A stretch of DNA of 64,000 bases, from the NCBI RefSeq assembly GCF_038397725.1, contig NZ_CP151634.1, forward strand, positions 2,232,001-2,296,000, given 5' to 3'. This stretch comes from Microbacterium sp. LWO13-1.2 (GTDB lineage Bacteria; Actinomycetota; Actinomycetes; Actinomycetales; Microbacteriaceae). Each line of letters begins with the position of its first letter. The stretch's first letter is position 1. Position numbers and translations under genes: made by a program. Below the pieces are notes generated by a model. The model worked only from the letters and a program-made list of their open reading frames with translations, was not told the origin of the DNA and did no database searches. Below are positions 1-64,000 of this stretch, piece by piece.

Positions 1-56
1 CGCCGTTCCGTGGCGCCGTCGCCGCCGTTGATCGAGGTTCCGCGAGGAGCCCGAAC

Positions 57-608
57 CTACTTCTTCTTGGACTTCTTCGGCATCCGGGAGACGAGTCGCC
101 GCGCGTCGACGGGCTTGCGTCGTCCTGCCTTCTTGCCCGCAGGCTTGCCGCCGACGTAGAGCCAGCCGAGAAGTTCCTCATCCTTCGACAGGCCGTGCGC
201 CTTCGCGACCGCCTTCGATCGTGTGGAGTGACCGGTGCGCCAGAAGACGCCCCAACCCGCGTCGTCCAGCAGCAGGCTCAGCATGTGCGCGACACCGGAG
301 GCCACGGCCTCCTGCTCCCAGCGGGGCACCTTGCTGCTCTTGCGGTAGCTGGCGACGACGGCGATCAGCAGCGGCGCACGCAGCGGCTTCGACGACGGCG
401 ACTTGTCGCCTTCGGCCTTCGCGATCGCCGCGGCCAGCACCTCGCGATCGGCGCCACGCAGTTCGATCAGGCGCCACGGGCGCAGCGAGGAGTGGTCGGC
501 GACGCGTCCGGCAGCGGCGACGAACGTCAGCAGCTCCTCGCGCGAGGGCGCATCGTCGGTGACCTTCGACCAGGACTGTCTTGTCCGGACGGCATCGAGA
601 ACACTCAC
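57..608 (-). CDS. Nitroreductase family protein
   Basis: Encodes 183 residues of a small nitroreductase-like flavoprotein. The N-terminus (VLDAVRTRQSWSKVTDDAP, then a loop ending SSLRPWRLIEL) has the FMN-phosphate-binding Arg/Ser pattern of the family. The C-terminal half holds a GVFWRTG segment and a late GWLYVGG strand, as in short nitroreductases. The C-terminus is a lysine/arginine tail. The GTG start overlaps the msrB stop as GTGA (605-608), so the gene is the second of a two-gene operon and is probably translationally coupled. A longer in-frame upstream extension exists but only covers msrB in another frame. Substrate unknown; oxidoreductase of the nitroreductase superfamily is the safe call. 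Confidence 0.8.
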   Translation of the reverse strand: MSVLDAVRTRQSWSKVTDDAPSREELLTFVAAAGRVADHSSLRPWRLIELRGADREVLAAAIAKAEGDKSPSSKPLRAPLLIAVVASYRKSSKVPRWEQEAVASGVAHMLSLLLDDAGWGVFWRTGHSTRSKAVAKAHGLSKDEELLGWLYVGGKPAGKKAGRRKPVDARRLVSRMPKKSKKK

Positions 609-1009
609 GACTCGTCCGGAGTGAAGTTCATCGCGATCGAGTTCATGCAGTAGCGGTCGCCGGTCGGTGTGCCGAACCCATCGGGGAACACGTGCCCGAG
701 GTGCGACCCGCAGTTCGCGCAGCGCACCTCGGTGCGCACCATGCCGAGCGTCGCGTCCTCGATAAGCTCGACCGCCTCCGGCCTGATCGACTCGTAGAAA
801 CTCGGCCAGCCGCATCCGGAGTCGAACTTGGTGCCGCTCTTGAACAGCTCCGCACCGCACGCGCCGCAGGTGTAGAGGCCTGAGCGCTTCTCGTCGAGCA
901 GCTCGCCCGTCCAGGCGCGTTCCGTCGCGGCCTGACGCAGCACCGCGTACTGCTGGTCGCCGAGCTCTCGGCGCCACTCGTCTTCGGTCTTGTCCACGCT
1001 GTACGGCAT
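605..1009 (-). CDS. msrB: Peptide-methionine (R)-S-oxide reductase MsrB
   Basis: 134 residues, normal full length for stand-alone MsrB. Reduces methionine-R-sulfoxide in oxidised proteins. Structural zinc ligands are visible as two CxxC pairs, Cys48/Cys51 (TCGACG) and Cys97/Cys100 (RCANCGSHLGHVF). The catalytic cysteine is Cys121 in GDRYCMNSIAMNF, and the GCGWPSF substrate loop is at 65-71. Cys66 in that loop is a plausible recycling cysteine. First gene of an operon with the nitroreductase downstream (4-nt overlap), a sensible redox-repair pairing. A GGAGGA Shine-Dalgarno lies just upstream of the ATG on the minus strand. Confidence 0.96.
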   Translation of the reverse strand: MPYSVDKTEDEWRRELGDQQYAVLRQAATERAWTGELLDEKRSGLYTCGACGAELFKSGTKFDSGCGWPSFYESIRPEAVELIEDATLGMVRTEVRCANCGSHLGHVFPDGFGTPTGDRYCMNSIAMNFTPDES

Positions 1010-1080
1010 GAGTCCTCCTGTGTCCCCTCTATTCTCTCGCGTCTGCGATCGTGGCGGGCCACGCGCGGGAGAATGGAACC

Positions 1081-2073
1081 ATGACGGATGCGGTGCGACT
1101 TCGCTACCTGCGGTTCGCGCAGGAGGAGGCGCCGGGCCGGAGCGAGTTGTACGCGGAGTGGGCGTCCGGTGTCGCCGCCGACGCGGAGGTACAGACCCTC
1201 CTCGCGCGGATCCCGGAGACCCGACGCCAACCTCCCCTGGTCTTCGCGGTCACGCGGATGCTCGGCGCCGCACTCACCGGCTACCCGGCCTGGCGCGCGT
1301 TCTTCCTCGACCACGCCGACGAGATCGTCGCGGAGTGCGGGCGGAGGCAGCTGCAGACCAATGAGCCGCTGCGCCTCGCGGCGTTGCTGCCGGTGCTGTC
1401 AGAGATCCCCGGCCCCATCGCGCTGCTCGAGTTGGGCGCGGCGGCTGGGCTCTGCCTGTATCCGGACCGGTATTCCTACCGCTTCACCGCCGAGGACGGA
1501 TCGCTCCGCGCGGCGCTCGATCCCGAGGACGGTCCGTCTTCCGTGGTGCTGGAGAGTACGGTGACCGGCGCGCTTCCGACACTGCGGATGCCGGAGATCA
1601 TCTGGCGTGCCGGCATCGATCTTGCGCCGCTGGATGCCCGAGACGATCGTGATCGACGGTGGCTCCGAGGGTTGGTCTGGCCGGGGGAGGAGGGGCGTGA
1701 AGAGCGGATCGCGGCCGCCCTCGACATCGCTGCGTCCGATCCGCCGCTCCTGGTCGCCGGCGACGCCGGGGAGCGGCTGCGTGCGCTCGCCGGTGAAGCC
1801 CCGGCGGGGGCGACGCTGGTGATCAGCACGCCCGGCGTGCTCGTGCACATCCCGCGTGCCGACCGGCTCGCGCTCGTCCAGGACATCCGCCGGCTGCCTG
1901 CGAGATGGGTGACGATCGATCCTCCCGGCCTGCTCGACGTCTGGGAGCCTCCCGTTGACGCCGACACCTGGCCCGGCTTCGTCGTCGCCCTCGACGCCGC
2001 CGTCCGGGCGTCCGCCGACCCGTTGGGCCGCTGGTGGGAGTGGCGCGCGGGCCACGCCGCGGATTCGTCCTAG
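1081..2073 (+). CDS. DUF2332 domain-containing protein
   Basis: 330 residues. Recognised as the DUF2332 family, common in actinobacteria and of unknown function. Typical features are the N-terminal RYLRFAQEEAPGRSELY segment, the central LLELGAAAGLCLYPDRYSY motif (a glycine-rich loop resembling an AdoMet-binding motif, which is inference only), and a C-terminal LGRWWEWR. The ATG at 1081 is preferred because the conserved N-terminus begins there; an in-frame ATG at 1051 would add ten unconserved residues. The stop codon TAG (2071-2073) forms part of the -10 box of the next gene. Confidence 0.85.
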   Translation: MTDAVRLRYLRFAQEEAPGRSELYAEWASGVAADAEVQTLLARIPETRRQPPLVFAVTRMLGAALTGYPAWRAFFLDHADEIVAECGRRQLQTNEPLRLAALLPVLSEIPGPIALLELGAAAGLCLYPDRYSYRFTAEDGSLRAALDPEDGPSSVVLESTVTGALPTLRMPEIIWRAGIDLAPLDARDDRDRRWLRGLVWPGEEGREERIAAALDIAASDPPLLVAGDAGERLRALAGEAPAGATLVISTPGVLVHIPRADRLALVQDIRRLPARWVTIDPPGLLDVWEPPVDADTWPGFVVALDAAVRASADPLGRWWEWRAGHAADSS

Positions 2074-2076
2074 CCT
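2071..2076 (+). promoter_or_regulatory. -10 box of a leaderless promoter (DUF3263 gene)
   Basis: TAGCCT is followed by exactly six bases and then ATG at 2083. This fits the actinobacterial leaderless arrangement in which transcription starts at the first base of the start codon. The box overlaps the preceding stop codon. Confidence 0.6.
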
Positions 2077-2082
2077 GGAGTC

Positions 2083-2340
2083 ATGCTCGGAGACCTGACG
2101 GAGCGCGACCGCGCGATCCTCGCGCTCGAGGCCGCGTGGCCGCGACACGGTGGTGCGAAGGAAGAGGTCATCCGCACGCAGCTCGGGATGAGCGCTGCAC
2201 GGTACTACCAGCTGCTCACGCGACTGATCGATTCCGATGTCGCGCTGGAATACGATCCGATGCTGGTCCGGCGGCTGCGCCGCATCCGCGACTCGCGCGC
2301 CTCCCGTCGTGCCGCCCGGATTCCGGGTTTCGTGAGCTGA
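2083..2340 (+). CDS. DUF3263 domain-containing protein
   Basis: 85-residue actinobacterial DUF3263 protein. It begins LTERDRAILALEAAW and continues into a helix-turn-helix-like stretch (VIRTQLGMSAARYYQLLTRLID), so a small DNA-binding role is plausible but unproven. The C-terminus is basic (RRLRRIRDSRASRRAAR). It sits immediately before the LytR_C protein gene, a pairing seen in other actinobacteria. No Shine-Dalgarno is present; the start is fixed by the leaderless -10 box six bases upstream. Confidence 0.85.
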   Translation: MLGDLTERDRAILALEAAWPRHGGAKEEVIRTQLGMSAARYYQLLTRLIDSDVALEYDPMLVRRLRRIRDSRASRRAARIPGFVS

Positions 2341-2402
2341 ACGCGGAGGCTTCGCCCGATCGGGCGAGCCCTGCCCGATGCGGATTCGCAGACGGGTGCC
2401 GC

Positions 2403-2408
2403 TAACAT
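2403..2408 (+). promoter_or_regulatory. -10 box of a leaderless promoter (LytR_C gene)
   Basis: TAACAT, six bases, then GTG at 2415. Same geometry as the promoter at 2071, and it supports the GTG as the real start. Confidence 0.6.
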
Positions 2409-2414
2409 CGAGGG

Positions 2415-2981
2415 GTGCCCCAGCCCACTCGAGATCGCTTCGACGACGTTCCCCGTACCTCCGGACGCGTCGGAGCACACCGTGCCGAAGCCCCGGGCAT
2501 GAACGGATGGGTCGTGCTGCTGTGGTCGTTCGTCGCCGCACTGGTGCTCATCATCGGCGGCATCTTCGTCGCCCTGGTCATGATGGGTCGCATCACCCTC
2601 TTCCCCGAGGCTGAGCCGAGCGTCGCACCGACCCCGGTGGAGACCGGGATCGTCGACACGACCTATTCGGTGATGATTCTCAACGCGACCCCGGAGGAGG
2701 GTCTGGCCACGCAGATGCGGGAGACGCTGCTGAACAGCGGTTGGGCCGCGGACGTCGTCTACGCGACTGACAGCGACAGCCAGGATTTCCCCACGACCAC
2801 GGTCTACTACGTCGCAGACGACGACGAGCTCGCGGCGATCGGACTGGCCGGTCTGCTCGGCGGCGCCGAGGTGCAGCAGAGCGATGTCTACGCAGGGCTC
2901 AATGAGACGGACCAGAAGCAGCTGGCCGTCGTGATCGGGCTGGACCGTTCGACGGCGCCGCCCGAGACTCCTGCGGAGTAG
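2415..2981 (+). CDS. LytR C-terminal domain membrane protein
   Basis: 188 residues. A cytoplasmic N-terminus (about residues 1-28) is followed by one hydrophobic segment (about 31-56, MNGWVVLLWSFVAALVLIIGG onward), a Pro/Thr/Val linker, then an extracytoplasmic LytR_C-type domain (about 82-175; VMILNATPEEGLATQMRETL is the characteristic first strand and helix). LytR_C domains also occur at the end of LytR-CpsA-Psr wall-polymer ligases; the stand-alone membrane-anchored form here lacks the ligase domain. Function unknown, probably cell-envelope related. Located directly upstream of the groL promoter but separated from it by the CIRCE. Confidence 0.8.
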   Translation: MPQPTRDRFDDVPRTSGRVGAHRAEAPGMNGWVVLLWSFVAALVLIIGGIFVALVMMGRITLFPEAEPSVAPTPVETGIVDTTYSVMILNATPEEGLATQMRETLLNSGWAADVVYATDSDSQDFPTTTVYYVADDDELAAIGLAGLLGGAEVQQSDVYAGLNETDQKQLAVVIGLDRSTAPPETPAE

Positions 2982-3029
2982 CACCCTCCACGCAGCTTGC
3001 ACTCGAAGGGGTCGAGTGCCAGAATGGCG

Positions 3030-3056
3030 TTAGCACTCTCTCAGTCTGAGTGCTAA
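3030..3056 (+). promoter_or_regulatory. CIRCE operator (HrcA binding site)
   Basis: Perfect TTAGCACTC (3030-3038), nine-base spacer, GAGTGCTAA (3048-3056). This is the canonical inverted repeat bound by the heat-shock repressor HrcA. It lies 36 bases upstream of the groL start. Confidence 0.97.
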
Positions 3057-4712
<1,656 letters not shown>

Positions 4713-4729
4713 GTCCCGCTTCCTCGCAC

Positions 4730-4763
4730 AGAAACGCCCCGGCCTCTCGGCCGGGGCGTTTCT
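4730..4763 (+). terminator. Hairpin terminator after groL
   Basis: Perfect 15-bp stem (AGAAACGCCCCGGCC / its complement) with a TCTC loop, containing a T-run in the descending arm. It lies between groL and the convergent WXG100 gene, so it may act in both directions. Confidence 0.88.
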
Positions 4764-4781
4764 GCGTTCCGCGGAGGGGGA

Positions 4782-5069
4782 TCAGCGGAACAGACTGGCC
4801 GAGTACTGGTCGGCGTCGGCGTACTGCATGGCGGCAGCGCCGAGGGCCGTGCCGATCGACTCCAGAACCTGCTCGACGTGCAGCTGCGCGCCGCGCCACT
4901 GCTCGCTGCAGGTCTGGAAAGCGGCCGATGCGCTGCCGGTCCACGATGACTGCAGCTGCCCGAGCTGAGCCATCAGGGTGGTGGACTCGCCCTGCAGGCG
5001 CGCCATGGTGGCGTGGGCCGCGCTGTTCGCGGCCTGCACGGCTTCGGTGTCGACGGTGAAGACGGACAT
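4782..5069 (-). CDS. WXG100 / EsxA-like protein
   Basis: 95 residues, the usual size for WXG100 proteins. Two predicted helices flank the W43-T44-G45 turn (LQSSWTGSASAAF). Near the C-terminus Y83-ADA-D87 fits the YxxxD/E export signal recognised by type VII (ESX) secretion. A GAGGAG Shine-Dalgarno precedes the ATG at 5069; a longer open frame starting at 5159 lacks support. Only one small WXG protein is present and no EccC, EccB or LXG toxin gene is nearby, so its secretion machinery must be elsewhere if it is exported. Cys54 could allow a disulfide-linked dimer (inference). Confidence 0.85.
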   Translation of the reverse strand: MSVFTVDTEAVQAANSAAHATMARLQGESTTLMAQLGQLQSSWTGSASAAFQTCSEQWRGAQLHVEQVLESIGTALGAAAMQYADADQYSASLFR

Positions 5070-5194
5070 GGGAACTCCTCTCGATGGAGTTCTGAACCTA
5101 TTCGTCGATCGCCCGCCGTCCCCACGGGTAATGGGGCGATCTCCACGGTCTGTGTGCAACCCGCGGGTTCGAGAAACGGTGCAGGAGGAGTGCG

Positions 5195-6877
5195 CTACAG
5201 GTCGAGCCGGTCCAGCGGCTGCGTGTCCTCCATCAGGTGCGCGGGCGTCGCTCTGGCCGGCGCCAGGGGCAGGGTGACCGTGAAGGTGGCGCCGCCGCCT
5301 GCCGTCTCGGAGACGGCGACCGAACCATGCAGCGCCTTGACGATCGATGCGACGATCGCCAGGCCCAGGCCGGCGCCACCGGTCTCTCTGGCACGCGAGG
5401 TGTCAGCCCGCCAGAACCGCTCGAAGATCTGCTCGCGAATCTGCGGGGGAATGCCTTCGCCGTGATCGACGACCGCGATGCTGCCGGTCCCGCGCACGCG
5501 ATCCGTGTCGACGACGATCTCGATCGGGCCGTCCTCGGGGGAGAACCGGCGAGCGTTGCCGAGCAGGTTGGTCACCACCTGGCGCACCTTGTTCTCCTCG
5601 CCCAGCACGATCGGCGGCGTGCGCACGGGAAGGTCGGCCGACTCGGTGAAATCGATCGCCGGCACCGCATCAGCGGAGCCGCGCGGTTTCCTGCGGAGTC
5701 GGGCGAGGGTGGCGCCCGCGAGCCCGCGGGGTGCTGCCGAGTGCGCGTCCGGGCGTACCGTGACGGTGTACGTCGGTGGTGCGGATGCCGCCTTCCCCGT
5801 GAGGTCGACCACCGTGACCGTCCGCCCTGGGGCGGCTGCACGCAGATCCAGGGCGGCGTCGCGGGCGATCGGCCGGAGATCGAGGGCTTCGATCTCCGGT
5901 TCGCGCTCCTCGTCCAGTCGGGCGAGTGCGAGGAGATCCTCGACGAGCACGCCCATCCGGATGGCCTCCTTCTCGATGCGCTCCATGGCGCGCGCGGTGT
6001 CCTCGTCGCCGCGGATCGCGCCCATCCGGTACAGCTCGGCATAGCCGCGGACGCTGACGAGCGGTGTGCGCAGCTCGTGGCTGGCGTCTCCGATGAAGCG
6101 GCGCATGTGCCGCACCGTGCGATCCCGTTGGGCGAGCGAGCCGTCGACGCGGTCGAGCATGGTGTTGATCGCGGCGTTGAGCCGGCCGACTTCCGTCGTC
6201 GGCTCGAGATCGGTGAGACGCTGGCTGAAATCACCGGCTGCGATCGACATCGCCGTCGATTCCACCTGGCCGAGTCGGCGGAACGTGAGGGTCACCAGCC
6301 CTCGCGTGAGCAGCGCCGCGAGGAAGATGGTGATCAGTGCGACGGTCGTGTAGATGCCGAAGTACTGTCCTATGATCCGGTCCACTTCGTCCAGCGGCAT
6401 CGCGACCAGCTGTACGCGAAGCGGGCCATCGTCACCCTGCACCACGGCGACCGCGGCGCGGAACGAGCTGCCCCCGTCTCCCGTGAGCGTGAACTTGCGG
6501 TCCAGGTCTGCCGTGGCGCGCTGCAGGGAGTACTTCGTGGGGAAGTTCGGCGAGGGGCCGTTCCCCGCCGTTGCCGCCAGCCGTCCTTCGTGGTCGTAGA
6601 CGGCGAAGGAGAAGTCGCGTGGTGTCTCCAGCTGCGTGTAGCTGGTCTGGCCGTCGGTGGTGACGACGTCGAAGTAGCGCCCGGTGATATCGCTGGAGAC
6701 CAGGGAAGGCAGCTGGGCGTCGATGTTCTCGATGAGGGAGTTGCGCAGCATCGGCACCGTTCCGATTCCCGCAAGGAGCAGGCCGAGGGCGAGCACCGCG
6801 ACGGTGACTCCGGTGACTTTCGCCCGCAGGCTGATGCGGCGCCACCAGTGGGTGACCGCGTCCGGCTGGTGTGCCAT
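5195..6877 (-). CDS. Sensor histidine kinase (HAMP-HisKA-HATPase)
   Basis: 560-residue membrane sensor kinase, partner of the response regulator immediately upstream in the same direction. Architecture: TM1 about 20-42, extracytoplasmic sensor about 43-170, TM2 about 172-193, HAMP about 195-247, then HisKA with phospho-accepting His267 (GDASHELRTPL). The HATPase follows, with N-box NLLGNARRFS, G1 DHGEGIP and G2 GGAGLGLAIV. An unusually long, Ala/Pro/Arg-rich insert of about 60 residues separates the dimerisation helices from the ATPase. The periplasmic domain gives no clue to the signal. Resembles TrcS/CutS-type kinases of actinobacteria, but orthology is not claimed. Confidence 0.92.
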   Translation of the reverse strand: MAHQPDAVTHWWRRISLRAKVTGVTVAVLALGLLLAGIGTVPMLRNSLIENIDAQLPSLVSSDITGRYFDVVTTDGQTSYTQLETPRDFSFAVYDHEGRLAATAGNGPSPNFPTKYSLQRATADLDRKFTLTGDGGSSFRAAVAVVQGDDGPLRVQLVAMPLDEVDRIIGQYFGIYTTVALITIFLAALLTRGLVTLTFRRLGQVESTAMSIAAGDFSQRLTDLEPTTEVGRLNAAINTMLDRVDGSLAQRDRTVRHMRRFIGDASHELRTPLVSVRGYAELYRMGAIRGDEDTARAMERIEKEAIRMGVLVEDLLALARLDEEREPEIEALDLRPIARDAALDLRAAAPGRTVTVVDLTGKAASAPPTYTVTVRPDAHSAAPRGLAGATLARLRRKPRGSADAVPAIDFTESADLPVRTPPIVLGEENKVRQVVTNLLGNARRFSPEDGPIEIVVDTDRVRGTGSIAVVDHGEGIPPQIREQIFERFWRADTSRARETGGAGLGLAIVASIVKALHGSVAVSETAGGGATFTVTLPLAPARATPAHLMEDTQPLDRLDL

Positions 6878-6959
6878 GCGGTCCTCCCGTATGCGACGTC
6901 GGCGGCCACCAGAGGCGGCGATGGGGCCACTGGCAGAGCGGCGATGGGTGCGGGTCGAG

Positions 6960-7652
6960 TCAGCCCGATTTGCCGACCTTCAGCATGTAGCCGAAGCCGC
7001 GCTTGGTCTGGATGAGCGACTCCTCGGTGTGCGGGTCGATCTTGCGGCGAAGGTAGGAGATGTAGCTCTCCACGATGCCGGCGTCGCCGTTGAAGTCGTA
7101 CTCCCAGACGTGATCGAGGATCTGCGCCTTGGAGAGCACCCTGTTCGGGTTGAGCATCAGGTAGCGCAGCAGCTTGAACTCGGTCGGACTCAGCTCGATC
7201 GGTTCCTTGCCGACGTGGACATCATGCGTGTCCTGGTCCATCGAAAGCTCGCCGGCGCGGATGATCGACTCCTCATCGGCCTGCATGGTGCGCCGCAGGA
7301 TCGCCTGCGCCCTCGCCACGATCTCGTCGAGGCTGAACGGCTTCGTGACGTAGTCGTCGCCGCCGGCATTCAGGCCTTCGATCTTGTCGTCGGTGCCGTC
7401 CTTGGCGGTGAGGAAGAGGATCGGCGCGGTGAAACCGGCGCCGCGAAGGCGCTTGGTGACGCTGAAGCCGTTCATGTCCGGCAGCATCACGTCGAGGATG
7501 ATGAGGTCGGGTTCCTCCTCCAGCACCGCCGAGATGGTGGCGGCGCCGTTGGCGACCGTCTTCACCGAGAATCCGGCGAAGCTCAGTCCGGTCGAGAGGA
7601 GGTCGCGGATGTTGGGTTCGTCATCGACGACCAGGATGCGCGCTGCTGTCAT
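6960..7652 (-). CDS. OmpR/PhoB-family response regulator
   Basis: 230 residues. The receiver domain (1-120) has acidic pocket D10/D11, phospho-acceptor D54 (LIILDVMLP), switch T82 and K104 (VTKPF). The C-terminal winged-helix effector domain (about 133-228) has the conserved LSPTEFKLLRYLMLNPNRV and RGFGYML motifs. The kinase gene follows after an 82-base gap on the same strand. A CATAAT box six bases before the ATG suggests a leaderless transcript, possibly the start of the two-gene operon. Confidence 0.95.
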   Translation of the reverse strand: MTAARILVVDDEPNIRDLLSTGLSFAGFSVKTVANGAATISAVLEEEPDLIILDVMLPDMNGFSVTKRLRGAGFTAPILFLTAKDGTDDKIEGLNAGGDDYVTKPFSLDEIVARAQAILRRTMQADEESIIRAGELSMDQDTHDVHVGKEPIELSPTEFKLLRYLMLNPNRVLSKAQILDHVWEYDFNGDAGIVESYISYLRRKIDPHTEESLIQTKRGFGYMLKVGKSG

Positions 7653-7709
7653 GTCCCCATTATGGTGACTTCCGTGATGAGCGGGCTGATTATCTGCCGG
7701 AGCGGCGGT

Positions 7710-8246
7710 TCATGCACGTAGCGCGGCGGTGACGGCCTGCGTGATCGCCGCCTCGATCGGCGCCTCCGGATCCACAGTGATGCGGTGCAGCAGGAGCCCG
7801 TCGCCGGTCGCCATCAGGAAGGCGGTATGCGCCGCTGCGGCCTCGCCTCCGAGTTCGTTGAGGATGCCGCGCACCCACTGCTCCATGCCCGCACGCTGCG
7901 CCCTCAATGGGCCGGCGGCGTCTTCGTCGGCTTCGAGGAACAGGGCGTAGCGCGCACGCGTCCTGGCCGCGAGCGGCCCGGATTGGGCCTCGATCATCCG
8001 CGTCAGTGCGCCGATGAGCTGCTCCCGACTGTGGATCTCCGGGATGCCGGCGTCCGCTCGCTCCTGTACGGCCATCCACTCGATCACGCCGGCGAGCAGT
8101 GCCGCGCGGGTGCGGAAGTGATTCGAGGTCGATCCGGGCGGGAGGGACGCGGCGGCATCCACGCGTCCATGGGTGAGCGCGCGCACTCCTTCGGTTCCGA
8201 CGAGGGTCACCGCGGCATCCAGGGCGCGCTCTCGAGTGCTGCTCAC
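7710..8246 (-). CDS. TetR/AcrR-family transcriptional regulator
   Basis: 178 residues. The N-terminal HTH spans about residues 5-50 (RERALDAAVTLVGTEGVRALTHGRVDAAA, then LPPGSTSNHFRTRAALL, where TSNHF replaces the usual recognition-helix tail). The remainder is a helical ligand-binding/dimerisation domain. Divergently transcribed from the alpha/beta-hydrolase gene across a 107-base intergenic region that carries two similar inverted repeats, so it most likely represses both genes. The GTG start is supported by a TAGTCT box six bases upstream (8253-8258, minus strand), i.e. a leaderless promoter. Confidence 0.9.
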   Translation of the reverse strand: MSSTRERALDAAVTLVGTEGVRALTHGRVDAAASLPPGSTSNHFRTRAALLAGVIEWMAVQERADAGIPEIHSREQLIGALTRMIEAQSGPLAARTRARYALFLEADEDAAGPLRAQRAGMEQWVRGILNELGGEAAAAHTAFLMATGDGLLLHRITVDPEAPIEAAITQAVTAALRA

Positions 8247-8262
8247 GGTCCGAGACTATGCG

Positions 8263-8278
8263 CACTATGAAACTAGTG
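8263..8278. promoter_or_regulatory. Candidate TetR operator, copy 1
   Basis: CACTA-TGAAAC-TAGTG inverted repeat. It lies just upstream of the -10 box of the tetR gene, where a bound repressor would block the -35 region. Confidence 0.65.
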
Positions 8279-8285
8279 GCAAATC

Positions 8286-8301
8286 TACTATGAACGTAGT
8301 A
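8286..8301. promoter_or_regulatory. Candidate TetR operator, copy 2
   Basis: TACTA-TGAACG-TAGTA inverted repeat, the same half-sites and spacer length as copy 1 and 23 bp further on (about two helical turns). It abuts a TATTCT sequence (8300-8305) that may be the -10 box of the hydrolase gene. Confidence 0.65.
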
Positions 8302-8353
8302 TTCTGTGCTCAGGGCCGAACCGACCCGGACGTGCAGACGCGGAGGTCTCGTC

Positions 8354-9265
8354 ATGGACACACCGGCATTCCCGCAGGGATCCCTCCGAGGGACGTGGTC
8401 GCCCCCGTTGCCCGACGCGGACGGGTTCACGCATACGGTGGTCGAGACGCCGGGGCTGCGCACGCACGTCGCCGCCATCGGCGAAGGAGACGCCGTCGTG
8501 CTGCTGCACGGTTTCCCGCAGCACTGGTGGCAATGGCGGCTGATCGCCCCGACGATCGCCGCTCGGGGGTACCGCGTGATCTGTCCCGATCTGCGTGGTT
8601 CCGGGTGGTCCGAGGCCGACGACCCCGGTTTCGAGCGCGACTCTATCCGGCACGACCTGGAGTCGCTGCTCGACGCCCTGGGGATCGAAAGGGCCCACCT
8701 GATCAGCCACGACCTGGGCGCGGTCGTCGCAGGTCAGTTCGCTTACGCGCACCCCGAGCGGGTGCGCACAGCTGTGCAGATCGCGGTGCCACCGGGGTTC
8801 ATGGCGTTCACACCCCGGCTCCTGCCCGCGTTCGCGCACATGCCGCGGATGCTCATGCACCGCGAGGGCCAGTCGCTGGGCTGGCTGTTCGGTCCCCGAT
8901 ACGTCGCGCACCCGATGAGCGGCGCCACCGTCGACGCCTACCTGCGCGTGCAGCAGCGGCCTGAGGTGAGCCGCGCCGTGCGGGCGCTGTACCGCGGAAT
9001 GATCATTCCCGAGGTGCTCCGCCTCGCGCGGGGCACGTACAAGAGAATGCGGTTGCAGCCGCCGACGCTCGCCGTGTTCGGGCGGCACGACGGTCCGTTC
9101 ACCGAGACGCTCGTCCGCAGGATCTGCCGTGACCACGAACGGCGCGCCGAGCACTTCGAACTCGCCTTTGTCGAAGACGCGGCCCACTTCGTTACCGACG
9201 ACGCTCCGGCCGAGATCTCCGAACTCGCGTTGGACTGGTTCGAGCGCGCGGACAGAGCGGCCTGA
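8354..9265 (+). CDS. Alpha/beta hydrolase, epoxide-hydrolase-like
   Basis: 303 residues. The oxyanion motif VVLLHGFPQHWWQWRL and the nucleophile elbow LISHDLGAVVAG use Asp rather than Ser, as in epoxide hydrolases and dehalogenases. A downstream acidic residue (FGRHDGPF) and the terminal VEDAAHFV histidine complete the triad. Start chosen at the ATG at 8354, preceded by GGAGG seven bases away; an in-frame codon at 8306 lies inside the promoter. Divergent from a TetR regulator with a shared operator region, so the gene is probably induced by its substrate or a related compound. Substrate unknown. Its stop abuts the convergent helicase stop (TGATCA). Confidence 0.88.
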   Translation: MDTPAFPQGSLRGTWSPPLPDADGFTHTVVETPGLRTHVAAIGEGDAVVLLHGFPQHWWQWRLIAPTIAARGYRVICPDLRGSGWSEADDPGFERDSIRHDLESLLDALGIERAHLISHDLGAVVAGQFAYAHPERVRTAVQIAVPPGFMAFTPRLLPAFAHMPRMLMHREGQSLGWLFGPRYVAHPMSGATVDAYLRVQQRPEVSRAVRALYRGMIIPEVLRLARGTYKRMRLQPPTLAVFGRHDGPFTETLVRRICRDHERRAEHFELAFVEDAAHFVTDDAPAEISELALDWFERADRAA

Positions 9266-10906
9266 TCAGGCCGCCAGCGCGTCCGCATCCATGATCGTGT
9301 AGCTGTAGCCCTGCTCGGCGAGGAACCTCTGACGGTTCTGCGCGTAGTCCTGATCGATCGTGTCCCTGGCCACCAGCGTGTAGAAGCTCGCGGTGTGTCC
9401 CGACTGCTTCGGGCGCAGCAGGCGACCGAGGCGCTGGGCCTCCTCCTGGCGGGATCCGAATGAACCGGACACCTGGATGGCGACGGACGCCTCCGGCAGA
9501 TCGATCGAGAAGTTCGCGACCTTCGACACCACGAGCAGCGAGATCTCGCCCTCGCGGAACTGACGGTACAGTTCCTCGCGCTCGTCGATCGGGGTCGCGC
9601 CGGTGATCGACGGGGCGTTCAGTGATTCGGAGAGCGTCTCCAGCTGATCCAGGTACTGCCCGATCACGAGGATGCGCTCGCCGGGATGCTTCGCGATCAG
9701 TTCCTTCACGGCATCGATCTTCGCCGGGGCCGATGCCGCGAGCCGATAGCGCTCGTCGTCGGTTGCGGCCGCGTACTCCAGGCGGTCGCTCGGCGGAAGG
9801 TCGACTCGCACCTCGTAGCAGGCCGCGGGGGAGATGAACCCCTGGGCCTCGATCTGCTTCCACGGGGCATCGAATCGCTTCGGCCCGATCAGGCTGAAGA
9901 CATCGCCCTCGCGGCCGTCCTCGCGCACCAGGGTCGCCGTGAGGCCGACCCGGCGGCGGGCCTGCAGGTCGGCGGTGAGCTTGAAGACCGGGGCCGGCAG
10001 CAGATGCACCTCGTCGTACACGATGAGACCCCAGTCCAGGGCATCCAGAAGTGCGAGGTGGGCGTACTCGCCCTTCCGCTTCGCCGTGAGGATCTGGTAC
10101 GTCGCAATCGTGACCGGCTTGACCTCTTTGGCCTGGCCGGAATACTCACCGATTTCTTCAGGGGTGAGGCTCGTGCGCTTGAGCAGCTCGTCGCGCCACT
10201 GACGCGCTGAGACGGTGTTGGTGACCAGGATGAGCGTGGTGGTCTTCGTCGCGGCCATCGCACCGGCGCCGACGATCGTCTTGCCGGCGCCGCAGGGGAG
10301 CACCACGACCCCCGAGCCGTCCTTGCTGAACGCATCGACCGCATCCTGCTGGTACGGGCGGATCTGCCACCCGTCTTCGGTGAGCTCGATCGGATGCGGT
10401 GTCCCCGGCGTGTATCCCGCAAGGTCCTCGGCCGGCCAGCCGATCTTCAGAAGCTCCTGCTTGATCTGGCCGCGCGCCCACGCGTCGACGACGAAGGTGT
10501 CCGGGGTCGGATGTCCGATCAGCAGCGGCTGGATGCGCCTGTTGTTCGCGATCTGGGTGAGCACGGCCGGGTCGGAGGAGCGCAGGATGAGCGTGCCCTC
10601 CTCGTCGCGCTCGATGACGAGCCGCCCGTATCGGTTGACGGTCTCGCGGAGGTCGACGGCCACCGACGGCGGCACGGGGAAGCGGGACCAGCGGTCGAGC
10701 GTCTCCAGCATGTCCTCGGCGGTGTGACCGGCAGCGCGGGCATTCCACAGGCCGAGGCGGGTGATGCGATATGTGTGGATGTGCTCGGGGGCACGCTCGA
10801 GCTCGGCGAAGATCGCCAGTTCGTGGCGGGCGCTCTCGGCCTCGGCGTGGGCGACTTCGAGAAGCACGGTGCGATCGCTCTGGACGATCAGGGGGCCATC
10901 AGACAT
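9266..10906 (-). CDS. XPB-type DNA repair helicase
   Basis: 546-residue SF2 helicase of the bacterial/archaeal XPB family, a 3'-5' DNA translocase related to the TFIIH subunit. An N-terminal damage-recognition-like region (about 1-170) precedes motif I PCGAGKT (204-210), DEVH (298-301), the LTAT motif III, and the C-terminal RecA domain ending in QRLGRLLRPK (motif VI). In actinobacteria it lies beside a gene for a helicase-associated domain protein, as here (10966-12669). Presumed role is in nucleotide-excision-type repair or transcription-linked DNA opening; this is family-based inference. Confidence 0.93.
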   Translation of the reverse strand: MSDGPLIVQSDRTVLLEVAHAEAESARHELAIFAELERAPEHIHTYRITRLGLWNARAAGHTAEDMLETLDRWSRFPVPPSVAVDLRETVNRYGRLVIERDEEGTLILRSSDPAVLTQIANNRRIQPLLIGHPTPDTFVVDAWARGQIKQELLKIGWPAEDLAGYTPGTPHPIELTEDGWQIRPYQQDAVDAFSKDGSGVVVLPCGAGKTIVGAGAMAATKTTTLILVTNTVSARQWRDELLKRTSLTPEEIGEYSGQAKEVKPVTIATYQILTAKRKGEYAHLALLDALDWGLIVYDEVHLLPAPVFKLTADLQARRRVGLTATLVREDGREGDVFSLIGPKRFDAPWKQIEAQGFISPAACYEVRVDLPPSDRLEYAAATDDERYRLAASAPAKIDAVKELIAKHPGERILVIGQYLDQLETLSESLNAPSITGATPIDEREELYRQFREGEISLLVVSKVANFSIDLPEASVAIQVSGSFGSRQEEAQRLGRLLRPKQSGHTASFYTLVARDTIDQDYAQNRQRFLAEQGYSYTIMDADALAA

Positions 10907-10965
10907 AGCTGACCAGTCTATCGCGGCTTCGAGTCACGGGGTCGGCCCTGCACTCGACGGGTGGT

Positions 10966-12669
10966 TCACTGCTCGACGACGAAAGCCGCGCGGATGCTGG
11001 AGACCGGCAACGTCCGCTCGACATCGGCGGCACGGTCGCGTCCGCGCAGGCGTCCGCCGCCCAGTCCGGTGGCTTCCAACAGCAGGTCCCGTGTCGACCC
11101 GTCGGGCATGCCGACGGTCACCTGCAGGACGGCCTTGGCGCGGACGGCCGCCTCCAGCTCTCGGTCGAGCCAGGCGGCGTCGGCATCCGGTCCCTGCTGC
11201 GCTCGCAATCGAGCAAGCAGCGGCGAATAATCCGCGATGACGGCGACGGGTCCCGTCGTCGCCGGATGCCTGTCGGCCGTCAGGACGGTCCCGTCCGCGC
11301 CGACGAGCGTCGCGGGGTAGCGGGCGTCCGTGAGGGCCCAGTAGACGGTGTCGCGCCCGACGCGAGAGGCCAGAGATGCGCCGACCCTGCTGAGAGCCAG
11401 GGGTCGCAGGGTCTGGTCGACGGCCATCGCGTCGATCAGATGACCGTCGACGCTGTCGATGCGCGTGCGCCCGGTTGCGGCATCGGCCGATACTCGCACC
11501 AGGCCGTGGCGCTGAGCGGTCTGCACGATGAGATAGCTCAGAGGCTGCGGGATACCGGTGAGCGAGAGCGATCCGAGGAACTCGAGGATCGAATCCTCGG
11601 TCTCGCCGGAGGCCAGCGCATGAGCGATCGATTCGACGGTGAAACGGTACGACGACGCCTGCGCCGCCGATTCTCTGGCAGCGATCGTGCGCAGGCGCAC
11701 GTCGAGTGCGGGCGCGAGCGGGCCGGGGGCGATCGCGCTGAGATCGTTCTGCAGGAAGATGCGGTCGACCTCGGCGGGGAGCACGCCGGTCAACGCCTCG
11801 GCGTCGACCTCTCCGCGTTCGCGCAGCGGTACGGTCCATTCGGGTTCGCTGCCGTCGTCGGCGATCAGGCCGAGGAGCCGGGCGCGCTCGAGCAGTACCG
11901 CGCAGCGATCGGGCCAGGTCGGATCCCACGGATGCGCGTTCGGCCAGACGGAGAGATCGGGCCAACCGGCGGCATCCCGGCGGAGCCCGCGCGGCAGCGC
12001 GCGGAGGAACCCCATCGCCAGGCGTCCCCAGCGGTCGCCGACGCCGGCGTGCAGCCAATGCTCGGTATCCGCGGAGACACGGAGCTTTCGCCCGTCGGCG
12101 CGGACCAGATCTGCGTCGACGGCGATCCCCAGCAGGGCATCGATGGACTCCGCAGGCACCCCGGCTTCCGCCAGCAGACGCTTCTCGCCGGCGCTGATCC
12201 CGCCGGTGGCGAGCAGCGCCAGAGGGGTCTCTCGCGCGTGGAGCAGCAGATCGGCCAGCGAGGTGACCGTAGTGAACGCGCGCTCGGCCGCATGCGCGGC
12301 ATTCTCGGCCGAAGCCGGTGTCGGCGGATCTCCGCCGGCGTCCGTGGGGATCCGCAGGCCCGCGACGACCGCGAGAACAGGCGGATACGGAGTCCCGTCC
12401 GGACGGAGCAGCGCCAGTGCCGTCAACCCAGCGCGCTCCGGGCCGGCGTCGACACCGTCGGCCGCACTCCGCAGCCCGATGGCCTCGCGCAGGGTCAGCT
12501 GAGGCAGCATCCGCGCCAGTGACGCGGGTTCGAGCAGCGCCTCGGCGGCGTCGAAGAAGTCATGCCATGGAGCATCCGCTCGGATGCCGCGCGCGGCGAA
12601 GAGATCAGCAAGCTCCGCATCGCTCGCCGCGGCCAGCCAATCAGCAAGCGGGCGCGCGTGAGTGCTCAT
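10966..12669 (-). CDS. Helicase-associated domain protein (XPB partner)
   Basis: 567 residues. No ATPase motifs. The N-terminal half is helical and winged-helix-like (LADWLAAASDAELADLFAARGI). The C-terminal part (about 400-560) resembles the Helicase_C_3/XPB-N-terminal-like domain, including GADGTVLTADRHPATTGPVAV and a final VSSIRAAFVV. Transcribed immediately upstream of the XPB-like helicase in the same direction (59-base gap), so it is likely a partner or regulator of that enzyme. Function not experimentally assignable from sequence. Confidence 0.8.
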   Translation of the reverse strand: MSTHARPLADWLAAASDAELADLFAARGIRADAPWHDFFDAAEALLEPASLARMLPQLTLREAIGLRSAADGVDAGPERAGLTALALLRPDGTPYPPVLAVVAGLRIPTDAGGDPPTPASAENAAHAAERAFTTVTSLADLLLHARETPLALLATGGISAGEKRLLAEAGVPAESIDALLGIAVDADLVRADGRKLRVSADTEHWLHAGVGDRWGRLAMGFLRALPRGLRRDAAGWPDLSVWPNAHPWDPTWPDRCAVLLERARLLGLIADDGSEPEWTVPLRERGEVDAEALTGVLPAEVDRIFLQNDLSAIAPGPLAPALDVRLRTIAARESAAQASSYRFTVESIAHALASGETEDSILEFLGSLSLTGIPQPLSYLIVQTAQRHGLVRVSADAATGRTRIDSVDGHLIDAMAVDQTLRPLALSRVGASLASRVGRDTVYWALTDARYPATLVGADGTVLTADRHPATTGPVAVIADYSPLLARLRAQQGPDADAAWLDRELEAAVRAKAVLQVTVGMPDGSTRDLLLEATGLGGGRLRGRDRAADVERTLPVSSIRAAFVVEQ

Positions 12670-12679
12670 ATGGAGTGCC

Positions 12680-12955
12680 TCAGGACCGCGAAGCCGCGCG
12701 TCCCTTGCGTATGAAGCTCATCACGAGCAGCGCGATGATCATCACGAAGGCGACCGGAAGACCCCAGAGCGGGATGCCGGCGACGAGCGGCCAGAGGCCT
12801 TCGCCGAACGCGGCCTGATCCATGCCGACGGCGCTGCCGATGATGATCGCGAAGAAGCAGAGCACGGATGCGGCGGCAAGCCCGAGCGCGCTGAACGCCA
12901 GGATCCGGTCGACCTGACGGACCGGAACATCCGGTCCGGAACTGTGCGTGCTCAT
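12680..12955 (-). CDS. Small two-TM membrane protein
   Basis: 91 residues with a short polar N-terminus and two hydrophobic helices (about 18-42 and 55-80), ending in a basic SFIRKGRAASRS tail. No recognisable domain; the topology suggests both ends are cytoplasmic. The ATG at 12955 is supported by a TAGGCT box seven bases upstream (12963-12968, minus strand). The longer open frame reaching 13078 runs through the divergent promoter region. Confidence 0.65.
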   Translation of the reverse strand: MSTHSSGPDVPVRQVDRILAFSALGLAAASVLCFFAIIIGSAVGMDQAAFGEGLWPLVAGIPLWGLPVAFVMIIALLVMSFIRKGRAASRS

Positions 12956-12960
12956 CTTCC

Positions 12961-13010
12961 TCAGCCTACCTGCACTGCGGTGCTGGGTTCCGCCGTGACC
13001 GGTAGGCTGA
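12961..13010. promoter_or_regulatory. Face-to-face -10 elements in an inverted repeat
   Basis: TCAGCCTACC (12961-12970) and GGTAGGCTGA (13001-13010) form a perfect 10-bp inverted repeat, so the same GGTAGGCTGA element points outward in both directions. Each copy carries a TAGGCT -10 box. One serves the small membrane protein; the other serves the cold-shock gene. Confidence 0.6.
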
Positions 13011-13064
13011 GGGTGGATGCGTCTCGGCGCGCCTTCTGTTCGATTTCTATAGCGAGGTTCTTCC

Positions 13065-13445
13065 ATGCCCACCGGCAAGGTCAGGTTCTACGACGACGAC
13101 AAGGGTTTCGGCTTCATCGCCAGCGATGACGGCCAGGACGTGTTCCTGCACGCCTCCGCCCTTCCCGCTGGCGCTGCCGTGAAGGCGGGTGCCCGCGTGG
13201 AGTTCGGCGTGGCCGACGGCAAGCGCGGTCTGCAGGCGCTCTCGGTGCGCGTCCTCGAGGCGCCGCCGAGTCTGGCGAAGGCGCAGCGCAAGCCTGCTGA
13301 CGACATGGCGATCATCGTCGAGGACCTCGTGAAGCTCCTCGACGAGATGGGCGGCGACCTGCGTCGCGGTCGTTATCCTTCCTCCGGCCACAGCCGCAAG
13401 ATCGCGGCCGTTCTGCGCAAGGTAGCCGATGACCTCGAAGCCTGA
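13065..13445 (+). CDS. Cold-shock domain protein with C-terminal extension
   Basis: 126 residues. Residues 1-66 are a CspA-type domain with RNP1 KGFGFIAS and RNP2 DVFLHAS, binding single-stranded RNA/DNA. The remaining ~60 residues form a helical tail (MAIIVEDLVKLLDEMGGDLRRGRY) absent from classic CspA but typical of an actinobacterial long Csp subgroup. Weak Shine-Dalgarno GAGG about nine bases upstream. Overlaps the DUF3027 gene by 17 bases. Confidence 0.92.
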   Translation: MPTGKVRFYDDDKGFGFIASDDGQDVFLHASALPAGAAVKAGARVEFGVADGKRGLQALSVRVLEAPPSLAKAQRKPADDMAIIVEDLVKLLDEMGGDLRRGRYPSSGHSRKIAAVLRKVADDLEA

Positions 13446-14028
13446 CGCCGACGCGCGTCTCGTCGGCGCTCACGATCTCGCGCTGGAAGCCCTGCGCGAG
13501 ATCACTCCGGCGACGACGATCGGCCCCGCGGCCGGCTACCTCCTGGAAGACGACGGTTCGGTCTCGTTGCGCTTCGAGAACCGGCTCCCCGGGTATCCGG
13601 GTTGGCACTGGACGGTCACGGTCGCTCGCGTCGACGACGAGGAGCCGACGGTCCTCGAGATCGAACTCCTTCCCGGTGACGGCGCGCTTCTCGCACCGGA
13701 ATGGGTGCCCTGGGTCGAGCGACTCGCCGAGTACCGCGCCCACCAGGTCGAACTCGCCGAGCAGGCGGCTGCCGCGGCTGCCGATGCGCCCGATCTTGAC
13801 GACGACGCCGATGTCTTCGACGACGACGCCGATGATCTCGACGACGATGAGCTCGATGAAGACGATGAGCTCGACGATGAGGATCAGGAAGCAGACATCC
13901 TGCACGCCGGAGACCTCGACGGCGTCGACATCGACGAACTGGATGAGTCGGCGGTCGATTTCGACGACGACTCCGACGATGATGACGACTCCGACGACGA
14001 GAACGACTCCGACGACGAAGAGGAATAG
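13429..14028 (+). CDS. DUF3027 protein with extremely acidic tail
   Basis: 199 residues. The N-terminal DUF3027 domain (about 1-110; RLVGAHDLALEALREIT, LPGYPGWHWTVTVARVD, LLPGDGALLAPEWVPW) is of unknown function. From about residue 120 to the end the protein is almost entirely Asp/Glu/Ser. The start lies inside the cold-shock gene (17-base overlap), implying translational coupling and a shared transcript. The acidic tail could mimic nucleic acid or bind basic proteins (inference). Confidence 0.85.
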   Translation: MTSKPDADARLVGAHDLALEALREITPATTIGPAAGYLLEDDGSVSLRFENRLPGYPGWHWTVTVARVDDEEPTVLEIELLPGDGALLAPEWVPWVERLAEYRAHQVELAEQAAAAAADAPDLDDDADVFDDDADDLDDDELDEDDELDDEDQEADILHAGDLDGVDIDELDESAVDFDDDSDDDDDSDDENDSDDEEE

Positions 14029-14055
14029 CGCGTCCGCTCGGTGATGACGCCGATC

Positions 14056-14071
14056 CTCGCCTGACGGCGAG
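14056..14071. terminator. Weak hairpin between convergent genes
   Basis: CTCGCC-TGAC-GGCGAG hairpin in the 67-base gap between DUF3027 and serC. There is no T-run, so terminator activity is uncertain. Confidence 0.35.
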
Positions 14072-14095
14072 AAGACGTTCCGGCGAACCGGGGGT

Positions 14096-15208
14096 TCAGG
14101 ATCCGGAGTTCGCCAGCACGTAGTCGAGCGCGCGGGTCAGCTGACGCACGTCTTCGGGCTCGATCGAGACGAACGTCGCGACGCGCAGCTGGTTGCGTCC
14201 GAGCTTGCGGTACGGCTCGGTGTCGACGATGCCGTTCGCACGCAGTGTCTTCGCGACGGCCGCGGCATCCACGCTTTCGTCGAAGTCGATCGTGACGACG
14301 ACGGGGGAGCGGTGCTCGGGGTCGGTGACGAAGGGGGTCGCGACGGCGGATGCTTCGGCCCAGTCGTACAGCACTCCCGACGATTCCGCGGTGCGGGCGG
14401 CCGCCCACGCCAACCCGCCGTTCTCGAGGATCCAGCCGAGCTGGCTGTCCAGCAGGTGCAGGGTCGTCAGTGCCGGCGTGTTCAGCGTCTGGTTGAGCCG
14501 GGAGTTGTCGACGGCGTTCTTCAGGCTCAGGAACTCCGGGATGTAGCGATCAGATGCAGCGATCCGCTCGATCCGCTCGATCGCTGCGGGCGAGACCGCG
14601 GCGAACCACAGCCCGCCGTCCGAGCCGAGGTTCTTCTGCGGGGCGAAATAGTAGACATCGGCCTGGGTGACGTCGAAGTCGATGCCTCCGGCCGCGCTCG
14701 TCGCGTCGATGACCGTCAGGGCGCCGTCTGCGAGCACACGTTCGATGGGTGCTGCGACACCGGTGGAGGTCTCATTGTGCGGCCACGCGTAGACGTCGAT
14801 GCCGGAGACGATCTCGGCAGCAGCGCGCGAACCGGGCTCGGCCTTGCGCACGTCCGGAGCTTCGAGCCACGGCGCTCCGGCGGCGGCGGCGAACTTGCCG
14901 CCGAATTCGCCGAAGACGAGGTTCTGGCTGCGGCGCTCGACGAGACCGAAGGCGGCGGCATCCCAGAAGGCCGTCGAGCCGCCGTTGCCGACGAGGATCT
15001 CGTAGCCCTCGGGGAGGCGGAAGAGGGTGGACAGCCGCTCGCGCACACTGCCGACGAGGTTCTTCACCGGGGCCTGGCGGTGCGAAGTGCCCAGCAGGCT
15101 CGGACCGGCCGCGAGGAGCGCCTCGAGCTGCGCGGGGCGCACCTTCGAGGGCCCGCAGCCGAATCGGCCGTCAGCGGGCAGGAGTTCTCGGGGGATCTCG
15201 ATCGCCAT
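14096..15208 (-). CDS. serC: Phosphoserine aminotransferase
   Basis: 370 residues, full length for the actinobacterial SerC type. PLP-dependent transamination of 3-phosphohydroxypyruvate with glutamate in serine biosynthesis (and vitamin B6 synthesis where present). The N-terminal FGCGPSKVRPAQL, the VDSAAGG-like ATSAAGGIDFD region and the PLP-lysine motif APQKNLGSDGG are visible. A TAGAAT box lies six bases before the ATG (15215-15220, minus strand), indicating a leaderless transcript. Divergent from the IdeR gene. Confidence 0.95.
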   Translation of the reverse strand: MAIEIPRELLPADGRFGCGPSKVRPAQLEALLAAGPSLLGTSHRQAPVKNLVGSVRERLSTLFRLPEGYEILVGNGGSTAFWDAAAFGLVERRSQNLVFGEFGGKFAAAAGAPWLEAPDVRKAEPGSRAAAEIVSGIDVYAWPHNETSTGVAAPIERVLADGALTVIDATSAAGGIDFDVTQADVYYFAPQKNLGSDGGLWFAAVSPAAIERIERIAASDRYIPEFLSLKNAVDNSRLNQTLNTPALTTLHLLDSQLGWILENGGLAWAAARTAESSGVLYDWAEASAVATPFVTDPEHRSPVVVTIDFDESVDAAAVAKTLRANGIVDTEPYRKLGRNQLRVATFVSIEPEDVRQLTRALDYVLANSGS

Positions 15209-15270
15209 AGCTCGATTCTATGGCTTCGGAGTGACGTCGTTTCACGAGCCCCGGATCCGATGTCGGCGCA

Positions 15271-15290
15271 GGAATGTAGGCTTACCTAAG
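15271..15290 (+). promoter_or_regulatory. Iron box (IdeR/DtxR operator)
   Basis: The 19 bases at 15271-15289 match 13 of 19 positions of the DtxR/IdeR consensus. The 3' part, TAGGCTTACCTAA, differs from the consensus by one base. It overlaps a TAGGCT -10 box and lies 20 bases before the ideR start, so iron-dependent autoregulation is likely. Confidence 0.75.
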
Positions 15291-15309
15291 AACTCTCGGA
15301 GGGCCAGAC

Positions 15310-16011
15310 ATGACCGACCTGATCGACACCACGGAGATGTACCTCCGCACCATCCTCGAACTCGAGGAGGAGAACATCGTGCCCCTGCGTGCGCGCATCT
15401 CCGAGCGCCTCGGGCACTCCGGCCCCACGGTCTCGCAGACCGTCGGCCGGATGGAGCGCGATGGCCTCGTCGTCGTCTCCGAGGATCGGACCCTCGAACT
15501 CACAGACGCCGGCCGGTCGAAGGCGGTCAACGTGATGCGCAAGCACCGCCTGGCCGAGCGACTGCTCTCCGATGTGATCGGACTGGATTGGGCGTTCGTG
15601 CACGAAGAGGCCTGCCGCTGGGAACACGTCATGAGCGAGCAGGTCGAGCGTCGCCTGGTCGAGCTCCTCGGTCACCCCACCGAGTCGCCCTACGGCAACC
15701 CGATCCCCGGACTCGATCAGCTCGGCGACCTCCCCGCGCGCACGTTCGATGAGGGCGTCATCGGTCTTGTGCAGAAGCTGAACACCGCCGGAGCGCCGAT
15801 CGACGGCACCGTCCGGCGCCTTGCCGAGCCTGCGCAGGTCGATCCGGAGTTGCTGCAGCAACTCCGTGACGCCGGAGTCGTTCCCGGTGCGCATGGCGAC
15901 TACCGCTATAACGAGGGCTACGTCCTGATCCAGATGGACGGCAACGGCGAAGGGCTCGAGCTTCCGGTCGAGCTGGCCTCTCATATCTTCCTGGTGGCTG
16001 AGCCGGTCTGA
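15310..16011 (+). CDS. ideR: Iron-dependent transcriptional repressor, IdeR/DtxR type
   Basis: 233 residues, collinear with DtxR/IdeR. Winged helix about 1-73 (LRARISERLGHSGPTVSQTVGRMERDGL), dimerisation/metal domain 74-140, C-terminal SH3-like domain about 150-230. Primary metal site residues M10, C102, E105, H106 and ancillary site H79, E83, H98 are all in the DtxR positions. Cys102 argues for iron-sensing DtxR/IdeR rather than manganese-sensing MntR. Strong GGAGG before the ATG. A near-consensus iron box sits at its own promoter. Confidence 0.95.
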   Translation: MTDLIDTTEMYLRTILELEEENIVPLRARISERLGHSGPTVSQTVGRMERDGLVVVSEDRTLELTDAGRSKAVNVMRKHRLAERLLSDVIGLDWAFVHEEACRWEHVMSEQVERRLVELLGHPTESPYGNPIPGLDQLGDLPARTFDEGVIGLVQKLNTAGAPIDGTVRRLAEPAQVDPELLQQLRDAGVVPGAHGDYRYNEGYVLIQMDGNGEGLELPVELASHIFLVAEPV

Positions 16012-16087
16012 CCCGCGCGGCCGGTGCTTCGCGCGGCGAATCCGGAGCCCTCTCCGAGGATTGCCAGGTTCGCAGGGTGACACGATC

Positions 16088-16103
16088 GTTATCTTCCGGT
16101 AAC
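16088..16103. promoter_or_regulatory. GTTA-N8-TAAC inverted repeat upstream of M23 gene
   Basis: GTTA (16088-16091) and TAAC (16100-16103) begin a ~175-base untranslated region in front of the M23 peptidase. It vaguely resembles GTAAC half-sites described for MtrA. No riboswitch class was recognised in the remaining leader. Confidence 0.3.
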
Positions 16104-16277
16104 CTCGGACAGGTCGTCAGCGAGAAGCCCGCAGACGATGACCGTGAAGATTGCCTTCCAGGCTCGTCGTCTTTCCGGTTAAGTCGCACAAAGTACCCGA
16201 GCTACATCCGTGCACGAGAAGCAGAGTGCCGACGAGCCAGCGCTACCCGAAGCGCGCAGGCGCAGGAGGACCCACTT

Positions 16278-17096
16278 TTGGCCGCAGACATCGAATCGCC
16301 CACGAACACAACCGAAGACCGAACACCTGCTCGACGCTCACCAGCGCGAGCGCGTACCCACAAGGCCGCAGGTCCTCTGCGGTCGATCGCCATCTTCGGT
16401 GCCGTAGGCGCCCTTGTCGCCGTCATCGCGCTGCCCGCCTATGCGGCGAGCAAGCCCGCCGAGGCCGGAACGACGATCCAGCAGCTCGCCGAGGCCGATG
16501 CGCAGTCGCTCGTCGTCGCTTCGCAGGCGACCGCAGCCCCGCTCAGCCGCGGTACCTTCACGGCTACCACGCCCGATGAGATCGAGAAGAAGAAGGCGGA
16601 AGAGGCTGCCGCAGCCCGCGCCGCCGCTGCCGCCTCGACCGCCGGAACTGCCTTCAACACCGCGGGCTATGCGCTCGTCTCTCCCGGCTCCGGTGAGGTC
16701 CGCTATCCGCTGCCCCAGGGTTCGTACACCCAGGGACGCACGACGGTCGGCCCCGACAGTGGCGGCCACGACGGTGCAGACATGCTGGCCCCTGCGGGCA
16801 CCCCGATCTACGCGGCTGCGGCCGGTGTCGTGCGGGTCTCGTCCGAGAGCTACTACGGCTACGGTGTCGCCATCGTGATCGACCACGTCATCGCCGGACA
16901 GCGTGTCTCGACGACCTACGCGCACATGACGTACGGCACGCGCCAGGTGCAGGCCGGACAGACCGTCGAGGCGGGTCAGCTCATCGGAGCGGTCGGCAGC
17001 ACCGGCAGCTCGACGGCGAACCACCTCCACTTCGAGGTGCGCATCGGCGGCAGCATCCTCGAGCCGTACTCCTGGCTGGCCGCCAACGCCGGCTGA
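16278..17096 (+). CDS. M23-family murein endopeptidase, secreted
   Basis: 272 residues. A basic N-terminus (residues 1-40) leads into a hydrophobic signal/anchor (IAIFGAVGALVAVIALPAYA) with a likely AYA-A cleavage site, a coiled, Ala/Glu-rich linker, then the LytM/M23 domain (about 150-272). Zinc ligands are visible in GGHDGADM (HxxxD) and NHLHFEV (HxH). Cleaves peptidoglycan cross-links outside the membrane. The TTG start at 16278 is chosen because AGGAGGA lies eight bases upstream (16264-16270) and the protein then starts at a normal signal peptide; the long in-frame upstream extension has no support. Confidence 0.88.
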   Translation: MAADIESPTNTTEDRTPARRSPARARTHKAAGPLRSIAIFGAVGALVAVIALPAYAASKPAEAGTTIQQLAEADAQSLVVASQATAAPLSRGTFTATTPDEIEKKKAEEAAAARAAAAASTAGTAFNTAGYALVSPGSGEVRYPLPQGSYTQGRTTVGPDSGGHDGADMLAPAGTPIYAAAAGVVRVSSESYYGYGVAIVIDHVIAGQRVSTTYAHMTYGTRQVQAGQTVEAGQLIGAVGSTGSSTANHLHFEVRIGGSILEPYSWLAANAG

Positions 17097-17218
17097 TCCT
17101 TCTCGTCGGTGGAACGGACCCGAGGCGGACACACCTTCGGCCGTTCACCTGCTGTTTCGCCCGCTGTGCGCGTGAATGAGTTAGCCTGAACCCGTTGTCG
17201 TACAGACGGGAGAAGCTG

Positions 17219-17329
17219 ATGGAGCGAATACCGAGCATCCGAACCATGGATGCCCTCGGCCGTTACGTTCTTCGGCATCGTCCGCAGGGATGCCACGGCG
17301 TTGCCGTGCGCGAAAGGCGCTGTCTCTGA
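17219..17329 (+). CDS. Possible 36-residue peptide in a short transcript
   Basis: ATG at 17219 with GGGAGAAG just upstream, 36 codons, TGA inside the ascending arm of the terminator. The product is basic (MERIPSIRTMDALGRYVLRH then about 16 more residues) with two cysteines and no known family. A TAGCCT -10 box about 32 bases upstream would start the RNA near 17194. This could be a genuine small protein or chance coding in a small RNA. Coding status is uncertain. Confidence 0.3.
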   Translation: MERIPSIRTMDALGRYVLRHRPQGCHGVAVRERRCL

Positions 17330-17344
17330 GACGGCGCCTTTTTT
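17313..17344 (+). terminator. Rho-independent terminator
   Basis: AAAGGCGCTGTC / GACGGCGCCTTT stem with one T-G wobble and a short TCTGA loop, followed by a run of T. It ends the small transcription unit upstream of the HNH gene. Confidence 0.88.
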
Positions 17345-17430
17345 CGTCTCTGCAAACCCTCTGCCGCCTGTTCGACCTCATGTGAGTCGAGAGTGCCGGG
17401 AAGCCGTCCCGGCGGATCGAGAGGATGACG

Positions 17431-17928
17431 ATGCGCACACTTGTCTTGAACGCCGGATACGAACCGCTCGCGATCGTGTCATTCAAACGAGCATTGGTTC
17501 TCGTGATGAATGACAAGGCGACGGTGATCGAGCGCGTCGAGGACGATCCGGTCTGGGCCGCCCGCGGAAGATACGAACGTCCTGCGGTGATCATCCTCTC
17601 CCGCTACGTGCGTGTTCCGAAGAGCCGCCGCGTTCCGGTGACACGCCGCGGGGTGCTGCGGCGCGACAACAATCGCTGCGGGTACTGCGGCAAGGCGGCG
17701 TCCACCATTGACCACGTGCTGCCCCGCTCGCGCGGGGGCGCGGACTCCTGGGAGAACCTCGTCGCCTGCTGCCTGCGCTGCAACAACGTCAAGAGCGACC
17801 GGACGCCGCAGGAGATGCGCTGGGAGTTGCGGATCACTCCGCGCCCGCCGCACGGCACGGGCTGGACCGTGCGCGGTACGGAGCGAAGTGACCCGCGATG
17901 GGAGCCGTACCTCGCACTCGCTGCGTGA
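17431..17928 (+). CDS. HNH endonuclease
   Basis: 165 residues. The N-terminal LVLNAGYEPLAIVSFKRAL motif and C-terminal HNH nuclease fold are typical of a conserved actinobacterial family. The zinc knuckle CGYCG and CLRC pairs flank the catalytic IDHVLPRSRGGADSWENLVACC (DH then N). The ATG at 17431 is preferred over the one at 17425 because GAGAGG lies seven bases before it. No restriction or phage genes are nearby, so a housekeeping role is likelier than a restriction system. Function unknown. Confidence 0.85.
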   Translation: MRTLVLNAGYEPLAIVSFKRALVLVMNDKATVIERVEDDPVWAARGRYERPAVIILSRYVRVPKSRRVPVTRRGVLRRDNNRCGYCGKAASTIDHVLPRSRGGADSWENLVACCLRCNNVKSDRTPQEMRWELRITPRPPHGTGWTVRGTERSDPRWEPYLALAA

Positions 17929-17945
17929 CGTGTAAGTGCTTTGGG

Positions 17946-18018
17946 TGCCCTCGACAGGATTCGAACCTGCGACCTGCCCTTTAGGAGAGGGCTGCTCTAT
18001 CCCCTGAGCTACGAGGGC
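17946..18018 (-). tRNA. tRNA-Arg (anticodon CCU)
   Basis: Complete 73-nt cloverleaf on the minus strand. Acceptor GCCCTCG/CGAGGGC, D-arm, anticodon stem GCCCT/AGGGC with loop CTCCTAA (anticodon CCT, reading AGG), T-arm GCAGG-TTCGAAT-CCTGT and discriminator A. The CCA is not encoded. Confidence 0.97.
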
Positions 18019-18029
18019 GCAGAATCATT

Positions 18030-20213
18030 CTAAAAGATCCCGCGACCGAGTTTTGACGGCCACCAGATGGCCCTCCCGATGTCATAGGCGAGTGCCGGCA
18101 CCAGGAGGGACCGGACGATGAAGGTGTCCAGCAGCACACCGAACGCGACGATGAACGCGAGCTGCACCAGGAACAGGATCGGTATCACCGACAGGGCGGC
18201 GAACGTCGCGGCGAGCACCAGCCCTGCCGAAGTGATCACCCCGCCGGTGATCGCGAGCCCGCGCAGCACGCCTTCCCTCGTGCCATGGCGACGGGATTCC
18301 TCGCGCACGCGTGTCATCAGGAAGATGTTGTAGTCGATCCCCAGCGCGACGAGGAACACGAATCCGAAGAGGGGGACGGCCGGGTCGGCTCCGGAGAAGT
18401 CGAACACCCCGTTGAAGACGAGTGCGGACACACCCATCGCCGTGCCGAAAGAGAGCACCGTCGTGACGATGAGCAGCACCGGGGCGAGGATCGACCGCAG
18501 CAGCGCCATCAGGATCAGCAGGATGACGACGAGGATGACGGGAATGATGAGATTCCGATCGTGTATCGACGCGTCGTCGGTGTCGACCGCGGTGGCGGTC
18601 ACTCCGCCGACGAGAGCATCGAGGCCCTCGAGCTCCGCGCGCATCTCGCGCACCGTGGACGCCGCGGCATCGGAGTCCGCGGCGTCTGCCAGTGTCGCCT
18701 GAAGCAGCACCCGGCCGTCGACCACGGTCGGATCCGGGGTCGGGCTCCCTGGAGGACCGAACGCGGTGATTCCCTCGTCCGTGACCGCCGCCGTACCGCT
18801 CGGTGCATCGGATGCGGTCACGGAGACCGCATCGACCCCGTCGAGCGCAAGGAGGATCTCGGCCGCATCCTGCAGGTCGGCCTCATCGGCGACCACGTAC
18901 GCGGGACTTCCCGAGCCGCCAGGGAAGTGCTCCCCGAGCACCACCTGACCGTCTCGAGCCTCCGATGAGCCGAGCACGAGGTCCGATTGCGGCACACCGG
19001 AGGCATTGAGCTGCGTCACTCCGAGCGCCCCGACCAGGAGCACGAGCGTCGTCACGACCCAGATCGTTCGCGGACGGCGGCTGATCGCCGTGGCCAGTCG
19101 AGCCCAGACGCCCGTGGACGGCATCCCACGCTCGGCGGCAACGACGTCAGGCTCGAAGGACGGCCGGCGCGGCCAGAAGGCCGCGCGTCCGAAGAGCAGC
19201 AGCAGTGAGGGCAGCAGCGTCAGTGCGGACAGCATCGCGAAGACGATCCCGATCGCGGCGACGGGGCCGAGGGTGCTGTTGGATTTGAGGTCGCTGAGCA
19301 GCAGGCACAGCAGACCGGCGATCACTGTTCCGCCGGAGGCGACGATCGGCTCGAACGAGCCCTTCCAGGCCGCGGCGACCGCGGCACCCTTGTCGGACGT
19401 GCTGCGGAGTTCCTCACGGAAGCGCGAGACGAACAGCAGCGAGTAGTCGGTGGCTGCGCCGATCACAAGGATGAACAGGATGCCCTGTGTCTGTCCGCTG
19501 AGCAGCAGCACCTCCGCCTTCGCCAGCCACCAGACGACCAGCAGCGCCACGCAGAGCGCGAACAGGCTCGTGGAGAGCACGACGACGGGCAGGAGCAGAG
19601 AGCGGTAGACGAGCACGAGGATCAGAAGCACGGCGAGGAGGGCGACCCCGAGGAGCAGGCCGTCGATCCCCGCGAAGCCGGCGACGAGATCCGCCGTGAA
19701 GCCGGCGGGGCCGGTGATGAAGACGTCGACTCCTGCCGGTGCGGATTCGCGTAGCGTCGTCCCGAGCTCGGCGACGACATCACCGACGTCGGACCCCGAG
19801 GAGATCGGTACGAAGGCCTGCACCGCTTCGCCGTCCTCAGAGGGGAGCGCGGGAGAGACATCGTCGCCGACACCGTCGAGGGCGTCGACCGTGGCGAGAA
19901 GATCCGTGATGGCTTCGAGCTGGCTCTCGCTGAGAGCCGTCTCGCCGGTGAACACCACGATCGCGGGTATCGCATCCGAATCCGTGAAGTCGCCCAGCAG
20001 CTCCTGCACCTGGGTGGCGTCGGCGGACTCGGGCAGGTATGTGGTCCGATCGTTGGAGGAGACCTCATCGATCTTGCCGAAGAGCGGACCGCCGAACGAC
20101 GCGCCGGCGAGCCACGCGAGGATCAGCACCGCCGGAACGAGCGCACGCAGCCAGGAACGGCTGCGGACCCGCTCTCGACGGGTGATCGGCGGGGCGGATT
20201 CGGGGGACGTCAT
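18030..20213 (-). CDS. MMPL/RND-family transporter in the carotenoid operon
   Basis: 727-residue polytopic protein with two MMPL repeats. A signal-anchor helix (about 24-42) is followed by a ~130-residue extracytoplasmic loop and a bundle of about five helices, then the arrangement repeats. GXXXD-type Asp residues occur in TM4 (GAATDYSLLFVSRF) and TM10 (ALGIDYNIFLMTRV), as expected for proton-coupled RND pumps. It starts 34 bases after crtEb on the same strand, so it is the last gene of the crt operon. In Corynebacterium glutamicum the crt operon also contains an mmpL gene, but at a different position. Substrate unknown, perhaps a lipid or the carotenoid. Confidence 0.88.
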   Translation of the reverse strand: MTSPESAPPITRRERVRSRSWLRALVPAVLILAWLAGASFGGPLFGKIDEVSSNDRTTYLPESADATQVQELLGDFTDSDAIPAIVVFTGETALSESQLEAITDLLATVDALDGVGDDVSPALPSEDGEAVQAFVPISSGSDVGDVVAELGTTLRESAPAGVDVFITGPAGFTADLVAGFAGIDGLLLGVALLAVLLILVLVYRSLLLPVVVLSTSLFALCVALLVVWWLAKAEVLLLSGQTQGILFILVIGAATDYSLLFVSRFREELRSTSDKGAAVAAAWKGSFEPIVASGGTVIAGLLCLLLSDLKSNSTLGPVAAIGIVFAMLSALTLLPSLLLLFGRAAFWPRRPSFEPDVVAAERGMPSTGVWARLATAISRRPRTIWVVTTLVLLVGALGVTQLNASGVPQSDLVLGSSEARDGQVVLGEHFPGGSGSPAYVVADEADLQDAAEILLALDGVDAVSVTASDAPSGTAAVTDEGITAFGPPGSPTPDPTVVDGRVLLQATLADAADSDAAASTVREMRAELEGLDALVGGVTATAVDTDDASIHDRNLIIPVILVVILLILMALLRSILAPVLLIVTTVLSFGTAMGVSALVFNGVFDFSGADPAVPLFGFVFLVALGIDYNIFLMTRVREESRRHGTREGVLRGLAITGGVITSAGLVLAATFAALSVIPILFLVQLAFIVAFGVLLDTFIVRSLLVPALAYDIGRAIWWPSKLGRGIF

Positions 20214-20247
20214 CTCGGTCCTTTCGGGAGCGGGTGAAGGGATCGGG

Positions 20248-21144
20248 TCACGAGGAGAACCAGGCGAGGATCAGGAGCATCGTCGCGAGGAAGCCGACCA
20301 CATAGTTGAGTGCGATGAACCGTCGCCACGCGACATTCGTGGCGGCGGAGGTATCGTCGGTGACGTTCCACCAGCGTGCGGTGTTCAGCAGGTACGGCAG
20401 CACCAGTGCTGCGGCGAGCGGTCCCGGCCAGGTCGTTGTCAGCATCAGGATGCCGGCGAGCAGCCACAGGGCAAGTGCCAGACGAACGGTGGCGCGGGCG
20501 CCGATCACGGTGGCGACGGAGCGGATCCCCGCTTCGCGATCCGGTCCGATGTCCTGCACGGCGCCGAAGGCGTGAGCGGCCATGCCCCAGAGGAAGAACG
20601 CGAGAAGCGTGGTCACCATGGCCACGGTCGGCTTCGCTTCGGCGAGAGCGAGTCCGAAAACGGCCGGGCTGACGAAGTGGATGCTCGAGGTCACCGAGTC
20701 CAGGAAGGGGCGCTCCTTGAAGCGCAGCCGCGGCGCGGAGTAGGCGATGACCGCGAAGATGCTGACCGCGAGCCATGCGGTGGACGCGAGATTCCCAACA
20801 GCGACGAGGAACACCAGAAACGGAAGGTTCGACAGCGCGGCGGCCCAGAGGGTCGTGCGATGCAGCCGCGGTGCGAGAAGAGCCCCTTCGATGCCGCCCT
20901 TGCGTGGGTTCGCCACATCGGATGCGTAGTCGAATACGTCGTTGATTCCGTACATGGCGAGGTTGTACGGCACGAGGAAGTAGAGGAAACCGATGACGAG
21001 GGTCGCGTCCAGTTCGCGGGTGGTCAGGAGATAAGCCGCACCGAAAGGGAACGCGGTGTTGATCCAACTCACTGGTCGTGAGGACAGCACGATCTGGGCG
21101 ATGCTCCGACCGCTCCCGATCTTCATCGGTTCTTCGCGATTCAT
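20248..21144 (-). CDS. crtEb: Lycopene elongase / UbiA-type prenyltransferase
   Basis: 298 residues, about eight predicted TM helices. Adds C5 units to lycopene to give C45/C50 carotenoids. The first prenyl-diphosphate motif is N68-D69-x-x-D72-x-x-x-D76 (INDVFDYASD); the second is DIGPDREAGIRSVATVIGA. The start overlaps the crtYf stop as ATGA. Together with split lycopene cyclases CrtYe/CrtYf this specifies a decaprenoxanthin-type C50 product. Confidence 0.9.
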   Translation of the reverse strand: MNREEPMKIGSGRSIAQIVLSSRPVSWINTAFPFGAAYLLTTRELDATLVIGFLYFLVPYNLAMYGINDVFDYASDVANPRKGGIEGALLAPRLHRTTLWAAALSNLPFLVFLVAVGNLASTAWLAVSIFAVIAYSAPRLRFKERPFLDSVTSSIHFVSPAVFGLALAEAKPTVAMVTTLLAFFLWGMAAHAFGAVQDIGPDREAGIRSVATVIGARATVRLALALWLLAGILMLTTTWPGPLAAALVLPYLLNTARWWNVTDDTSAATNVAWRRFIALNYVVGFLATMLLILAWFSS

Positions 21145-21467
21145 CGTTCCCGCCCCGATCTCCGTGATCTCCGCCCGAGGAGCACGACCCAGATGCTCGG
21201 AAGCAGCAGAACGGCAGCCAGCGGATAGGCGAAGTCCTCGATCGGGGCGAGACCGACATGCAGCCCGAGTAGCCGTGTCGGCGCGTAGTGGAACAGTTCG
21301 GCGGCGATCATCGCGCTGTCGAAGACGGCGGTGAGCAGAACGAGCCCTGCAGCGCTGATGACGAGGGCGGCCATCGACGGTCCCCGCGTGCGCGCCAGGA
21401 GCGGCAGCGCGGCGCCGGCCGTCGCAGCGACGGCCAGGAAACAGAGGGCGAGAGTCGAGTAGCTCAC
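21141..21467 (-). CDS. crtYf: Lycopene cyclase subunit CrtYf
   Basis: 108 residues, three TM helices, with the cyclase signature APIEDFAYPL. One half of a heterodimeric cyclase that forms the ionone rings of C50 carotenoids. The GTG start at 21467 overlaps the crtYe stop (GTGA); its own stop overlaps the crtEb start (ATGA). A longer upstream frame only covers crtYe. Confidence 0.88.
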   Translation of the reverse strand: MSYSTLALCFLAVAATAGAALPLLARTRGPSMAALVISAAGLVLLTAVFDSAMIAAELFHYAPTRLLGLHVGLAPIEDFAYPLAAVLLLPSIWVVLLGRRSRRSGRER

Positions 21468-21823
21468 CGGGTGTCCCCGCGGCCGCGCGTCGTGTTCCGC
21501 GTCGCTGTCCGTCGACGGGCGAGCACCTTCACGGATCCGGTGTAGAGCACCATGGCGCACAGGACGAGGAAGAACAGGAACACCGGTTCCTCGAGAGGAA
21601 GGTGCGGAGCGAGGAGGACGCCGCTGGCGATGGCGCCCTCGCCCCGGAAGAAGATGCCGAGACTGATTCCTGCGACGTCCCAGGCGAGGAAGAAGGCGAC
21701 GCCGATCGCAGAGACGATGGCGGCGGCCACCGGATCGCGCCAGAAGAAGAGACGGAATCGCCAGTCGAGCAGGAGCAGGCAGCCGGAAGCCCCCACCAGG
21801 AAGGCGAGGTAGATCAGGCCCAT
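21464..21823 (-). CDS. crtYe: Lycopene cyclase subunit CrtYe
   Basis: 119 residues, three TM helices, with the signature HLPLEEPVFLFFLV (conserved PxEE/PxED glutamates). Partner of CrtYf. The ATG at 21823 lies 10 bases inside the end of crtI, indicating translational coupling. Confidence 0.88.
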   Translation of the reverse strand: MGLIYLAFLVGASGCLLLLDWRFRLFFWRDPVAAAIVSAIGVAFFLAWDVAGISLGIFFRGEGAIASGVLLAPHLPLEEPVFLFFLVLCAMVLYTGSVKVLARRRTATRNTTRGRGDTR

Positions 21824-23433
21824 GGCTGCGCCTCGCTTCGTTCCCCGACCGGCACCGGCTCGGGAAGAGGGCCGCCGCTGTGATCCCCGCGCACGCGTTT
21901 GAGCACGAGTTCGGCGCTGATCAAGCACATCGGAACGCCGACGCCCGGCGCCGTCGTGGCGCCGGCGTAGAACAGGCCACTCACCCGCTTGGACGCATTC
22001 TGCGCTCGGAACATGGCGCTCTGACGCAAGGTATGCGCGGGGCCGAGCATCCCGCCGCGCCAGGAGTGGTGGTCGCGCGCGAAGTCGGCTGGTCCCTTGG
22101 TCTGGCGGACGACGATGCGCTCTCGGAGGTCGGGGATGTCCGCCCAGCGGGCGACCTGATCGATGGCGGCGTCGGCGATCGCCTCGACCGCCCGATCACC
22201 GGCGCCGTCGGCCCCGCCGCCGCCGAGGGAGACATCCGCCGGGACGGGGACGAGCACGAAGAGGTTCTCGTGGTCCGCCGGTGCGACCGTGGCATCCGTC
22301 GCACTCGGTCGACAGACGTAGATGGACGCAGGAGACGGCACGTGCGGCGATCTGCCGAAGATGGCGTCGAAATTGGCGGTCCAGTCGCGGGTGAAGAACA
22401 GTGAGTGATGCGGCAGCTGAGGCAGCCCGCCACGCACACCCAGCATCACGAGGACGGCGCCGGGACCACTGGTCCGCCGGCGCCACCAGCGTTCCGGATA
22501 GCTGCGCTGGGGTGCGGACAGCAACCGGGTCTCGGTGTGATGAAGATCCGCGCAGGAGACGACGATGTCGGCCGATTCCACATGCTCGTCGCCATGCGCA
22601 TCCTGCCAGTGCACCCCGGTCGCGCGATGGCGTCTGCGGTGGCGACCGACCGGTTCGGTGTCGATGAGCTGCACTTCGGCCTGTGTCCGCACTGTCGCCC
22701 CCGCTTCGATGGCGAGCGATTCCAGTCGCTGGATCACCGTCCAGAATCCGCCCTGGGGGTACTGCACGCCCTCATCGAGATCGAGCGCGCTCATCAGGTG
22801 GTACATGGCGGGGGCCTGGCCGGGATGGGTTCCGAGGAAGACCGCCGGGTATCCGAGGATCTGCCTGAGCACAGGATGGGAGAACCGTCGCGCCGCCCAG
22901 GTATCCAGGCGCGTCAGGAGGAGTCGCGCGAGCTCAGGTACTGCGCGGAGGATCTCCGCTGTGGCGAGGGAGGACGCCCGGGTGAACGGATTGTAGAGAA
23001 AATGCTTCTCGGCCATCTCGCTCGTGTGGCGGGCAGAGGAGAGATACCTGCGCAGGGACGCGCCGGCGCCCGCCTCCATGTCCTCGAAGAGGCGCGAGAC
23101 CGCCTCGGCGCCGCGCGGGATCGTCACCGCGCCGGCACTCGCCGCGTCGTCGGACGGCTCGCTGAAGACCCGATAGCCGGGATCCAGCATGGTCATGCCG
23201 AGTTCGCGCTCGGTACGCGTTCCCATCATGGCGAAGAAGTGGTCGAAGACGCGGGGCATCAGGTACCAGGACGGGCCTGTGTCGAATCGGAATCCGTCAC
23301 GCTCGATCGACCCGGCCCGCCCGCCCACCTGGGCACTCTTCTCGAGCACCACGACCTCGTGTCCGTCGCGGGCGAGGAGACCCGCGGTGGCGAGTCCGGC
23401 GACGCCGGCTCCGATCACGACGACACGGCTCAT
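21814..23433 (-). CDS. crtI: Phytoene desaturase
   Basis: 539 residues. The N-terminal Rossmann dinucleotide motif VVVIGAGVAGLATAGLLARDG binds FAD; the C-terminal bacterial-type phytoene dehydrogenase signature is GLFYAGATTAPGVGVPMCLI. Converts phytoene to lycopene at the membrane. Central region includes the long GGFWTVIQRLESLA segment typical of CrtI. Overlaps crtB upstream by four bases and crtYe downstream by ten. Confidence 0.95.
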   Translation of the reverse strand: MSRVVVIGAGVAGLATAGLLARDGHEVVVLEKSAQVGGRAGSIERDGFRFDTGPSWYLMPRVFDHFFAMMGTRTERELGMTMLDPGYRVFSEPSDDAASAGAVTIPRGAEAVSRLFEDMEAGAGASLRRYLSSARHTSEMAEKHFLYNPFTRASSLATAEILRAVPELARLLLTRLDTWAARRFSHPVLRQILGYPAVFLGTHPGQAPAMYHLMSALDLDEGVQYPQGGFWTVIQRLESLAIEAGATVRTQAEVQLIDTEPVGRHRRRHRATGVHWQDAHGDEHVESADIVVSCADLHHTETRLLSAPQRSYPERWWRRRTSGPGAVLVMLGVRGGLPQLPHHSLFFTRDWTANFDAIFGRSPHVPSPASIYVCRPSATDATVAPADHENLFVLVPVPADVSLGGGGADGAGDRAVEAIADAAIDQVARWADIPDLRERIVVRQTKGPADFARDHHSWRGGMLGPAHTLRQSAMFRAQNASKRVSGLFYAGATTAPGVGVPMCLISAELVLKRVRGDHSGGPLPEPVPVGERSEAQPWA

Positions 23434-24353
23434 CGACGGGGCTCCGTCCAGGTGCGAAGAACAGCCGCTGCGACCAGAAGGCCCTTCTGCGCGGCAGGCA
23501 CACGGATGCGGCGGTGGTACAGCTCAGCGGCCGGCGTGCGTTCGATGCGATCGGTGAGGGCGGCGAACAACGCGAGCGCACTGCGCACCGCGGCGCGCGC
23601 ATCCCGAGGCAGCAGGGGGATGGCGAGGCGCGCTCGATCGAGCTGCTCCCGGATGGTGCCCACCCACGCGTCGCGATCCTCGTCGGTGAGGCGACGGACG
23701 CCGGTGAGGTAACCGCGGCGGAGTCGCTCCGTGTCATCGGCGAGATCGCGGAGGAAATTGATGTTCTGGAACGCGGCGCCGAGCTGGCGTGCGCCGGAGC
23801 GCAACGTCTCCAGCGCAGCGGCATCGCGAACCTCCTCGCGCAGGAAGACTCTCAGGCACATCAGGCCGATGACCTCGGCAGATCCGTAGACGTAGCGCTG
23901 ATGGGCGGAGGCGTCGTAGGCCGCGAAGGTCGAGCCGACGTCTGCGGAGGGCAGGTCGCTCTGCATCGAGTCGAAGAACGGACCGGTGAGATCCTCGTCG
24001 ATTCCTGCATCGCGCGCGGTACGAGCGAACGCGTGCAGCACGAGGTCGCTGCTGTAGCCGTCGCGGATGGCGCGGTGGGTCTCTGTCCGGTAATCGCGCA
24101 GAGCGGCTTCGAGTGCCGGGGGAGTCAGCCCCGCCTCAGCGGCGACGCCGTCGACGATCTCGTCCGCGATCCGCACCATCGCGTAGATGTTGCGGACGTG
24201 ACGTCGGTGCCGGGAACCGAGGAGCCTGGTGGCGAGTCCGAACGAGGTCGAGTACGTGTGAATCACGTCCCGTGCCGCGGTCTCCGCGGCATGGGTGAAG
24301 CGCTCCAGAGCATCACCGGTCGTGTCGGCTCCGGGAGAGTCATCATGTCTCAT
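23430..24353 (-). CDS. crtB: Phytoene synthase
   Basis: 307 residues. Head-to-head condensation of two GGPP to phytoene. Squalene/phytoene synthase motifs: YSTSFGLATRLL, first Asp motif MVRIADEIVDG, and second motif QNINFLRDLADD with a following RGYL. The ATG at 24353 overlaps the crtE stop as ATGA; an upstream extension of the frame lies antiparallel to nothing useful and inside crtE. Confidence 0.95.
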   Translation of the reverse strand: MRHDDSPGADTTGDALERFTHAAETAARDVIHTYSTSFGLATRLLGSRHRRHVRNIYAMVRIADEIVDGVAAEAGLTPPALEAALRDYRTETHRAIRDGYSSDLVLHAFARTARDAGIDEDLTGPFFDSMQSDLPSADVGSTFAAYDASAHQRYVYGSAEVIGLMCLRVFLREEVRDAAALETLRSGARQLGAAFQNINFLRDLADDTERLRRGYLTGVRRLTDEDRDAWVGTIREQLDRARLAIPLLPRDARAAVRSALALFAALTDRIERTPAAELYHRRIRVPAAQKGLLVAAAVLRTWTEPRR

Positions 24354-25438
24354 CGGCGTCGGTCCTTGATGCTCGCTGCGACGCGCCGGATCGCCTCGCG
24401 CGCAGGTCCGGGGATCTCCGCGCGCCCTGCAGCGTTCTCCAGAACGGAGTGCGCGGCGGCGAGCTGATCCTCGATGAGGCCGCGAGTGAAGGCCTCGGCG
24501 CCGCACTCGATCAGATGCTCACGAATGCGAGCGGCATCCCCTGGTGGCAGCTGCGGGTGCCCGAACCCGTGCTCGATGCGCGTCCACGCCCCCGTCTCCC
24601 TCGCGAAGGCGATGATCGCGGTCTCCTTGCCGGCGCGAAGGTCGGCATACGGGTCCTTGCCGTGGTCGGCATGGTCTCCGAACATCGAGAGATGGTCGTC
24701 CTGGAGCTGGTAGGCGAGGCCGAGGTGGCGACCGATCGTGACCATGCTCATCTCTACCGATGGATCTGTTTCGGCCAGGATGGCGGCCGCGCGGAGCGGG
24801 AGAGCGAACGAGTATGTCGCCGTCTTATAGGCGGTCATCGAGAGGATCGTCGTCAGATCCGGCGTGATCACGCCGTCGCTCAAACCGACATCTGTGTGCT
24901 CTCCCGCGACCGTTTCGACGATGGCGTGCTCGAGAAGATCGAGAAGCCTCCGACGCGTGCTCTCGGCGACCTTCGCGCGCGCGAATCCCAGGATCGCGGA
25001 CGACAGCAGCAGGTCACCCATCAATATGGCGCCGCTGCGCGCCCAATGCAGGACGACGTTCTCCGCGGAGGCGGTCTCTGTGTGGAAGCCGGCCAGAGTG
25101 CCGATCAGATTGGGCCGGTGCCGCCGGGTCAGGTCGCCGTCGATCACGTCGTCGTGCAGAAGGAACGCGTAATGCAGGAGCTCGACGTTCGCGGCGATCT
25201 CGATCGCGACATCGTTCTGCCGGGGAGACTCGTCGGGGCTCAGCGCTCCGTGCACGTCGAGGAGCAGCCGCGGACGGATCAGCTTGCCGCCGAGGACGTG
25301 GTCCGCGGCGAGGCGCCAGAGCAACGCGAACTGTTCTCCGTACTCCTCGGCTGCGCTGCTGCGTTCCGCGAAACGTCGCCGCAGTGCATCCTCGACCGCG
25401 GAGTGCTGGTTCTGCGTCTTCGTGGCCGTCGCGCTCAT
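24350..25438 (-). CDS. crtE: Geranylgeranyl diphosphate synthase
   Basis: 362 residues. Trans-prenyltransferase making the C20 precursor GGPP. First Asp-rich motif HDDVIDGDLTRR; the second is QLQDDHLSMFGDHADHGKD, slightly degenerate (DDHLS rather than DDxxD), as in many actinobacterial IdsA/CrtE enzymes. Also has the GKLIRPRLLL motif near the N-terminus. ATG at 25438 overlaps the idi stop (ATGA). Confidence 0.93.
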   Translation of the reverse strand: MSATATKTQNQHSAVEDALRRRFAERSSAAEEYGEQFALLWRLAADHVLGGKLIRPRLLLDVHGALSPDESPRQNDVAIEIAANVELLHYAFLLHDDVIDGDLTRRHRPNLIGTLAGFHTETASAENVVLHWARSGAILMGDLLLSSAILGFARAKVAESTRRRLLDLLEHAIVETVAGEHTDVGLSDGVITPDLTTILSMTAYKTATYSFALPLRAAAILAETDPSVEMSMVTIGRHLGLAYQLQDDHLSMFGDHADHGKDPYADLRAGKETAIIAFARETGAWTRIEHGFGHPQLPPGDAARIREHLIECGAEAFTRGLIEDQLAAAHSVLENAAGRAEIPGPAREAIRRVAASIKDRRR

Positions 25439-25956
25439 GTCTGGTCCGTGCCCGACAATTGGGGCAACTGCTCCCTGAGCCAGGGAGTGAAGGCGAATGG
25501 TGCGCGCACGAGGGCCTCGGCCAGATCCTCTGCCTGCACCCACGCCCACTCGGCGACCTCGTCCGGGTTCGGCGACAGCTCGCCGTCGATGACCGCCACG
25601 TGTACGGGACAGATCTCGTTCTCGACGATGCCGCTCGCATCGACCGCCCGGTAGCGGTAGTCGGGGAGGACCAGCCGGATCGATGACAGGCTGATACCGA
25701 GCTCGTCCTGGGCGCGCCGCCGGACAGCGTCCAGCATCTCCTCGCCGGGGCGAGGGTGTCCGCAGAAGCTGTTGGTCCATACTCCCGGCCAGGTGCGCTT
25801 GCCCAGCGCTCGCCGGGTCACCAGCAGCCGTCCGTCTGCGTCCTTGACGTGGCACGAGAAGGCGAGGTGCAGCGGCGTCTCGGCGGAATGGACCTCGCTC
25901 TTCGGAAGGATGCCAACAGTGGAGCCATCGTTGGCAAGGAGGACCACATCATCCAT
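25435..25956 (-). CDS. idi: Isopentenyl-diphosphate delta-isomerase, type I
   Basis: 173 residues. Interconverts IPP and DMAPP, supplying the starter unit for prenyl chains. Catalytic Cys65 (TNSFCGHP) and Glu114 (VENEICPV) are present, with metal ligands H23, H30, H67 and E112. First gene of the carotenoid operon, preceded by a strong AGGAGAGG ribosome-binding site and the regulatory intergenic region shared with the MarR gene. Confidence 0.95.
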   Translation of the reverse strand: MDDVVLLANDGSTVGILPKSEVHSAETPLHLAFSCHVKDADGRLLVTRRALGKRTWPGVWTNSFCGHPRPGEEMLDAVRRRAQDELGISLSSIRLVLPDYRYRAVDASGIVENEICPVHVAVIDGELSPNPDEVAEWAWVQAEDLAEALVRAPFAFTPWLREQLPQLSGTDQT

Positions 25957-25980
25957 CGCTATCCTCTCCTTCGGAATATT

Positions 25981-26033
25981 TAGCTAGCTTAGCAAGTAGT
26001 CACCTTAGCATGTAGCAATTCATGTGTAGCATG
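25981..26033. promoter_or_regulatory. TAGC-repeat operator region between idi and marR
   Basis: In this AT-rich divergent gap TAGC occurs six times on the plus strand (starting 25981, 25985, 25990, 26006, 26013 and 26027). The longer direct repeats are CTTAGCA (25988, 26004) and TAGCATG (26006, 26027). Likely binding region of the MarR protein controlling the crt operon. The last unit, TAGCAT (26027-26032), is also a -10 box six bases before the marR ATG. Confidence 0.6.
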
Positions 26034-26038
26034 ATGCC

Positions 26039-26677
26039 ATGGAGAACGAGTCCGGCGCCATCCCCGATGCCGAGTCGCCGGCGCCCCGCGGCTCATCGGC
26101 CGGAGATCGGGACACCGTCGACGGGCTGAGCCACTCGAGCATCTACGACGTGGACGCCAGCGATCCTCGCAGCACCCTGATCGACAGGACCGGCGTTTCG
26201 CCGGAGGCGCTGCGGCAGATCGCGGCGCTCATGGGTGCTCTCGGCGAGCTGCGCGAAGCGGAGCAGCGATTGTCACGTGTGTCGAGGCGGTATATGCAGC
26301 TCAACGAGACGGACATGCGCGCGCTGCATTATCTGATCGTGTGTTCGAATCGCGCGGTCATCGCGACGCCAGGAGGTATCGCCCAGCACCTCGCCATCTC
26401 GACGGCTTCGACGACGAAGCTGCTCGACCGGCTGGAGAAGGGAGGGCACATCGCGCGGGCTCCGCATCCGACGGACAGGAGGGCGCTCGCCATCACGATC
26501 ACGCCCGAGACCCGCCTCGCCGCGATGGAGACGGTCGGTCGTCAGCAGGCCAAGCGGTTCTATGCCGCGGCCCGGCTCACGGGGGAGGAGCGGGACGTGG
26601 TCATCCGGTTCCTCAGAGACATGACGGACGAGATCACGATCCGTGACGAGCCCTGGGCTCAGGACGTCACACCATAG
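26039..26677 (+). CDS. crtR: MarR-family regulator of the carotenoid operon
   Basis: 212 residues. An N-terminal disordered extension of ~55 residues precedes a MarR winged helix: recognition region GGIAQHLAISTASTTKLLDRLEKGGHIARAPHPTDRRALAI contains the DxR wing. Its position (divergent from the first crt gene) matches CrtR of Corynebacterium glutamicum, which represses crt genes and responds to GGPP and other prenyl diphosphates. Orthology by synteny is inference. Leaderless start at 26039. Confidence 0.8.
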   Translation: MENESGAIPDAESPAPRGSSAGDRDTVDGLSHSSIYDVDASDPRSTLIDRTGVSPEALRQIAALMGALGELREAEQRLSRVSRRYMQLNETDMRALHYLIVCSNRAVIATPGGIAQHLAISTASTTKLLDRLEKGGHIARAPHPTDRRALAITITPETRLAAMETVGRQQAKRFYAAARLTGEERDVVIRFLRDMTDEITIRDEPWAQDVTP

Positions 26678-26758
26678 GGCGACGAACACCGGTTGTGTTC
26701 AGCACCTCGGCGGGCGACGGAAGTGCTCAGCGCGCGGATGCGTCGATGTGCGCGCGTC

Positions 26759-27103
26759 TCAGTGTGCGGCGTTGTACGCCTCGACGATAGGCGCCGGAAT
26801 ACGACCGCGCTCGGAGAGCGTGTGACCGTTCGCCTTCGCCCACGCCCGAATGGCGCTGACCTCAGGATTGCGTCCGGCGCGCTTTCGCGGACTCGAGGAC
26901 CTGGCAGAGCTGGAACCCCCGGCCCGACGACCCGCCGAGATGTACGGCTCCAAGGCGCTGCGCAATTCCTCACTGTGCGTCGCATTCAAGTCGATCTCGT
27001 AAGAGGCGCCATTGAGTGAGAAATGCACAGTCTCGCCCTCGCCGACCTCCAGGACCGTTCCGTCGATATCGTCGACCAGCTGGTGCACAATTCTTCTTGC
27101 CAT
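26759..27103 (-). CDS. lsr2: Lsr2-family nucleoid-associated protein
   Basis: 114 residues. N-terminal oligomerisation domain (MARRIVHQLVDDIDGTVLEV) and C-terminal DNA-binding domain with the AT-hook-like Arg-Gly-Arg in LSERGRIPAPIVEAY. Bridges DNA and silences AT-rich, often horizontally acquired, genes (functional analogue of H-NS). The linker is rich in Ser/Arg/Gly. The start at 27103 is favoured over 27115 because TATGGT lies seven bases upstream (27111-27116, minus strand) and the family begins here. Confidence 0.93.
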   Translation of the reverse strand: MARRIVHQLVDDIDGTVLEVGEGETVHFSLNGASYEIDLNATHSEELRSALEPYISAGRRAGGSSSARSSSPRKRAGRNPEVSAIRAWAKANGHTLSERGRIPAPIVEAYNAAH

Positions 27104-27144
27104 GGAATTGACCATACCCGGCAGCCGGAATTACGACAAGAAAC

Positions 27145-27471
27145 CTATTCGTGGCCGGGGTCGATCAGCTTCAGTCCGACGATGCACCCGACGAGTCCGA
27201 GCAAAAGCAGGATTCGCATCCAGGAGATTTCGGTGTCGCCGGTGATCATCGCCCAGATTACGGTGAGAGATGCGCCGATTCCGACCCAGACGGCGTATGC
27301 GGTTCCGGTGGCGATCTCGCGCATTGCGAAGGCGAGTCCGAACATCGATGCGGCGAGGCCGACGAAGAAGATGACGCTCGGCCAGAGTTTCGTCAGGCCT
27401 TCGGATTTGCCGAGGGCGGTCGCCCAGACGGCTTCGATGACACCGGATGCAATAAGAATGATCCACGACAT
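27145..27471 (-). CDS. gdx: Guanidinium exporter (Gdx/SugE), SMR family
   Basis: 108 residues, four TM helices, small-multidrug-resistance fold working as an antiparallel dimer. Conserved Glu13 (SGVIEAVWATALGKSEG) couples proton and substrate; the GTAYAVWVGIGA loop is the SMR signature. Membership in the Gdx (guanidinium) subtype rather than the polyaromatic-cation EmrE subtype is strongly supported by the guanidine-III riboswitch in its leader. GGAGG ribosome-binding site at 27478-27482. Confidence 0.93.
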   Translation of the reverse strand: MSWIILIASGVIEAVWATALGKSEGLTKLWPSVIFFVGLAASMFGLAFAMREIATGTAYAVWVGIGASLTVIWAMITGDTEISWMRILLLLGLVGCIVGLKLIDPGHE

Positions 27472-27483
27472 GGTGATCCTCCG

Positions 27484-27526
27484 GACCAGTCTTGTCGCTT
27501 TCCGGGTACTGGCCTGCCTCGTCCGG
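27484..27526 (-). promoter_or_regulatory. Guanidine-III (ykkC-III) riboswitch
   Basis: On the minus strand the RNA begins CCGGACGAGG, contains the ACCCGG segment that pairs back to CCGG as the pseudoknot, and has GACAAGAC in the core. The P2 helix GGCCAGU/ACUGGUC covaries relative to characterised class-III aptamers. The 3' edge is two bases from the GGAGG ribosome-binding site, so ligand binding probably opens translation. A TATGGT -10 box (27551-27556) would start the RNA about 17 nt before the aptamer. Confidence 0.92.
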
Positions 27527-27608
27527 GATCGGGAGGACCGATCTGCTTCCACCATAGCGAACGCGCCTGATCAGGGACTGTGCAGTCGGCCCGACCCGTG
27601 AGAGGTGA

Positions 27609-28463
27609 TCAGGGCAGAAGTCCCGCTCGCCGGGCTTTGGCGACGGCGGCGTGCCTCGTCGAGGCGTCGAGTTTCGACATCGCCGTTCCCAGATACGCCT
27701 TCACCGTGCCCTCACGGAGACCGAGCTGGCCGGCGATCTCCGCGTTCGTGGCGCCGAGCGCCGCGCACGCGAGCACGTCGGTCTCACGGGGGGAGAGCCG
27801 CACCGTCGGCAGCGGACCCGTGCGCGGGGTCGGGCTGTCACCGGCCAGGGTCACCAACCGGTTCTGCACGTCTGCGATCCGCGCGCGCAGCGAGGAGTCA
27901 TCCACGGCGGCCGCGATGCTGCGCAGCTCGGCGAAGCTCTCACGGAGCTCTTCCCGTTGGGAGGGAGCGACCAGCTGCGCGCCGGTGGTGAGACGAAGGC
28001 GCCGATCCACTTCATCGCGGATGCGCAGCTCGTCGGCGACGGACTGGGCGACCTGCATGGCCGGTGCGGTCGTCACCCCGCCGGGGGGAGCCTGCTCCCA
28101 GGTGCCCGCGTAGAGCACTCCACGAGGACGACCCGCGACGATGATCGGAACAGCCAGCAGCGTGCTCAGCCCCTCGCCGAGGACGAAGACGTCATAGTCA
28201 TGGGTGATCTGCTGCGAGGAGCGGTAGTCGCTCGTCATCCGTGGGCGCAGCTCCATCATCGCCCGACCGCCGAGGCCGCGTTCCGGCCTCACACGCAATC
28301 CGTCCAGGCTATGGGTGCGGTTTCCGACGATGCTCGTGATGCTCACCACGCCCTCGTCGATGAGGCCGCCGAAGGTCACGGGAAAGCGCGTGCGCCGGGA
28401 GAGTTCCCGCACCGCACGGTCGACGAGGTCGGTCTCTGATTCCCCAGCGCTGGTCGTGCTCAC
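27609..28463 (-). CDS. ramA: RamA-like LuxR-type regulator with GAF domain
   Basis: 284 residues. An N-terminal GAF-like sensor (about 10-140; ERGLGGRAMMELRPRM, ITHDYDVFVLGEGLSTLLAVPII) and a C-terminal LuxR helix-turn-helix (about 222-284; LSPRETDVLACAALGATNAEIA, LGLREGTVKAYLGTAMSKL). Size, architecture and position divergent from DUF485-actP match RamA, the acetate-metabolism regulator of Corynebacterium glutamicum. A paired G/C-run motif in the intergenic region fits the described RamA site. GTG start. Confidence 0.75.
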   Translation of the reverse strand: MSTTSAGESETDLVDRAVRELSRRTRFPVTFGGLIDEGVVSITSIVGNRTHSLDGLRVRPERGLGGRAMMELRPRMTSDYRSSQQITHDYDVFVLGEGLSTLLAVPIIVAGRPRGVLYAGTWEQAPPGGVTTAPAMQVAQSVADELRIRDEVDRRLRLTTGAQLVAPSQREELRESFAELRSIAAAVDDSSLRARIADVQNRLVTLAGDSPTPRTGPLPTVRLSPRETDVLACAALGATNAEIAGQLGLREGTVKAYLGTAMSKLDASTRHAAVAKARRAGLLP

Positions 28464-28476
28464 GGCTACCTACTTT

Positions 28477-28500
28477 CGGGGGTGACGGCATTGCCCCCCG
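28477..28500. promoter_or_regulatory. Candidate RamA binding site
   Basis: CGGGGGT (28477-28483) and CCCCCCG (28494-28500) form an inverted pair with centres 17 bp apart, like the paired G4-6/C4-6 motifs described for RamA. Located between ramA and the acetate-transport genes. Confidence 0.55.
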
Positions 28501-28573
28501 TTTCGTAGCGTCGACCCTACCACTCGTGCGGAACTGTGCCGTACGAGCTCCGAACATGTGGCAAGGAGGCCCC

Positions 28574-28920
28574 ATGAGCGACCGAAGCATCGCCGAATCG
28601 GCAGGCGAGATCGATTACATCGCCGTCGAAGAATCATCGAGATTCAAGTCCCTCAAACGCACGCAGCGTTCATTCATCTTTCCGCTGGCCGCATTCTTCC
28701 TGATCTGGTATTTCGCGTATGTCCTTCTGGCGGCATTCGCGCCGGAATTCATGGGGCAGCGAGTGTGGGCGATATCACCATCGGGTTGCTGCTCGGTCTG
28801 GGGCAGTTCGTGACGACCTTCGCCATCACGATGGGATATGTGGCTTTCGCGAACAGGAAGCTCGATCCCCTGGCGCAGGAGATCCGTGAAGACCTCGAGA
28901 AGGCGCAGGCCGGAGCATGA
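28574..28920 (+). pseudogene. DUF485 membrane protein, frameshifted
   Basis: Companion subunit of acetate/solute symporters. The N-terminal part (MSDRSIAESAGEIDYIAVEE through FMGQRVW) reads in one frame from the ATG at 28574, where GGAGG precedes. The rest (GDITIGLLLGLGQFVTTFAI through EDLEKAQAGA) reads in the -1 frame to the TGA at 28918-28920. The switch is at the GGG run 28767-28769; adding one G restores one 116-residue DUF485 protein with two TM helices. Without repair the product ends at 28813. Either a real loss-of-frame mutation or an assembly error in a short G-run. The second part overlaps actP by ATGA, so coupling would also be disturbed. Confidence 0.85.
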
Positions 28921-30551
28921 ACATCATCCACACCGCCACGACCGTCGTCGCCGAGAGCAACCCCGTTCTGAACATCTCGATCTTCCTCGCGTTCGTCGCC
29001 GTGACGCTGTTCATCGTCATTCGCGCCAGCCGTAACAACAAGACGGCGGCCGATTACTACGCGGCGGGCCGTTCATTCACCGGCCCGCAGAACGGCTTCG
29101 CGATCGCGGGCGACTATCTGTCTGCCGCATCCTTCCTCGGGATCTGCGGCGCGATCGCGATCAACGGCTACGACGGGTTCCTCTACTCGATCGGCTTCCT
29201 CGTCGCCTGGCTCGTCGCGCTGCTGCTCGTCGCCGAGCTGATGCGCAACACCGGCAAGTTCACGATGGCCGACGTGCTGTCGTTCCGACTCAAGCAGCGC
29301 CCGGTACGCGTGGCGGCCGCGATCACCACTCTCGCCGTGTGCTTCTTCTACCTGCTGGCTCAGATGGCGGGCGCAGGAGGGCTGGTCTCGCTTCTCCTCG
29401 GAATCGACGGTCGCGTGGGGCAGTCCATCGTGATCGCCGTCGTGGGCGTCCTGATGATCGTCTACGTGCTCATCGGCGGCATGAAGGGCACGACCTGGGT
29501 GCAGATCGTGAAGGCCTTCCTGCTCATCGGCGGCGCGATCGTGATGACGATCTGGGTCCTGGCCATCAACGGGTTCAGCCTGAACACGCTCCTCGAGGCC
29601 GCTGTCGCGAATTCCGACAAGGGCGATGCGATCCTCGCGCCCGGGTTGCAGTACGGTGCGAACCCCTGGGACTTCCTTTCGCTCGGCATGGCGCTCGTGC
29701 TCGGAACGGCGGGGCTCCCGCACGTGCTGATGCGCTTCTATACGGTGCCGACGGCGAAGGAAGCGCGTCGGTCGGTGGTCTGGGCGATCTGGCTGATCGG
29801 CGGGTTCTACCTGCTCACCCTCGTGCTCGGGTACGGCGCTGGAGCACTTGTCGGCGCAGAGGTCATCGCGAATGCGCCGGGCGGGGTGAACTCGGCCGCT
29901 CCGTTGCTGGCACTGCACCTGGGTGGTCCGCTGCTGCTCGGATTCATCTCGGCCGTCGCGTTCGCCACGATCCTGGCGGTCGTCGCGGGACTGACGATCA
30001 CGGCCGCGGCGTCGTTCGCGCACGACATCTATGCGAACGTCATCCAGAAGGGCAGGAAGGATGCCGCAGGCAACCCCGTCGAGGCAGACCCGAACGGAGA
30101 AGTGAAGGTCGCCCGCCGCACGGTCATCGTGATCGGCATCCTCGCGATCCTCGGCGGTATCGGCGCGCAGGGGCAGAACATCGCGTTCCTCGTGGCGCTG
30201 GCGTTCGCGGTGGCGGCATCGTCGAACCTGCCGACCATCCTGTACTCGCTGTTCTGGCGGCGCTTCACGACCCGCGGTGCGGTGTGGAGCATGTACGGCG
30301 GCCTGGGCTCGGCGATCCTGCTGATCGTCCTCTCGCCGGTGTTCTCCGGGACGCCCACCTCGATGATCCCCGGGGTCGACTTCGCGATCTGGCCGTTGAA
30401 CAATCCGGGCATCGTGTCGATCCCGCTCGGGTTCTTCCTGGGCTGGCTGGGGACGGTCACCAGCACGGTGAAGGAGTCTCCACAGCTCGCTGCCGAGATG
30501 GAGGTGCGCTCGCTCACCGGCTTCGGCGCGGAGAAGGCGGTGGATCACTGA
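28917..30551 (+). CDS. actP: Cation/acetate symporter ActP (MctC type)
   Basis: 544 residues, about 13 TM helices, sodium:solute symporter (SSS) family. Signature AADYYAAGRSFTGPQNGFAIAGDYLSAASFLG at the N-terminus and the TVPTAKEARRS loop mark acetate/propionate/pyruvate permeases (ActP/MctC) rather than sugar symporters. Starts within the DUF485 stop (ATGA). Controlled in all likelihood by the divergent RamA-like regulator. A strong hairpin follows. Confidence 0.93.
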   Translation: MNIIHTATTVVAESNPVLNISIFLAFVAVTLFIVIRASRNNKTAADYYAAGRSFTGPQNGFAIAGDYLSAASFLGICGAIAINGYDGFLYSIGFLVAWLVALLLVAELMRNTGKFTMADVLSFRLKQRPVRVAAAITTLAVCFFYLLAQMAGAGGLVSLLLGIDGRVGQSIVIAVVGVLMIVYVLIGGMKGTTWVQIVKAFLLIGGAIVMTIWVLAINGFSLNTLLEAAVANSDKGDAILAPGLQYGANPWDFLSLGMALVLGTAGLPHVLMRFYTVPTAKEARRSVVWAIWLIGGFYLLTLVLGYGAGALVGAEVIANAPGGVNSAAPLLALHLGGPLLLGFISAVAFATILAVVAGLTITAAASFAHDIYANVIQKGRKDAAGNPVEADPNGEVKVARRTVIVIGILAILGGIGAQGQNIAFLVALAFAVAASSNLPTILYSLFWRRFTTRGAVWSMYGGLGSAILLIVLSPVFSGTPTSMIPGVDFAIWPLNNPGIVSIPLGFFLGWLGTVTSTVKESPQLAAEMEVRSLTGFGAEKAVDH

Positions 30552-30577
30552 TCCGCGCCGCGGCTTGAGAACGAGCA

Positions 30578-30612
30578 CGCGGACCCCGGCGGCCTACCCG
30601 CCGGGGTCCGCG
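30578..30612. terminator. Bidirectional terminator after actP
   Basis: Perfect 15-bp stem CGCGGACCCCGGCGG / its complement with a five-base loop (CCTAC), in the gap between actP and the convergent MGMT-like gene. No long T-run. Confidence 0.75.
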
Positions 30613-30623
30613 TCGTCTCGGGA

Positions 30624-31151
30624 TCAGCGACTGGGCGTGGTGGCCGCCTCCAGATCGAGGAGGTACTTCTTGCGCTCCGGGTGCGCGCCGTAGTGTCCGG
30701 GGGTGCCGTCGGAGCGCACGACCCGGTGCACCGGCACGATGATCGAGAACGGGGTGAGCCGGCATGCGGTACCGACGGCGCGGGCGGCCCCGGGATGGCC
30801 CGCCACGATCGCCACCTCGCCGTAGCTCATGGTCTCGCCCCACGGAATCTCGGAGATGACCCGCAGCGCGGCCAGCGGGAATCCCTCAACGAGCCGCCAA
30901 TCCAGGCGGAGATGCTCGTCGAAGCGGACGGGCACTCCCTCGAAGTAGTCGTCGAGCAGATGCGCGAGCTCATCGGCGGCACCGGGGTCTGCCTGTGGCA
31001 CCGCGTGCAACTGGCGGGAGACGTCCTCCAGCAGCCACGGCACCGATGGGTCCTCCGACTCGGAGAGATCGAAGCGCACGATCCCCTCGTCCGAGAACAC
31101 CGCAAGGGCATCACCGAACGGGGTCGGTGCGAAGTCGTAGCGGAATGTCAT
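30624..31151 (-). CDS. Ogt/MGMT homologue lacking the active-site cysteine
   Basis: 175 residues with both domains of O6-methylguanine-DNA methyltransferase: N-terminal ribonuclease-H-like part (1-88) and the C-terminal DNA-binding part with WGETMSYGEVA, the Arg finger (R124 in GAARAVG) and the active-site loop. That loop reads P140-V141-H142-R143-V144 instead of PCHRV, so the methyl-accepting Cys is Val. The conserved Asn of the preceding NP motif is Thr133. It cannot repair by alkyl transfer as known. It may act like the alkyltransferase-like (ATL) proteins, which also lack the Cys and flag damage for excision repair, or be an eroding gene. No frame disruption, so it is probably still made. 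Confidence 0.85.
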   Translation of the reverse strand: MTFRYDFAPTPFGDALAVFSDEGIVRFDLSESEDPSVPWLLEDVSRQLHAVPQADPGAADELAHLLDDYFEGVPVRFDEHLRLDWRLVEGFPLAALRVISEIPWGETMSYGEVAIVAGHPGAARAVGTACRLTPFSIIVPVHRVVRSDGTPGHYGAHPERKKYLLDLEAATTPSR

Positions 31152-31331
31152 GCCCCCATACTGACCGCCTGCACCGACTCCTCGGAGCGGCGAAGGCGGG
31201 AACCGGGGACAACCTCGCTTCGGGCGTTGTCGTGCAGGAAGAGTGCGGAGAGGCTGTTCAGCGGCATGAATCCGGGAGAAACCCGCCAGGGATACAGCTT
31301 CACCCTGGCTTGCGCGCCTAGGGTGTGTGGT

Positions 31332-34300
31332 GTGTGGCGACGTGAAGAAAAGTCTGCGGATGGTGCAGCGACGGAGGCCGCGGTGACTCTCGGCGAGCTG
31401 CACGGGTCGCCGACAGGCGTCGGTGTCGCGCACGCAGCCGAGGCCGAGCGTACCCGCCTGCGCGCGGAGGCCGCCGATCTGGGCGGCCCTTCTCCGCTGA
31501 TCACCTACCGCGACAGCCCGGAGTCCGGGATCGACATCTCCAAGGCGCACCCCGGAAGCCTGCCGCAATTCATCACGGGCAAGTCGACTCTGCTGTCGAA
31601 CCTCTTCCGGGATGAGGTCGGTCTGCGCACGGCGCGCCTCGCGGCAGAGCGGATCACCGCCAAGAACACCGAGCTGCGCACCGTGCGCGGGATCGAGGCC
31701 GTGCACCTCGCGGTCGGCGTGGCGCAGTGGCGCATCGGCGGCGCGGATTTCGCCGCACCGGTGCTGCTGCGACCGCTGGCGATCCGCCGTCATCATTCCG
31801 ACTTCGAGCTCAAGCTGCAAGGAGCCTTCGAGGTCAACCCCGAACTCATCCGGATCGCCCGCGAGCACTTCGGGATCACGATCGATGCCGCATCTCTTGC
31901 GGCGCTCGCCTACGACGGCGGAATCTTCAAGCCGCAGCCGGTGATCGACAGCCTGCGTGGGACCACGCGCTCGATCGACACCTTCTCCGTGCAGCCGCGT
32001 CTGGTCGTCTCGACGTTCGCCGACGTGGGCGGCGCGATGGCGCGAGACAGCGGGAGCCTGGATTCCACCGTTCTCAATGCCCTCGCCGGCCACGTCGACG
32101 ACCGCGAACAGGTGTCGGCGCCCCGCGCCGAACCGCACTACACCGGGCCTGATGACCGCGCTCCGGCATCCGACAATCTGCTGCTCGATGCCGACGCCGA
32201 GCAGGAGGCGGTGCTGTCGCGGATCGCGGCCGGCCACTCGCTGACCGTGGCGACGCTGCCAGGCACCGGCGGCACGCAGACCGTGATCAACGCACTCGGT
32301 GAACTCGTGCGCGGGGGCAAGCGAGTGCTCGTGGTCTCCGCGCGGCGCTCGACGCTCGACGGCGTGCGGCACCGCCTGGCCGGCATCGGGCTGGACAGCC
32401 TGGCGGTCTCGCCGGCGAGCGTTCGCCGTGATCTGGTCCGGGCGATCGTCCGGAACGAGAAGGCCACCGCCCCGAAGGTCGGCGAGGTCGATGATGCGCT
32501 GGTGCGCCTGCGCACGGTGCTCCGCGACTATCGGAGCGCTCTCACGGCTCCCGTGCCGGGTCTGAACGCCTCGGTCCTGGAGGCGACCAGGCAGCTCACC
32601 AGGCTCGCCTCGTTGCCGACCCCGCCGTCCACGACCGCTCGGCTGGGAACGCATGCGCTGCAGCGTCTCGCCGGTGATCGGAGCGCCGCAGCCGGGATGC
32701 TCGCCCAGGCCGCACGCCTCGGGGAGTTCCGGTTCGGGCCCGACGATTCCCCCTGGTACGGGGTGTCGTTCGCCAGCACGGAGGCGGCGCGTGCGGCTCA
32801 CGATCTGGCCGCACGTCTGCACTCGGACAGCGTTCCCGCCCTCCTCGAGCGCGGCTACGAGCTCATCGCGCAGACGCGCATGCGCCCTTTCGCCACCGTC
32901 GACGAACTGGGGGAGTACCTGCGGTTGCTGCAGGGAATCCGGGATTCGCTCGACCGGTTCAGCCCGACGGTGTTCGAACGTCCACTCGGCGAACTCATCC
33001 AGGCTCATGGCTCACGCCGGGATGCCCCTGGCATGTCCGGAGCGAACCGGCGCAGGCTGCGCCGTCTCGCCAAGGAGTATGTCCGCCCGGGCGTGCACAT
33101 CACCGAGATGCACGAGGCGCTGCTGCGCATCCAGACCCAGCGCACGCAGTGGCAGCGCTGTGTCGACGCTGGCGTCGCGCCGGAGGTGCCGCTCGGCCTC
33201 GCCGATGTGTACGTGGCCTGGCAGCGTGTCGAGGCGGAACTCGCTGAGCTGGATGCGGCGCTCGGACGGCGGGAGCCGCTCGCCTCGCTGCCGGTCGCTC
33301 GCCTGGTACGGACGCTCGCGGGGCTCGCCGCCAAGTCGGATGTCTTCGACAACCTCGTCGAGCGCTCGGAGCTGCGCGAACAGCTGGCCCTGCTCGGTCT
33401 GGAGCCGTTGCTCGCCGAACTCTCGATCCGTCACGTCTCCGAGACGCGGGTCGGGGATGAGCTGGAGTTCGCGTGGTGGCAGTCGCTCCTCGAACGGGCG
33501 CTGCAGGACAATCGAGCTCTTCTCGGCGCCAACACGGCCGTGGTCGATCGACTCGAGCGCGACTACCGCCTCGTCGATGAAGCCCATGCGGCGATGTCGG
33601 GTCCGCTGCTCGCCTGGCAGCTGGCGAGCCAGTGGAAGATCGCGATCGTCGACGAGCCGCAGGAGTCCCAGCATCTTCGTCGGGCGCTCACCCAGCCCGA
33701 CGCCAGCACCGCGCAGATCGTCGCGTCGGCGCCGACGTTGGTGGACGTGCTCGCTCCCGTCTGGATCTCTTCGCCGTATCTCCTGCCGGAGATCCCGGAC
33801 TCCGTCGAATTCGATACGGTCCTGCTCGTGGATGCCGCCGCGATCAACCTCGCCGAGGCTGCTCCGGCGATCCGGCGTGCACGTCAGGTCGTCGCTTTCG
33901 GCGATCCGGTGACCCAGCGGCCGTCCCGGTTCGACGTCGCGGTCGATCCGGGGGAGGACTGGGAGCACGAAGTCCCCTTCGACGAGGTCTCGGTGTTCGA
34001 GCGGCTCTCCGAGTTGCTGCCGGTGATGACGCTCACGCGCAGCTATCGCGCCGGCGGCGAAGATCTCGCCGAGCTCATCAACGACGCCTTCTACGGCGGC
34101 GAGATCGTCTCGCTCCCGTGGGCGGGTTCCTATCTCGGGCGAGGCAGCCTGACCGTCGACTACGTGGAGCGCGGCGTCGGAGCACCCGATCCGATCTCAG
34201 GCGCGGTGGAGAGCCCGGATGCCGAGGTCGCGCGTGTCGTCACGCTCGTCGTCGAGCACGCCGTGCACCGGCCTGCCGAATCGCTGATGGTGGTCACGGC

Positions 34301-35048
34301 CAGCATCCGCCATGCCGAGCGGGTGCGTGCCGCTGTCACCTCCGCGTTCGCCGGTCGTTCGGATGTCGCCGAGTTCGTCTCCCGCGACACCGCTGAACCG
34401 TTCGCGGTGCTCACGCTGGAGGAGTCCGTCGCAGAGAGCCGCGATCGAGTGATCTTCTCGCTCGGCTACGGTCTGACGAAGCACGGCCGAGTGCTCAGCG
34501 ACTTCGGGGATCTGTCCACTCCAGACGGCGAGCGACTCCTCACCGTCGGGATGACACGCGCGCGCCGCTCCATGGTGCTGGTGTCGTCGATCCGCCCCTC
34601 GTCGTTCGACGATGGACGCCTCGAGCACGGCGCCGCGACGCTGATGTCGATCCTCGGCGGCCTGGCCACGCGCGGGCGGGAGGCGCGCCTGGAGGATCTC
34701 GCCGATCCCCTCACGCTCGCACTCGCGCGGGAACTGCGCCGCCTGGGCGCCTCGGTCGATGTGGACTACCGCGGTCTGCTTCCGCTGGTCGCCCAGCACA
34801 AGGGCAAGGCCGTGGTGATCGAGTCCGATCCGGAATCGCGCGGCGAATCCCTGCGGGAGACGCTGCGGCTGCGCCCGCAGGTTCTGCGTCGACTCGGCTG
34901 GCATTACGTCCGGGTGCACGCCTTCGACCTGTACAGCGATCCGGCCACGGCGGCGACGCGGATCGCCGGCATCCTCGGCATCTCGGCCCAGGCGCAGCGT
35001 GCCGACACGGACACGCAGCCGATCGACCTCGATCCGCGCGATGGGTGA
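31332..35048 (+). CDS. Large SF1 helicase-like protein with nuclease-like C-terminus
   Basis: 1238 residues. Resembles DNA2/Upf1-type SF1 helicases but with degenerate motifs. Walker A is LPGTGGTQT: Lys is replaced by Gly at residue 314. Walker B is LLVDAA (D834-A835) instead of DE. Motif III FGDPVTQRP, the LTRSYRAGGEDLAELIN region and motif VI LLTVGMTRARRSMVLVS are recognisable. A ~500-residue helical insert separates the two RecA halves. The last ~120 residues (VDVDYRGLLPLVAQHKGKAV onward to LRRLGWHYVRVHAFDLYSDP) resemble the REase_MTES_1575 domain of the PD-(D/E)xK fold. The GTG at 31332 is chosen because TAGGGT lies seven bases upstream; the frame is open far upstream but noncoding there. 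Whether it hydrolyses ATP is doubtful. Confidence 0.8.
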   Translation: MWRREEKSADGAATEAAVTLGELHGSPTGVGVAHAAEAERTRLRAEAADLGGPSPLITYRDSPESGIDISKAHPGSLPQFITGKSTLLSNLFRDEVGLRTARLAAERITAKNTELRTVRGIEAVHLAVGVAQWRIGGADFAAPVLLRPLAIRRHHSDFELKLQGAFEVNPELIRIAREHFGITIDAASLAALAYDGGIFKPQPVIDSLRGTTRSIDTFSVQPRLVVSTFADVGGAMARDSGSLDSTVLNALAGHVDDREQVSAPRAEPHYTGPDDRAPASDNLLLDADAEQEAVLSRIAAGHSLTVATLPGTGGTQTVINALGELVRGGKRVLVVSARRSTLDGVRHRLAGIGLDSLAVSPASVRRDLVRAIVRNEKATAPKVGEVDDALVRLRTVLRDYRSALTAPVPGLNASVLEATRQLTRLASLPTPPSTTARLGTHALQRLAGDRSAAAGMLAQAARLGEFRFGPDDSPWYGVSFASTEAARAAHDLAARLHSDSVPALLERGYELIAQTRMRPFATVDELGEYLRLLQGIRDSLDRFSPTVFERPLGELIQAHGSRRDAPGMSGANRRRLRRLAKEYVRPGVHITEMHEALLRIQTQRTQWQRCVDAGVAPEVPLGLADVYVAWQRVEAELAELDAALGRREPLASLPVARLVRTLAGLAAKSDVFDNLVERSELREQLALLGLEPLLAELSIRHVSETRVGDELEFAWWQSLLERALQDNRALLGANTAVVDRLERDYRLVDEAHAAMSGPLLAWQLASQWKIAIVDEPQESQHLRRALTQPDASTAQIVASAPTLVDVLAPVWISSPYLLPEIPDSVEFDTVLLVDAAAINLAEAAPAIRRARQVVAFGDPVTQRPSRFDVAVDPGEDWEHEVPFDEVSVFERLSELLPVMTLTRSYRAGGEDLAELINDAFYGGEIVSLPWAGSYLGRGSLTVDYVERGVGAPDPISGAVESPDAEVARVVTLVVEHAVHRPAESLMVVTASIRHAERVRAAVTSAFAGRSDVAEFVSRDTAEPFAVLTLEESVAESRDRVIFSLGYGLTKHGRVLSDFGDLSTPDGERLLTVGMTRARRSMVLVSSIRPSSFDDGRLEHGAATLMSILGGLATRGREARLEDLADPLTLALARELRRLGASVDVDYRGLLPLVAQHKGKAVVIESDPESRGESLRETLRLRPQVLRRLGWHYVRVHAFDLYSDPATAATRIAGILGISAQAQRADTDTQPIDLDPRDG

Positions 35049-35238
35049 CGAGTCCCGTCAGCGGATCGTCCGGGTGCCCGGTTCGCGACGTGCTCGCCTC
35101 ACACCGGCGCCGGGGACGGACCCCGCTCCGGATGTCGCGACCGATTCGACCGCGAAGGATGCGGCGGCATCCGCTTCTCGTGCCGCGAAGGGTCCGAACG
35201 ACGATCGCCTGATCCAGGACATCCCCCCGCACTACTGA
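35041..35238 (+). CDS. Small hypothetical protein
   Basis: 65 residues, starting eight bases inside the end of the helicase-like gene (translationally coupled). Sequence is polar and low in complexity: a basic N-terminal half (MGDESRQRIVRVPGSRRARL), an Ala/Asp/Thr middle and the terminus DDRLIQDIPPHY. No domain recognised. Tight coupling suggests it works with the upstream protein. Confidence 0.6.
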   Translation: MGDESRQRIVRVPGSRRARLTPAPGTDPAPDVATDSTAKDAAASASRAAKGPNDDRLIQDIPPHY

Positions 35239-35249
35239 GCGGGGAACGG

Positions 35250-35284
35250 AAAAGCCCCCGACTCCCGAAGGAGCCGAGGGCCTC
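35250..35284. terminator. Imperfect hairpin between convergent genes
   Basis: GCCCCCGACTCC and GGAGCCGAGGGC can pair with two mismatches around a CGAA loop; flanked by AAAA on the left. Probably terminates transcripts arriving from both sides. Confidence 0.5.
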
Positions 35285-35304
35285 GAGGCCAGATTCCGTA
35301 CGCG

Positions 35305-35727
35305 TCAGCTCGACGCGGTGTTCTTGCGCAGCGCGTCGCGGATCTCGATGAGCAGCTCCTGCTCGGTCGGCAGGGTCTCCTCCTCGACGGCGGGGTTCTT
35401 TGCGGCCTGACGCTCCTTGTACTTGTTCATCGGGATGACGAAGACGAAGTACACGACGAGTGCGACGGCGAGGAAGCTGATGATCGCGCTGATCAGCTCG
35501 CCGACAGGGAACGTGACATCCTGCCCGTAGATGCCCTTCATGATGATGCCGACCTTGCCCGTCGCATCCGCGTTGAAGAACAGCGAGACGAACGGCGTGA
35601 TGATCGCAGACACCACGGCGTTCACGATCGCGGTGAAAGCGCCGCCGATGACCACGGCGACGGCCAAGTCGATGACATTGCCCTTGGTGATGAACTCTTT
35701 GAATCCCTGGAACACGGAAACCCCCAT
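35305..35727 (-). CDS. mscL: Large-conductance mechanosensitive channel MscL
   Basis: 140 residues, two TM helices (about 15-40 and 65-95). The MscL signature is GFKEFITKGNVIDLAVAVVIGGAFTAIV. Opens on hypo-osmotic shock to release solutes. The C-terminal cytoplasmic helix has the usual LPTEQELLIEIRDAL. Start at 35727, where the family begins; a longer frame upstream overlaps the FmdB-type gene. Same strand and close to the FmdB-type gene. Confidence 0.96.
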   Translation of the reverse strand: MGVSVFQGFKEFITKGNVIDLAVAVVIGGAFTAIVNAVVSAIITPFVSLFFNADATGKVGIIMKGIYGQDVTFPVGELISAIISFLAVALVVYFVFVIPMNKYKERQAAKNPAVEEETLPTEQELLIEIRDALRKNTASS

Positions 35728-35740
35728 GAAGATCGTGACC

Positions 35741-36013
35741 TCAGGAAGAGGCCGGAGCCGATGCGGGCGCCGGTTTGGCGCTCGTCGACGATTCCGACTT
35801 CGATGATGCCGAAGCATCCTTCGATCCGCCGGTATTGCTGCGCGAGTCCGTGCGATAGAAGCCGGAGCCGTTGAAGGTCACTCCGATCGACCCGTACTGC
35901 TTGCGCAGCGCACCGCCGCACTCGGGGCAGATGGTCAGCGCGTTCTCCGCGAAGCTCTGCACGGCGTCGAACTTGTGTCCGCACGACGTGCAGGCATAGG
36001 CATAGGTGGGCAT
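35741..36013 (-). CDS. FmdB-type zinc-ribbon protein
   Basis: 90 residues. N-terminal zinc ribbon with C8-x2-C11 and C29-x2-C32 (YACTSCGHKF, ICPECGG), matching the FmdB regulatory-protein family. The remaining half is a Ser/Ala/Lys/Pro-rich disordered tail. Biological role unresolved. Lies between 5-FTHF cyclo-ligase and mscL on the same strand, a neighbourhood conserved in actinobacteria. Confidence 0.85.
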   Translation of the reverse strand: MPTYAYACTSCGHKFDAVQSFAENALTICPECGGALRKQYGSIGVTFNGSGFYRTDSRSNTGGSKDASASSKSESSTSAKPAPASAPASS

Positions 36014-36027
36014 GGTGTCCTCGCGGT

Positions 36028-36624
36028 TCAGTGTCGCGACGGCGACAGGATCAGGGTCTGCGACGGGGTCACGACGCCGGTCACCGGCTGGTCGTGCACC
36101 TCCCGCGGCAGCGAGTCGAGTATCTCGGAATCATAGATGACGGCGTACACGGGTGGGCACTTCTCCATCGAGCCGATGGTCTTGTCGAAGTATCCGCGCC
36201 CCCAGCCGAGTCGCATGCCGCTGCGATCCACGGCCGCAGCGGGGATGATCATGAGGTCCACATCGTTCACGGCGATCGGGCCGAGAACCTCGCCGGCCGG
36301 CTCCGGCAGACCGAACATGCCCTCTGCGATCTCGCCGTCGTCCGTCGCGATCGCCCAGTCCAGCAGGCCGTCGGCCCGGGTCACCGGAAGCAGCACGCGG
36401 ATGCCGCGTCGCACCGTTCGCGCGACGAACTCCCGGGTGCTCGGCTCGTTCGTCGTCGACAGGAAGCAGGAGATAGAGCGGGCATCGGCGTCGTCCACGA
36501 GCGCGTCGAGCCGTTCGCCGATCGCGGCTGCCGCGGCATCGCGCTGGGCGGCGGAGAGGAGCTGGCGTCGTTCGCGGAGTTCAGCACGCAGTGCGCGCTT
36601 GGCATTCTCAACGTCGTTCGACAT
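36028..36624 (-). CDS. 5-formyltetrahydrofolate cyclo-ligase
   Basis: 198 residues. ATP-dependent conversion of 5-formyl-THF to 5,10-methenyl-THF. N-terminal LRAELRERRQLLS, central substrate loop, and C-terminal GMRLGWGRGYFDKTI are the diagnostic motifs. The ATG at 36624 is followed by the family's normal N-terminus. A TAGACT box seven bases before it (36632-36637, minus strand) indicates a leaderless start, back to back with the galU promoter. Confidence 0.93.
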   Translation of the reverse strand: MSNDVENAKRALRAELRERRQLLSAAQRDAAAAAIGERLDALVDDADARSISCFLSTTNEPSTREFVARTVRRGIRVLLPVTRADGLLDWAIATDDGEIAEGMFGLPEPAGEVLGPIAVNDVDLMIIPAAAVDRSGMRLGWGRGYFDKTIGSMEKCPPVYAVIYDSEILDSLPREVHDQPVTGVVTPSQTLILSPSRH

Positions 36625-36651
36625 GCCCCCGAGTCTACGCGGCGGTCCCGG

Positions 36652-36657
36652 TAGGCT
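36652..36657 (+). promoter_or_regulatory. -10 box of the leaderless galU promoter
   Basis: TAGGCT within GGTAGGCTGAG, six bases before the galU ATG at 36664. The same 11-base element occurs at 13001 in front of the cold-shock gene. Confidence 0.6.
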
Positions 36658-36663
36658 GAGTGG

Positions 36664-37551
<888 letters not shown>

Positions 37552-37567
37552 GCGGCCCAACGGCGTC

Positions 37568-38203
37568 ATGCTGATGGATCTGGCGGTGGGAATGCGGCAC
37601 GGTCCGGTAGAGCTGCGTCTCGTGCGCACCCGTGACGCACGCGCGCTCCAGCATGAGCTGCTGAGCAACCGTTCCTGGCTGCAGCCTTGGGAGGCGACGA
37701 TTCCCTACGGGTCCGTGTCCTTCGACATGCGACTCAGCATCCGTCGTCTGCTCCAGCAGTACCGGGACGGCGCCGGGTATCCCTTCGTGATGGAGTACGA
37801 AGGAGAGATCGCCGGGCAGTTGAACGTCTGGGGCATCGCCCGCGGTTCACTGGCGTCGGCGACGATCGGCTACTGGGTGAGCGAGAGGTTCGCGGGCAAG
37901 GGGATCACTCCGACCGCGGTCGCTCTGGCGACGGATGCGTGCTTCGTCGAGTACGGCCTGCACCGGATGGAGATCTGCATCCGCCCGGAGAACGTCGCGA
38001 GTCTGCGCATCGTCCAGAAGCTCGGCTTCCGTTACGAGGGTCTTCGTCGCCGCTTCATCCACATCGACGGTGACTGGCGCGATCACTATGCGTTCGCGCT
38101 GACTCGCGAGGACGTTCCGCAGGGAGTCCTCGCCCGATGGCTGAACGGGCAGGTGCCGGCCGACGCGGCGACCATCCCGCCCACCGATCGCCTGGCTCGC
38201 TGA
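37568..38203 (+). CDS. RimJ/RimL-type GNAT acetyltransferase
   Basis: 211 residues. GNAT fold with the acetyl-CoA loop SERFAGKGITPTAVALAT (Q/RxxGxG/A type) and the C-terminal MEICIRPENVASLRIVQKLGFRYEGLRRRF typical of RimJ/RimL N-alpha-acetyltransferases of ribosomal and other proteins. Likely cotranscribed with galU. ATG at 37568 chosen; a second ATG two codons on (37574) is also possible. Target unknown. Confidence 0.88.
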   Translation: MLMDLAVGMRHGPVELRLVRTRDARALQHELLSNRSWLQPWEATIPYGSVSFDMRLSIRRLLQQYRDGAGYPFVMEYEGEIAGQLNVWGIARGSLASATIGYWVSERFAGKGITPTAVALATDACFVEYGLHRMEICIRPENVASLRIVQKLGFRYEGLRRRFIHIDGDWRDHYAFALTREDVPQGVLARWLNGQVPADAATIPPTDRLAR

Positions 38204-38303
38204 GCGGGATCGACCGACGCGTTCACTCACGCGCATCGGCCCGAATACGGGTTCTGGCCGCGACACGCGCCGGGACTGACCGGGCAGGCGGGGTCCGGTC
38301 GCT

Positions 38304-38309
38304 TACCGT
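38304..38309 (+). promoter_or_regulatory. Candidate -10 box of a leaderless promoter
   Basis: TACCGT, seven bases, then ATG at 38317. It supports the start of the following membrane-protein gene. Confidence 0.45.
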
Positions 38310-38316
38310 TGACCGT

Positions 38317-39162
38317 ATGGATGGGCCGGTGCTGAGCGGGGGAGTGATCGTGCTCGTCGCTGTGCTCCTCTGGATGCTGTACCTGCTGCCTTCGTGGCGT
38401 GGACGCTTTCAATACAACGCGGCGGAGCGCAACGCCGTACGCCTGAATCAGGCGCTGCGCGTGCTCGCCGAGACGAGCGAGACTCCCGGCGAGGTGCGGC
38501 TCGAACTCAACGCGCGCACGGCGCTCGCCCAGCAGAAGCTCGCCAAGCGCGTGCAGGCGGAGAAGGAATCAGCCGAGCTCGAGGAATTGCGCCGCGAACT
38601 CGCGGCGACGCGAGCCGATCCTGCGGTGCGACAGGCGCGAGTCAGACGGCGCGTTCGGGTGGCAGCGACCACCACGCTGCTCGTCGGAGCGTCACTGGTG
38701 GGGCTCGGCGTCTGGCAGGTCGTCGCAACCGGAGCGCAGATGCTGCTCTGGATCGGCGGTTGCACCGTGGTGCTGGCCGGCGTCGCACTCCAGCAGATGG
38801 CGGCGGTCGCGTCACGTGCAGCCCGTCGGTCGGTGCCCAGGCCCATCGCGGCCGCTCCCCGCGTCGCGCCGCCGTTGCACGACCAGGGACGGGCGAGCTG
38901 GACGCCGCGGCCCTTGCCGGAGCCGCTGGTATCGGTTGCAGGTTCTCGAGCTCAGGCAGCCCGCGCTGAGATGGATGCGCAGGACGAGCGTCGTAAGGCG
39001 GCGCGGCTGGCGGAACTCCGCGAGCGGGCGGAACGCATGGCGCGACCTGCACCGCCCCAGATCCCGGCGGCGACGTCTCCTTATGCGCGGATGGGCTTCG
39101 TAGATGACGCGGAGATCGAATCGCATGTCCGCGAGATGCTCGCTCGTCGGGCCGCAGGCTGA
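38317..39162 (+). CDS. Hypothetical three-TM protein with coiled coil
   Basis: 281 residues. TM1 about 9-27 (GGVIVLVAVLLWMLYLLPSW), then a basic/acidic coiled-coil (about 33-108), TM2 and TM3 (about 112-165), then a Pro/Arg/Ala-rich cytoplasmic tail with a second helix (MDAQDERRKAARLAELRERA). No catalytic motif. Synteny after galU and a RimJ-like gene matches conserved membrane proteins of other actinobacteria; function unknown. Leaderless start likely. Confidence 0.7.
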   Translation: MDGPVLSGGVIVLVAVLLWMLYLLPSWRGRFQYNAAERNAVRLNQALRVLAETSETPGEVRLELNARTALAQQKLAKRVQAEKESAELEELRRELAATRADPAVRQARVRRRVRVAATTTLLVGASLVGLGVWQVVATGAQMLLWIGGCTVVLAGVALQQMAAVASRAARRSVPRPIAAAPRVAPPLHDQGRASWTPRPLPEPLVSVAGSRAQAARAEMDAQDERRKAARLAELRERAERMARPAPPQIPAATSPYARMGFVDDAEIESHVREMLARRAAG

Positions 39163-39211
39163 ACGGATCTTCGGTCCGGTCGTGGCGTGATAACGTAGTT
39201 GACGATCACAC

Positions 39212-39284
39212 GGGCCTATGGCGCAGTTGGTAGCGCGCCTCGTTCGCATCGAGGAGGTCAGGGGTTCGAATCCCCTTAGGTCCA
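39212..39284 (+). tRNA. tRNA-Ala (anticodon CGC)
   Basis: Complete 73-nt cloverleaf. Acceptor GGGCCTA/TAGGTCC with one G-T wobble, anticodon stem CCTCG/CGAGG with loop TTCGCAT (anticodon CGC, codon GCG), T-arm AGGGG-TTCGAAT-CCCCT, discriminator A; no encoded CCA. Confidence 0.96.
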
Positions 39285-39308
39285 CACTGTGTTGAGACAG
39301 TGACGAAG

Positions 39309-39333
39309 AGGCTCCGCTCCGGCGGGGCCTTTT
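39309..39333 (+). terminator. Terminator after tRNA-Ala
   Basis: AGGCTCCGC / GCGGGGCCT stem with one wobble, TCCG loop, followed by TTT. Confidence 0.75.
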
Positions 39334-39368
39334 CTGTGTCTTCGGGCACTGGTCATGGTGTGAGCGTC

Positions 39369-39548
39369 ATGGACGACGGCACGAATCCGTAAGCGTCCGA
39401 GGCGCTGTTCGCACGTGCGCAGGATGCACTGCGTGAAGGCGGCCCCGGTGCTGCTGTCGACTTCCTCGAGAGCGCCGCCGCCGGGGGGAGTGCGGAGGCG
39501 ATGCACCTGCGTCCGCCCTGGGGGACGAGGAGGCCGCCGCAGGGCTGA
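39369..39548 (+). pseudogene. Remnant of a Sel1/TPR-repeat protein gene
   Basis: From the ATG at 39369 the frame reads MDDGTNP, a TAA stop (39390-39392), then ASEALFARAQDALREGGPG and continues to a helix pair ending SAEAMHL, which looks like one Sel1-like/tetratricopeptide repeat. It closes with a short basic tail and TGA. The in-frame stop and lack of further repeats indicate a broken fragment just upstream of the rRNA promoters. Recognition is by pattern only. Confidence 0.5.
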
Positions 39549-40153
39549 GAGATCCGCGAAGTCCGGGCGACACGCCCGGCGGTCCGTCCTGATTTGCCCA
39601 AACCCCGGGATCCGCGTAACTTATTACTTGTTCGCCCCACAGGGAAGCGGAGAGGCCGAGAGCCTTACCCCCCTCAAGCGGAGAACCACCTCCACCAAGA
39701 TCTTCTCCTCGGAGCGGATCGGGACAGACTTCTGTCCAAGCTGGAGAATCCACCCCGGCGGTCGTCGAATTGACAAGCTCGCCGGAACGGATAAGCTAGT
39801 GAAGTTGCCTCGGCGCCTTGAGCGCCGGACAGCAGATCTGGTTCTAAGCCACTCGGCGCGTCGATTTGACAGGCCGAATAGCGAAGATAAGATAGAGAAG
39901 TTGCCCTTCGGGCCTGGTCGTGATGGCTGGGTCGTGGGAGCATCCGATCCTTGAGAACTCAACAGCGTGCACTTGTCAAATGCCAAATTATCCTCGTCCA
40001 AGCCTTTTGGTTTGGTTGAGAATTCCTTTGGATCAAAGACCAATCCCCTTTGTTGGGGGTTGGCATTCGGATGAAGTCAGCAATGAATTTGTCTCTTTGG
40101 TCGGTATCAAACTCGCTGCGTCACCGTTTTCCCGGTGGGGTATGCAATTTCTT
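39549..40153 (+). promoter_or_regulatory. rrn promoter and leader region
   Basis: About 600 bases without a gene. Two similar promoters are present: P1 TTGACA (39770-39775), 16 bases, TAAGCT (39792-39797); P2 TTGACA (39866-39871), 16 bases, TAAGAT (39888-39893). Both are followed by the same GAAGTTGCC start region and a short GC hairpin, giving a 96-base tandem repeat. The leader after 39940 is AT-rich, with motifs of the kind used in rRNA processing and antitermination. Confidence 0.8.
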
Positions 40154-45210
<5,057 letters not shown>

Positions 45211-45314
45211 ACACCCGTTTGTTGGTGCTACGCGTCCACTGAGTGGTTCTCGATGTACGGTCGAGAACCACATAACAATGACTTTGTTATGTGTTTTGAT
45301 TGAAACATCAATAG

Positions 45315-45434
45315 TGTTTCGGCGGCCATAGCGTGAGGGAAACGCCCGGTTACATTCCGAACCCGGAAGCTAAGCCTCACAGCGCCGATGGTACTGCAGG
45401 GGGGACCCTGTGGGAGAGTAGGACACCGCCGGAC
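45315..45434 (+). rRNA. rrf: 5S ribosomal RNA
   Basis: About 120 nt. GTTTCGGCGGCCATAGCG at the 5' end pairs with CCGCCGGAC at the 3' end; the central CCGAACCCGGAAGCTAAGCC is the 5S signature. About 104 bases after the 23S end. Confidence 0.97.
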
Positions 45435-45445
45435 TTCTTTTAAGC

Positions 45446-45475
45446 AAATGGCCACCCATCGTTGGGTGGCCATTT
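45446..45475 (+). terminator. rrn operon terminator
   Basis: Perfect 13-bp stem AAATGGCCACCCA / its complement with a TCGT loop and a T-run in the descending arm. Confidence 0.9.
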
Positions 45476-45493
45476 CGCGTTAACAACACAACC

Positions 45494-45523
45494 AGGAGAG
45501 CGACCCGAGAGGGTGGCTCTCCT
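45494..45523. terminator. Second hairpin between rrn and iclR
   Basis: AGGAGAGCGACCC-GAGA-GGGTGGCTCTCCT, one mismatch. It probably ends the convergent iclR transcript and backs up the rrn terminator. Confidence 0.65.
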
Positions 45524-45546
45524 GCGTTAACGTCGCAGCACGCCCG

Positions 45547-46320
45547 TCACCGCTTCAACCGGGATTCCAGAAGCGCGGCCGTCTCTTTGACGGACTCAGC
45601 CAGCTGCTGTTCGTCTACGTCGTCTCCGCCCCAGGTGACGGCCACCGCGGCCACCGGCCAGCCGGAGTGGTCGCGCACGGCGGCACCGACCGATCGAAGT
45701 CCGTCGGCGACTTCGCTGTCCTCGACGGCGAAGCCACGGGCTCGCACTTCACGGAGCAGCTCACGCAACTCACCCGGTGTGCGAGGTCCACGGCCAGTAC
45801 GATCCGGAAACGCAGAGGCATTCGGATAGAGCGCTCTGACCTGCTCCCTCGGAAGCACGGCGAGCATCGCCCGTCCGCTGGCCGTGAGGTGCGCCGGCAG
45901 ACGGACGCCCACCTCCGTCACCAGCGCCGGTCGTCGGGGCGCGCGTTCCTCGACGATGTACAGCACGTCACCGCCGCTCATGACGGCGAGGTGTGCGCTT
46001 TCTCCGAGTCGATCCGAGAGGGCCCCGACCAGCGTGCGGCCGAGTCGCGCCAGTGGTTGCTGGCGTGCGTATCCGCTGGCGAGTTCGAACGCTGAGGTAC
46101 CGAGGCCCCATCGACGCTCCTCGCTCAGGTGCAGCACGAACCCGTGCGCCGACAGTGTCGACAGCAGGTGGTAGACGGTCGAGCGGGGCAGTCCGAGCTC
46201 ACGGGCGATCGCCGATGCGGCCACCGGTGCGGGGCGGCCGGCCAGGTATCGGAGAATGCGAAGCGTGCCGTCGGCCGCGGGGACCTGAGCGGTCTCGGCT
46301 TTGTCTGGGATCACAGACAC
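45547..46320 (-). CDS. IclR-family transcriptional regulator of hut genes
   Basis: 257 residues. N-terminal winged helix (ASAIARELGLPRSTVYHLLSTLSAHGF) and C-terminal GAF-like effector domain (LVTEVGVRLPAHLTASGRAMLA, GPRTPGELRELLREVRARGF), the standard IclR layout. Divergent from hutH with only 52 bases between starts, so it most likely controls histidine utilisation, as IclR- or GntR-type regulators do in various bacteria. Start is GTG at 46320 or two codons later. Confidence 0.88.
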   Translation of the reverse strand: MSVIPDKAETAQVPAADGTLRILRYLAGRPAPVAASAIARELGLPRSTVYHLLSTLSAHGFVLHLSEERRWGLGTSAFELASGYARQQPLARLGRTLVGALSDRLGESAHLAVMSGGDVLYIVEERAPRRPALVTEVGVRLPAHLTASGRAMLAVLPREQVRALYPNASAFPDRTGRGPRTPGELRELLREVRARGFAVEDSEVADGLRSVGAAVRDHSGWPVAAVAVTWGGDDVDEQQLAESVKETAALLESRLKR

Positions 46321-46372
46321 AGGATGTCATGAACCGCTGTCGGCGTCGAGCTGTCGGGTGTGGAATCGAAGC

Positions 46373-47914
46373 ATGAGTGATCTGCCTTCCGTTCTCGTCG
46401 GCCACCAGCCGCTGGCCCCCGCCGATGTCGTCGCGGTGGCCCGCGACGGCGCACCCGTGGTCATTGCCGCCGAGGCGCTCGACCGCGTCGCGCACACGCG
46501 CAACGTCATCGACGGCCTTGCCGCTGATCCGCACCCGCACTACGGCGTCTCCACCGGCTTCGGCGCGCTGGCGACCACGTTCATCGCCCCCGATCGCCGG
46601 CTGCAGCTGCAGGCCAGCCTGATCCGGTCGCACGCCGCCGGCACGGGTGCCGAAGTCGAGCGCGAGGTCATCCGCGGGCTGCAACTGCTCCGCCTGCAGA
46701 CTCTTGCCTCAGGGCGCACCGGTGTGCGTCCGATCGTCGTGGAGACCTACGCCGCGATGCTCAACGCCGGAGTGACCCCGGTGGTGCGTGAGTACGGTTC
46801 ACTCGGGTGCTCCGGTGACCTCGCGCCTCTCGCGCACATCGCCCTCGCCGCGATGGGGGAGGGTGAGGTCAGGGACGCCGCCGGTGCACTGCGTCCGGCA
46901 TCCGAGGCACTGACCGCCGCCGGCATCGAGCCGGTCACGCTGGTCGAGAAGGAGGGGCTCGCGCTCATCAACGGCACCGACGGCATGCTCGGAATGCTCG
47001 TGCTCGCGCTGCACGACCTGGAGGCGCTGCTCGTCACGGCCGATATCGCCGCCGCGATGTCGGTCGAATCGCAGCTCGGCACCGATGCGGTGTTCGCCGC
47101 CGACCTGATGGCTCTGCGTCCACAGGAAGGGCAGTCGACGTCGGCCGCGAACCTGCGCGCGTTCCTCTCGAATTCGCCCATGGTCGCCAGCCACAAGGGC
47201 CCGGATGACGGACGTGTTCAGGATGCGTACTCGCTGCGCTGCTCGCCGCAGGTGCACGGCACCGCCCGCGACACCATGGGCTACGCCGCGATGATCGCCG
47301 GCCGCGAACTCGCCAGCGTCATCGACAACCCGGTGATCACCGTGGACGGACGGATCGAGTCGAACGGGAACTTCCATGGCGCACCGGTCGCCGCCGTCCT
47401 CGACTTCCTGGCCATCTCGGTCGCCGATGTCGCCTCGGTCTCCGAGCGACGTACCGACCGTGCGCTCGACCCCGCGCGCAGCCACGGACTTCCGCCGTTC
47501 CTCGCCGACGAGGTGGGTGTCGACTCCGGTCTCATGATCGCTCAGTACGCCGCGGCCGGCATCGTCTCGGAGCTGAAGCGCCTCGCCGTTCCGGCATCCG
47601 TCGACTCGATTCCCTCGTCCGCGATGCAGGAGGACCACGTGTCGATGGGGTGGGCAGCGGCTCGCAAGCTCCGTCGCGCGATCGACGGTCTCGGCCGGGT
47701 GCTCGCCATCGAGATCCTCACTGCGGCCCGCGCACTCGACCTGCGCGCACCGCTCGAGGCAGGGCCGGCCACCGGCGCGGTCCGCGACCTCGTCCGCACC
47801 GTCGCCGCCGGTCCTGGCCCCGATCGCTTCCTGTCCCCGGAGATGGAAGCCGTCACCGAACTCGTCCAGTCGGGCGCTGTCGCCCGCACCGCAAAGGAGT
47901 ACGTGAATGTCTGA
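46373..47914 (+). CDS. hutH: Histidine ammonia-lyase
   Basis: 513 residues. Deaminates histidine to urocanate. The MIO-forming tripeptide is Cys146-Ser147-Gly148 ([15 protein letters not shown]) in place of the common Ala-Ser-Gly; a CSG variant also occurs in other actinobacterial HutH, so activity is expected. YGVSTGFG at the N-terminus supplies the catalytic Tyr region. The start at 46373 is followed by the family N-terminus. Ends eight bases inside hutU. Confidence 0.95.
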
Positions 47915-49556
47915 ACCACGCAACATCCGCGCAGCGCGCGGCAACGTGCGCACCGCGAAGAGCTGGGGCGCAGAGGCTGCCAAGCGCATGCTGATGAACA
48001 ACCTCGATGCCGAGGTCGCCGAGCACCCCGAGGACCTCGTGGTCTACGGCGGCACGGGGAAGGCCGCGCGCAGCTGGGAGGCGTACGACGCGATCATCCG
48101 TACCCTCGACGAGCTGGAACCCGACGAGACGCTGCTCGTGCAGTCCGGCAAACCCGTCGGTGTCTTCCGTACGCATGAGTGGGCACCGCGCGTCCTCATC
48201 GCCAATTCCAACCTCGTCGGCGACTGGGCGACCTGGCCTGAGTTCCGCAAGCTCGAAGAGCTGGGTCTGATCATGTACGGGCAGATGACCGCCGGATCAT
48301 GGATCTACATCGGCACCCAGGGCATCCTGCAGGGTACCTACGAGACCTTCGCGGCCGTCGCCCGTTCGCTCGGGCGTGACTCCCTCACGGGCACGCTCAC
48401 CCTCACCGGTGGAGCCGGTGGCATGGGCGGCGCCCAGCCGCTGGCTGTGACGTTGAACGACGGCGTCGTGCTGATCGTCGACGTCGACGAGTCGCGTCTC
48501 TCGCGCCGCGTCGAGCACGGCTACCTCGACGAGTACACCACCGACCTCGACGCCGCGGTGGCCCGCGTCGTCGCCGCCAAGGACGCGGGCGAAGCGCTCT
48601 CGGTGGGTGTCGTCGGCAACGCGGCAGAGCTGTTCCCCGAACTGCTCCGCCGCGGTGTGCCGATCGACATCGTGACCGATCAGACCAGCGCGCACGACCC
48701 GCTCGCGTACCTGCCCGTCGGGATCTCGGTCGCCGACTGGAAGGCCGAGGCCGAGCGCGACGCCGAGGAGTTCACCCGCCGTTCGCGGGAGTCCATGGCC
48801 GCGCAGGTCGCCGCGATGGTGGCCTTCAAGGATGCCGGTGCTGCTGTCTTCGACTACGGCAACTCGATCCGCGCCGAAGCGGTTCTGGGCGGCTTCGACC
48901 GCGCCTTCGAGTTCCCCGGGTTCGTGCCGGCCTACATCCGGCCGCAGTTCGAGGAGGGCCGTGGGCCGTTCCGGTGGGCGGCGCTCTCCGGCGACCCGGA
49001 AGACATCTACAAGACCGATCGCGCGATCGCCGAACTGTTCCCCGAAGACAAGGCGCTGCATCGGTGGCTGGAGAAGGCAGGCGAGAAGGTGCACTTCGAG
49101 GGCCTGCCCGCCCGCATCTGCTGGCTCGGCTACAAGGAACGGCACCTCGCCGGCCTCAAGTTCAACGAGATGGTGGCATCCGGTGAACTGAAGGCGCCGA
49201 TCGTGATCGGCCGTGACCACCTCGACTCCGGATCCGTCGCCTCGCCGTACCGCGAGACCGAGTCCATGAAGGACGGCTCCGACGCGATCGCCGACTGGCC
49301 GCTGCTGAACGCGCTGTTGAACACCGCCTCCGGAGCTTCCTGGGTGTCCCTGCACCACGGCGGAGGTGTGGGCATCGGCCGCAGCATCCACGCCGGTCAG
49401 GTATCGGTCGCCGACGGCTCCGCGCTTGCCGCGGAGAAGCTCGAGCGGGTGCTCACGAACGATCCGGGTACCGGGGTCATGCGTCACGTCGATGCCGGCT
49501 ACGAGCACGCCAAGGACGTCGCCCGCGAGCGCGGCCTCAAGGTGCCGATGTTGTGA
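47907..49556 (+). CDS. hutU: Urocanate hydratase
   Basis: 549 residues, full length. NAD+-containing enzyme converting urocanate to imidazolone propionate. Contains the tight [34 protein letters not shown] and [15 protein letters not shown] signatures of the family. Overlaps hutH and hutI, so the three are translationally coupled. Confidence 0.97.
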
Positions 49557-50719
49557 TGAGCACGCTGATCACGAACATCGGGGAGCTGACGACCAACGTC
49601 GCAGCCGACGGCGACCTCTGCGGCACGCTGCGTGACGCGGCGGTGCTCATCGAGGACGGGCGGATCGCCTGGGTAGGCCCAGCCGCCCAGGCGCCGGCGG
49701 CCGCAGAGATCGTCGACGCCGACGGGCGGGCGATGATCCCGGGCTTCGTCGACAGTCACAGCCACCTCGTCTTCGCCGGGGACCGCGCTGTCGAGTTCGA
49801 GTCGCGGATGGCGGGGCAGAAGTATGCTGCCGGCGGCATCCGCTCGACCGTCGCGGCGACGCGTGCCGCCTCGGAGGAGGAACTGCGCGGGCGGTTGCGC
49901 GGCTTCCTCGACGAGATGCTCGCCCAGGGCACCACGACGGTGGAGATCAAGAGCGGCTACGGGCTGGACGTCGAGACGGAGGAGCGGCTGGTGCGCCTCG
50001 CCGCCGAGGTGACGCCCGAGGTGACATTCCTCGGCGCGCATGTGGTTCCGGCTGAGTATGCCGATCGTGCGGACGAGTACGTCGATCTCGTGACGGGGCG
50101 GATGCTGGATGCCTGCGCTCCGCATGCGAAGTGGATCGACGTCTTCTGCGAGACCGGGGCTTTCACCGTCGAGCAGTCGCGCCGGGTGCTGGAGGCGGGC
50201 ATCGCTCGCGGACTGGCGCCGCGCGTGCATGCGAGCCAGCTGGGCCCGGGGGAGGGCGTGCAGCTCGCCGTCGATCTGGGCGCCGCATCCATCGATCACG
50301 GCACGTACCTGACGGACACCGATGTGGCGGCTCTCGCCGCGTCCGACACCGTGCTCACGCTGCTGCCCGGTGTCGAATTCTCGACCCGCCAGCCGTATCC
50401 CGATGCCCGTCGCCTCATCGACGCCGGCGTGACGGTCGCGCTGGCCTGCGACACGAATCCGGGATCGAGCTTCACCTCGTCGATGCCGTTCTGCATCGCC
50501 GTCGCGGTGCGCGACATGGGCATGACGCCCGCCGAAGCCGTATGGGCCGCGACGGCCGGTGGAGCACGGGCCCTGCGACGCGACGACATCGGCGTCATCG
50601 TCCCTGGTGCGCGCGCCGATCTGGTACTGCTGGACGCGCCGACGCGCATCCACCTCGCCTACCGGCCCGGCGTGCCGCTCGTGTCCCACGTGTGGAAGGA
50701 CGGCGTCGCGATCCGCTAG
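49556..50719 (+). CDS. hutI: Imidazolonepropionase
   Basis: 387 residues. Metal-dependent amidohydrolase opening imidazolone propionate to formimino-glutamate. HxH metal motif [11 protein letters not shown], later His residues in FLGAHVVP and RVHASQL, and Asp in [14 protein letters not shown]. The ATG at 49556 overlaps the hutU stop as TGATG; a GTG three bases earlier is an equal alternative. hutG or hutF is not in the window. Convergent with the YrdB gene (4-nt overlap). Confidence 0.95.
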
Positions 50720-51105
50720 GTGACGCGTTGCGCCCCTCTGCGCGGTGCGAGTACGGCGATGGCGATGCGGTCGACGGCCCAGACCACGAAACCGATGATC
50801 GCCGGGACACCGAGTCCCGTCAGGGACAGCGCCAGGGCGACGCCGACGAAGAGCACGGTCTCGAGTGCGAGCTTCATCGGCTCCGGAAGGACGAACCGCG
50901 CCCGCGGCGAGAGCAAGAGGCCCCAGACGACGGCGACGGAGACCGGGGCCACGACGGCCGCGACCCATCCCCACGGACCGGGAAGCAGTCGCCACGCTGC
51001 GACAGCTGCGCCTGCGAGAAGGGCGAGTTCGATGAGGAACCTCGCGACGAGGGCCGTCGCGAGGAGCGGCGACGCGTTGTCGAGGGGGTTCACCGGCGGG
51101 GTCAC
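50716..51105 (-). CDS. YrdB/DUF2568 membrane protein
   Basis: 129 residues, four TM helices (about 20-40, 45-65, 78-98, 102-120), matching the YrdB/DUF2568 family ([42 protein letters not shown]). Function unknown. Lies one base after the DUF445 gene in the same direction. Confidence 0.8.
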
Positions 51106-51106
51106 G

Positions 51107-52384
51107 TCAGACGCCGGGGATCAGTGCGTGGGCGATCGCGAAGATGGCGAGGCCGGCGAGGGCGCCGACGAAGGTGCCGTTGAGCCGGATGTACTGCAGG
51201 TCACGGCCGACCATGAGCTCGATCTTCTCCGTCGTCTCGGCCGGATCCCAGCGTTCCACGGTGTCGGTGATGATCGAGGCGATGTCGTGCCGGTACCGGT
51301 CGACGAGGAACACGGCCGCATCGGCGACCCAGGTGTCGACACGGCGCTGCAGCCCGTCATCCGTCGTGAGGCGTGCGCCGATCTCCTGCAGCGCCTGCGT
51401 TGCGCGGCGTCGCAACCCGCTCTCGGGATCGGCGAGAGCAGTGAGCAGCCCGGCCTTCGCGGTGTTCCATGCTTCGGCGGCCAGAGCGCCGACCCGAGGG
51501 CTGTCGAACAACGTGGACTTGGCGTTCTCGAGCTTCGCCCGGGTCACGGGGTCATGCTGCAGGTTGTAGGCGAGGCGGGTGAGGTACCCGTCGACGGCGA
51601 GACGGGCCGGATGCTGGCGGTCGGCCTGCACCGCATGCACGAAGCGCAGCGCTTCGTTGTAGGCAGTTTCGTCGACGAAGCGGTGTGCGAGCTTGGGGAC
51701 CCACGAGGGGAGGCGCCGGGAGATGAGGCCGTGGAAGGCCACGGCATTGGCGTCGAGCCAGGTCGCGATACTGTCCACCGCGAGGTCGACGGCGCCGTGG
51801 TGCGCATCGGCCTCGACGATCTTGCCGAGCCAGACCCCGGCCGGCGGCCCCCATTCCGGGGAGACCAGGTGCTCGCGGGCGAGGTCGGTGATCAGATCGC
51901 GGACGTCGTCGTCGCTGAGCGCGTTCAGTACCGCGGTGGCGACGGCTGCGCCCTCGGTGGCCACACGTTCGGCGTGGGGTGCTTGGCGGAGCCATTCGCC
52001 GGCGCGCAGCGCGATGGCGGTGCTGGAGAGCTTCGTGCGTACGACGGATGCTTCGAGGAAGTTCGTCTCGACGAACTCCCCGAGGCTGCGGCCGATCTCA
52101 TCCTTGCGACTCGGAATGATCGCGGTGTGGGGGATCGGCAGGCCCAGCGGCCTGCGGAACAGGGCGGTGACGGCGAACCAGTCCGCGAGCGCGCCGACCA
52201 TGCCGCCCTCGGCAGCAGCGCGCACGTAACTCAGCCACGGCTGTCGCTCTTGCAGCCAGAACGCCACGACGAAGACGACCGCCATGAACACGAGCGCGCC
52301 GAGCGCGACCGCTTTCATGCGGCGCAGGGCGCGGAGGCGCACCTGGTCGGCGGGGGAGAGCTGCGTCATCGGGGTTCGCGGCAT
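51107..52384 (-). CDS. DUF445 membrane-associated protein
   Basis: 425 residues. One TM helix about 26-45, then the highly conserved GGMVGALADWFAVTALFRRPLGLPIPHTAIIPSRKDEIGRSLGEFV block, a long helical middle and a C-terminal TM (ALAGLAIFAIAHALI). Family DUF445 (YjiN-like) of unknown function. First gene of the two-gene unit with the YrdB gene. Confidence 0.85.
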   Translation of the reverse strand: MPRTPMTQLSPADQVRLRALRRMKAVALGALVFMAVVFVVAFWLQERQPWLSYVRAAAEGGMVGALADWFAVTALFRRPLGLPIPHTAIIPSRKDEIGRSLGEFVETNFLEASVVRTKLSSTAIALRAGEWLRQAPHAERVATEGAAVATAVLNALSDDDVRDLITDLAREHLVSPEWGPPAGVWLGKIVEADAHHGAVDLAVDSIATWLDANAVAFHGLISRRLPSWVPKLAHRFVDETAYNEALRFVHAVQADRQHPARLAVDGYLTRLAYNLQHDPVTRAKLENAKSTLFDSPRVGALAAEAWNTAKAGLLTALADPESGLRRRATQALQEIGARLTTDDGLQRRVDTWVADAAVFLVDRYRHDIASIITDTVERWDPAETTEKIELMVGRDLQYIRLNGTFVGALAGLAIFAIAHALIPGV

Positions 52385-52406
52385 GACGTCATCCTTTCAT
52401 GGCGAC

Positions 52407-52412
52407 TAACCT
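52407..52412 (+). promoter_or_regulatory. -10 box of a leaderless promoter (CsoR-family gene)
   Basis: TAACCT, six bases, then GTG at 52419. It supports the GTG start; no Shine-Dalgarno is present. Confidence 0.6.
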
Positions 52413-52418
52413 CGAACC

Positions 52419-52691
52419 GTGATCGAAGACATCAAGAAGCGTGCATTGCACCGCACCAGCATTCTCGAGGGCCAGATGCGCGGAGTCGCGCGGATGATCG
52501 AGAACGAGGAGTACTGCATGGACATCATCACGCAGTCGCGTGCGATCCAGCGGTCTCTGGAATCGTTGAACCGTCTGCTCCTGGAGAACCACCTCCGCAC
52601 CCATGTCACGCACATGTTCGAGCATGGCGGCGAGGAGCGCGACAAGGCGGTGCTCGAGTTGTTGAAGGCGTTCGACTTCGATTCGAAGTAG
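52419..52691 (+). CDS. CsoR/RcnR/FrmR-family repressor
   Basis: 90 residues, all-helical tetrameric repressor. The conserved ligand set is C33 (EEYCMDI), H58 and H62 (NHLRTHVTH), i.e. a Cys-His-His pattern. Canonical copper-sensing CsoR has Cys-His-Cys, and RcnR has an additional N-terminal His that is absent here (residue 3 is Glu). Copper sensing is therefore not assured; a nickel/cobalt or FrmR-like reactive-electrophile role is possible. No metal efflux gene lies beside it. Confidence 0.85.
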   Translation: MIEDIKKRALHRTSILEGQMRGVARMIENEEYCMDIITQSRAIQRSLESLNRLLLENHLRTHVTHMFEHGGEERDKAVLELLKAFDFDSK

Positions 52692-52744
52692 GCCGCGCCC
52701 CCGCGTGGGGCCCACTTCGAATCGAAGACGGTCGGCCTACTTCG
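52676..52744. terminator. Nested inverted repeats between convergent genes
   Basis: CTTCGATTCGAAGT (52676-52689) pairs with 52714-52727 (14 bp perfect) around an inner GCCCC/GGGGC hairpin. Alternatively CGAAGTAGGCC (52684-52694) pairs with 52734-52744 (11 bp perfect). The two pairings are mutually exclusive, and both include the stop region of the CsoR-family gene or the permease gene. Probable bidirectional terminator. Confidence 0.65.
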
Positions 52745-54281
52745 TACCGAAGACCTCGCCCTCCATCGCGTCGTAGCCCTCGGCCTGCGGGTCGCCGTGC
52801 GTTCCACCGGAGAGGGCGTACTCCTCCTCGGGGGAGAGCACCAGACGGTGACGGAAGAACAGTCCGAACCCGACCAGGATGATGACGTAGACGATCGCGA
52901 TGGCGATGATCGCGGGCCCGAACGTCGGGTTCAGCAGGAAGCCGACGAAGATGAGCGCGGCGATCACCAGGGCGATGACGGCTCCGGGGATGCCCCAGGG
53001 GCTGCGATACGGGCGGTCGGCGTTCGGGTACTTCTTGCGCAGCACCATGAACGACACCAGCTGAAGCGCATAGGCGAGCACCGCTCCCCACACCGCGATG
53101 TTCAGAACGATCGCACCTGCCACGGATCCGGCGCCTTCGGCGTCGACGGCGGCGAGGACATCCAGCACGATCAGGGCGACGAACCCGATCGCCGCGCCGA
53201 CGACCAGAGCGACCCACGGTGTCTGGCGCTTACCGGTGAGCGAGAGGAACCGAGGGTAGTAGCCGGCCCGGGACAGCGAGTACATGTTGCGGCCGTAGGC
53301 GAACATGATCCCCTGGAGCGAGGCGAGCAGACCGATCAGGGCGAACAGGGCGAGGACGGCGGCCATCTGATCGCCGACGATCGCGCGGAAGCCGTCGAGG
53401 AGAGGTTCGCCGGCCACGCTGGTCGCCTCGGCACCGAGGATGCCGGTGTTCAGGAACAGGACGAGGAGGCCGGTCACGATGAGCGTGCCGCGGGCCCAGA
53501 ACCCGGCCTTGGGAATGTCGCGGGTGGGGTTGTGCGACTCTTCGGCGGCGAGGGGCAGCTCCTCGATTCCGAGGAAGAACCACATCGCGAACGGGAGCGC
53601 GAACAGGATCGGGAGTACGCCGTGCGGGAGGAACGCCGTCTGTCCGGGATCGGGCGCGATGTTCCAGAGCGAATCCCAGGAGAAGGCGCCGGAGAAGGCG
53701 GCCATCACCGAGAAGACGAGGATGATGCCGATCGAGATGATGGAGACGATGATCGCGAAGCGGAACGAGATCGCGGCTCCGGCCGAGTTCAGGGCGATGA
53801 AGACGACGTAGAGGATGATGTACCACGCCCATCCCGGCAAGGTGAAGTCGAACAGTTCGCTGGTGATGCCGTTGGCGTAGGAGGCGGAGAAGTAGACGAT
53901 CACCGCCGTCGTGGCGACGTATTCGATCGTCTCGGCGGCGCCGGTGACGAGGCCGCCCCACGGGCCCATGGCCGAGCGCGCGAACGAATAGGCGCCGCCG
54001 GTGTGCGGCATCGCGGCGGCCATCTCTCCGATCGAGAAGATCATGCCGTAGTACATGAGCACCAGGATCGCGAAGGCGATGAGCATTCCGCCGAAGCCGG
54101 CGAAGTCGATGCCGAAGTTCCATCCGGAGAAGTCTCCGGAAATGACTGCGGCGACCGCGAGACCCCACAGCCCCCACACTCCTGCGGATCGCTTCAGCGT
54201 CCGCTTCTCGAAGTAATCGCTGCCGGCGCGGGTATAGGTCGCCCCACCGACCTTGCGCGACCCAGTTTTCTGCTCAGACAT
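52737..54281 (-). CDS. eat: APC-family permease, ethanolamine-permease-like
   Basis: 514 residues, about 12 TM helices, APC superfamily. Resembles the ethanolamine permease (Eat) group: WGLAVAAVISGDFSGWNFGI (GxxG/S motif in TM1), EMAAAMPHTGGAYSFARSAMGPWGG, and GIEELPLAAEESHNPTRDIPKA. Divergent from the glutamine-synthetase-like gene of a gamma-glutamylation pathway, which fits import of ethanolamine or a related amine. An amino-acid substrate cannot be excluded. Confidence 0.85.
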   Translation of the reverse strand: MSEQKTGSRKVGGATYTRAGSDYFEKRTLKRSAGVWGLWGLAVAAVISGDFSGWNFGIDFAGFGGMLIAFAILVLMYYGMIFSIGEMAAAMPHTGGAYSFARSAMGPWGGLVTGAAETIEYVATTAVIVYFSASYANGITSELFDFTLPGWAWYIILYVVFIALNSAGAAISFRFAIIVSIISIGIILVFSVMAAFSGAFSWDSLWNIAPDPGQTAFLPHGVLPILFALPFAMWFFLGIEELPLAAEESHNPTRDIPKAGFWARGTLIVTGLLVLFLNTGILGAEATSVAGEPLLDGFRAIVGDQMAAVLALFALIGLLASLQGIMFAYGRNMYSLSRAGYYPRFLSLTGKRQTPWVALVVGAAIGFVALIVLDVLAAVDAEGAGSVAGAIVLNIAVWGAVLAYALQLVSFMVLRKKYPNADRPYRSPWGIPGAVIALVIAALIFVGFLLNPTFGPAIIAIAIVYVIILVGFGLFFRHRLVLSPEEEYALSGGTHGDPQAEGYDAMEGEVFGTK

Positions 54282-54298
54282 CCGGTCTCCATTCGCAT

Positions 54299-54317
54299 GC
54301 AGTCAGGCGCCGACTGC
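54299..54317. promoter_or_regulatory. Inverted repeat in the permease/ligase divergent gap
   Basis: GCAGTC-AGGCGCC-GACTGC (54299-54317), just upstream of the permease start. Candidate operator of a regulator shared by both directions. Confidence 0.45.
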
Positions 54318-54337
54318 ACCTAGCGCCCGATTGTGGC

Positions 54338-54351
54338 ATCCAATGGTGGAT
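54338..54351. promoter_or_regulatory. Second inverted repeat in the permease/ligase gap
   Basis: ATCCA-ATGG-TGGAT, perfect 5-bp arms. May be the site of the downstream-encoded GntR-type regulator, but no match to a GntR consensus was verified. Confidence 0.4.
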
Positions 54352-54440
54352 TCGTCTACCTTTAAACCCGGAAGGTGTTCTACTCTGAGGGCGGAGCCGG
54401 TCGGCTGATCGCTCCACCGCACACAGGACAGGAGCGTCAG

Positions 54441-55796
54441 ATGTCGGGAAACCTGAGCATCGAGCAGCTGGATGCCGGCATCGGAGCCGGCGAGATCGAT
54501 ACCGTGATCGTGGCCTTCGCCGACGCCCAGGGGCGGCTGGTGGGCAAGCGGGTCTCTGCTCGACTGTTCCAGGAGGACATCCTTCACCACGGCGCCGAGG
54601 CGTGCGACTACCTGCTCTCGGTCGACGTCGACATGAACACGGTCGACGGCTACGCGATGTCGGGCTGGGATCGCGGATACGGGGACATGGTGCTGCGCCC
54701 GGATGCCGAGACTCTCCGCCGCATGCCCTGGCTGCCCGGTACCGCGCTCGTGATGGCAGACCTCGTCTGGCAGAACGGCGAACCGGTCGGCCCATCGCCG
54801 CGCGCGATCCTCGATCGGCAGCGCGACCGCCTGGCCGAGCGCGGCTGGACCGCCTTCTCCGGTACCGAGCTCGAGTTCATCGTGTTCGAGAACACCTACC
54901 GCGATGCCTGGGCACGCAAGTACGAGGGGCTGACGCCCGCGACGGACTACAACGTCGACTACAACCTCCTCGCCTCGACCCGCATGGAGCCGCTGCTGCG
55001 CGACATCCGCAACGGCATGGACGGTGCGGGGATGTATTGCGAGGGCGTCAAGGGGGAGTGCAACTTCGGTCAGCAGGAGATCGCGTTCCGCTACGCGGAG
55101 GTGCGGGAGACCGCCGATCAGCACGCGATCTACAAGAACGGCGCGAAGGAGATCGCCGAGCAGCATGGACAGGCGCTGACGTTCATGGCCAAGTTCAACG
55201 AGCGCGAAGGCAACAGCTGCCACATCCACCTCTCCCTCCGCGACCAGGACGGAACGCCGGTGATGGCGGGCGATGGCGAGCACGGGTTCAGCCCGATCAT
55301 GGAGCACTGGATCGCCGGCATCCTGGCGACCCTGCGCGAATTCACCCTGCTGTACGCGCCGAACATCAACTCGTACAAGCGATTCGCGAAGGGCAGCTTC
55401 GCCCCGACCGGGGTGGCCTGGGGGATCGACAACCGCACCTGTGCGCTGCGGGTGATCGGGAGCGGCTCCGCGCTCCGCGTCGAGAACCGGGTGCCGGGCG
55501 GCGATGTGAACCCGTACCTCGGAATCTCGGCGATCATCGCCGGCGGACTGCACGGCATCGAGAACGAACTGGCGCTGCCCGAGCGCTTCACCGGCAACGC
55601 CTACGAGGCGGGCGTCGATCACCTGCCGACGACGCTGCGCGAGGCCGCGCAGCTGTTCAGCGAATCGTGGATCGCACGCGATGCGTTCGGCGACGACATG
55701 GTGGAGCACTATCTGAACCAGGCGCGTATCGAGGTCGAAGCCTATGATGCCGCCGTCACCGACTGGGAGCGCGTCCGTGGCTTCGAGCGACTCTGA
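54441..55796 (+). CDS. Glutamine-synthetase-like gamma-glutamyl-amine ligase
   Basis: 451 residues. GS catalytic fold: GTELEFIVFE, GVKGECNFGQQEIAF (metal/ammonia-site Glu), GNSCHIHLSLRD, NRTCALRVIG and ENRVPGGDVNPYLGISAIIAGGL. Lacks the adenylylation-loop Tyr context of housekeeping GlnA and groups by neighbourhood with PuuA / GlnA4-type enzymes that join glutamate to small amines. First gene of a ligase-hydrolase-ALDH-SDR-GntR operon; start at 54441 with AGGAG upstream. Ethanolamine is the most likely amine (see findings). Confidence 0.88.
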   Translation: MSGNLSIEQLDAGIGAGEIDTVIVAFADAQGRLVGKRVSARLFQEDILHHGAEACDYLLSVDVDMNTVDGYAMSGWDRGYGDMVLRPDAETLRRMPWLPGTALVMADLVWQNGEPVGPSPRAILDRQRDRLAERGWTAFSGTELEFIVFENTYRDAWARKYEGLTPATDYNVDYNLLASTRMEPLLRDIRNGMDGAGMYCEGVKGECNFGQQEIAFRYAEVRETADQHAIYKNGAKEIAEQHGQALTFMAKFNEREGNSCHIHLSLRDQDGTPVMAGDGEHGFSPIMEHWIAGILATLREFTLLYAPNINSYKRFAKGSFAPTGVAWGIDNRTCALRVIGSGSALRVENRVPGGDVNPYLGISAIIAGGLHGIENELALPERFTGNAYEAGVDHLPTTLREAAQLFSESWIARDAFGDDMVEHYLNQARIEVEAYDAAVTDWERVRGFERL

Positions 55797-56535
55797 CGTG
55801 CGATCCGCGCCTCGCATCGGCGTCAGCACGTATCTGGAACGCGCCCAGCAGGGTGTCTGGGATGTGCGCGCGGCGTTCCTACCCGATGTGTATCTCAACG
55901 CGGTCACCGCATCCGGTGGCGTCGCCCTGCTGCTGCCTCCACAGGCCGAGCAGGTCGCCGACATCGCGGTGGCGGGTCTGGATGGTCTGATCCTCACCGG
56001 CGGTGCCGACGTGCAGCCGGAGCTCTACGGGGCCGAGCGTCATCCGCAGACGGATGCGGCGCGAATCGACCGTGACGCCTGGGAACTGGCGCTGTTCCGC
56101 GCCGCTGAGCGCCGGCGGCTCCCCGTGCTCGCGATCTGCCGCGGCCTGCAGCTGGTGAATGTGGCCAGGGGTGGAACGCTGCAGCAGCATCTGCCGGAGT
56201 CCCTCGGCACCGATCGCTATCGAATCGGCGGCGGCGTGTTCGCCGAGAACGAGGTGGCCATCGAGGCGGAGTCGACGCTCTCGCAGATCCTCGGAGACGA
56301 AACCTACCCGGTGCACAGCTACCACCATCAGGGCATCGGGCGACTCGGCGACGGCCTTGCCGTCAGCGCACGATCCGACGACGGTCTCGTGCAGGCGTTC
56401 GAGGGCGTCGGCGACGGATACCTCGTCGGCGTTCAGTGGCATCCGGAGGAGAACACCGACGACCGGCGGCTCTTCGAAGATCTCGTCTCACAGGCTCGCG
56501 CGTTCGCTGCGCGGCAGAAGGAGGAAACGCGATGA
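55777..56535 (+). CDS. Gamma-glutamyl hydrolase, PuuD-like (class I GATase)
   Basis: 252 residues. Class I glutamine-amidotransferase-type fold of the PuuD/peptidase C26 family: nucleophile Cys in LAICRGLQLVNVARGG, catalytic His-Glu in VQWHPEEN, and the GLILTGGADVQPELYG loop. Would release glutamate from a gamma-glutamyl intermediate. The GTG at 55777 has GGGAG eight bases upstream and lies 20 bases inside the ligase gene; other in-frame starts at 55744 and 55798 are possible. Confidence 0.88.
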   Translation: MASSDSDVRSAPRIGVSTYLERAQQGVWDVRAAFLPDVYLNAVTASGGVALLLPPQAEQVADIAVAGLDGLILTGGADVQPELYGAERHPQTDAARIDRDAWELALFRAAERRRLPVLAICRGLQLVNVARGGTLQQHLPESLGTDRYRIGGGVFAENEVAIEAESTLSQILGDETYPVHSYHHQGIGRLGDGLAVSARSDDGLVQAFEGVGDGYLVGVQWHPEENTDDRRLFEDLVSQARAFAARQKEETR

Positions 56536-57893
56536 GCGCGTTCACTGTCATCAACCCGTCCACCGGCGCGCCGATCCGCGACATCACGCGCGCCGGCGTC
56601 GACGAGACGGATGCCGCGATCGCACGCGCCGTCGCCGCGCAGCGTCGCTGGGCGGCCCTCGCGCCGCTCGCGCGGGCTGATGCCCTGCGTGCGTTCGCCC
56701 GCGCCGTCGAAGGTGCGGTGGAGGAGCTGGCGCAGCTGGAAGTGCTGAACTCGGGGCATCCGATATCCTCGGCGCGGTGGGAGGCTGCGCATGTCGCCCA
56801 GGTCCTCAACTACTACTCCGCCGATCCCGAGCGGCTGTCCGGACGACAGATCCCTGTCGCGGGTGGCCTCGATGTGACCTTCCATGATCCGTACGGCGTC
56901 GTCGGTGTCATCGTGCCGTGGAACTTCCCGATGACGATCGCCTCCTGGGCGTTCGCGCCGGCGCTCGCCGCGGGCAACGCCGTTGTGCTGAAGCCGGCCG
57001 AGCTCACGCCACTGACGGCCATCCGGCTGGGCGAACTGGCCGTCGAAGCCGGGCTGCCCGCGGGACTGCTCGAGGTCGTCACCGGATCCGGGTCGGTCGT
57101 CGGGCAGCGGCTGGTCGAGCACCCGGATGTGCGCAAGGTGGTCTTCACCGGGTCGACTGAGGTCGGGATCGATGTGGCGGCCGGATGCGCCAGGGCGCTG
57201 AAGCCCGTGACGCTCGAGCTCGGTGGCAAGAGCGCCAACATCGTCTTCGCCGACGCCGACCTCGAGCGCGCTGTGGCCGCTGTTCCCGGGTCGGTGTTCG
57301 ACAACGCGGGGCAGGACTGCTGCGCCCGCAGCCGTCTGCTCGTGCAGCGATCGGTGTACGACCGCTTCCTGGAGATGCTCGAACCCGCGGTGGCATCGTG
57401 GCGGGTCGGCGACCCCGGCAGCGCGGACAACGACATGGGACCCCTCATCTCGGCGAATCACCGCGACACCGTGTCGTCGTTCCTCGACGACGCGAACATC
57501 GCCTTCCGAGGGTCCGCACCCGAAGGCGACGGCTTCTGGTTCGCGCCGACCGTGGTGCTGGCGGACCCCGCCGACCGGATCGCGCAGCAGGAGGTGTTCG
57601 GACCCGTCGTCGCGGTGATGCCGTTCGAGGACGAGGCCGACGCGATCCGTCTCGCCAATGACACCGTCTACGGGCTCGCCGGATCCGTGTGGACCGAGAA
57701 CCTCGGCCGCGCGGTCCGGGTCGCGCGCGGCGTGCAGAGCGGCGTGCTGTCGGTGAACTCCCACTCCTCGGTGCGCTACGCGACACCGTTCGGCGGCATG
57801 AAGGCGTCGGGTCTCGGGCGCGAACTGGGACCGGATGCCGCCGAGCATTTCACCGAGACCAAGAACGTCTTCTTCGCGACCGATGCCCTCTGA
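56532..57893 (+). CDS. Aldehyde dehydrogenase of the gamma-glutamylation operon
   Basis: 453 residues, NAD(P)+-dependent ALDH superfamily. Catalytic Glu in LELGGKSANIVF and catalytic Cys in GQDCCARS; cofactor-binding FTGSTEVG. Expected to oxidise a gamma-glutamyl-amino-aldehyde to the acid. ATGA overlap with the hydrolase gene. Slightly short N-terminus compared with classical ALDHs, but all catalytic residues are present. Confidence 0.92.
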   Translation: MSAFTVINPSTGAPIRDITRAGVDETDAAIARAVAAQRRWAALAPLARADALRAFARAVEGAVEELAQLEVLNSGHPISSARWEAAHVAQVLNYYSADPERLSGRQIPVAGGLDVTFHDPYGVVGVIVPWNFPMTIASWAFAPALAAGNAVVLKPAELTPLTAIRLGELAVEAGLPAGLLEVVTGSGSVVGQRLVEHPDVRKVVFTGSTEVGIDVAAGCARALKPVTLELGGKSANIVFADADLERAVAAVPGSVFDNAGQDCCARSRLLVQRSVYDRFLEMLEPAVASWRVGDPGSADNDMGPLISANHRDTVSSFLDDANIAFRGSAPEGDGFWFAPTVVLADPADRIAQQEVFGPVVAVMPFEDEADAIRLANDTVYGLAGSVWTENLGRAVRVARGVQSGVLSVNSHSSVRYATPFGGMKASGLGRELGPDAAEHFTETKNVFFATDAL

Positions 57894-57914
57894 TCGCGTC
57901 GCCTGCCCATCACT

Positions 57915-57938
57915 CGAACCTCTCACCCGAACCTCTCA
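57915..57938 (+). repeat. Tandem CGAACCTCTCA repeat
   Basis: Two copies of CGAACCTCTCA (57915-57925 and 57928-57938), 13-bp period, in the 59-base gap between the aldehyde dehydrogenase and the SDR. Function unknown; possibly a small duplication. Confidence 0.6.
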
Positions 57939-57952
57939 ACCGGAGAACACAC

Positions 57953-58732
57953 ATGAGCATTGATCTGACCCAGCGACTCAAGGATCGCGTCGCCATCATC
58001 ACCGGCGGGGCGAGCGGTATCGGCTTCGCGACCGCCAAGCGGTTCGCCGCCGAGGGGGCGTTCGTCGTCATCGCAGACGTCGATCCGACCACCGGAGAGG
58101 CGGCCGCGACCGAGATCGGCGGAGCGTTCCGTTCCGTCGACGTCGCCGACGAAGTCAAGGTGAACGCGCTGTTCGACGGCGTCGCCGCCGAGTTCGGCCG
58201 GATCGACATCGCCTTCAACAACGCCGGCATCTCGCCGGCCGACGACGACTCGATCGAGACGACGGAGCTGCCGGCGTGGGACCGCGTCCAGGATGTGAAC
58301 CTGAAGAGCGTGTACCTGTGCAGCCGGGCCGCGCTCCGGCACATGGTTCCGGCCGGTCGAGGGTCGATCATCAACACCGCCTCATTCGTCGCGCTGCTGG
58401 GATCCGCGACCTCGCAGATCAGCTACACGGCCTCGAAGGGCGGCGTGCTGGCGATGTCGCGTGAGCTCGGTGTGCAGTTCGCTCGCCAGGGCATCCGGGT
58501 GAACGCACTCTGCCCTGGGCCGGTCAACACGCCGTTGCTCCAGGAGCTCTTCGCCAAGGATCCGGAGCGCGCGCAGCGTCGTCTCGTGCACGTGCCGATG
58601 GGCCGTTTCGCCGAGCCCGAGGAGATGGCGGCTGCCGTGGCGTTCCTCGCCTCCGATGACTCGTCCTTCATCACCGCCAGCGCCTTCGTCGTGGACGGCG
58701 GAATCAGCAACGCCTACGTGACCCCGCTATGA
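57953..58732 (+). CDS. Short-chain dehydrogenase/reductase
   Basis: 259 residues. Classical SDR: cofactor motif TGGASGIG, NNAGIS, catalytic Ser in NTASFVALLG and the YxxxK pair in SYTASKGGV. DVDP after the second strand favours NAD. In the operon it could oxidise the alcohol of a gamma-glutamyl-ethanolamide to the aldehyde used by the preceding dehydrogenase. CGGAGAA precedes the ATG; stop overlaps gntR as ATGA. Confidence 0.88.
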   Translation: MSIDLTQRLKDRVAIITGGASGIGFATAKRFAAEGAFVVIADVDPTTGEAAATEIGGAFRSVDVADEVKVNALFDGVAAEFGRIDIAFNNAGISPADDDSIETTELPAWDRVQDVNLKSVYLCSRAALRHMVPAGRGSIINTASFVALLGSATSQISYTASKGGVLAMSRELGVQFARQGIRVNALCPGPVNTPLLQELFAKDPERAQRRLVHVPMGRFAEPEEMAAAVAFLASDDSSFITASAFVVDGGISNAYVTPL

Positions 58733-59466
58733 GCATCGATCCTCCGGGTGCAGACGGCGGCGACCTCGCCGAGGTGCGTCGGGCGGTGTATCGACCGCTT
58801 CGCCGTGGGAACGCCCTGGAGGACACGGTGGCCCGCCTCGTGCAGACCATCCGCCTCGGCGTCGTCGCTCCGGGGGACTCGTTGCCGCCCGAGCGGGAAC
58901 TCGCGGCGTCGTTCGGGGTGAGCCGTGACACCGTGCGCGACGCGATCCGTGAACTGGCCGACACCGGTTACCTGCTGCCGAAGCGAGGTCGCTACGGCGG
59001 CACATTCGTCGCGGATCCGCTCCCGCAGCCGTCGGTCGCGGGAGCCGTGACGCCCGTCGAGCTCGATGACGTCCTCGGGCTCCGTCTCGTGCTGGAGGCC
59101 GGGTCGGCGCACGCGGCTGCGAGCAGGACTCTGGATGCCGCGACCAGGGCCGAGCTGTGGGCACGGCACGAAGCCGCACTGCCTGCGGGGCCGGAGGAGT
59201 ATCGGCGCCTGGACACGCTGTTCCATCTGGCGATCGCCGAGGCGGCCGGGGTGCCGTCGCTGGTCGCGCTCGTCGCCGAGAACCGGGCCGGCGTCAACGC
59301 CTGGCTCGACACCTTTCCGCTGATGCCCCGCAACATCCAGCATTCCGGAGAGCAGCACGAGCGCATCGTCACGGCGATCCTCGCCGGTCGCCCCGACGCC
59401 GCGGAGTCGGCGATGCGTGATCATCTCGCCGGGTCTGAAGCGCTGCTGAGAGGGTTCCTGATCTGA
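58729..59466 (+). CDS. GntR-family (FadR/FCD) regulator
   Basis: 245 residues. N-terminal winged helix (APGDSLPPERELAASFGVSRDTVRDAIRELADTGYLLPKRGRYGG) and C-terminal FCD effector domain with the metal-binding His pattern (FHLAIAEAAG, HSGEQHERIVTAI, AMRDHLAGS). Last gene of the amine-catabolic operon and the obvious local regulator, probably responding to the substrate or an intermediate. Confidence 0.9.
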   Translation: MSIDPPGADGGDLAEVRRAVYRPLRRGNALEDTVARLVQTIRLGVVAPGDSLPPERELAASFGVSRDTVRDAIRELADTGYLLPKRGRYGGTFVADPLPQPSVAGAVTPVELDDVLGLRLVLEAGSAHAAASRTLDAATRAELWARHEAALPAGPEEYRRLDTLFHLAIAEAAGVPSLVALVAENRAGVNAWLDTFPLMPRNIQHSGEQHERIVTAILAGRPDAAESAMRDHLAGSEALLRGFLI

Positions 59467-59499
59467 AGTCCAGCGGGTGTGAGATCGGGCAAACTCGGT

Positions 59500-59527
59500 C
59501 CTAATCGGAGGTGCACTACCGATTAGG
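59500..59527. promoter_or_regulatory. Perfect inverted repeat upstream of the ABC operon
   Basis: CCTAATCGG (59500-59508), ten bases, CCGATTAGG (59519-59527). There is no following T-run, so an operator (perhaps for the GntR regulator) is likelier than a terminator. About 100 bases before the ABC ATPase gene. Confidence 0.55.
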
Positions 59528-59630
59528 CGACGAAAACCGTTGCGATCATGTTAACTCTCTTCTGTTTTCGCTATGCGCCGCACGGATCCTGTGTCAGACT
59601 GCGGCCAACGATTCCGACGGCGGAGGTTCC

Positions 59631-60791
59631 ATGACCGGCACAGTGCCAGCGTCGACCATGACGCGCGATGCGGCGACAGGCGCGGGTGGCGTCAGCATCG
59701 AAGGCGTCACCAAGCTCTACGGCAGCGCCAAAGCGGTCGACGACCTCACGCTCGACGTCCGACCGGGCGAGTTCCTCTCGCTCCTGGGGCCATCCGGCTG
59801 CGGGAAGACGACGACGCTGCGGATGATCGCCGGCTTCGAGTATCCGGACGCCGGTGACATCCGCATCTCCGGCCGCAGTGTGCTGAATCTACCGCCCCAC
59901 CGTCGCGAGGTGAACACGGTCTTCCAGGCATACGCGCTGTTCCCACACCTGACCGTCGCCGAGAACGTCGCCTACGGTCTCCAGCAGCGCCGCGTGCCGA
60001 AGGCCGAGCAGCGCATCAGGGTCGGCGAGGCGCTCGACATGGTGCAACTGCGCTCGTTCGCCGACCGCAAGCCGACCCAGCTCTCGGGCGGCCAGCAACA
60101 GCGCATCGCCCTCTCCCGTGCGCTCATCAACCGGCCGAGCGTCCTCCTGCTGGATGAGCCGCTCGCCGCTCTCGACCGTCAGCTGCGCGAGGAGATGCAG
60201 CTCGAGCTCAAGCTGCTGCAGGCGCGGCTGGGCACGACCTTCGTCTTCGTCACGCACGATCAGGCGGAGGCGCTGTCGATGAGCGACCGGATCGCCGTGA
60301 TGCGGGCGGGACGCATCGAACAACTCGACGCTCCGGCCGCGATCTACGCCGAGCCGGCTTCCGCGTACGTCGCCTCGTTCATCGGACAGCAGAACTTCAT
60401 CCCCGGCACCGTGCATCAGGACGGCGCCGCCGTCGACACGGCGCTCGGCGTGCTTTCCGGGCGATGGGGCGGTGAGGTGGTCGCGGCCGGCCGGGCGGCG
60501 GTGGCGGCGATCCGCCCCGAGTTCATCCGCCTCGAGGATCCGCTGAGACAGGGTGACGGCGTCCGGGGAAACGTCCTCGGCGTCTCCCACCTCGGGGAGA
60601 CCCTTCAGGTGCTCGTCGACGTCGGCCTGGAGCAGAAGGTGCTCGTGCGCACGCCGGCACCCGCCGCCCCGGTCCTTCAGCCCGGTGACGACATCCGCTG
60701 CGTCTGGAATGCCGCCGACGTGCGCCTGTTCGCCGCCGAAGGCGCACCGAGTACGGCGACGCACGTGATCAACCTGCCCGCGCCCGCCTGA
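59631..60791 (+). CDS. potA: Spermidine/putrescine-type ABC ATPase (PotA)
   Basis: 386 residues. Walker A GPSGCGKT (53-60), Q-loop FQAYALFPH, signature [15 protein letters not shown], Walker [13 protein letters not shown], switch FVTHD, then a C-terminal TOBE domain (about 290-380). Energises the importer encoded by the next three genes. GGAGG five bases before the ATG. Confidence 0.93.
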
Positions 60792-60841
60792 CCGCATCCG
60801 ACTCCTTGACCCGAGACAACCGACCCACACAGGGGAGTGCC

Positions 60842-62023
60842 ATGAACGACTTCAACAGCATCCGCATCCTCGCCGACAGCAACGCGGCGCCTCTTCTTCG
60901 CCGCGAGCTCTCGCGCCGAGGTTTCATGGGAACGATGATGGCGCTCGGTGCCGCGGGCCTTCTGACCGCCTGCGCGCCCGGCGGACAGGGCAAGCCGGCC
61001 GCGCAGGCGACGGGCGGCACCCTGGAGGATTCGCTCTCGATCTACAGTTGGGGCGAGTACGACGCCCCCGAGGTCGTCGAGGCGTTCACGAATGAGCACG
61101 GCGCCAAGGTCGTCATGGACACGTTCGCCTCCAATGAGGAGATGATCGCGAAGCTGGTCGCCGCGAAGGGCACCAGCGGCTACGACCTCGTCGTGCCGAC
61201 GGGGGTGTTCATTCCGCAGATGATCGAGAACGGTCTGCTGGCGAAGCTGAACCTCGATCTCATCCCGAACATCGAGCACATGGATCCTGCGTTCCTCGGG
61301 CGGGAATGGGACCCGAAGAACGAGTACTCGATCTGCAAGGCCTGGGGCACGACCGGCTTCGTCTACGACAAGACCGTCATCACCCGTCCGCTCACGACCT
61401 GGAGCGACTTCATCGACGCGGCCCAGAACGAAGCGTCGGGCAAGACCTCCGTCCTCGACGATCCGAGCCCGCTGTGCGGCATCTACTACTGGGCGAACGG
61501 GATCGACTGGACCACGACGGACCCGGCCGACCTCGACGCCTGCGAGGCGTTCCTGGTCGGCGAGCTCGCCCCGCATATCTCCGCCTTTGACTCCTACCCC
61601 GGTGGGGCTGCGATCCCGCAGGCGTCTCATGTGCTGATGCAGGCGTGGAACGGCGATGCGCGCATCGGCATCATGGAGTCACCGGACCCCGACCGCTGGC
61701 AGTGGGTCCTGGGCGCGCCGGACACCGAACTGTGGATGGACAACTGGGCACTGGTCACGGGGGCGCCGCATCCGGAGGCCGCGCACGCCTTCCTCGATTT
61801 CATCCTCACCCCGGAATCGCAACTCGCCCAGGTCGACTACATCGGCTATGACACCGGAGCGGCCGGCATCAGAGCAGCGGCAGAGGCAGCCGGGTTCGAG
61901 CGGCTCGACATGGTCTTCTTCGACGAGGCGCAGATCGAGACCATGCACGAGGGCAAGGTCGGCGAGGCGCAGGCACGGGTCGTCGAGATCTGGAATGCCA
62001 CAAAGGCCGCCGCGGGTGCGTAG
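60842..62023 (+). CDS. potD: ABC substrate-binding lipoprotein (PotD-like)
   Basis: 393 residues. Twin-arginine signal (SRRGFMG, Arg25-Arg26) followed by a lipobox with Cys44 (LLTAC), so a Tat-exported lipoprotein. The mature domain (SIYSWGEYDAPEVVEAFTNE, then GYDLVVPTG) is a family-1 polyamine-binding fold, PotD/PotF group. Ligand undetermined; could be a polyamine or another amine. Its stop overlaps the permease start by eight bases. Confidence 0.9.
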   Translation: MNDFNSIRILADSNAAPLLRRELSRRGFMGTMMALGAAGLLTACAPGGQGKPAAQATGGTLEDSLSIYSWGEYDAPEVVEAFTNEHGAKVVMDTFASNEEMIAKLVAAKGTSGYDLVVPTGVFIPQMIENGLLAKLNLDLIPNIEHMDPAFLGREWDPKNEYSICKAWGTTGFVYDKTVITRPLTTWSDFIDAAQNEASGKTSVLDDPSPLCGIYYWANGIDWTTTDPADLDACEAFLVGELAPHISAFDSYPGGAAIPQASHVLMQAWNGDARIGIMESPDPDRWQWVLGAPDTELWMDNWALVTGAPHPEAAHAFLDFILTPESQLAQVDYIGYDTGAAGIRAAAEAAGFERLDMVFFDEAQIETMHEGKVGEAQARVVEIWNATKAAAGA

Positions 62024-62900
62024 CCCCCGGTTCGTGCTCGCCGTTCCCGCATGGGCGTGGCTGCTGGCGTTCTTCGTCGCTCCCATCGGAATGGTCGTCT
62101 GGTTCAGCTTCGGCTACAAACCGGGCATCTTCGGCACCCACGCCAATGACGTCCTCTCCTTCGACCGCTACGTCGAAGCGCTCTCTCCGACGTTCTTCAC
62201 CACGTTCCAGAACACGCTCTGGGTCGGTGTGCTCGGCACACTGCTGTGCCTGATCATCGGGATGCCGGTGGCGTATTGGATGGCGGTGAAGGCGCCGCCC
62301 GAGCGCCGGGGGCTGCTGCTCGCGCTGGTCATGGTGCCCTTCTGGACGAACTTCCTGGTGCGCACGCTCGGCTGGCAGGTCATCCTCGCCCCGGAAGGCT
62401 GGCTGTCGACCCTGCTGCAGGGCATCGGTGTCACCGATGGTCCCCTCGAAGTGCTCTACACCCGCGCCGCCGTGCTCATCGGCGTCGTGTACAACTACCT
62501 GCCGCTGATGATCCTGCCGCTGTTCGTCGCCTTCGATCGGGTGAGCACGCCGCTGCGGGAGGCGAGCAAGGACCTCGGAGCGAATGCGGTGAGCACCTTC
62601 CTCCGCGTCACCGTGCCGCTCGCCCGCCCCGGCATCATCGCCGGCGTGCTGCTGGTGTACATCCCGCTGATGGGCGATTACATCACCGCGACGGTTCTCG
62701 GCGGCGCGCAGGGCAACATGATCGGGCAGCTCGTCGCGAGCCAGTTCGGCACCGCGCAGAACTGGGCGCTGGGCTCGGCGATGGCGGTGCTGCTGATCAT
62801 CGTCATCATGCTGTCGATCGGCATCGCGGCCGCGCTGATCTGGGCGGCGACGCTGCCGTTCCGATCGCGCAGCCGGCTCATCCTGGGGGAGGGATCATGA
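62016..62900 (+). CDS. potB: ABC permease, PotB-like
   Basis: 294 residues, six TM helices, with the EAA/ABC-coupling motif REASKDLGANAVSTFLRVTVPLARPGI. GTG start at 62016 inside the end of the binding-protein gene (translational coupling). First permease half of the importer. Confidence 0.9.
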   Translation: MRSPRFVLAVPAWAWLLAFFVAPIGMVVWFSFGYKPGIFGTHANDVLSFDRYVEALSPTFFTTFQNTLWVGVLGTLLCLIIGMPVAYWMAVKAPPERRGLLLALVMVPFWTNFLVRTLGWQVILAPEGWLSTLLQGIGVTDGPLEVLYTRAAVLIGVVYNYLPLMILPLFVAFDRVSTPLREASKDLGANAVSTFLRVTVPLARPGIIAGVLLVYIPLMGDYITATVLGGAQGNMIGQLVASQFGTAQNWALGSAMAVLLIIVIMLSIGIAAALIWAATLPFRSRSRLILGEGS

Positions 62901-63751
62901 CTCGCAATGCCCGGCGAGGGCAACTCGGCAATCGCCTGCTCGCGGTGTGGTCGGTGATCGTCTTCGCGTTCCTGTTCCTGCCGATCATCGTGATCATCGC
63001 CTACTCGTTCAACTCCGGGCGTCTCCTCGTCGCCTGGGAGGGGTTCAGCCTGGCCCCGTTCGCCGCGATCTTCGAGAAGCCGGTGATCCGTGACGCGGTG
63101 ATGGTGTCGATCCGCACCGGACTCATCGCCGCGGTCCTCGCGTCGCTGCTGGGCACGCTGGCCGGTATCGCCATGGCGCGGCGGCCCGGGCGCTGGGTGT
63201 GGTGGTTCCTCGGGCTGCTCCTGCTGGTGTCCGTGACTCCGGAGATCGTGGATGCCGTGGCGCTGCTGCCATGGCTCGTCTTCCTCGGACAGGACCTCGG
63301 GATCAGCCTGTTCAGCGACGGCACGGCCCGCCTCGTCGTCGGCCATTCGCTGTTCTCGGTCGCGATCGTCTCCTACATCGTGCGGGCGCGTCTGGTCGGG
63401 CAGGATGCTCGTCTCGAAGAGGCATCCGCAGACCTGTACGCCACACCGCTGCGGACCTTCATGAAGATCACGCTGCCGCTGGCGATGCCTGCGGTGCTGG
63501 CCGGCTTCCTGCTCTCGTTCACCCTGAGCCTGGACAACACCGTGGTCTCGGCGTTCGTGCAGGTCTCCGGCACGACGCCGTGGCCGGTCTACGTCCTCTC
63601 CGCGCTGCGCAGCGGATTGCGACCAGAGATCGCCGCGGTGTCGACGATCATGCTCGTGCTCACGCTGATCTCGCTCGCCCTGGTGGCACTCGTCCTCAAG
63701 CGTGCGGGCGACTCCGCGACGCAGATCGCCCGCACGATGGCCGGAGGCTGA
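62897..63751 (+). CDS. potC: ABC permease, PotC-like
   Basis: 284 residues, six TM helices; coupling motif EEASADLYATPLRTFMKITLPLAMPAVLAG. SFNSGR near the N-terminus is typical of PotC. Overlaps potB as ATGA. Second permease half. Confidence 0.9.
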   Translation: MTRNARRGQLGNRLLAVWSVIVFAFLFLPIIVIIAYSFNSGRLLVAWEGFSLAPFAAIFEKPVIRDAVMVSIRTGLIAAVLASLLGTLAGIAMARRPGRWVWWFLGLLLLVSVTPEIVDAVALLPWLVFLGQDLGISLFSDGTARLVVGHSLFSVAIVSYIVRARLVGQDARLEEASADLYATPLRTFMKITLPLAMPAVLAGFLLSFTLSLDNTVVSAFVQVSGTTPWPVYVLSALRSGLRPEIAAVSTIMLVLTLISLALVALVLKRAGDSATQIARTMAGG

Positions 63752-63753
63752 CC

Positions 63754-64000
63754 ATGACCCACGCAGACCTCGTCTTCCACGGCGGCAGGGCGTTCCTGTC
63801 GGACGCCGCGCGCTCGACCGCTCGAGCTGTGGCCGTCACCGGTGGACGCATCAGCGCCGTCGGTCACGACCTGTCCGCGCTGATCGGCCCGCGCACCGAG
63901 GTGATCGATCTCGCCGGCCGTCTGCTGGTCCCCGGGTTCCAGGATGCCCATGTGCACCCGGTCTGGGGCGGCCTCGACATGCTCCGCTGCGATCTCGCCC
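63754..64000 (+). CDS. Amidohydrolase (YtcJ-like), truncated by window end
   Basis: First 82 residues only, running off the window. Begins MTHADLVFHGGRAFLSDAAR with a beta-sandwich composite domain and reaches the metal-binding GFQDAHVHP motif (HxH) of amidohydrolases in the YtcJ-like group (VPGFQDAHVHPVWGGLDM). Two bases after potC and thus the fifth gene of the ABC operon; may process the imported compound. Confidence 0.85.
   Translation, partial: MTHADLVFHGGRAFLSDAARSTARAVAVTGGRISAVGHDLSALIGPRTEVIDLAGRLLVPGFQDAHVHPVWGGLDMLRCDLA

Follow-up and report, generated by a model that had tools for sequence, protein, structure and literature searches.

The window analysed here is a stretch of 64,000 nucleotides, positions 2232001–2296000 of the single 4,008,377-base contig of Microbacterium sp. 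LWO13-1.2. An open reading frame (ORF) scan confirmed a divergent cassette of six genes at window positions 52737–59466, whose products are those of the original prediction: a permease, ligase, hydrolase, aldehyde dehydrogenase (ALDH), SDR and GntR regulator, all exceeding Pfam cut-offs (AA_permease, Gln-synt_C, Peptidase_C26, Aldedh, adh_short_C2 and GntR plus FCD, respectively). The APC-family permease, a predicted ethanolamine importer, is encoded on the minus strand (52737–54281). On the plus strand lie a GlnA4-type, glutamine-synthetase-like ligase, the predicted gamma-glutamylethanolamide synthetase (54441–55796; PF00120, 320.7 bits); a Peptidase C26 hydrolase, predicted to be a gamma-glutamylglycine amidohydrolase (55744–56535; PF07722, 207.3 bits); an ALDH, predicted to convert the gamma-glutamyl aldehyde to gamma-glutamylglycine (56532–57893; PF00171, 519.3 bits); a classical SDR, the putative gamma-glutamylethanolamide (alcohol) dehydrogenase (57953–58732; PF13561, 221.8 bits); and a GntR/FCD regulator, a predicted EpuRI-like repressor (58729–59466; PF00392 and PF07729). 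The genes had been described as packed with overlapping starts, which is true of the C26/ALDH and SDR/GntR junctions, both ATGA overlaps (at 56532 and 58729). The C26 start is ambiguous, with one possible start within the final 53 bases of the ligase gene and a GTG at 55798, directly past the ligase stop, as the alternative. The description does not extend to the ALDH and SDR genes, which are separated by a 59-base gap, or to the permease gene, which diverges from the ligase start across 159 bases.

The nearest match of the ligase in a protein search was 94% identical and carried the name Microbacterium. The genome holds three Gln-synt_C genes, the window ligase and two others, which, given their mutual closeness, we take to be GlnA1 and GlnA2. 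We built a tree of 26 proteins, comprising these three, E. coli PuuA and glutamine-synthetase (GS)-like matches in the genomes of two Streptomyces and two Mycolicibacterium; of 25 such matches 22 were used, a duplicate and two incomplete ones being dropped. The window ligase grouped with four proteins, one per genome, in a clade of five with 100/100 support, and PuuA and the remaining GS-like paralogs of the four genomes fell outside it. Identity to the four clade partners, identified by position as ligases belonging to the conserved cassette described below, was 66–70%, and to every other member of the tree at most 36%. The position of the window ligase inside the clade was weakly supported (85/79), and the program issued a long-branch warning for other parts of the tree. 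Among the solved-structure sequences, the best matches to the ligase were 11zs (417.9 bits) and 5dm3 (395.1 bits), the latter presumably a Chromohalobacter salexigens protein; the remaining GS-family chains listed scored at most 168 bits. The chain 4hpp, which is PauA7 according to PMC6529630, scored 63.9 bits.

The residues of GlnA4 for metals, glutamate, nucleotide and flap are named in the portion of Krysenko et al. (2019; PMC6529630) used here. All 13 residues given with one published position map to the window ligase, with an offset of 13 for eight and of 11 for five, and the same 13 map to two Streptomyces orthologs with offsets of 10 and 7; other Streptomyces orthologs and the published residue numbers served as stand-ins for SCO1613 in this comparison. 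Two further positions, model-dependent according to the same source, were kept out of the count. The tree and the residues thus support the assignment of the ligase, at the level of sequence, as an ortholog of GlnA4. The locus had been called analogous to the GlnA4 system of Streptomyces; the likeness stands, but the 100/100 clade points to orthology rather than to analogy only.

The remaining enzymes carry the motifs of their families. Cys132, His233 and Glu235 of the C26 hydrolase align with the CRGLQ and WHPE motifs of E. coli PuuD; the ALDH has the LELGGK and GQDC motifs; and the SDR, in which NNAG, NTAS and YTASK are present, scored 481.5 bits on NF004713, above the cut-off of 404, the model being named for a 3-oxoacyl-ACP reductase. 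Among curated models the permease matched the ethanolamine permease TIGR00908 best; its 327 bits fall short of the cut-off of 381.75, and the second-ranked model reached 95.4. In one Streptomyces cluster the permease exceeded the TIGR00908 cut-off (489.5), and in one Mycolicibacterium locus (L102) a different APC protein occupies the permease position (best model TIGR00907, below cut-off).

A profile scan of genome contigs with a nine-sequence alignment gave 588 confirmed stretches, the best 80 of which were used as loci. These 80 are by title actinobacterial, save one from a MAG called Acidobacteria (L147). Among them the ligase was found in 80, C26 in 79, ALDH in 78, SDR in 78, GntR in 67 and the permease in 54, contig ends cutting some of the loci. 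ALDH and SDR genes occurred jointly in 77 of these best 80 (the exceptions being L090, L098 and L149), an arrangement that exceeds chance, and the exact order of the window, with the permease divergent from ligase, C26, ALDH, SDR and GntR, recurred in 44. In the three Streptomyces loci of the same best 80, the genes for C26, permease and regulator diverge from those for ligase, ALDH and SDR; their content matches the legend of Fig. 2 in PMC6529630. Within the order, a ligase search at E ≤ 1e-60 was positive in 67 of 297 sampled genomes; the weaker matches (36–50% identical) need not be GlnA4.

Alignment of the gap between permease and ligase in the window with that of 21 relatives revealed a conserved block. 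In the window this block holds the palindrome AATGGT-N10-ACCTTT (AWWGGT-N10-ACCWWT; 54342–54363), a predicted operator at a distance of 60 bases from the start of the permease gene and 77 from that of the ligase gene. The form AWWGGT-N9..11-ACCWWT was present upstream of 59 of 104 ligases versus 3 of 2057 control pieces (300-base pieces elsewhere in the same loci, upstream regions excluded), figures to be read with the facts that the motif was chosen after viewing an alignment of part of the same loci and that the loci are mutually related. The 59 comprise 49 of 79 loci from named genomes, 9 of 24 other loci and the window; two of the loci (L056 and L136) represent one and the same contig, so distinct loci with the palindrome number 58 of 103. 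Six weakly related loci (L068–L073) and L147, whose upstream region was too short, were kept out of the 104. The strict palindrome was absent from 45 of the 104 upstream regions and from 34 of the 88 loci with a detected gntR, and was present in 5 of the 16 loci where none was detected; in the three Streptomyces loci the site reads AWWGGT-N10-ACCTTA, which departs from the palindrome by one base. In the Microbacterium genome itself, the window site was the single match with spacers of 8–10, with no match for the reversed-pattern control. A spacer of 11 added one further place (G000:C1:1849185-1849207; no control match), which is unlikely to be an operator because two ORFs run towards each other and end on either side of it.

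The palindrome replaced two other patterns. ATTGGT-N4..8-TGTCTACCTTTG with up to three mismatches was found in 29 of 90 upstream regions versus 3 of 261 control pieces, the strand test being faulty for ten of the loci; ATTGGT-N6-TGTCTACCTTT with up to two mismatches was found in 7 of 39 Microbacterium genomes, with one reversed-pattern control match and none in the genome studied here. An inverted repeat, TGCAGTC-N7-GACTGCA (54298–54318), was rejected, being missing from the inverted repeats listed for the 21 relatives.

In S. coelicolor, EpuRI represses glnA4, and deletion of epuRI derepresses it, as mutant and RT-PCR data given in PMC6529630 indicate. A term search of that paper returned neither an operator or motif nor the word GntR; we therefore equate EpuRI with the window regulator by position only, and the GntR/FCD protein would, by this correspondence, repress the ligase gene. 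On balance we lean slightly towards the view that a dedicated GntR repressor of the EpuRI type has the palindrome as its sole functional operator, which would act as a two-way switch of ethanolamine uptake and breakdown with a code shared by Microbacteriaceae, many mycobacteria and Streptomyces.

The cassette has six functions in common with the glnA4 cluster of S. coelicolor (SCO1610–SCO1615) taken together with its permease-containing Streptomyces relatives, as these are described in the part of PMC6529630 used here. Linked to the GlnA4-type ligase in both are an ALDH, an SDR, a glutamine amidotransferase-type hydrolase, a regulator and an ethanolamine/amino acid permease, that of the window scoring below the TIGR00908 cut-off. 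The layout differs: regulator, permease and hydrolase are divergent in the three Streptomyces loci analysed, whereas in the window the permease alone is divergent and the hydrolase is second in the ligase operon. The S. coelicolor cluster itself is described without a permease (PMC6529630). The permease of the original prediction is present, but a cluster with a permease had already been described for other Streptomyces (PMC6529630). Experimental work in the same source shows that GlnA4 forms gamma-glutamylethanolamide in vitro, publishing the first step for Streptomyces, and that in liquid defined medium a glnA4 mutant of S. coelicolor is unable to use ethanolamine for growth; the same four steps are given for S. 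coelicolor in the section of a review consulted here (PMC9397018). A Phaeobacter sp. operon, as presented in part of PMC10132767, encodes the same series of ligase, amide-alcohol dehydrogenase, ALDH and gamma-glutamylglycine hydrolase, but its importer is of the TRAP type (EtoVWX) and its regulator an RpiR protein, in contrast to the APC permease and GntR regulator of the window; functional work on Chromohalobacter and Agrobacterium is cited there.

The sequences show the gene content, the orthology of the ligase, its conserved active-site residues, the conservation of the palindrome and the lack of any EutB or EutC match; for the substrate, the individual reactions, the repression and the inducer we infer the following scheme. 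The permease would import ethanolamine, which the ligase would join to glutamate at the expense of ATP, forming gamma-glutamylethanolamide. The SDR would oxidize the alcohol of this product to an aldehyde, the ALDH would convert the aldehyde to gamma-glutamylglycine, and the C26 hydrolase would release glutamate and glycine. The GntR/FCD protein would repress both divergent transcripts from the one palindrome, with relief by ethanolamine or a glutamyl product. We consider it highly probable that the Microbacterium cassette is orthologous to the glnA4 ethanolamine cluster of Streptomyces, with this pathway and repression. Ethanolamine had been proposed as the substrate from the outset, in agreement with the orthology of the ligase and with TIGR00908 as best permease model (below cut-off), and the proposed series of SDR, ALDH and hydrolase agrees with the orthology to GlnA4 clusters. 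Independence from eutBC had also been proposed, with the absence of these genes named as a check; consistent with this, searches of the genome returned no EutB and no EutC match, E. coli controls being positive for both.

The cassette also resembles the puu system of E. coli K-12, in which ligase, ALDH and C26 hydrolase are of the same types (the ALDH being 39% identical to PuuC and the hydrolase 35% to PuuD); the window has an SDR instead of the PuuB oxidase, and PuuR belongs to another regulator family. A Puu-like pathway for gamma-glutamylated polyamines (putrescine or spermidine), fed by adjacent PotABCD import and with the PuuB step encoded elsewhere, would draw on several neighbouring features. 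Genes similar to potA and potD (best models PotA and PotD) lie 164 bases downstream of the regulator, in a stretch of potABCD-type genes and an amidohydrolase, with a class-III aminotransferase, which would also suit such a route, and an AsnC regulator on the other strand. The original prediction had further stated that PuuB is absent, which holds for the cassette, where the ORF and Pfam scan found no FAD amine oxidase. It does not hold for the genome: a PuuB-like protein, sharing 36% identity with E. coli PuuB across residues 21–390 of 422, is encoded 0.68 Mb away (G000:C1:1604279-1605400), so the claim is limited to the cassette. Its gene adjoins those of an AsnC-type regulator and an ALDH, and its best NCBIfam model is a putative aminophosphonate oxidoreductase, below cut-off. 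On NF045547, the model for gamma-glutamylputrescine synthetase, however, the ligase scored 188.9 bits, well short of the cut-off of 650, and it is 32% identical to E. coli PuuA, which argues against a PuuA-type enzyme; the SDR, present in 78 of the best 80 of 588 loci, is no part of the Puu pathway; and GlnA4 is described in PMC6529630 as ethanolamine-specific and not a polyamine ligase. The three closest relatives for which the flanking sequence sufficed (L049, L078 and L079) showed no detected pot gene at the corresponding position, and the regulator is followed there by another aminotransferase/ALDH pair; in one genome (G260) the aminotransferase and AsnC pair (90–91 and 88%) lies beyond that pair. 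The potABCD block is therefore local and no conserved part of the cassette, and, with a ligase that is not PuuA-like, we set polyamine breakdown aside as extremely unlikely. Apart from this, potA matches in mycobacterial loci had suggested an ABC transporter in place of the permease; the idea was dropped after reading the ORFs, which we took to be cobalt or nickel transporters.

The same chemistry might instead act on another amino alcohol or short monoamine, such as 1-amino-2-propanol, alaninol or 3-aminopropanol. An SDR and ALDH would suit these too, as chain length is not set by sequence alone, but the ligase is orthologous to one reported as ethanolamine-specific (PMC6529630), and the best permease model is that of an ethanolamine permease; we regard such a substrate as very unlikely.

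The route to which we assign the cassette, gamma-glutamylation and oxidation of ethanolamine, is already published; this analysis adds a Microbacterium member, together with the arrangement of its genes and a predicted switch site. A B12-independent ethanolamine route known from experimental work is thereby placed in Microbacterium, where permease, hydrolase and regulator share one cassette, and the cassette is seen across many actinobacterial records. The putative operator may offer a direct handle on the control of the pathway.

Upstream of the cassette lie three hut-like genes (46373-50719), which we take to be hutH, hutU and hutI of histidine degradation; their order is kept in the relatives' loci L048 and L049. 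Directly downstream, potABCD-type ABC transporter genes occupy 59631-63751. The top-scoring models for the first two of these were PotA and PotD, while the naming of the two permease genes rests on their position. No potABCD-type genes were detected at the corresponding place in L049, L078 and L079, the closest relatives with enough flanking sequence. In several mycobacteria, genes resembling cobalt or nickel transporters, of CbiM or NiCoT type, occur close to the GlnA4 cassette, perhaps by chance (loci L099, L102, L104, L105, L115, L125, L145 and L154).

The permease-ligase gap also carries an inverted repeat, TGCAGTC-N7-GACTGCA (54298-54318), which is absent from the inverted repeats listed for the aligned relatives. 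A second match in the genome to the palindrome of the predicted operator, AWWGGT-N9..11-ACCWWT, has a spacer of 11 and sits between the ends of two converging ORFs (L193:4186-4208); it would more probably be a terminator stem than an operator.

Further downstream, in a stretch extending past the window end, an amidohydrolase family 3 gene is followed, on the opposite strand, by a class-III aminotransferase (NF005102, 802 bits, exceeding the cut-off of 574) and an AsnC regulator (L004:11749-15296, in the same genome). Elsewhere in the genome, a PuuB-like FAD oxidase, an AsnC regulator (63% to the AsnC regulator adjoining the window) and an aldehyde dehydrogenase (L192:7115-10523) possibly form a separate amine-degradation module.
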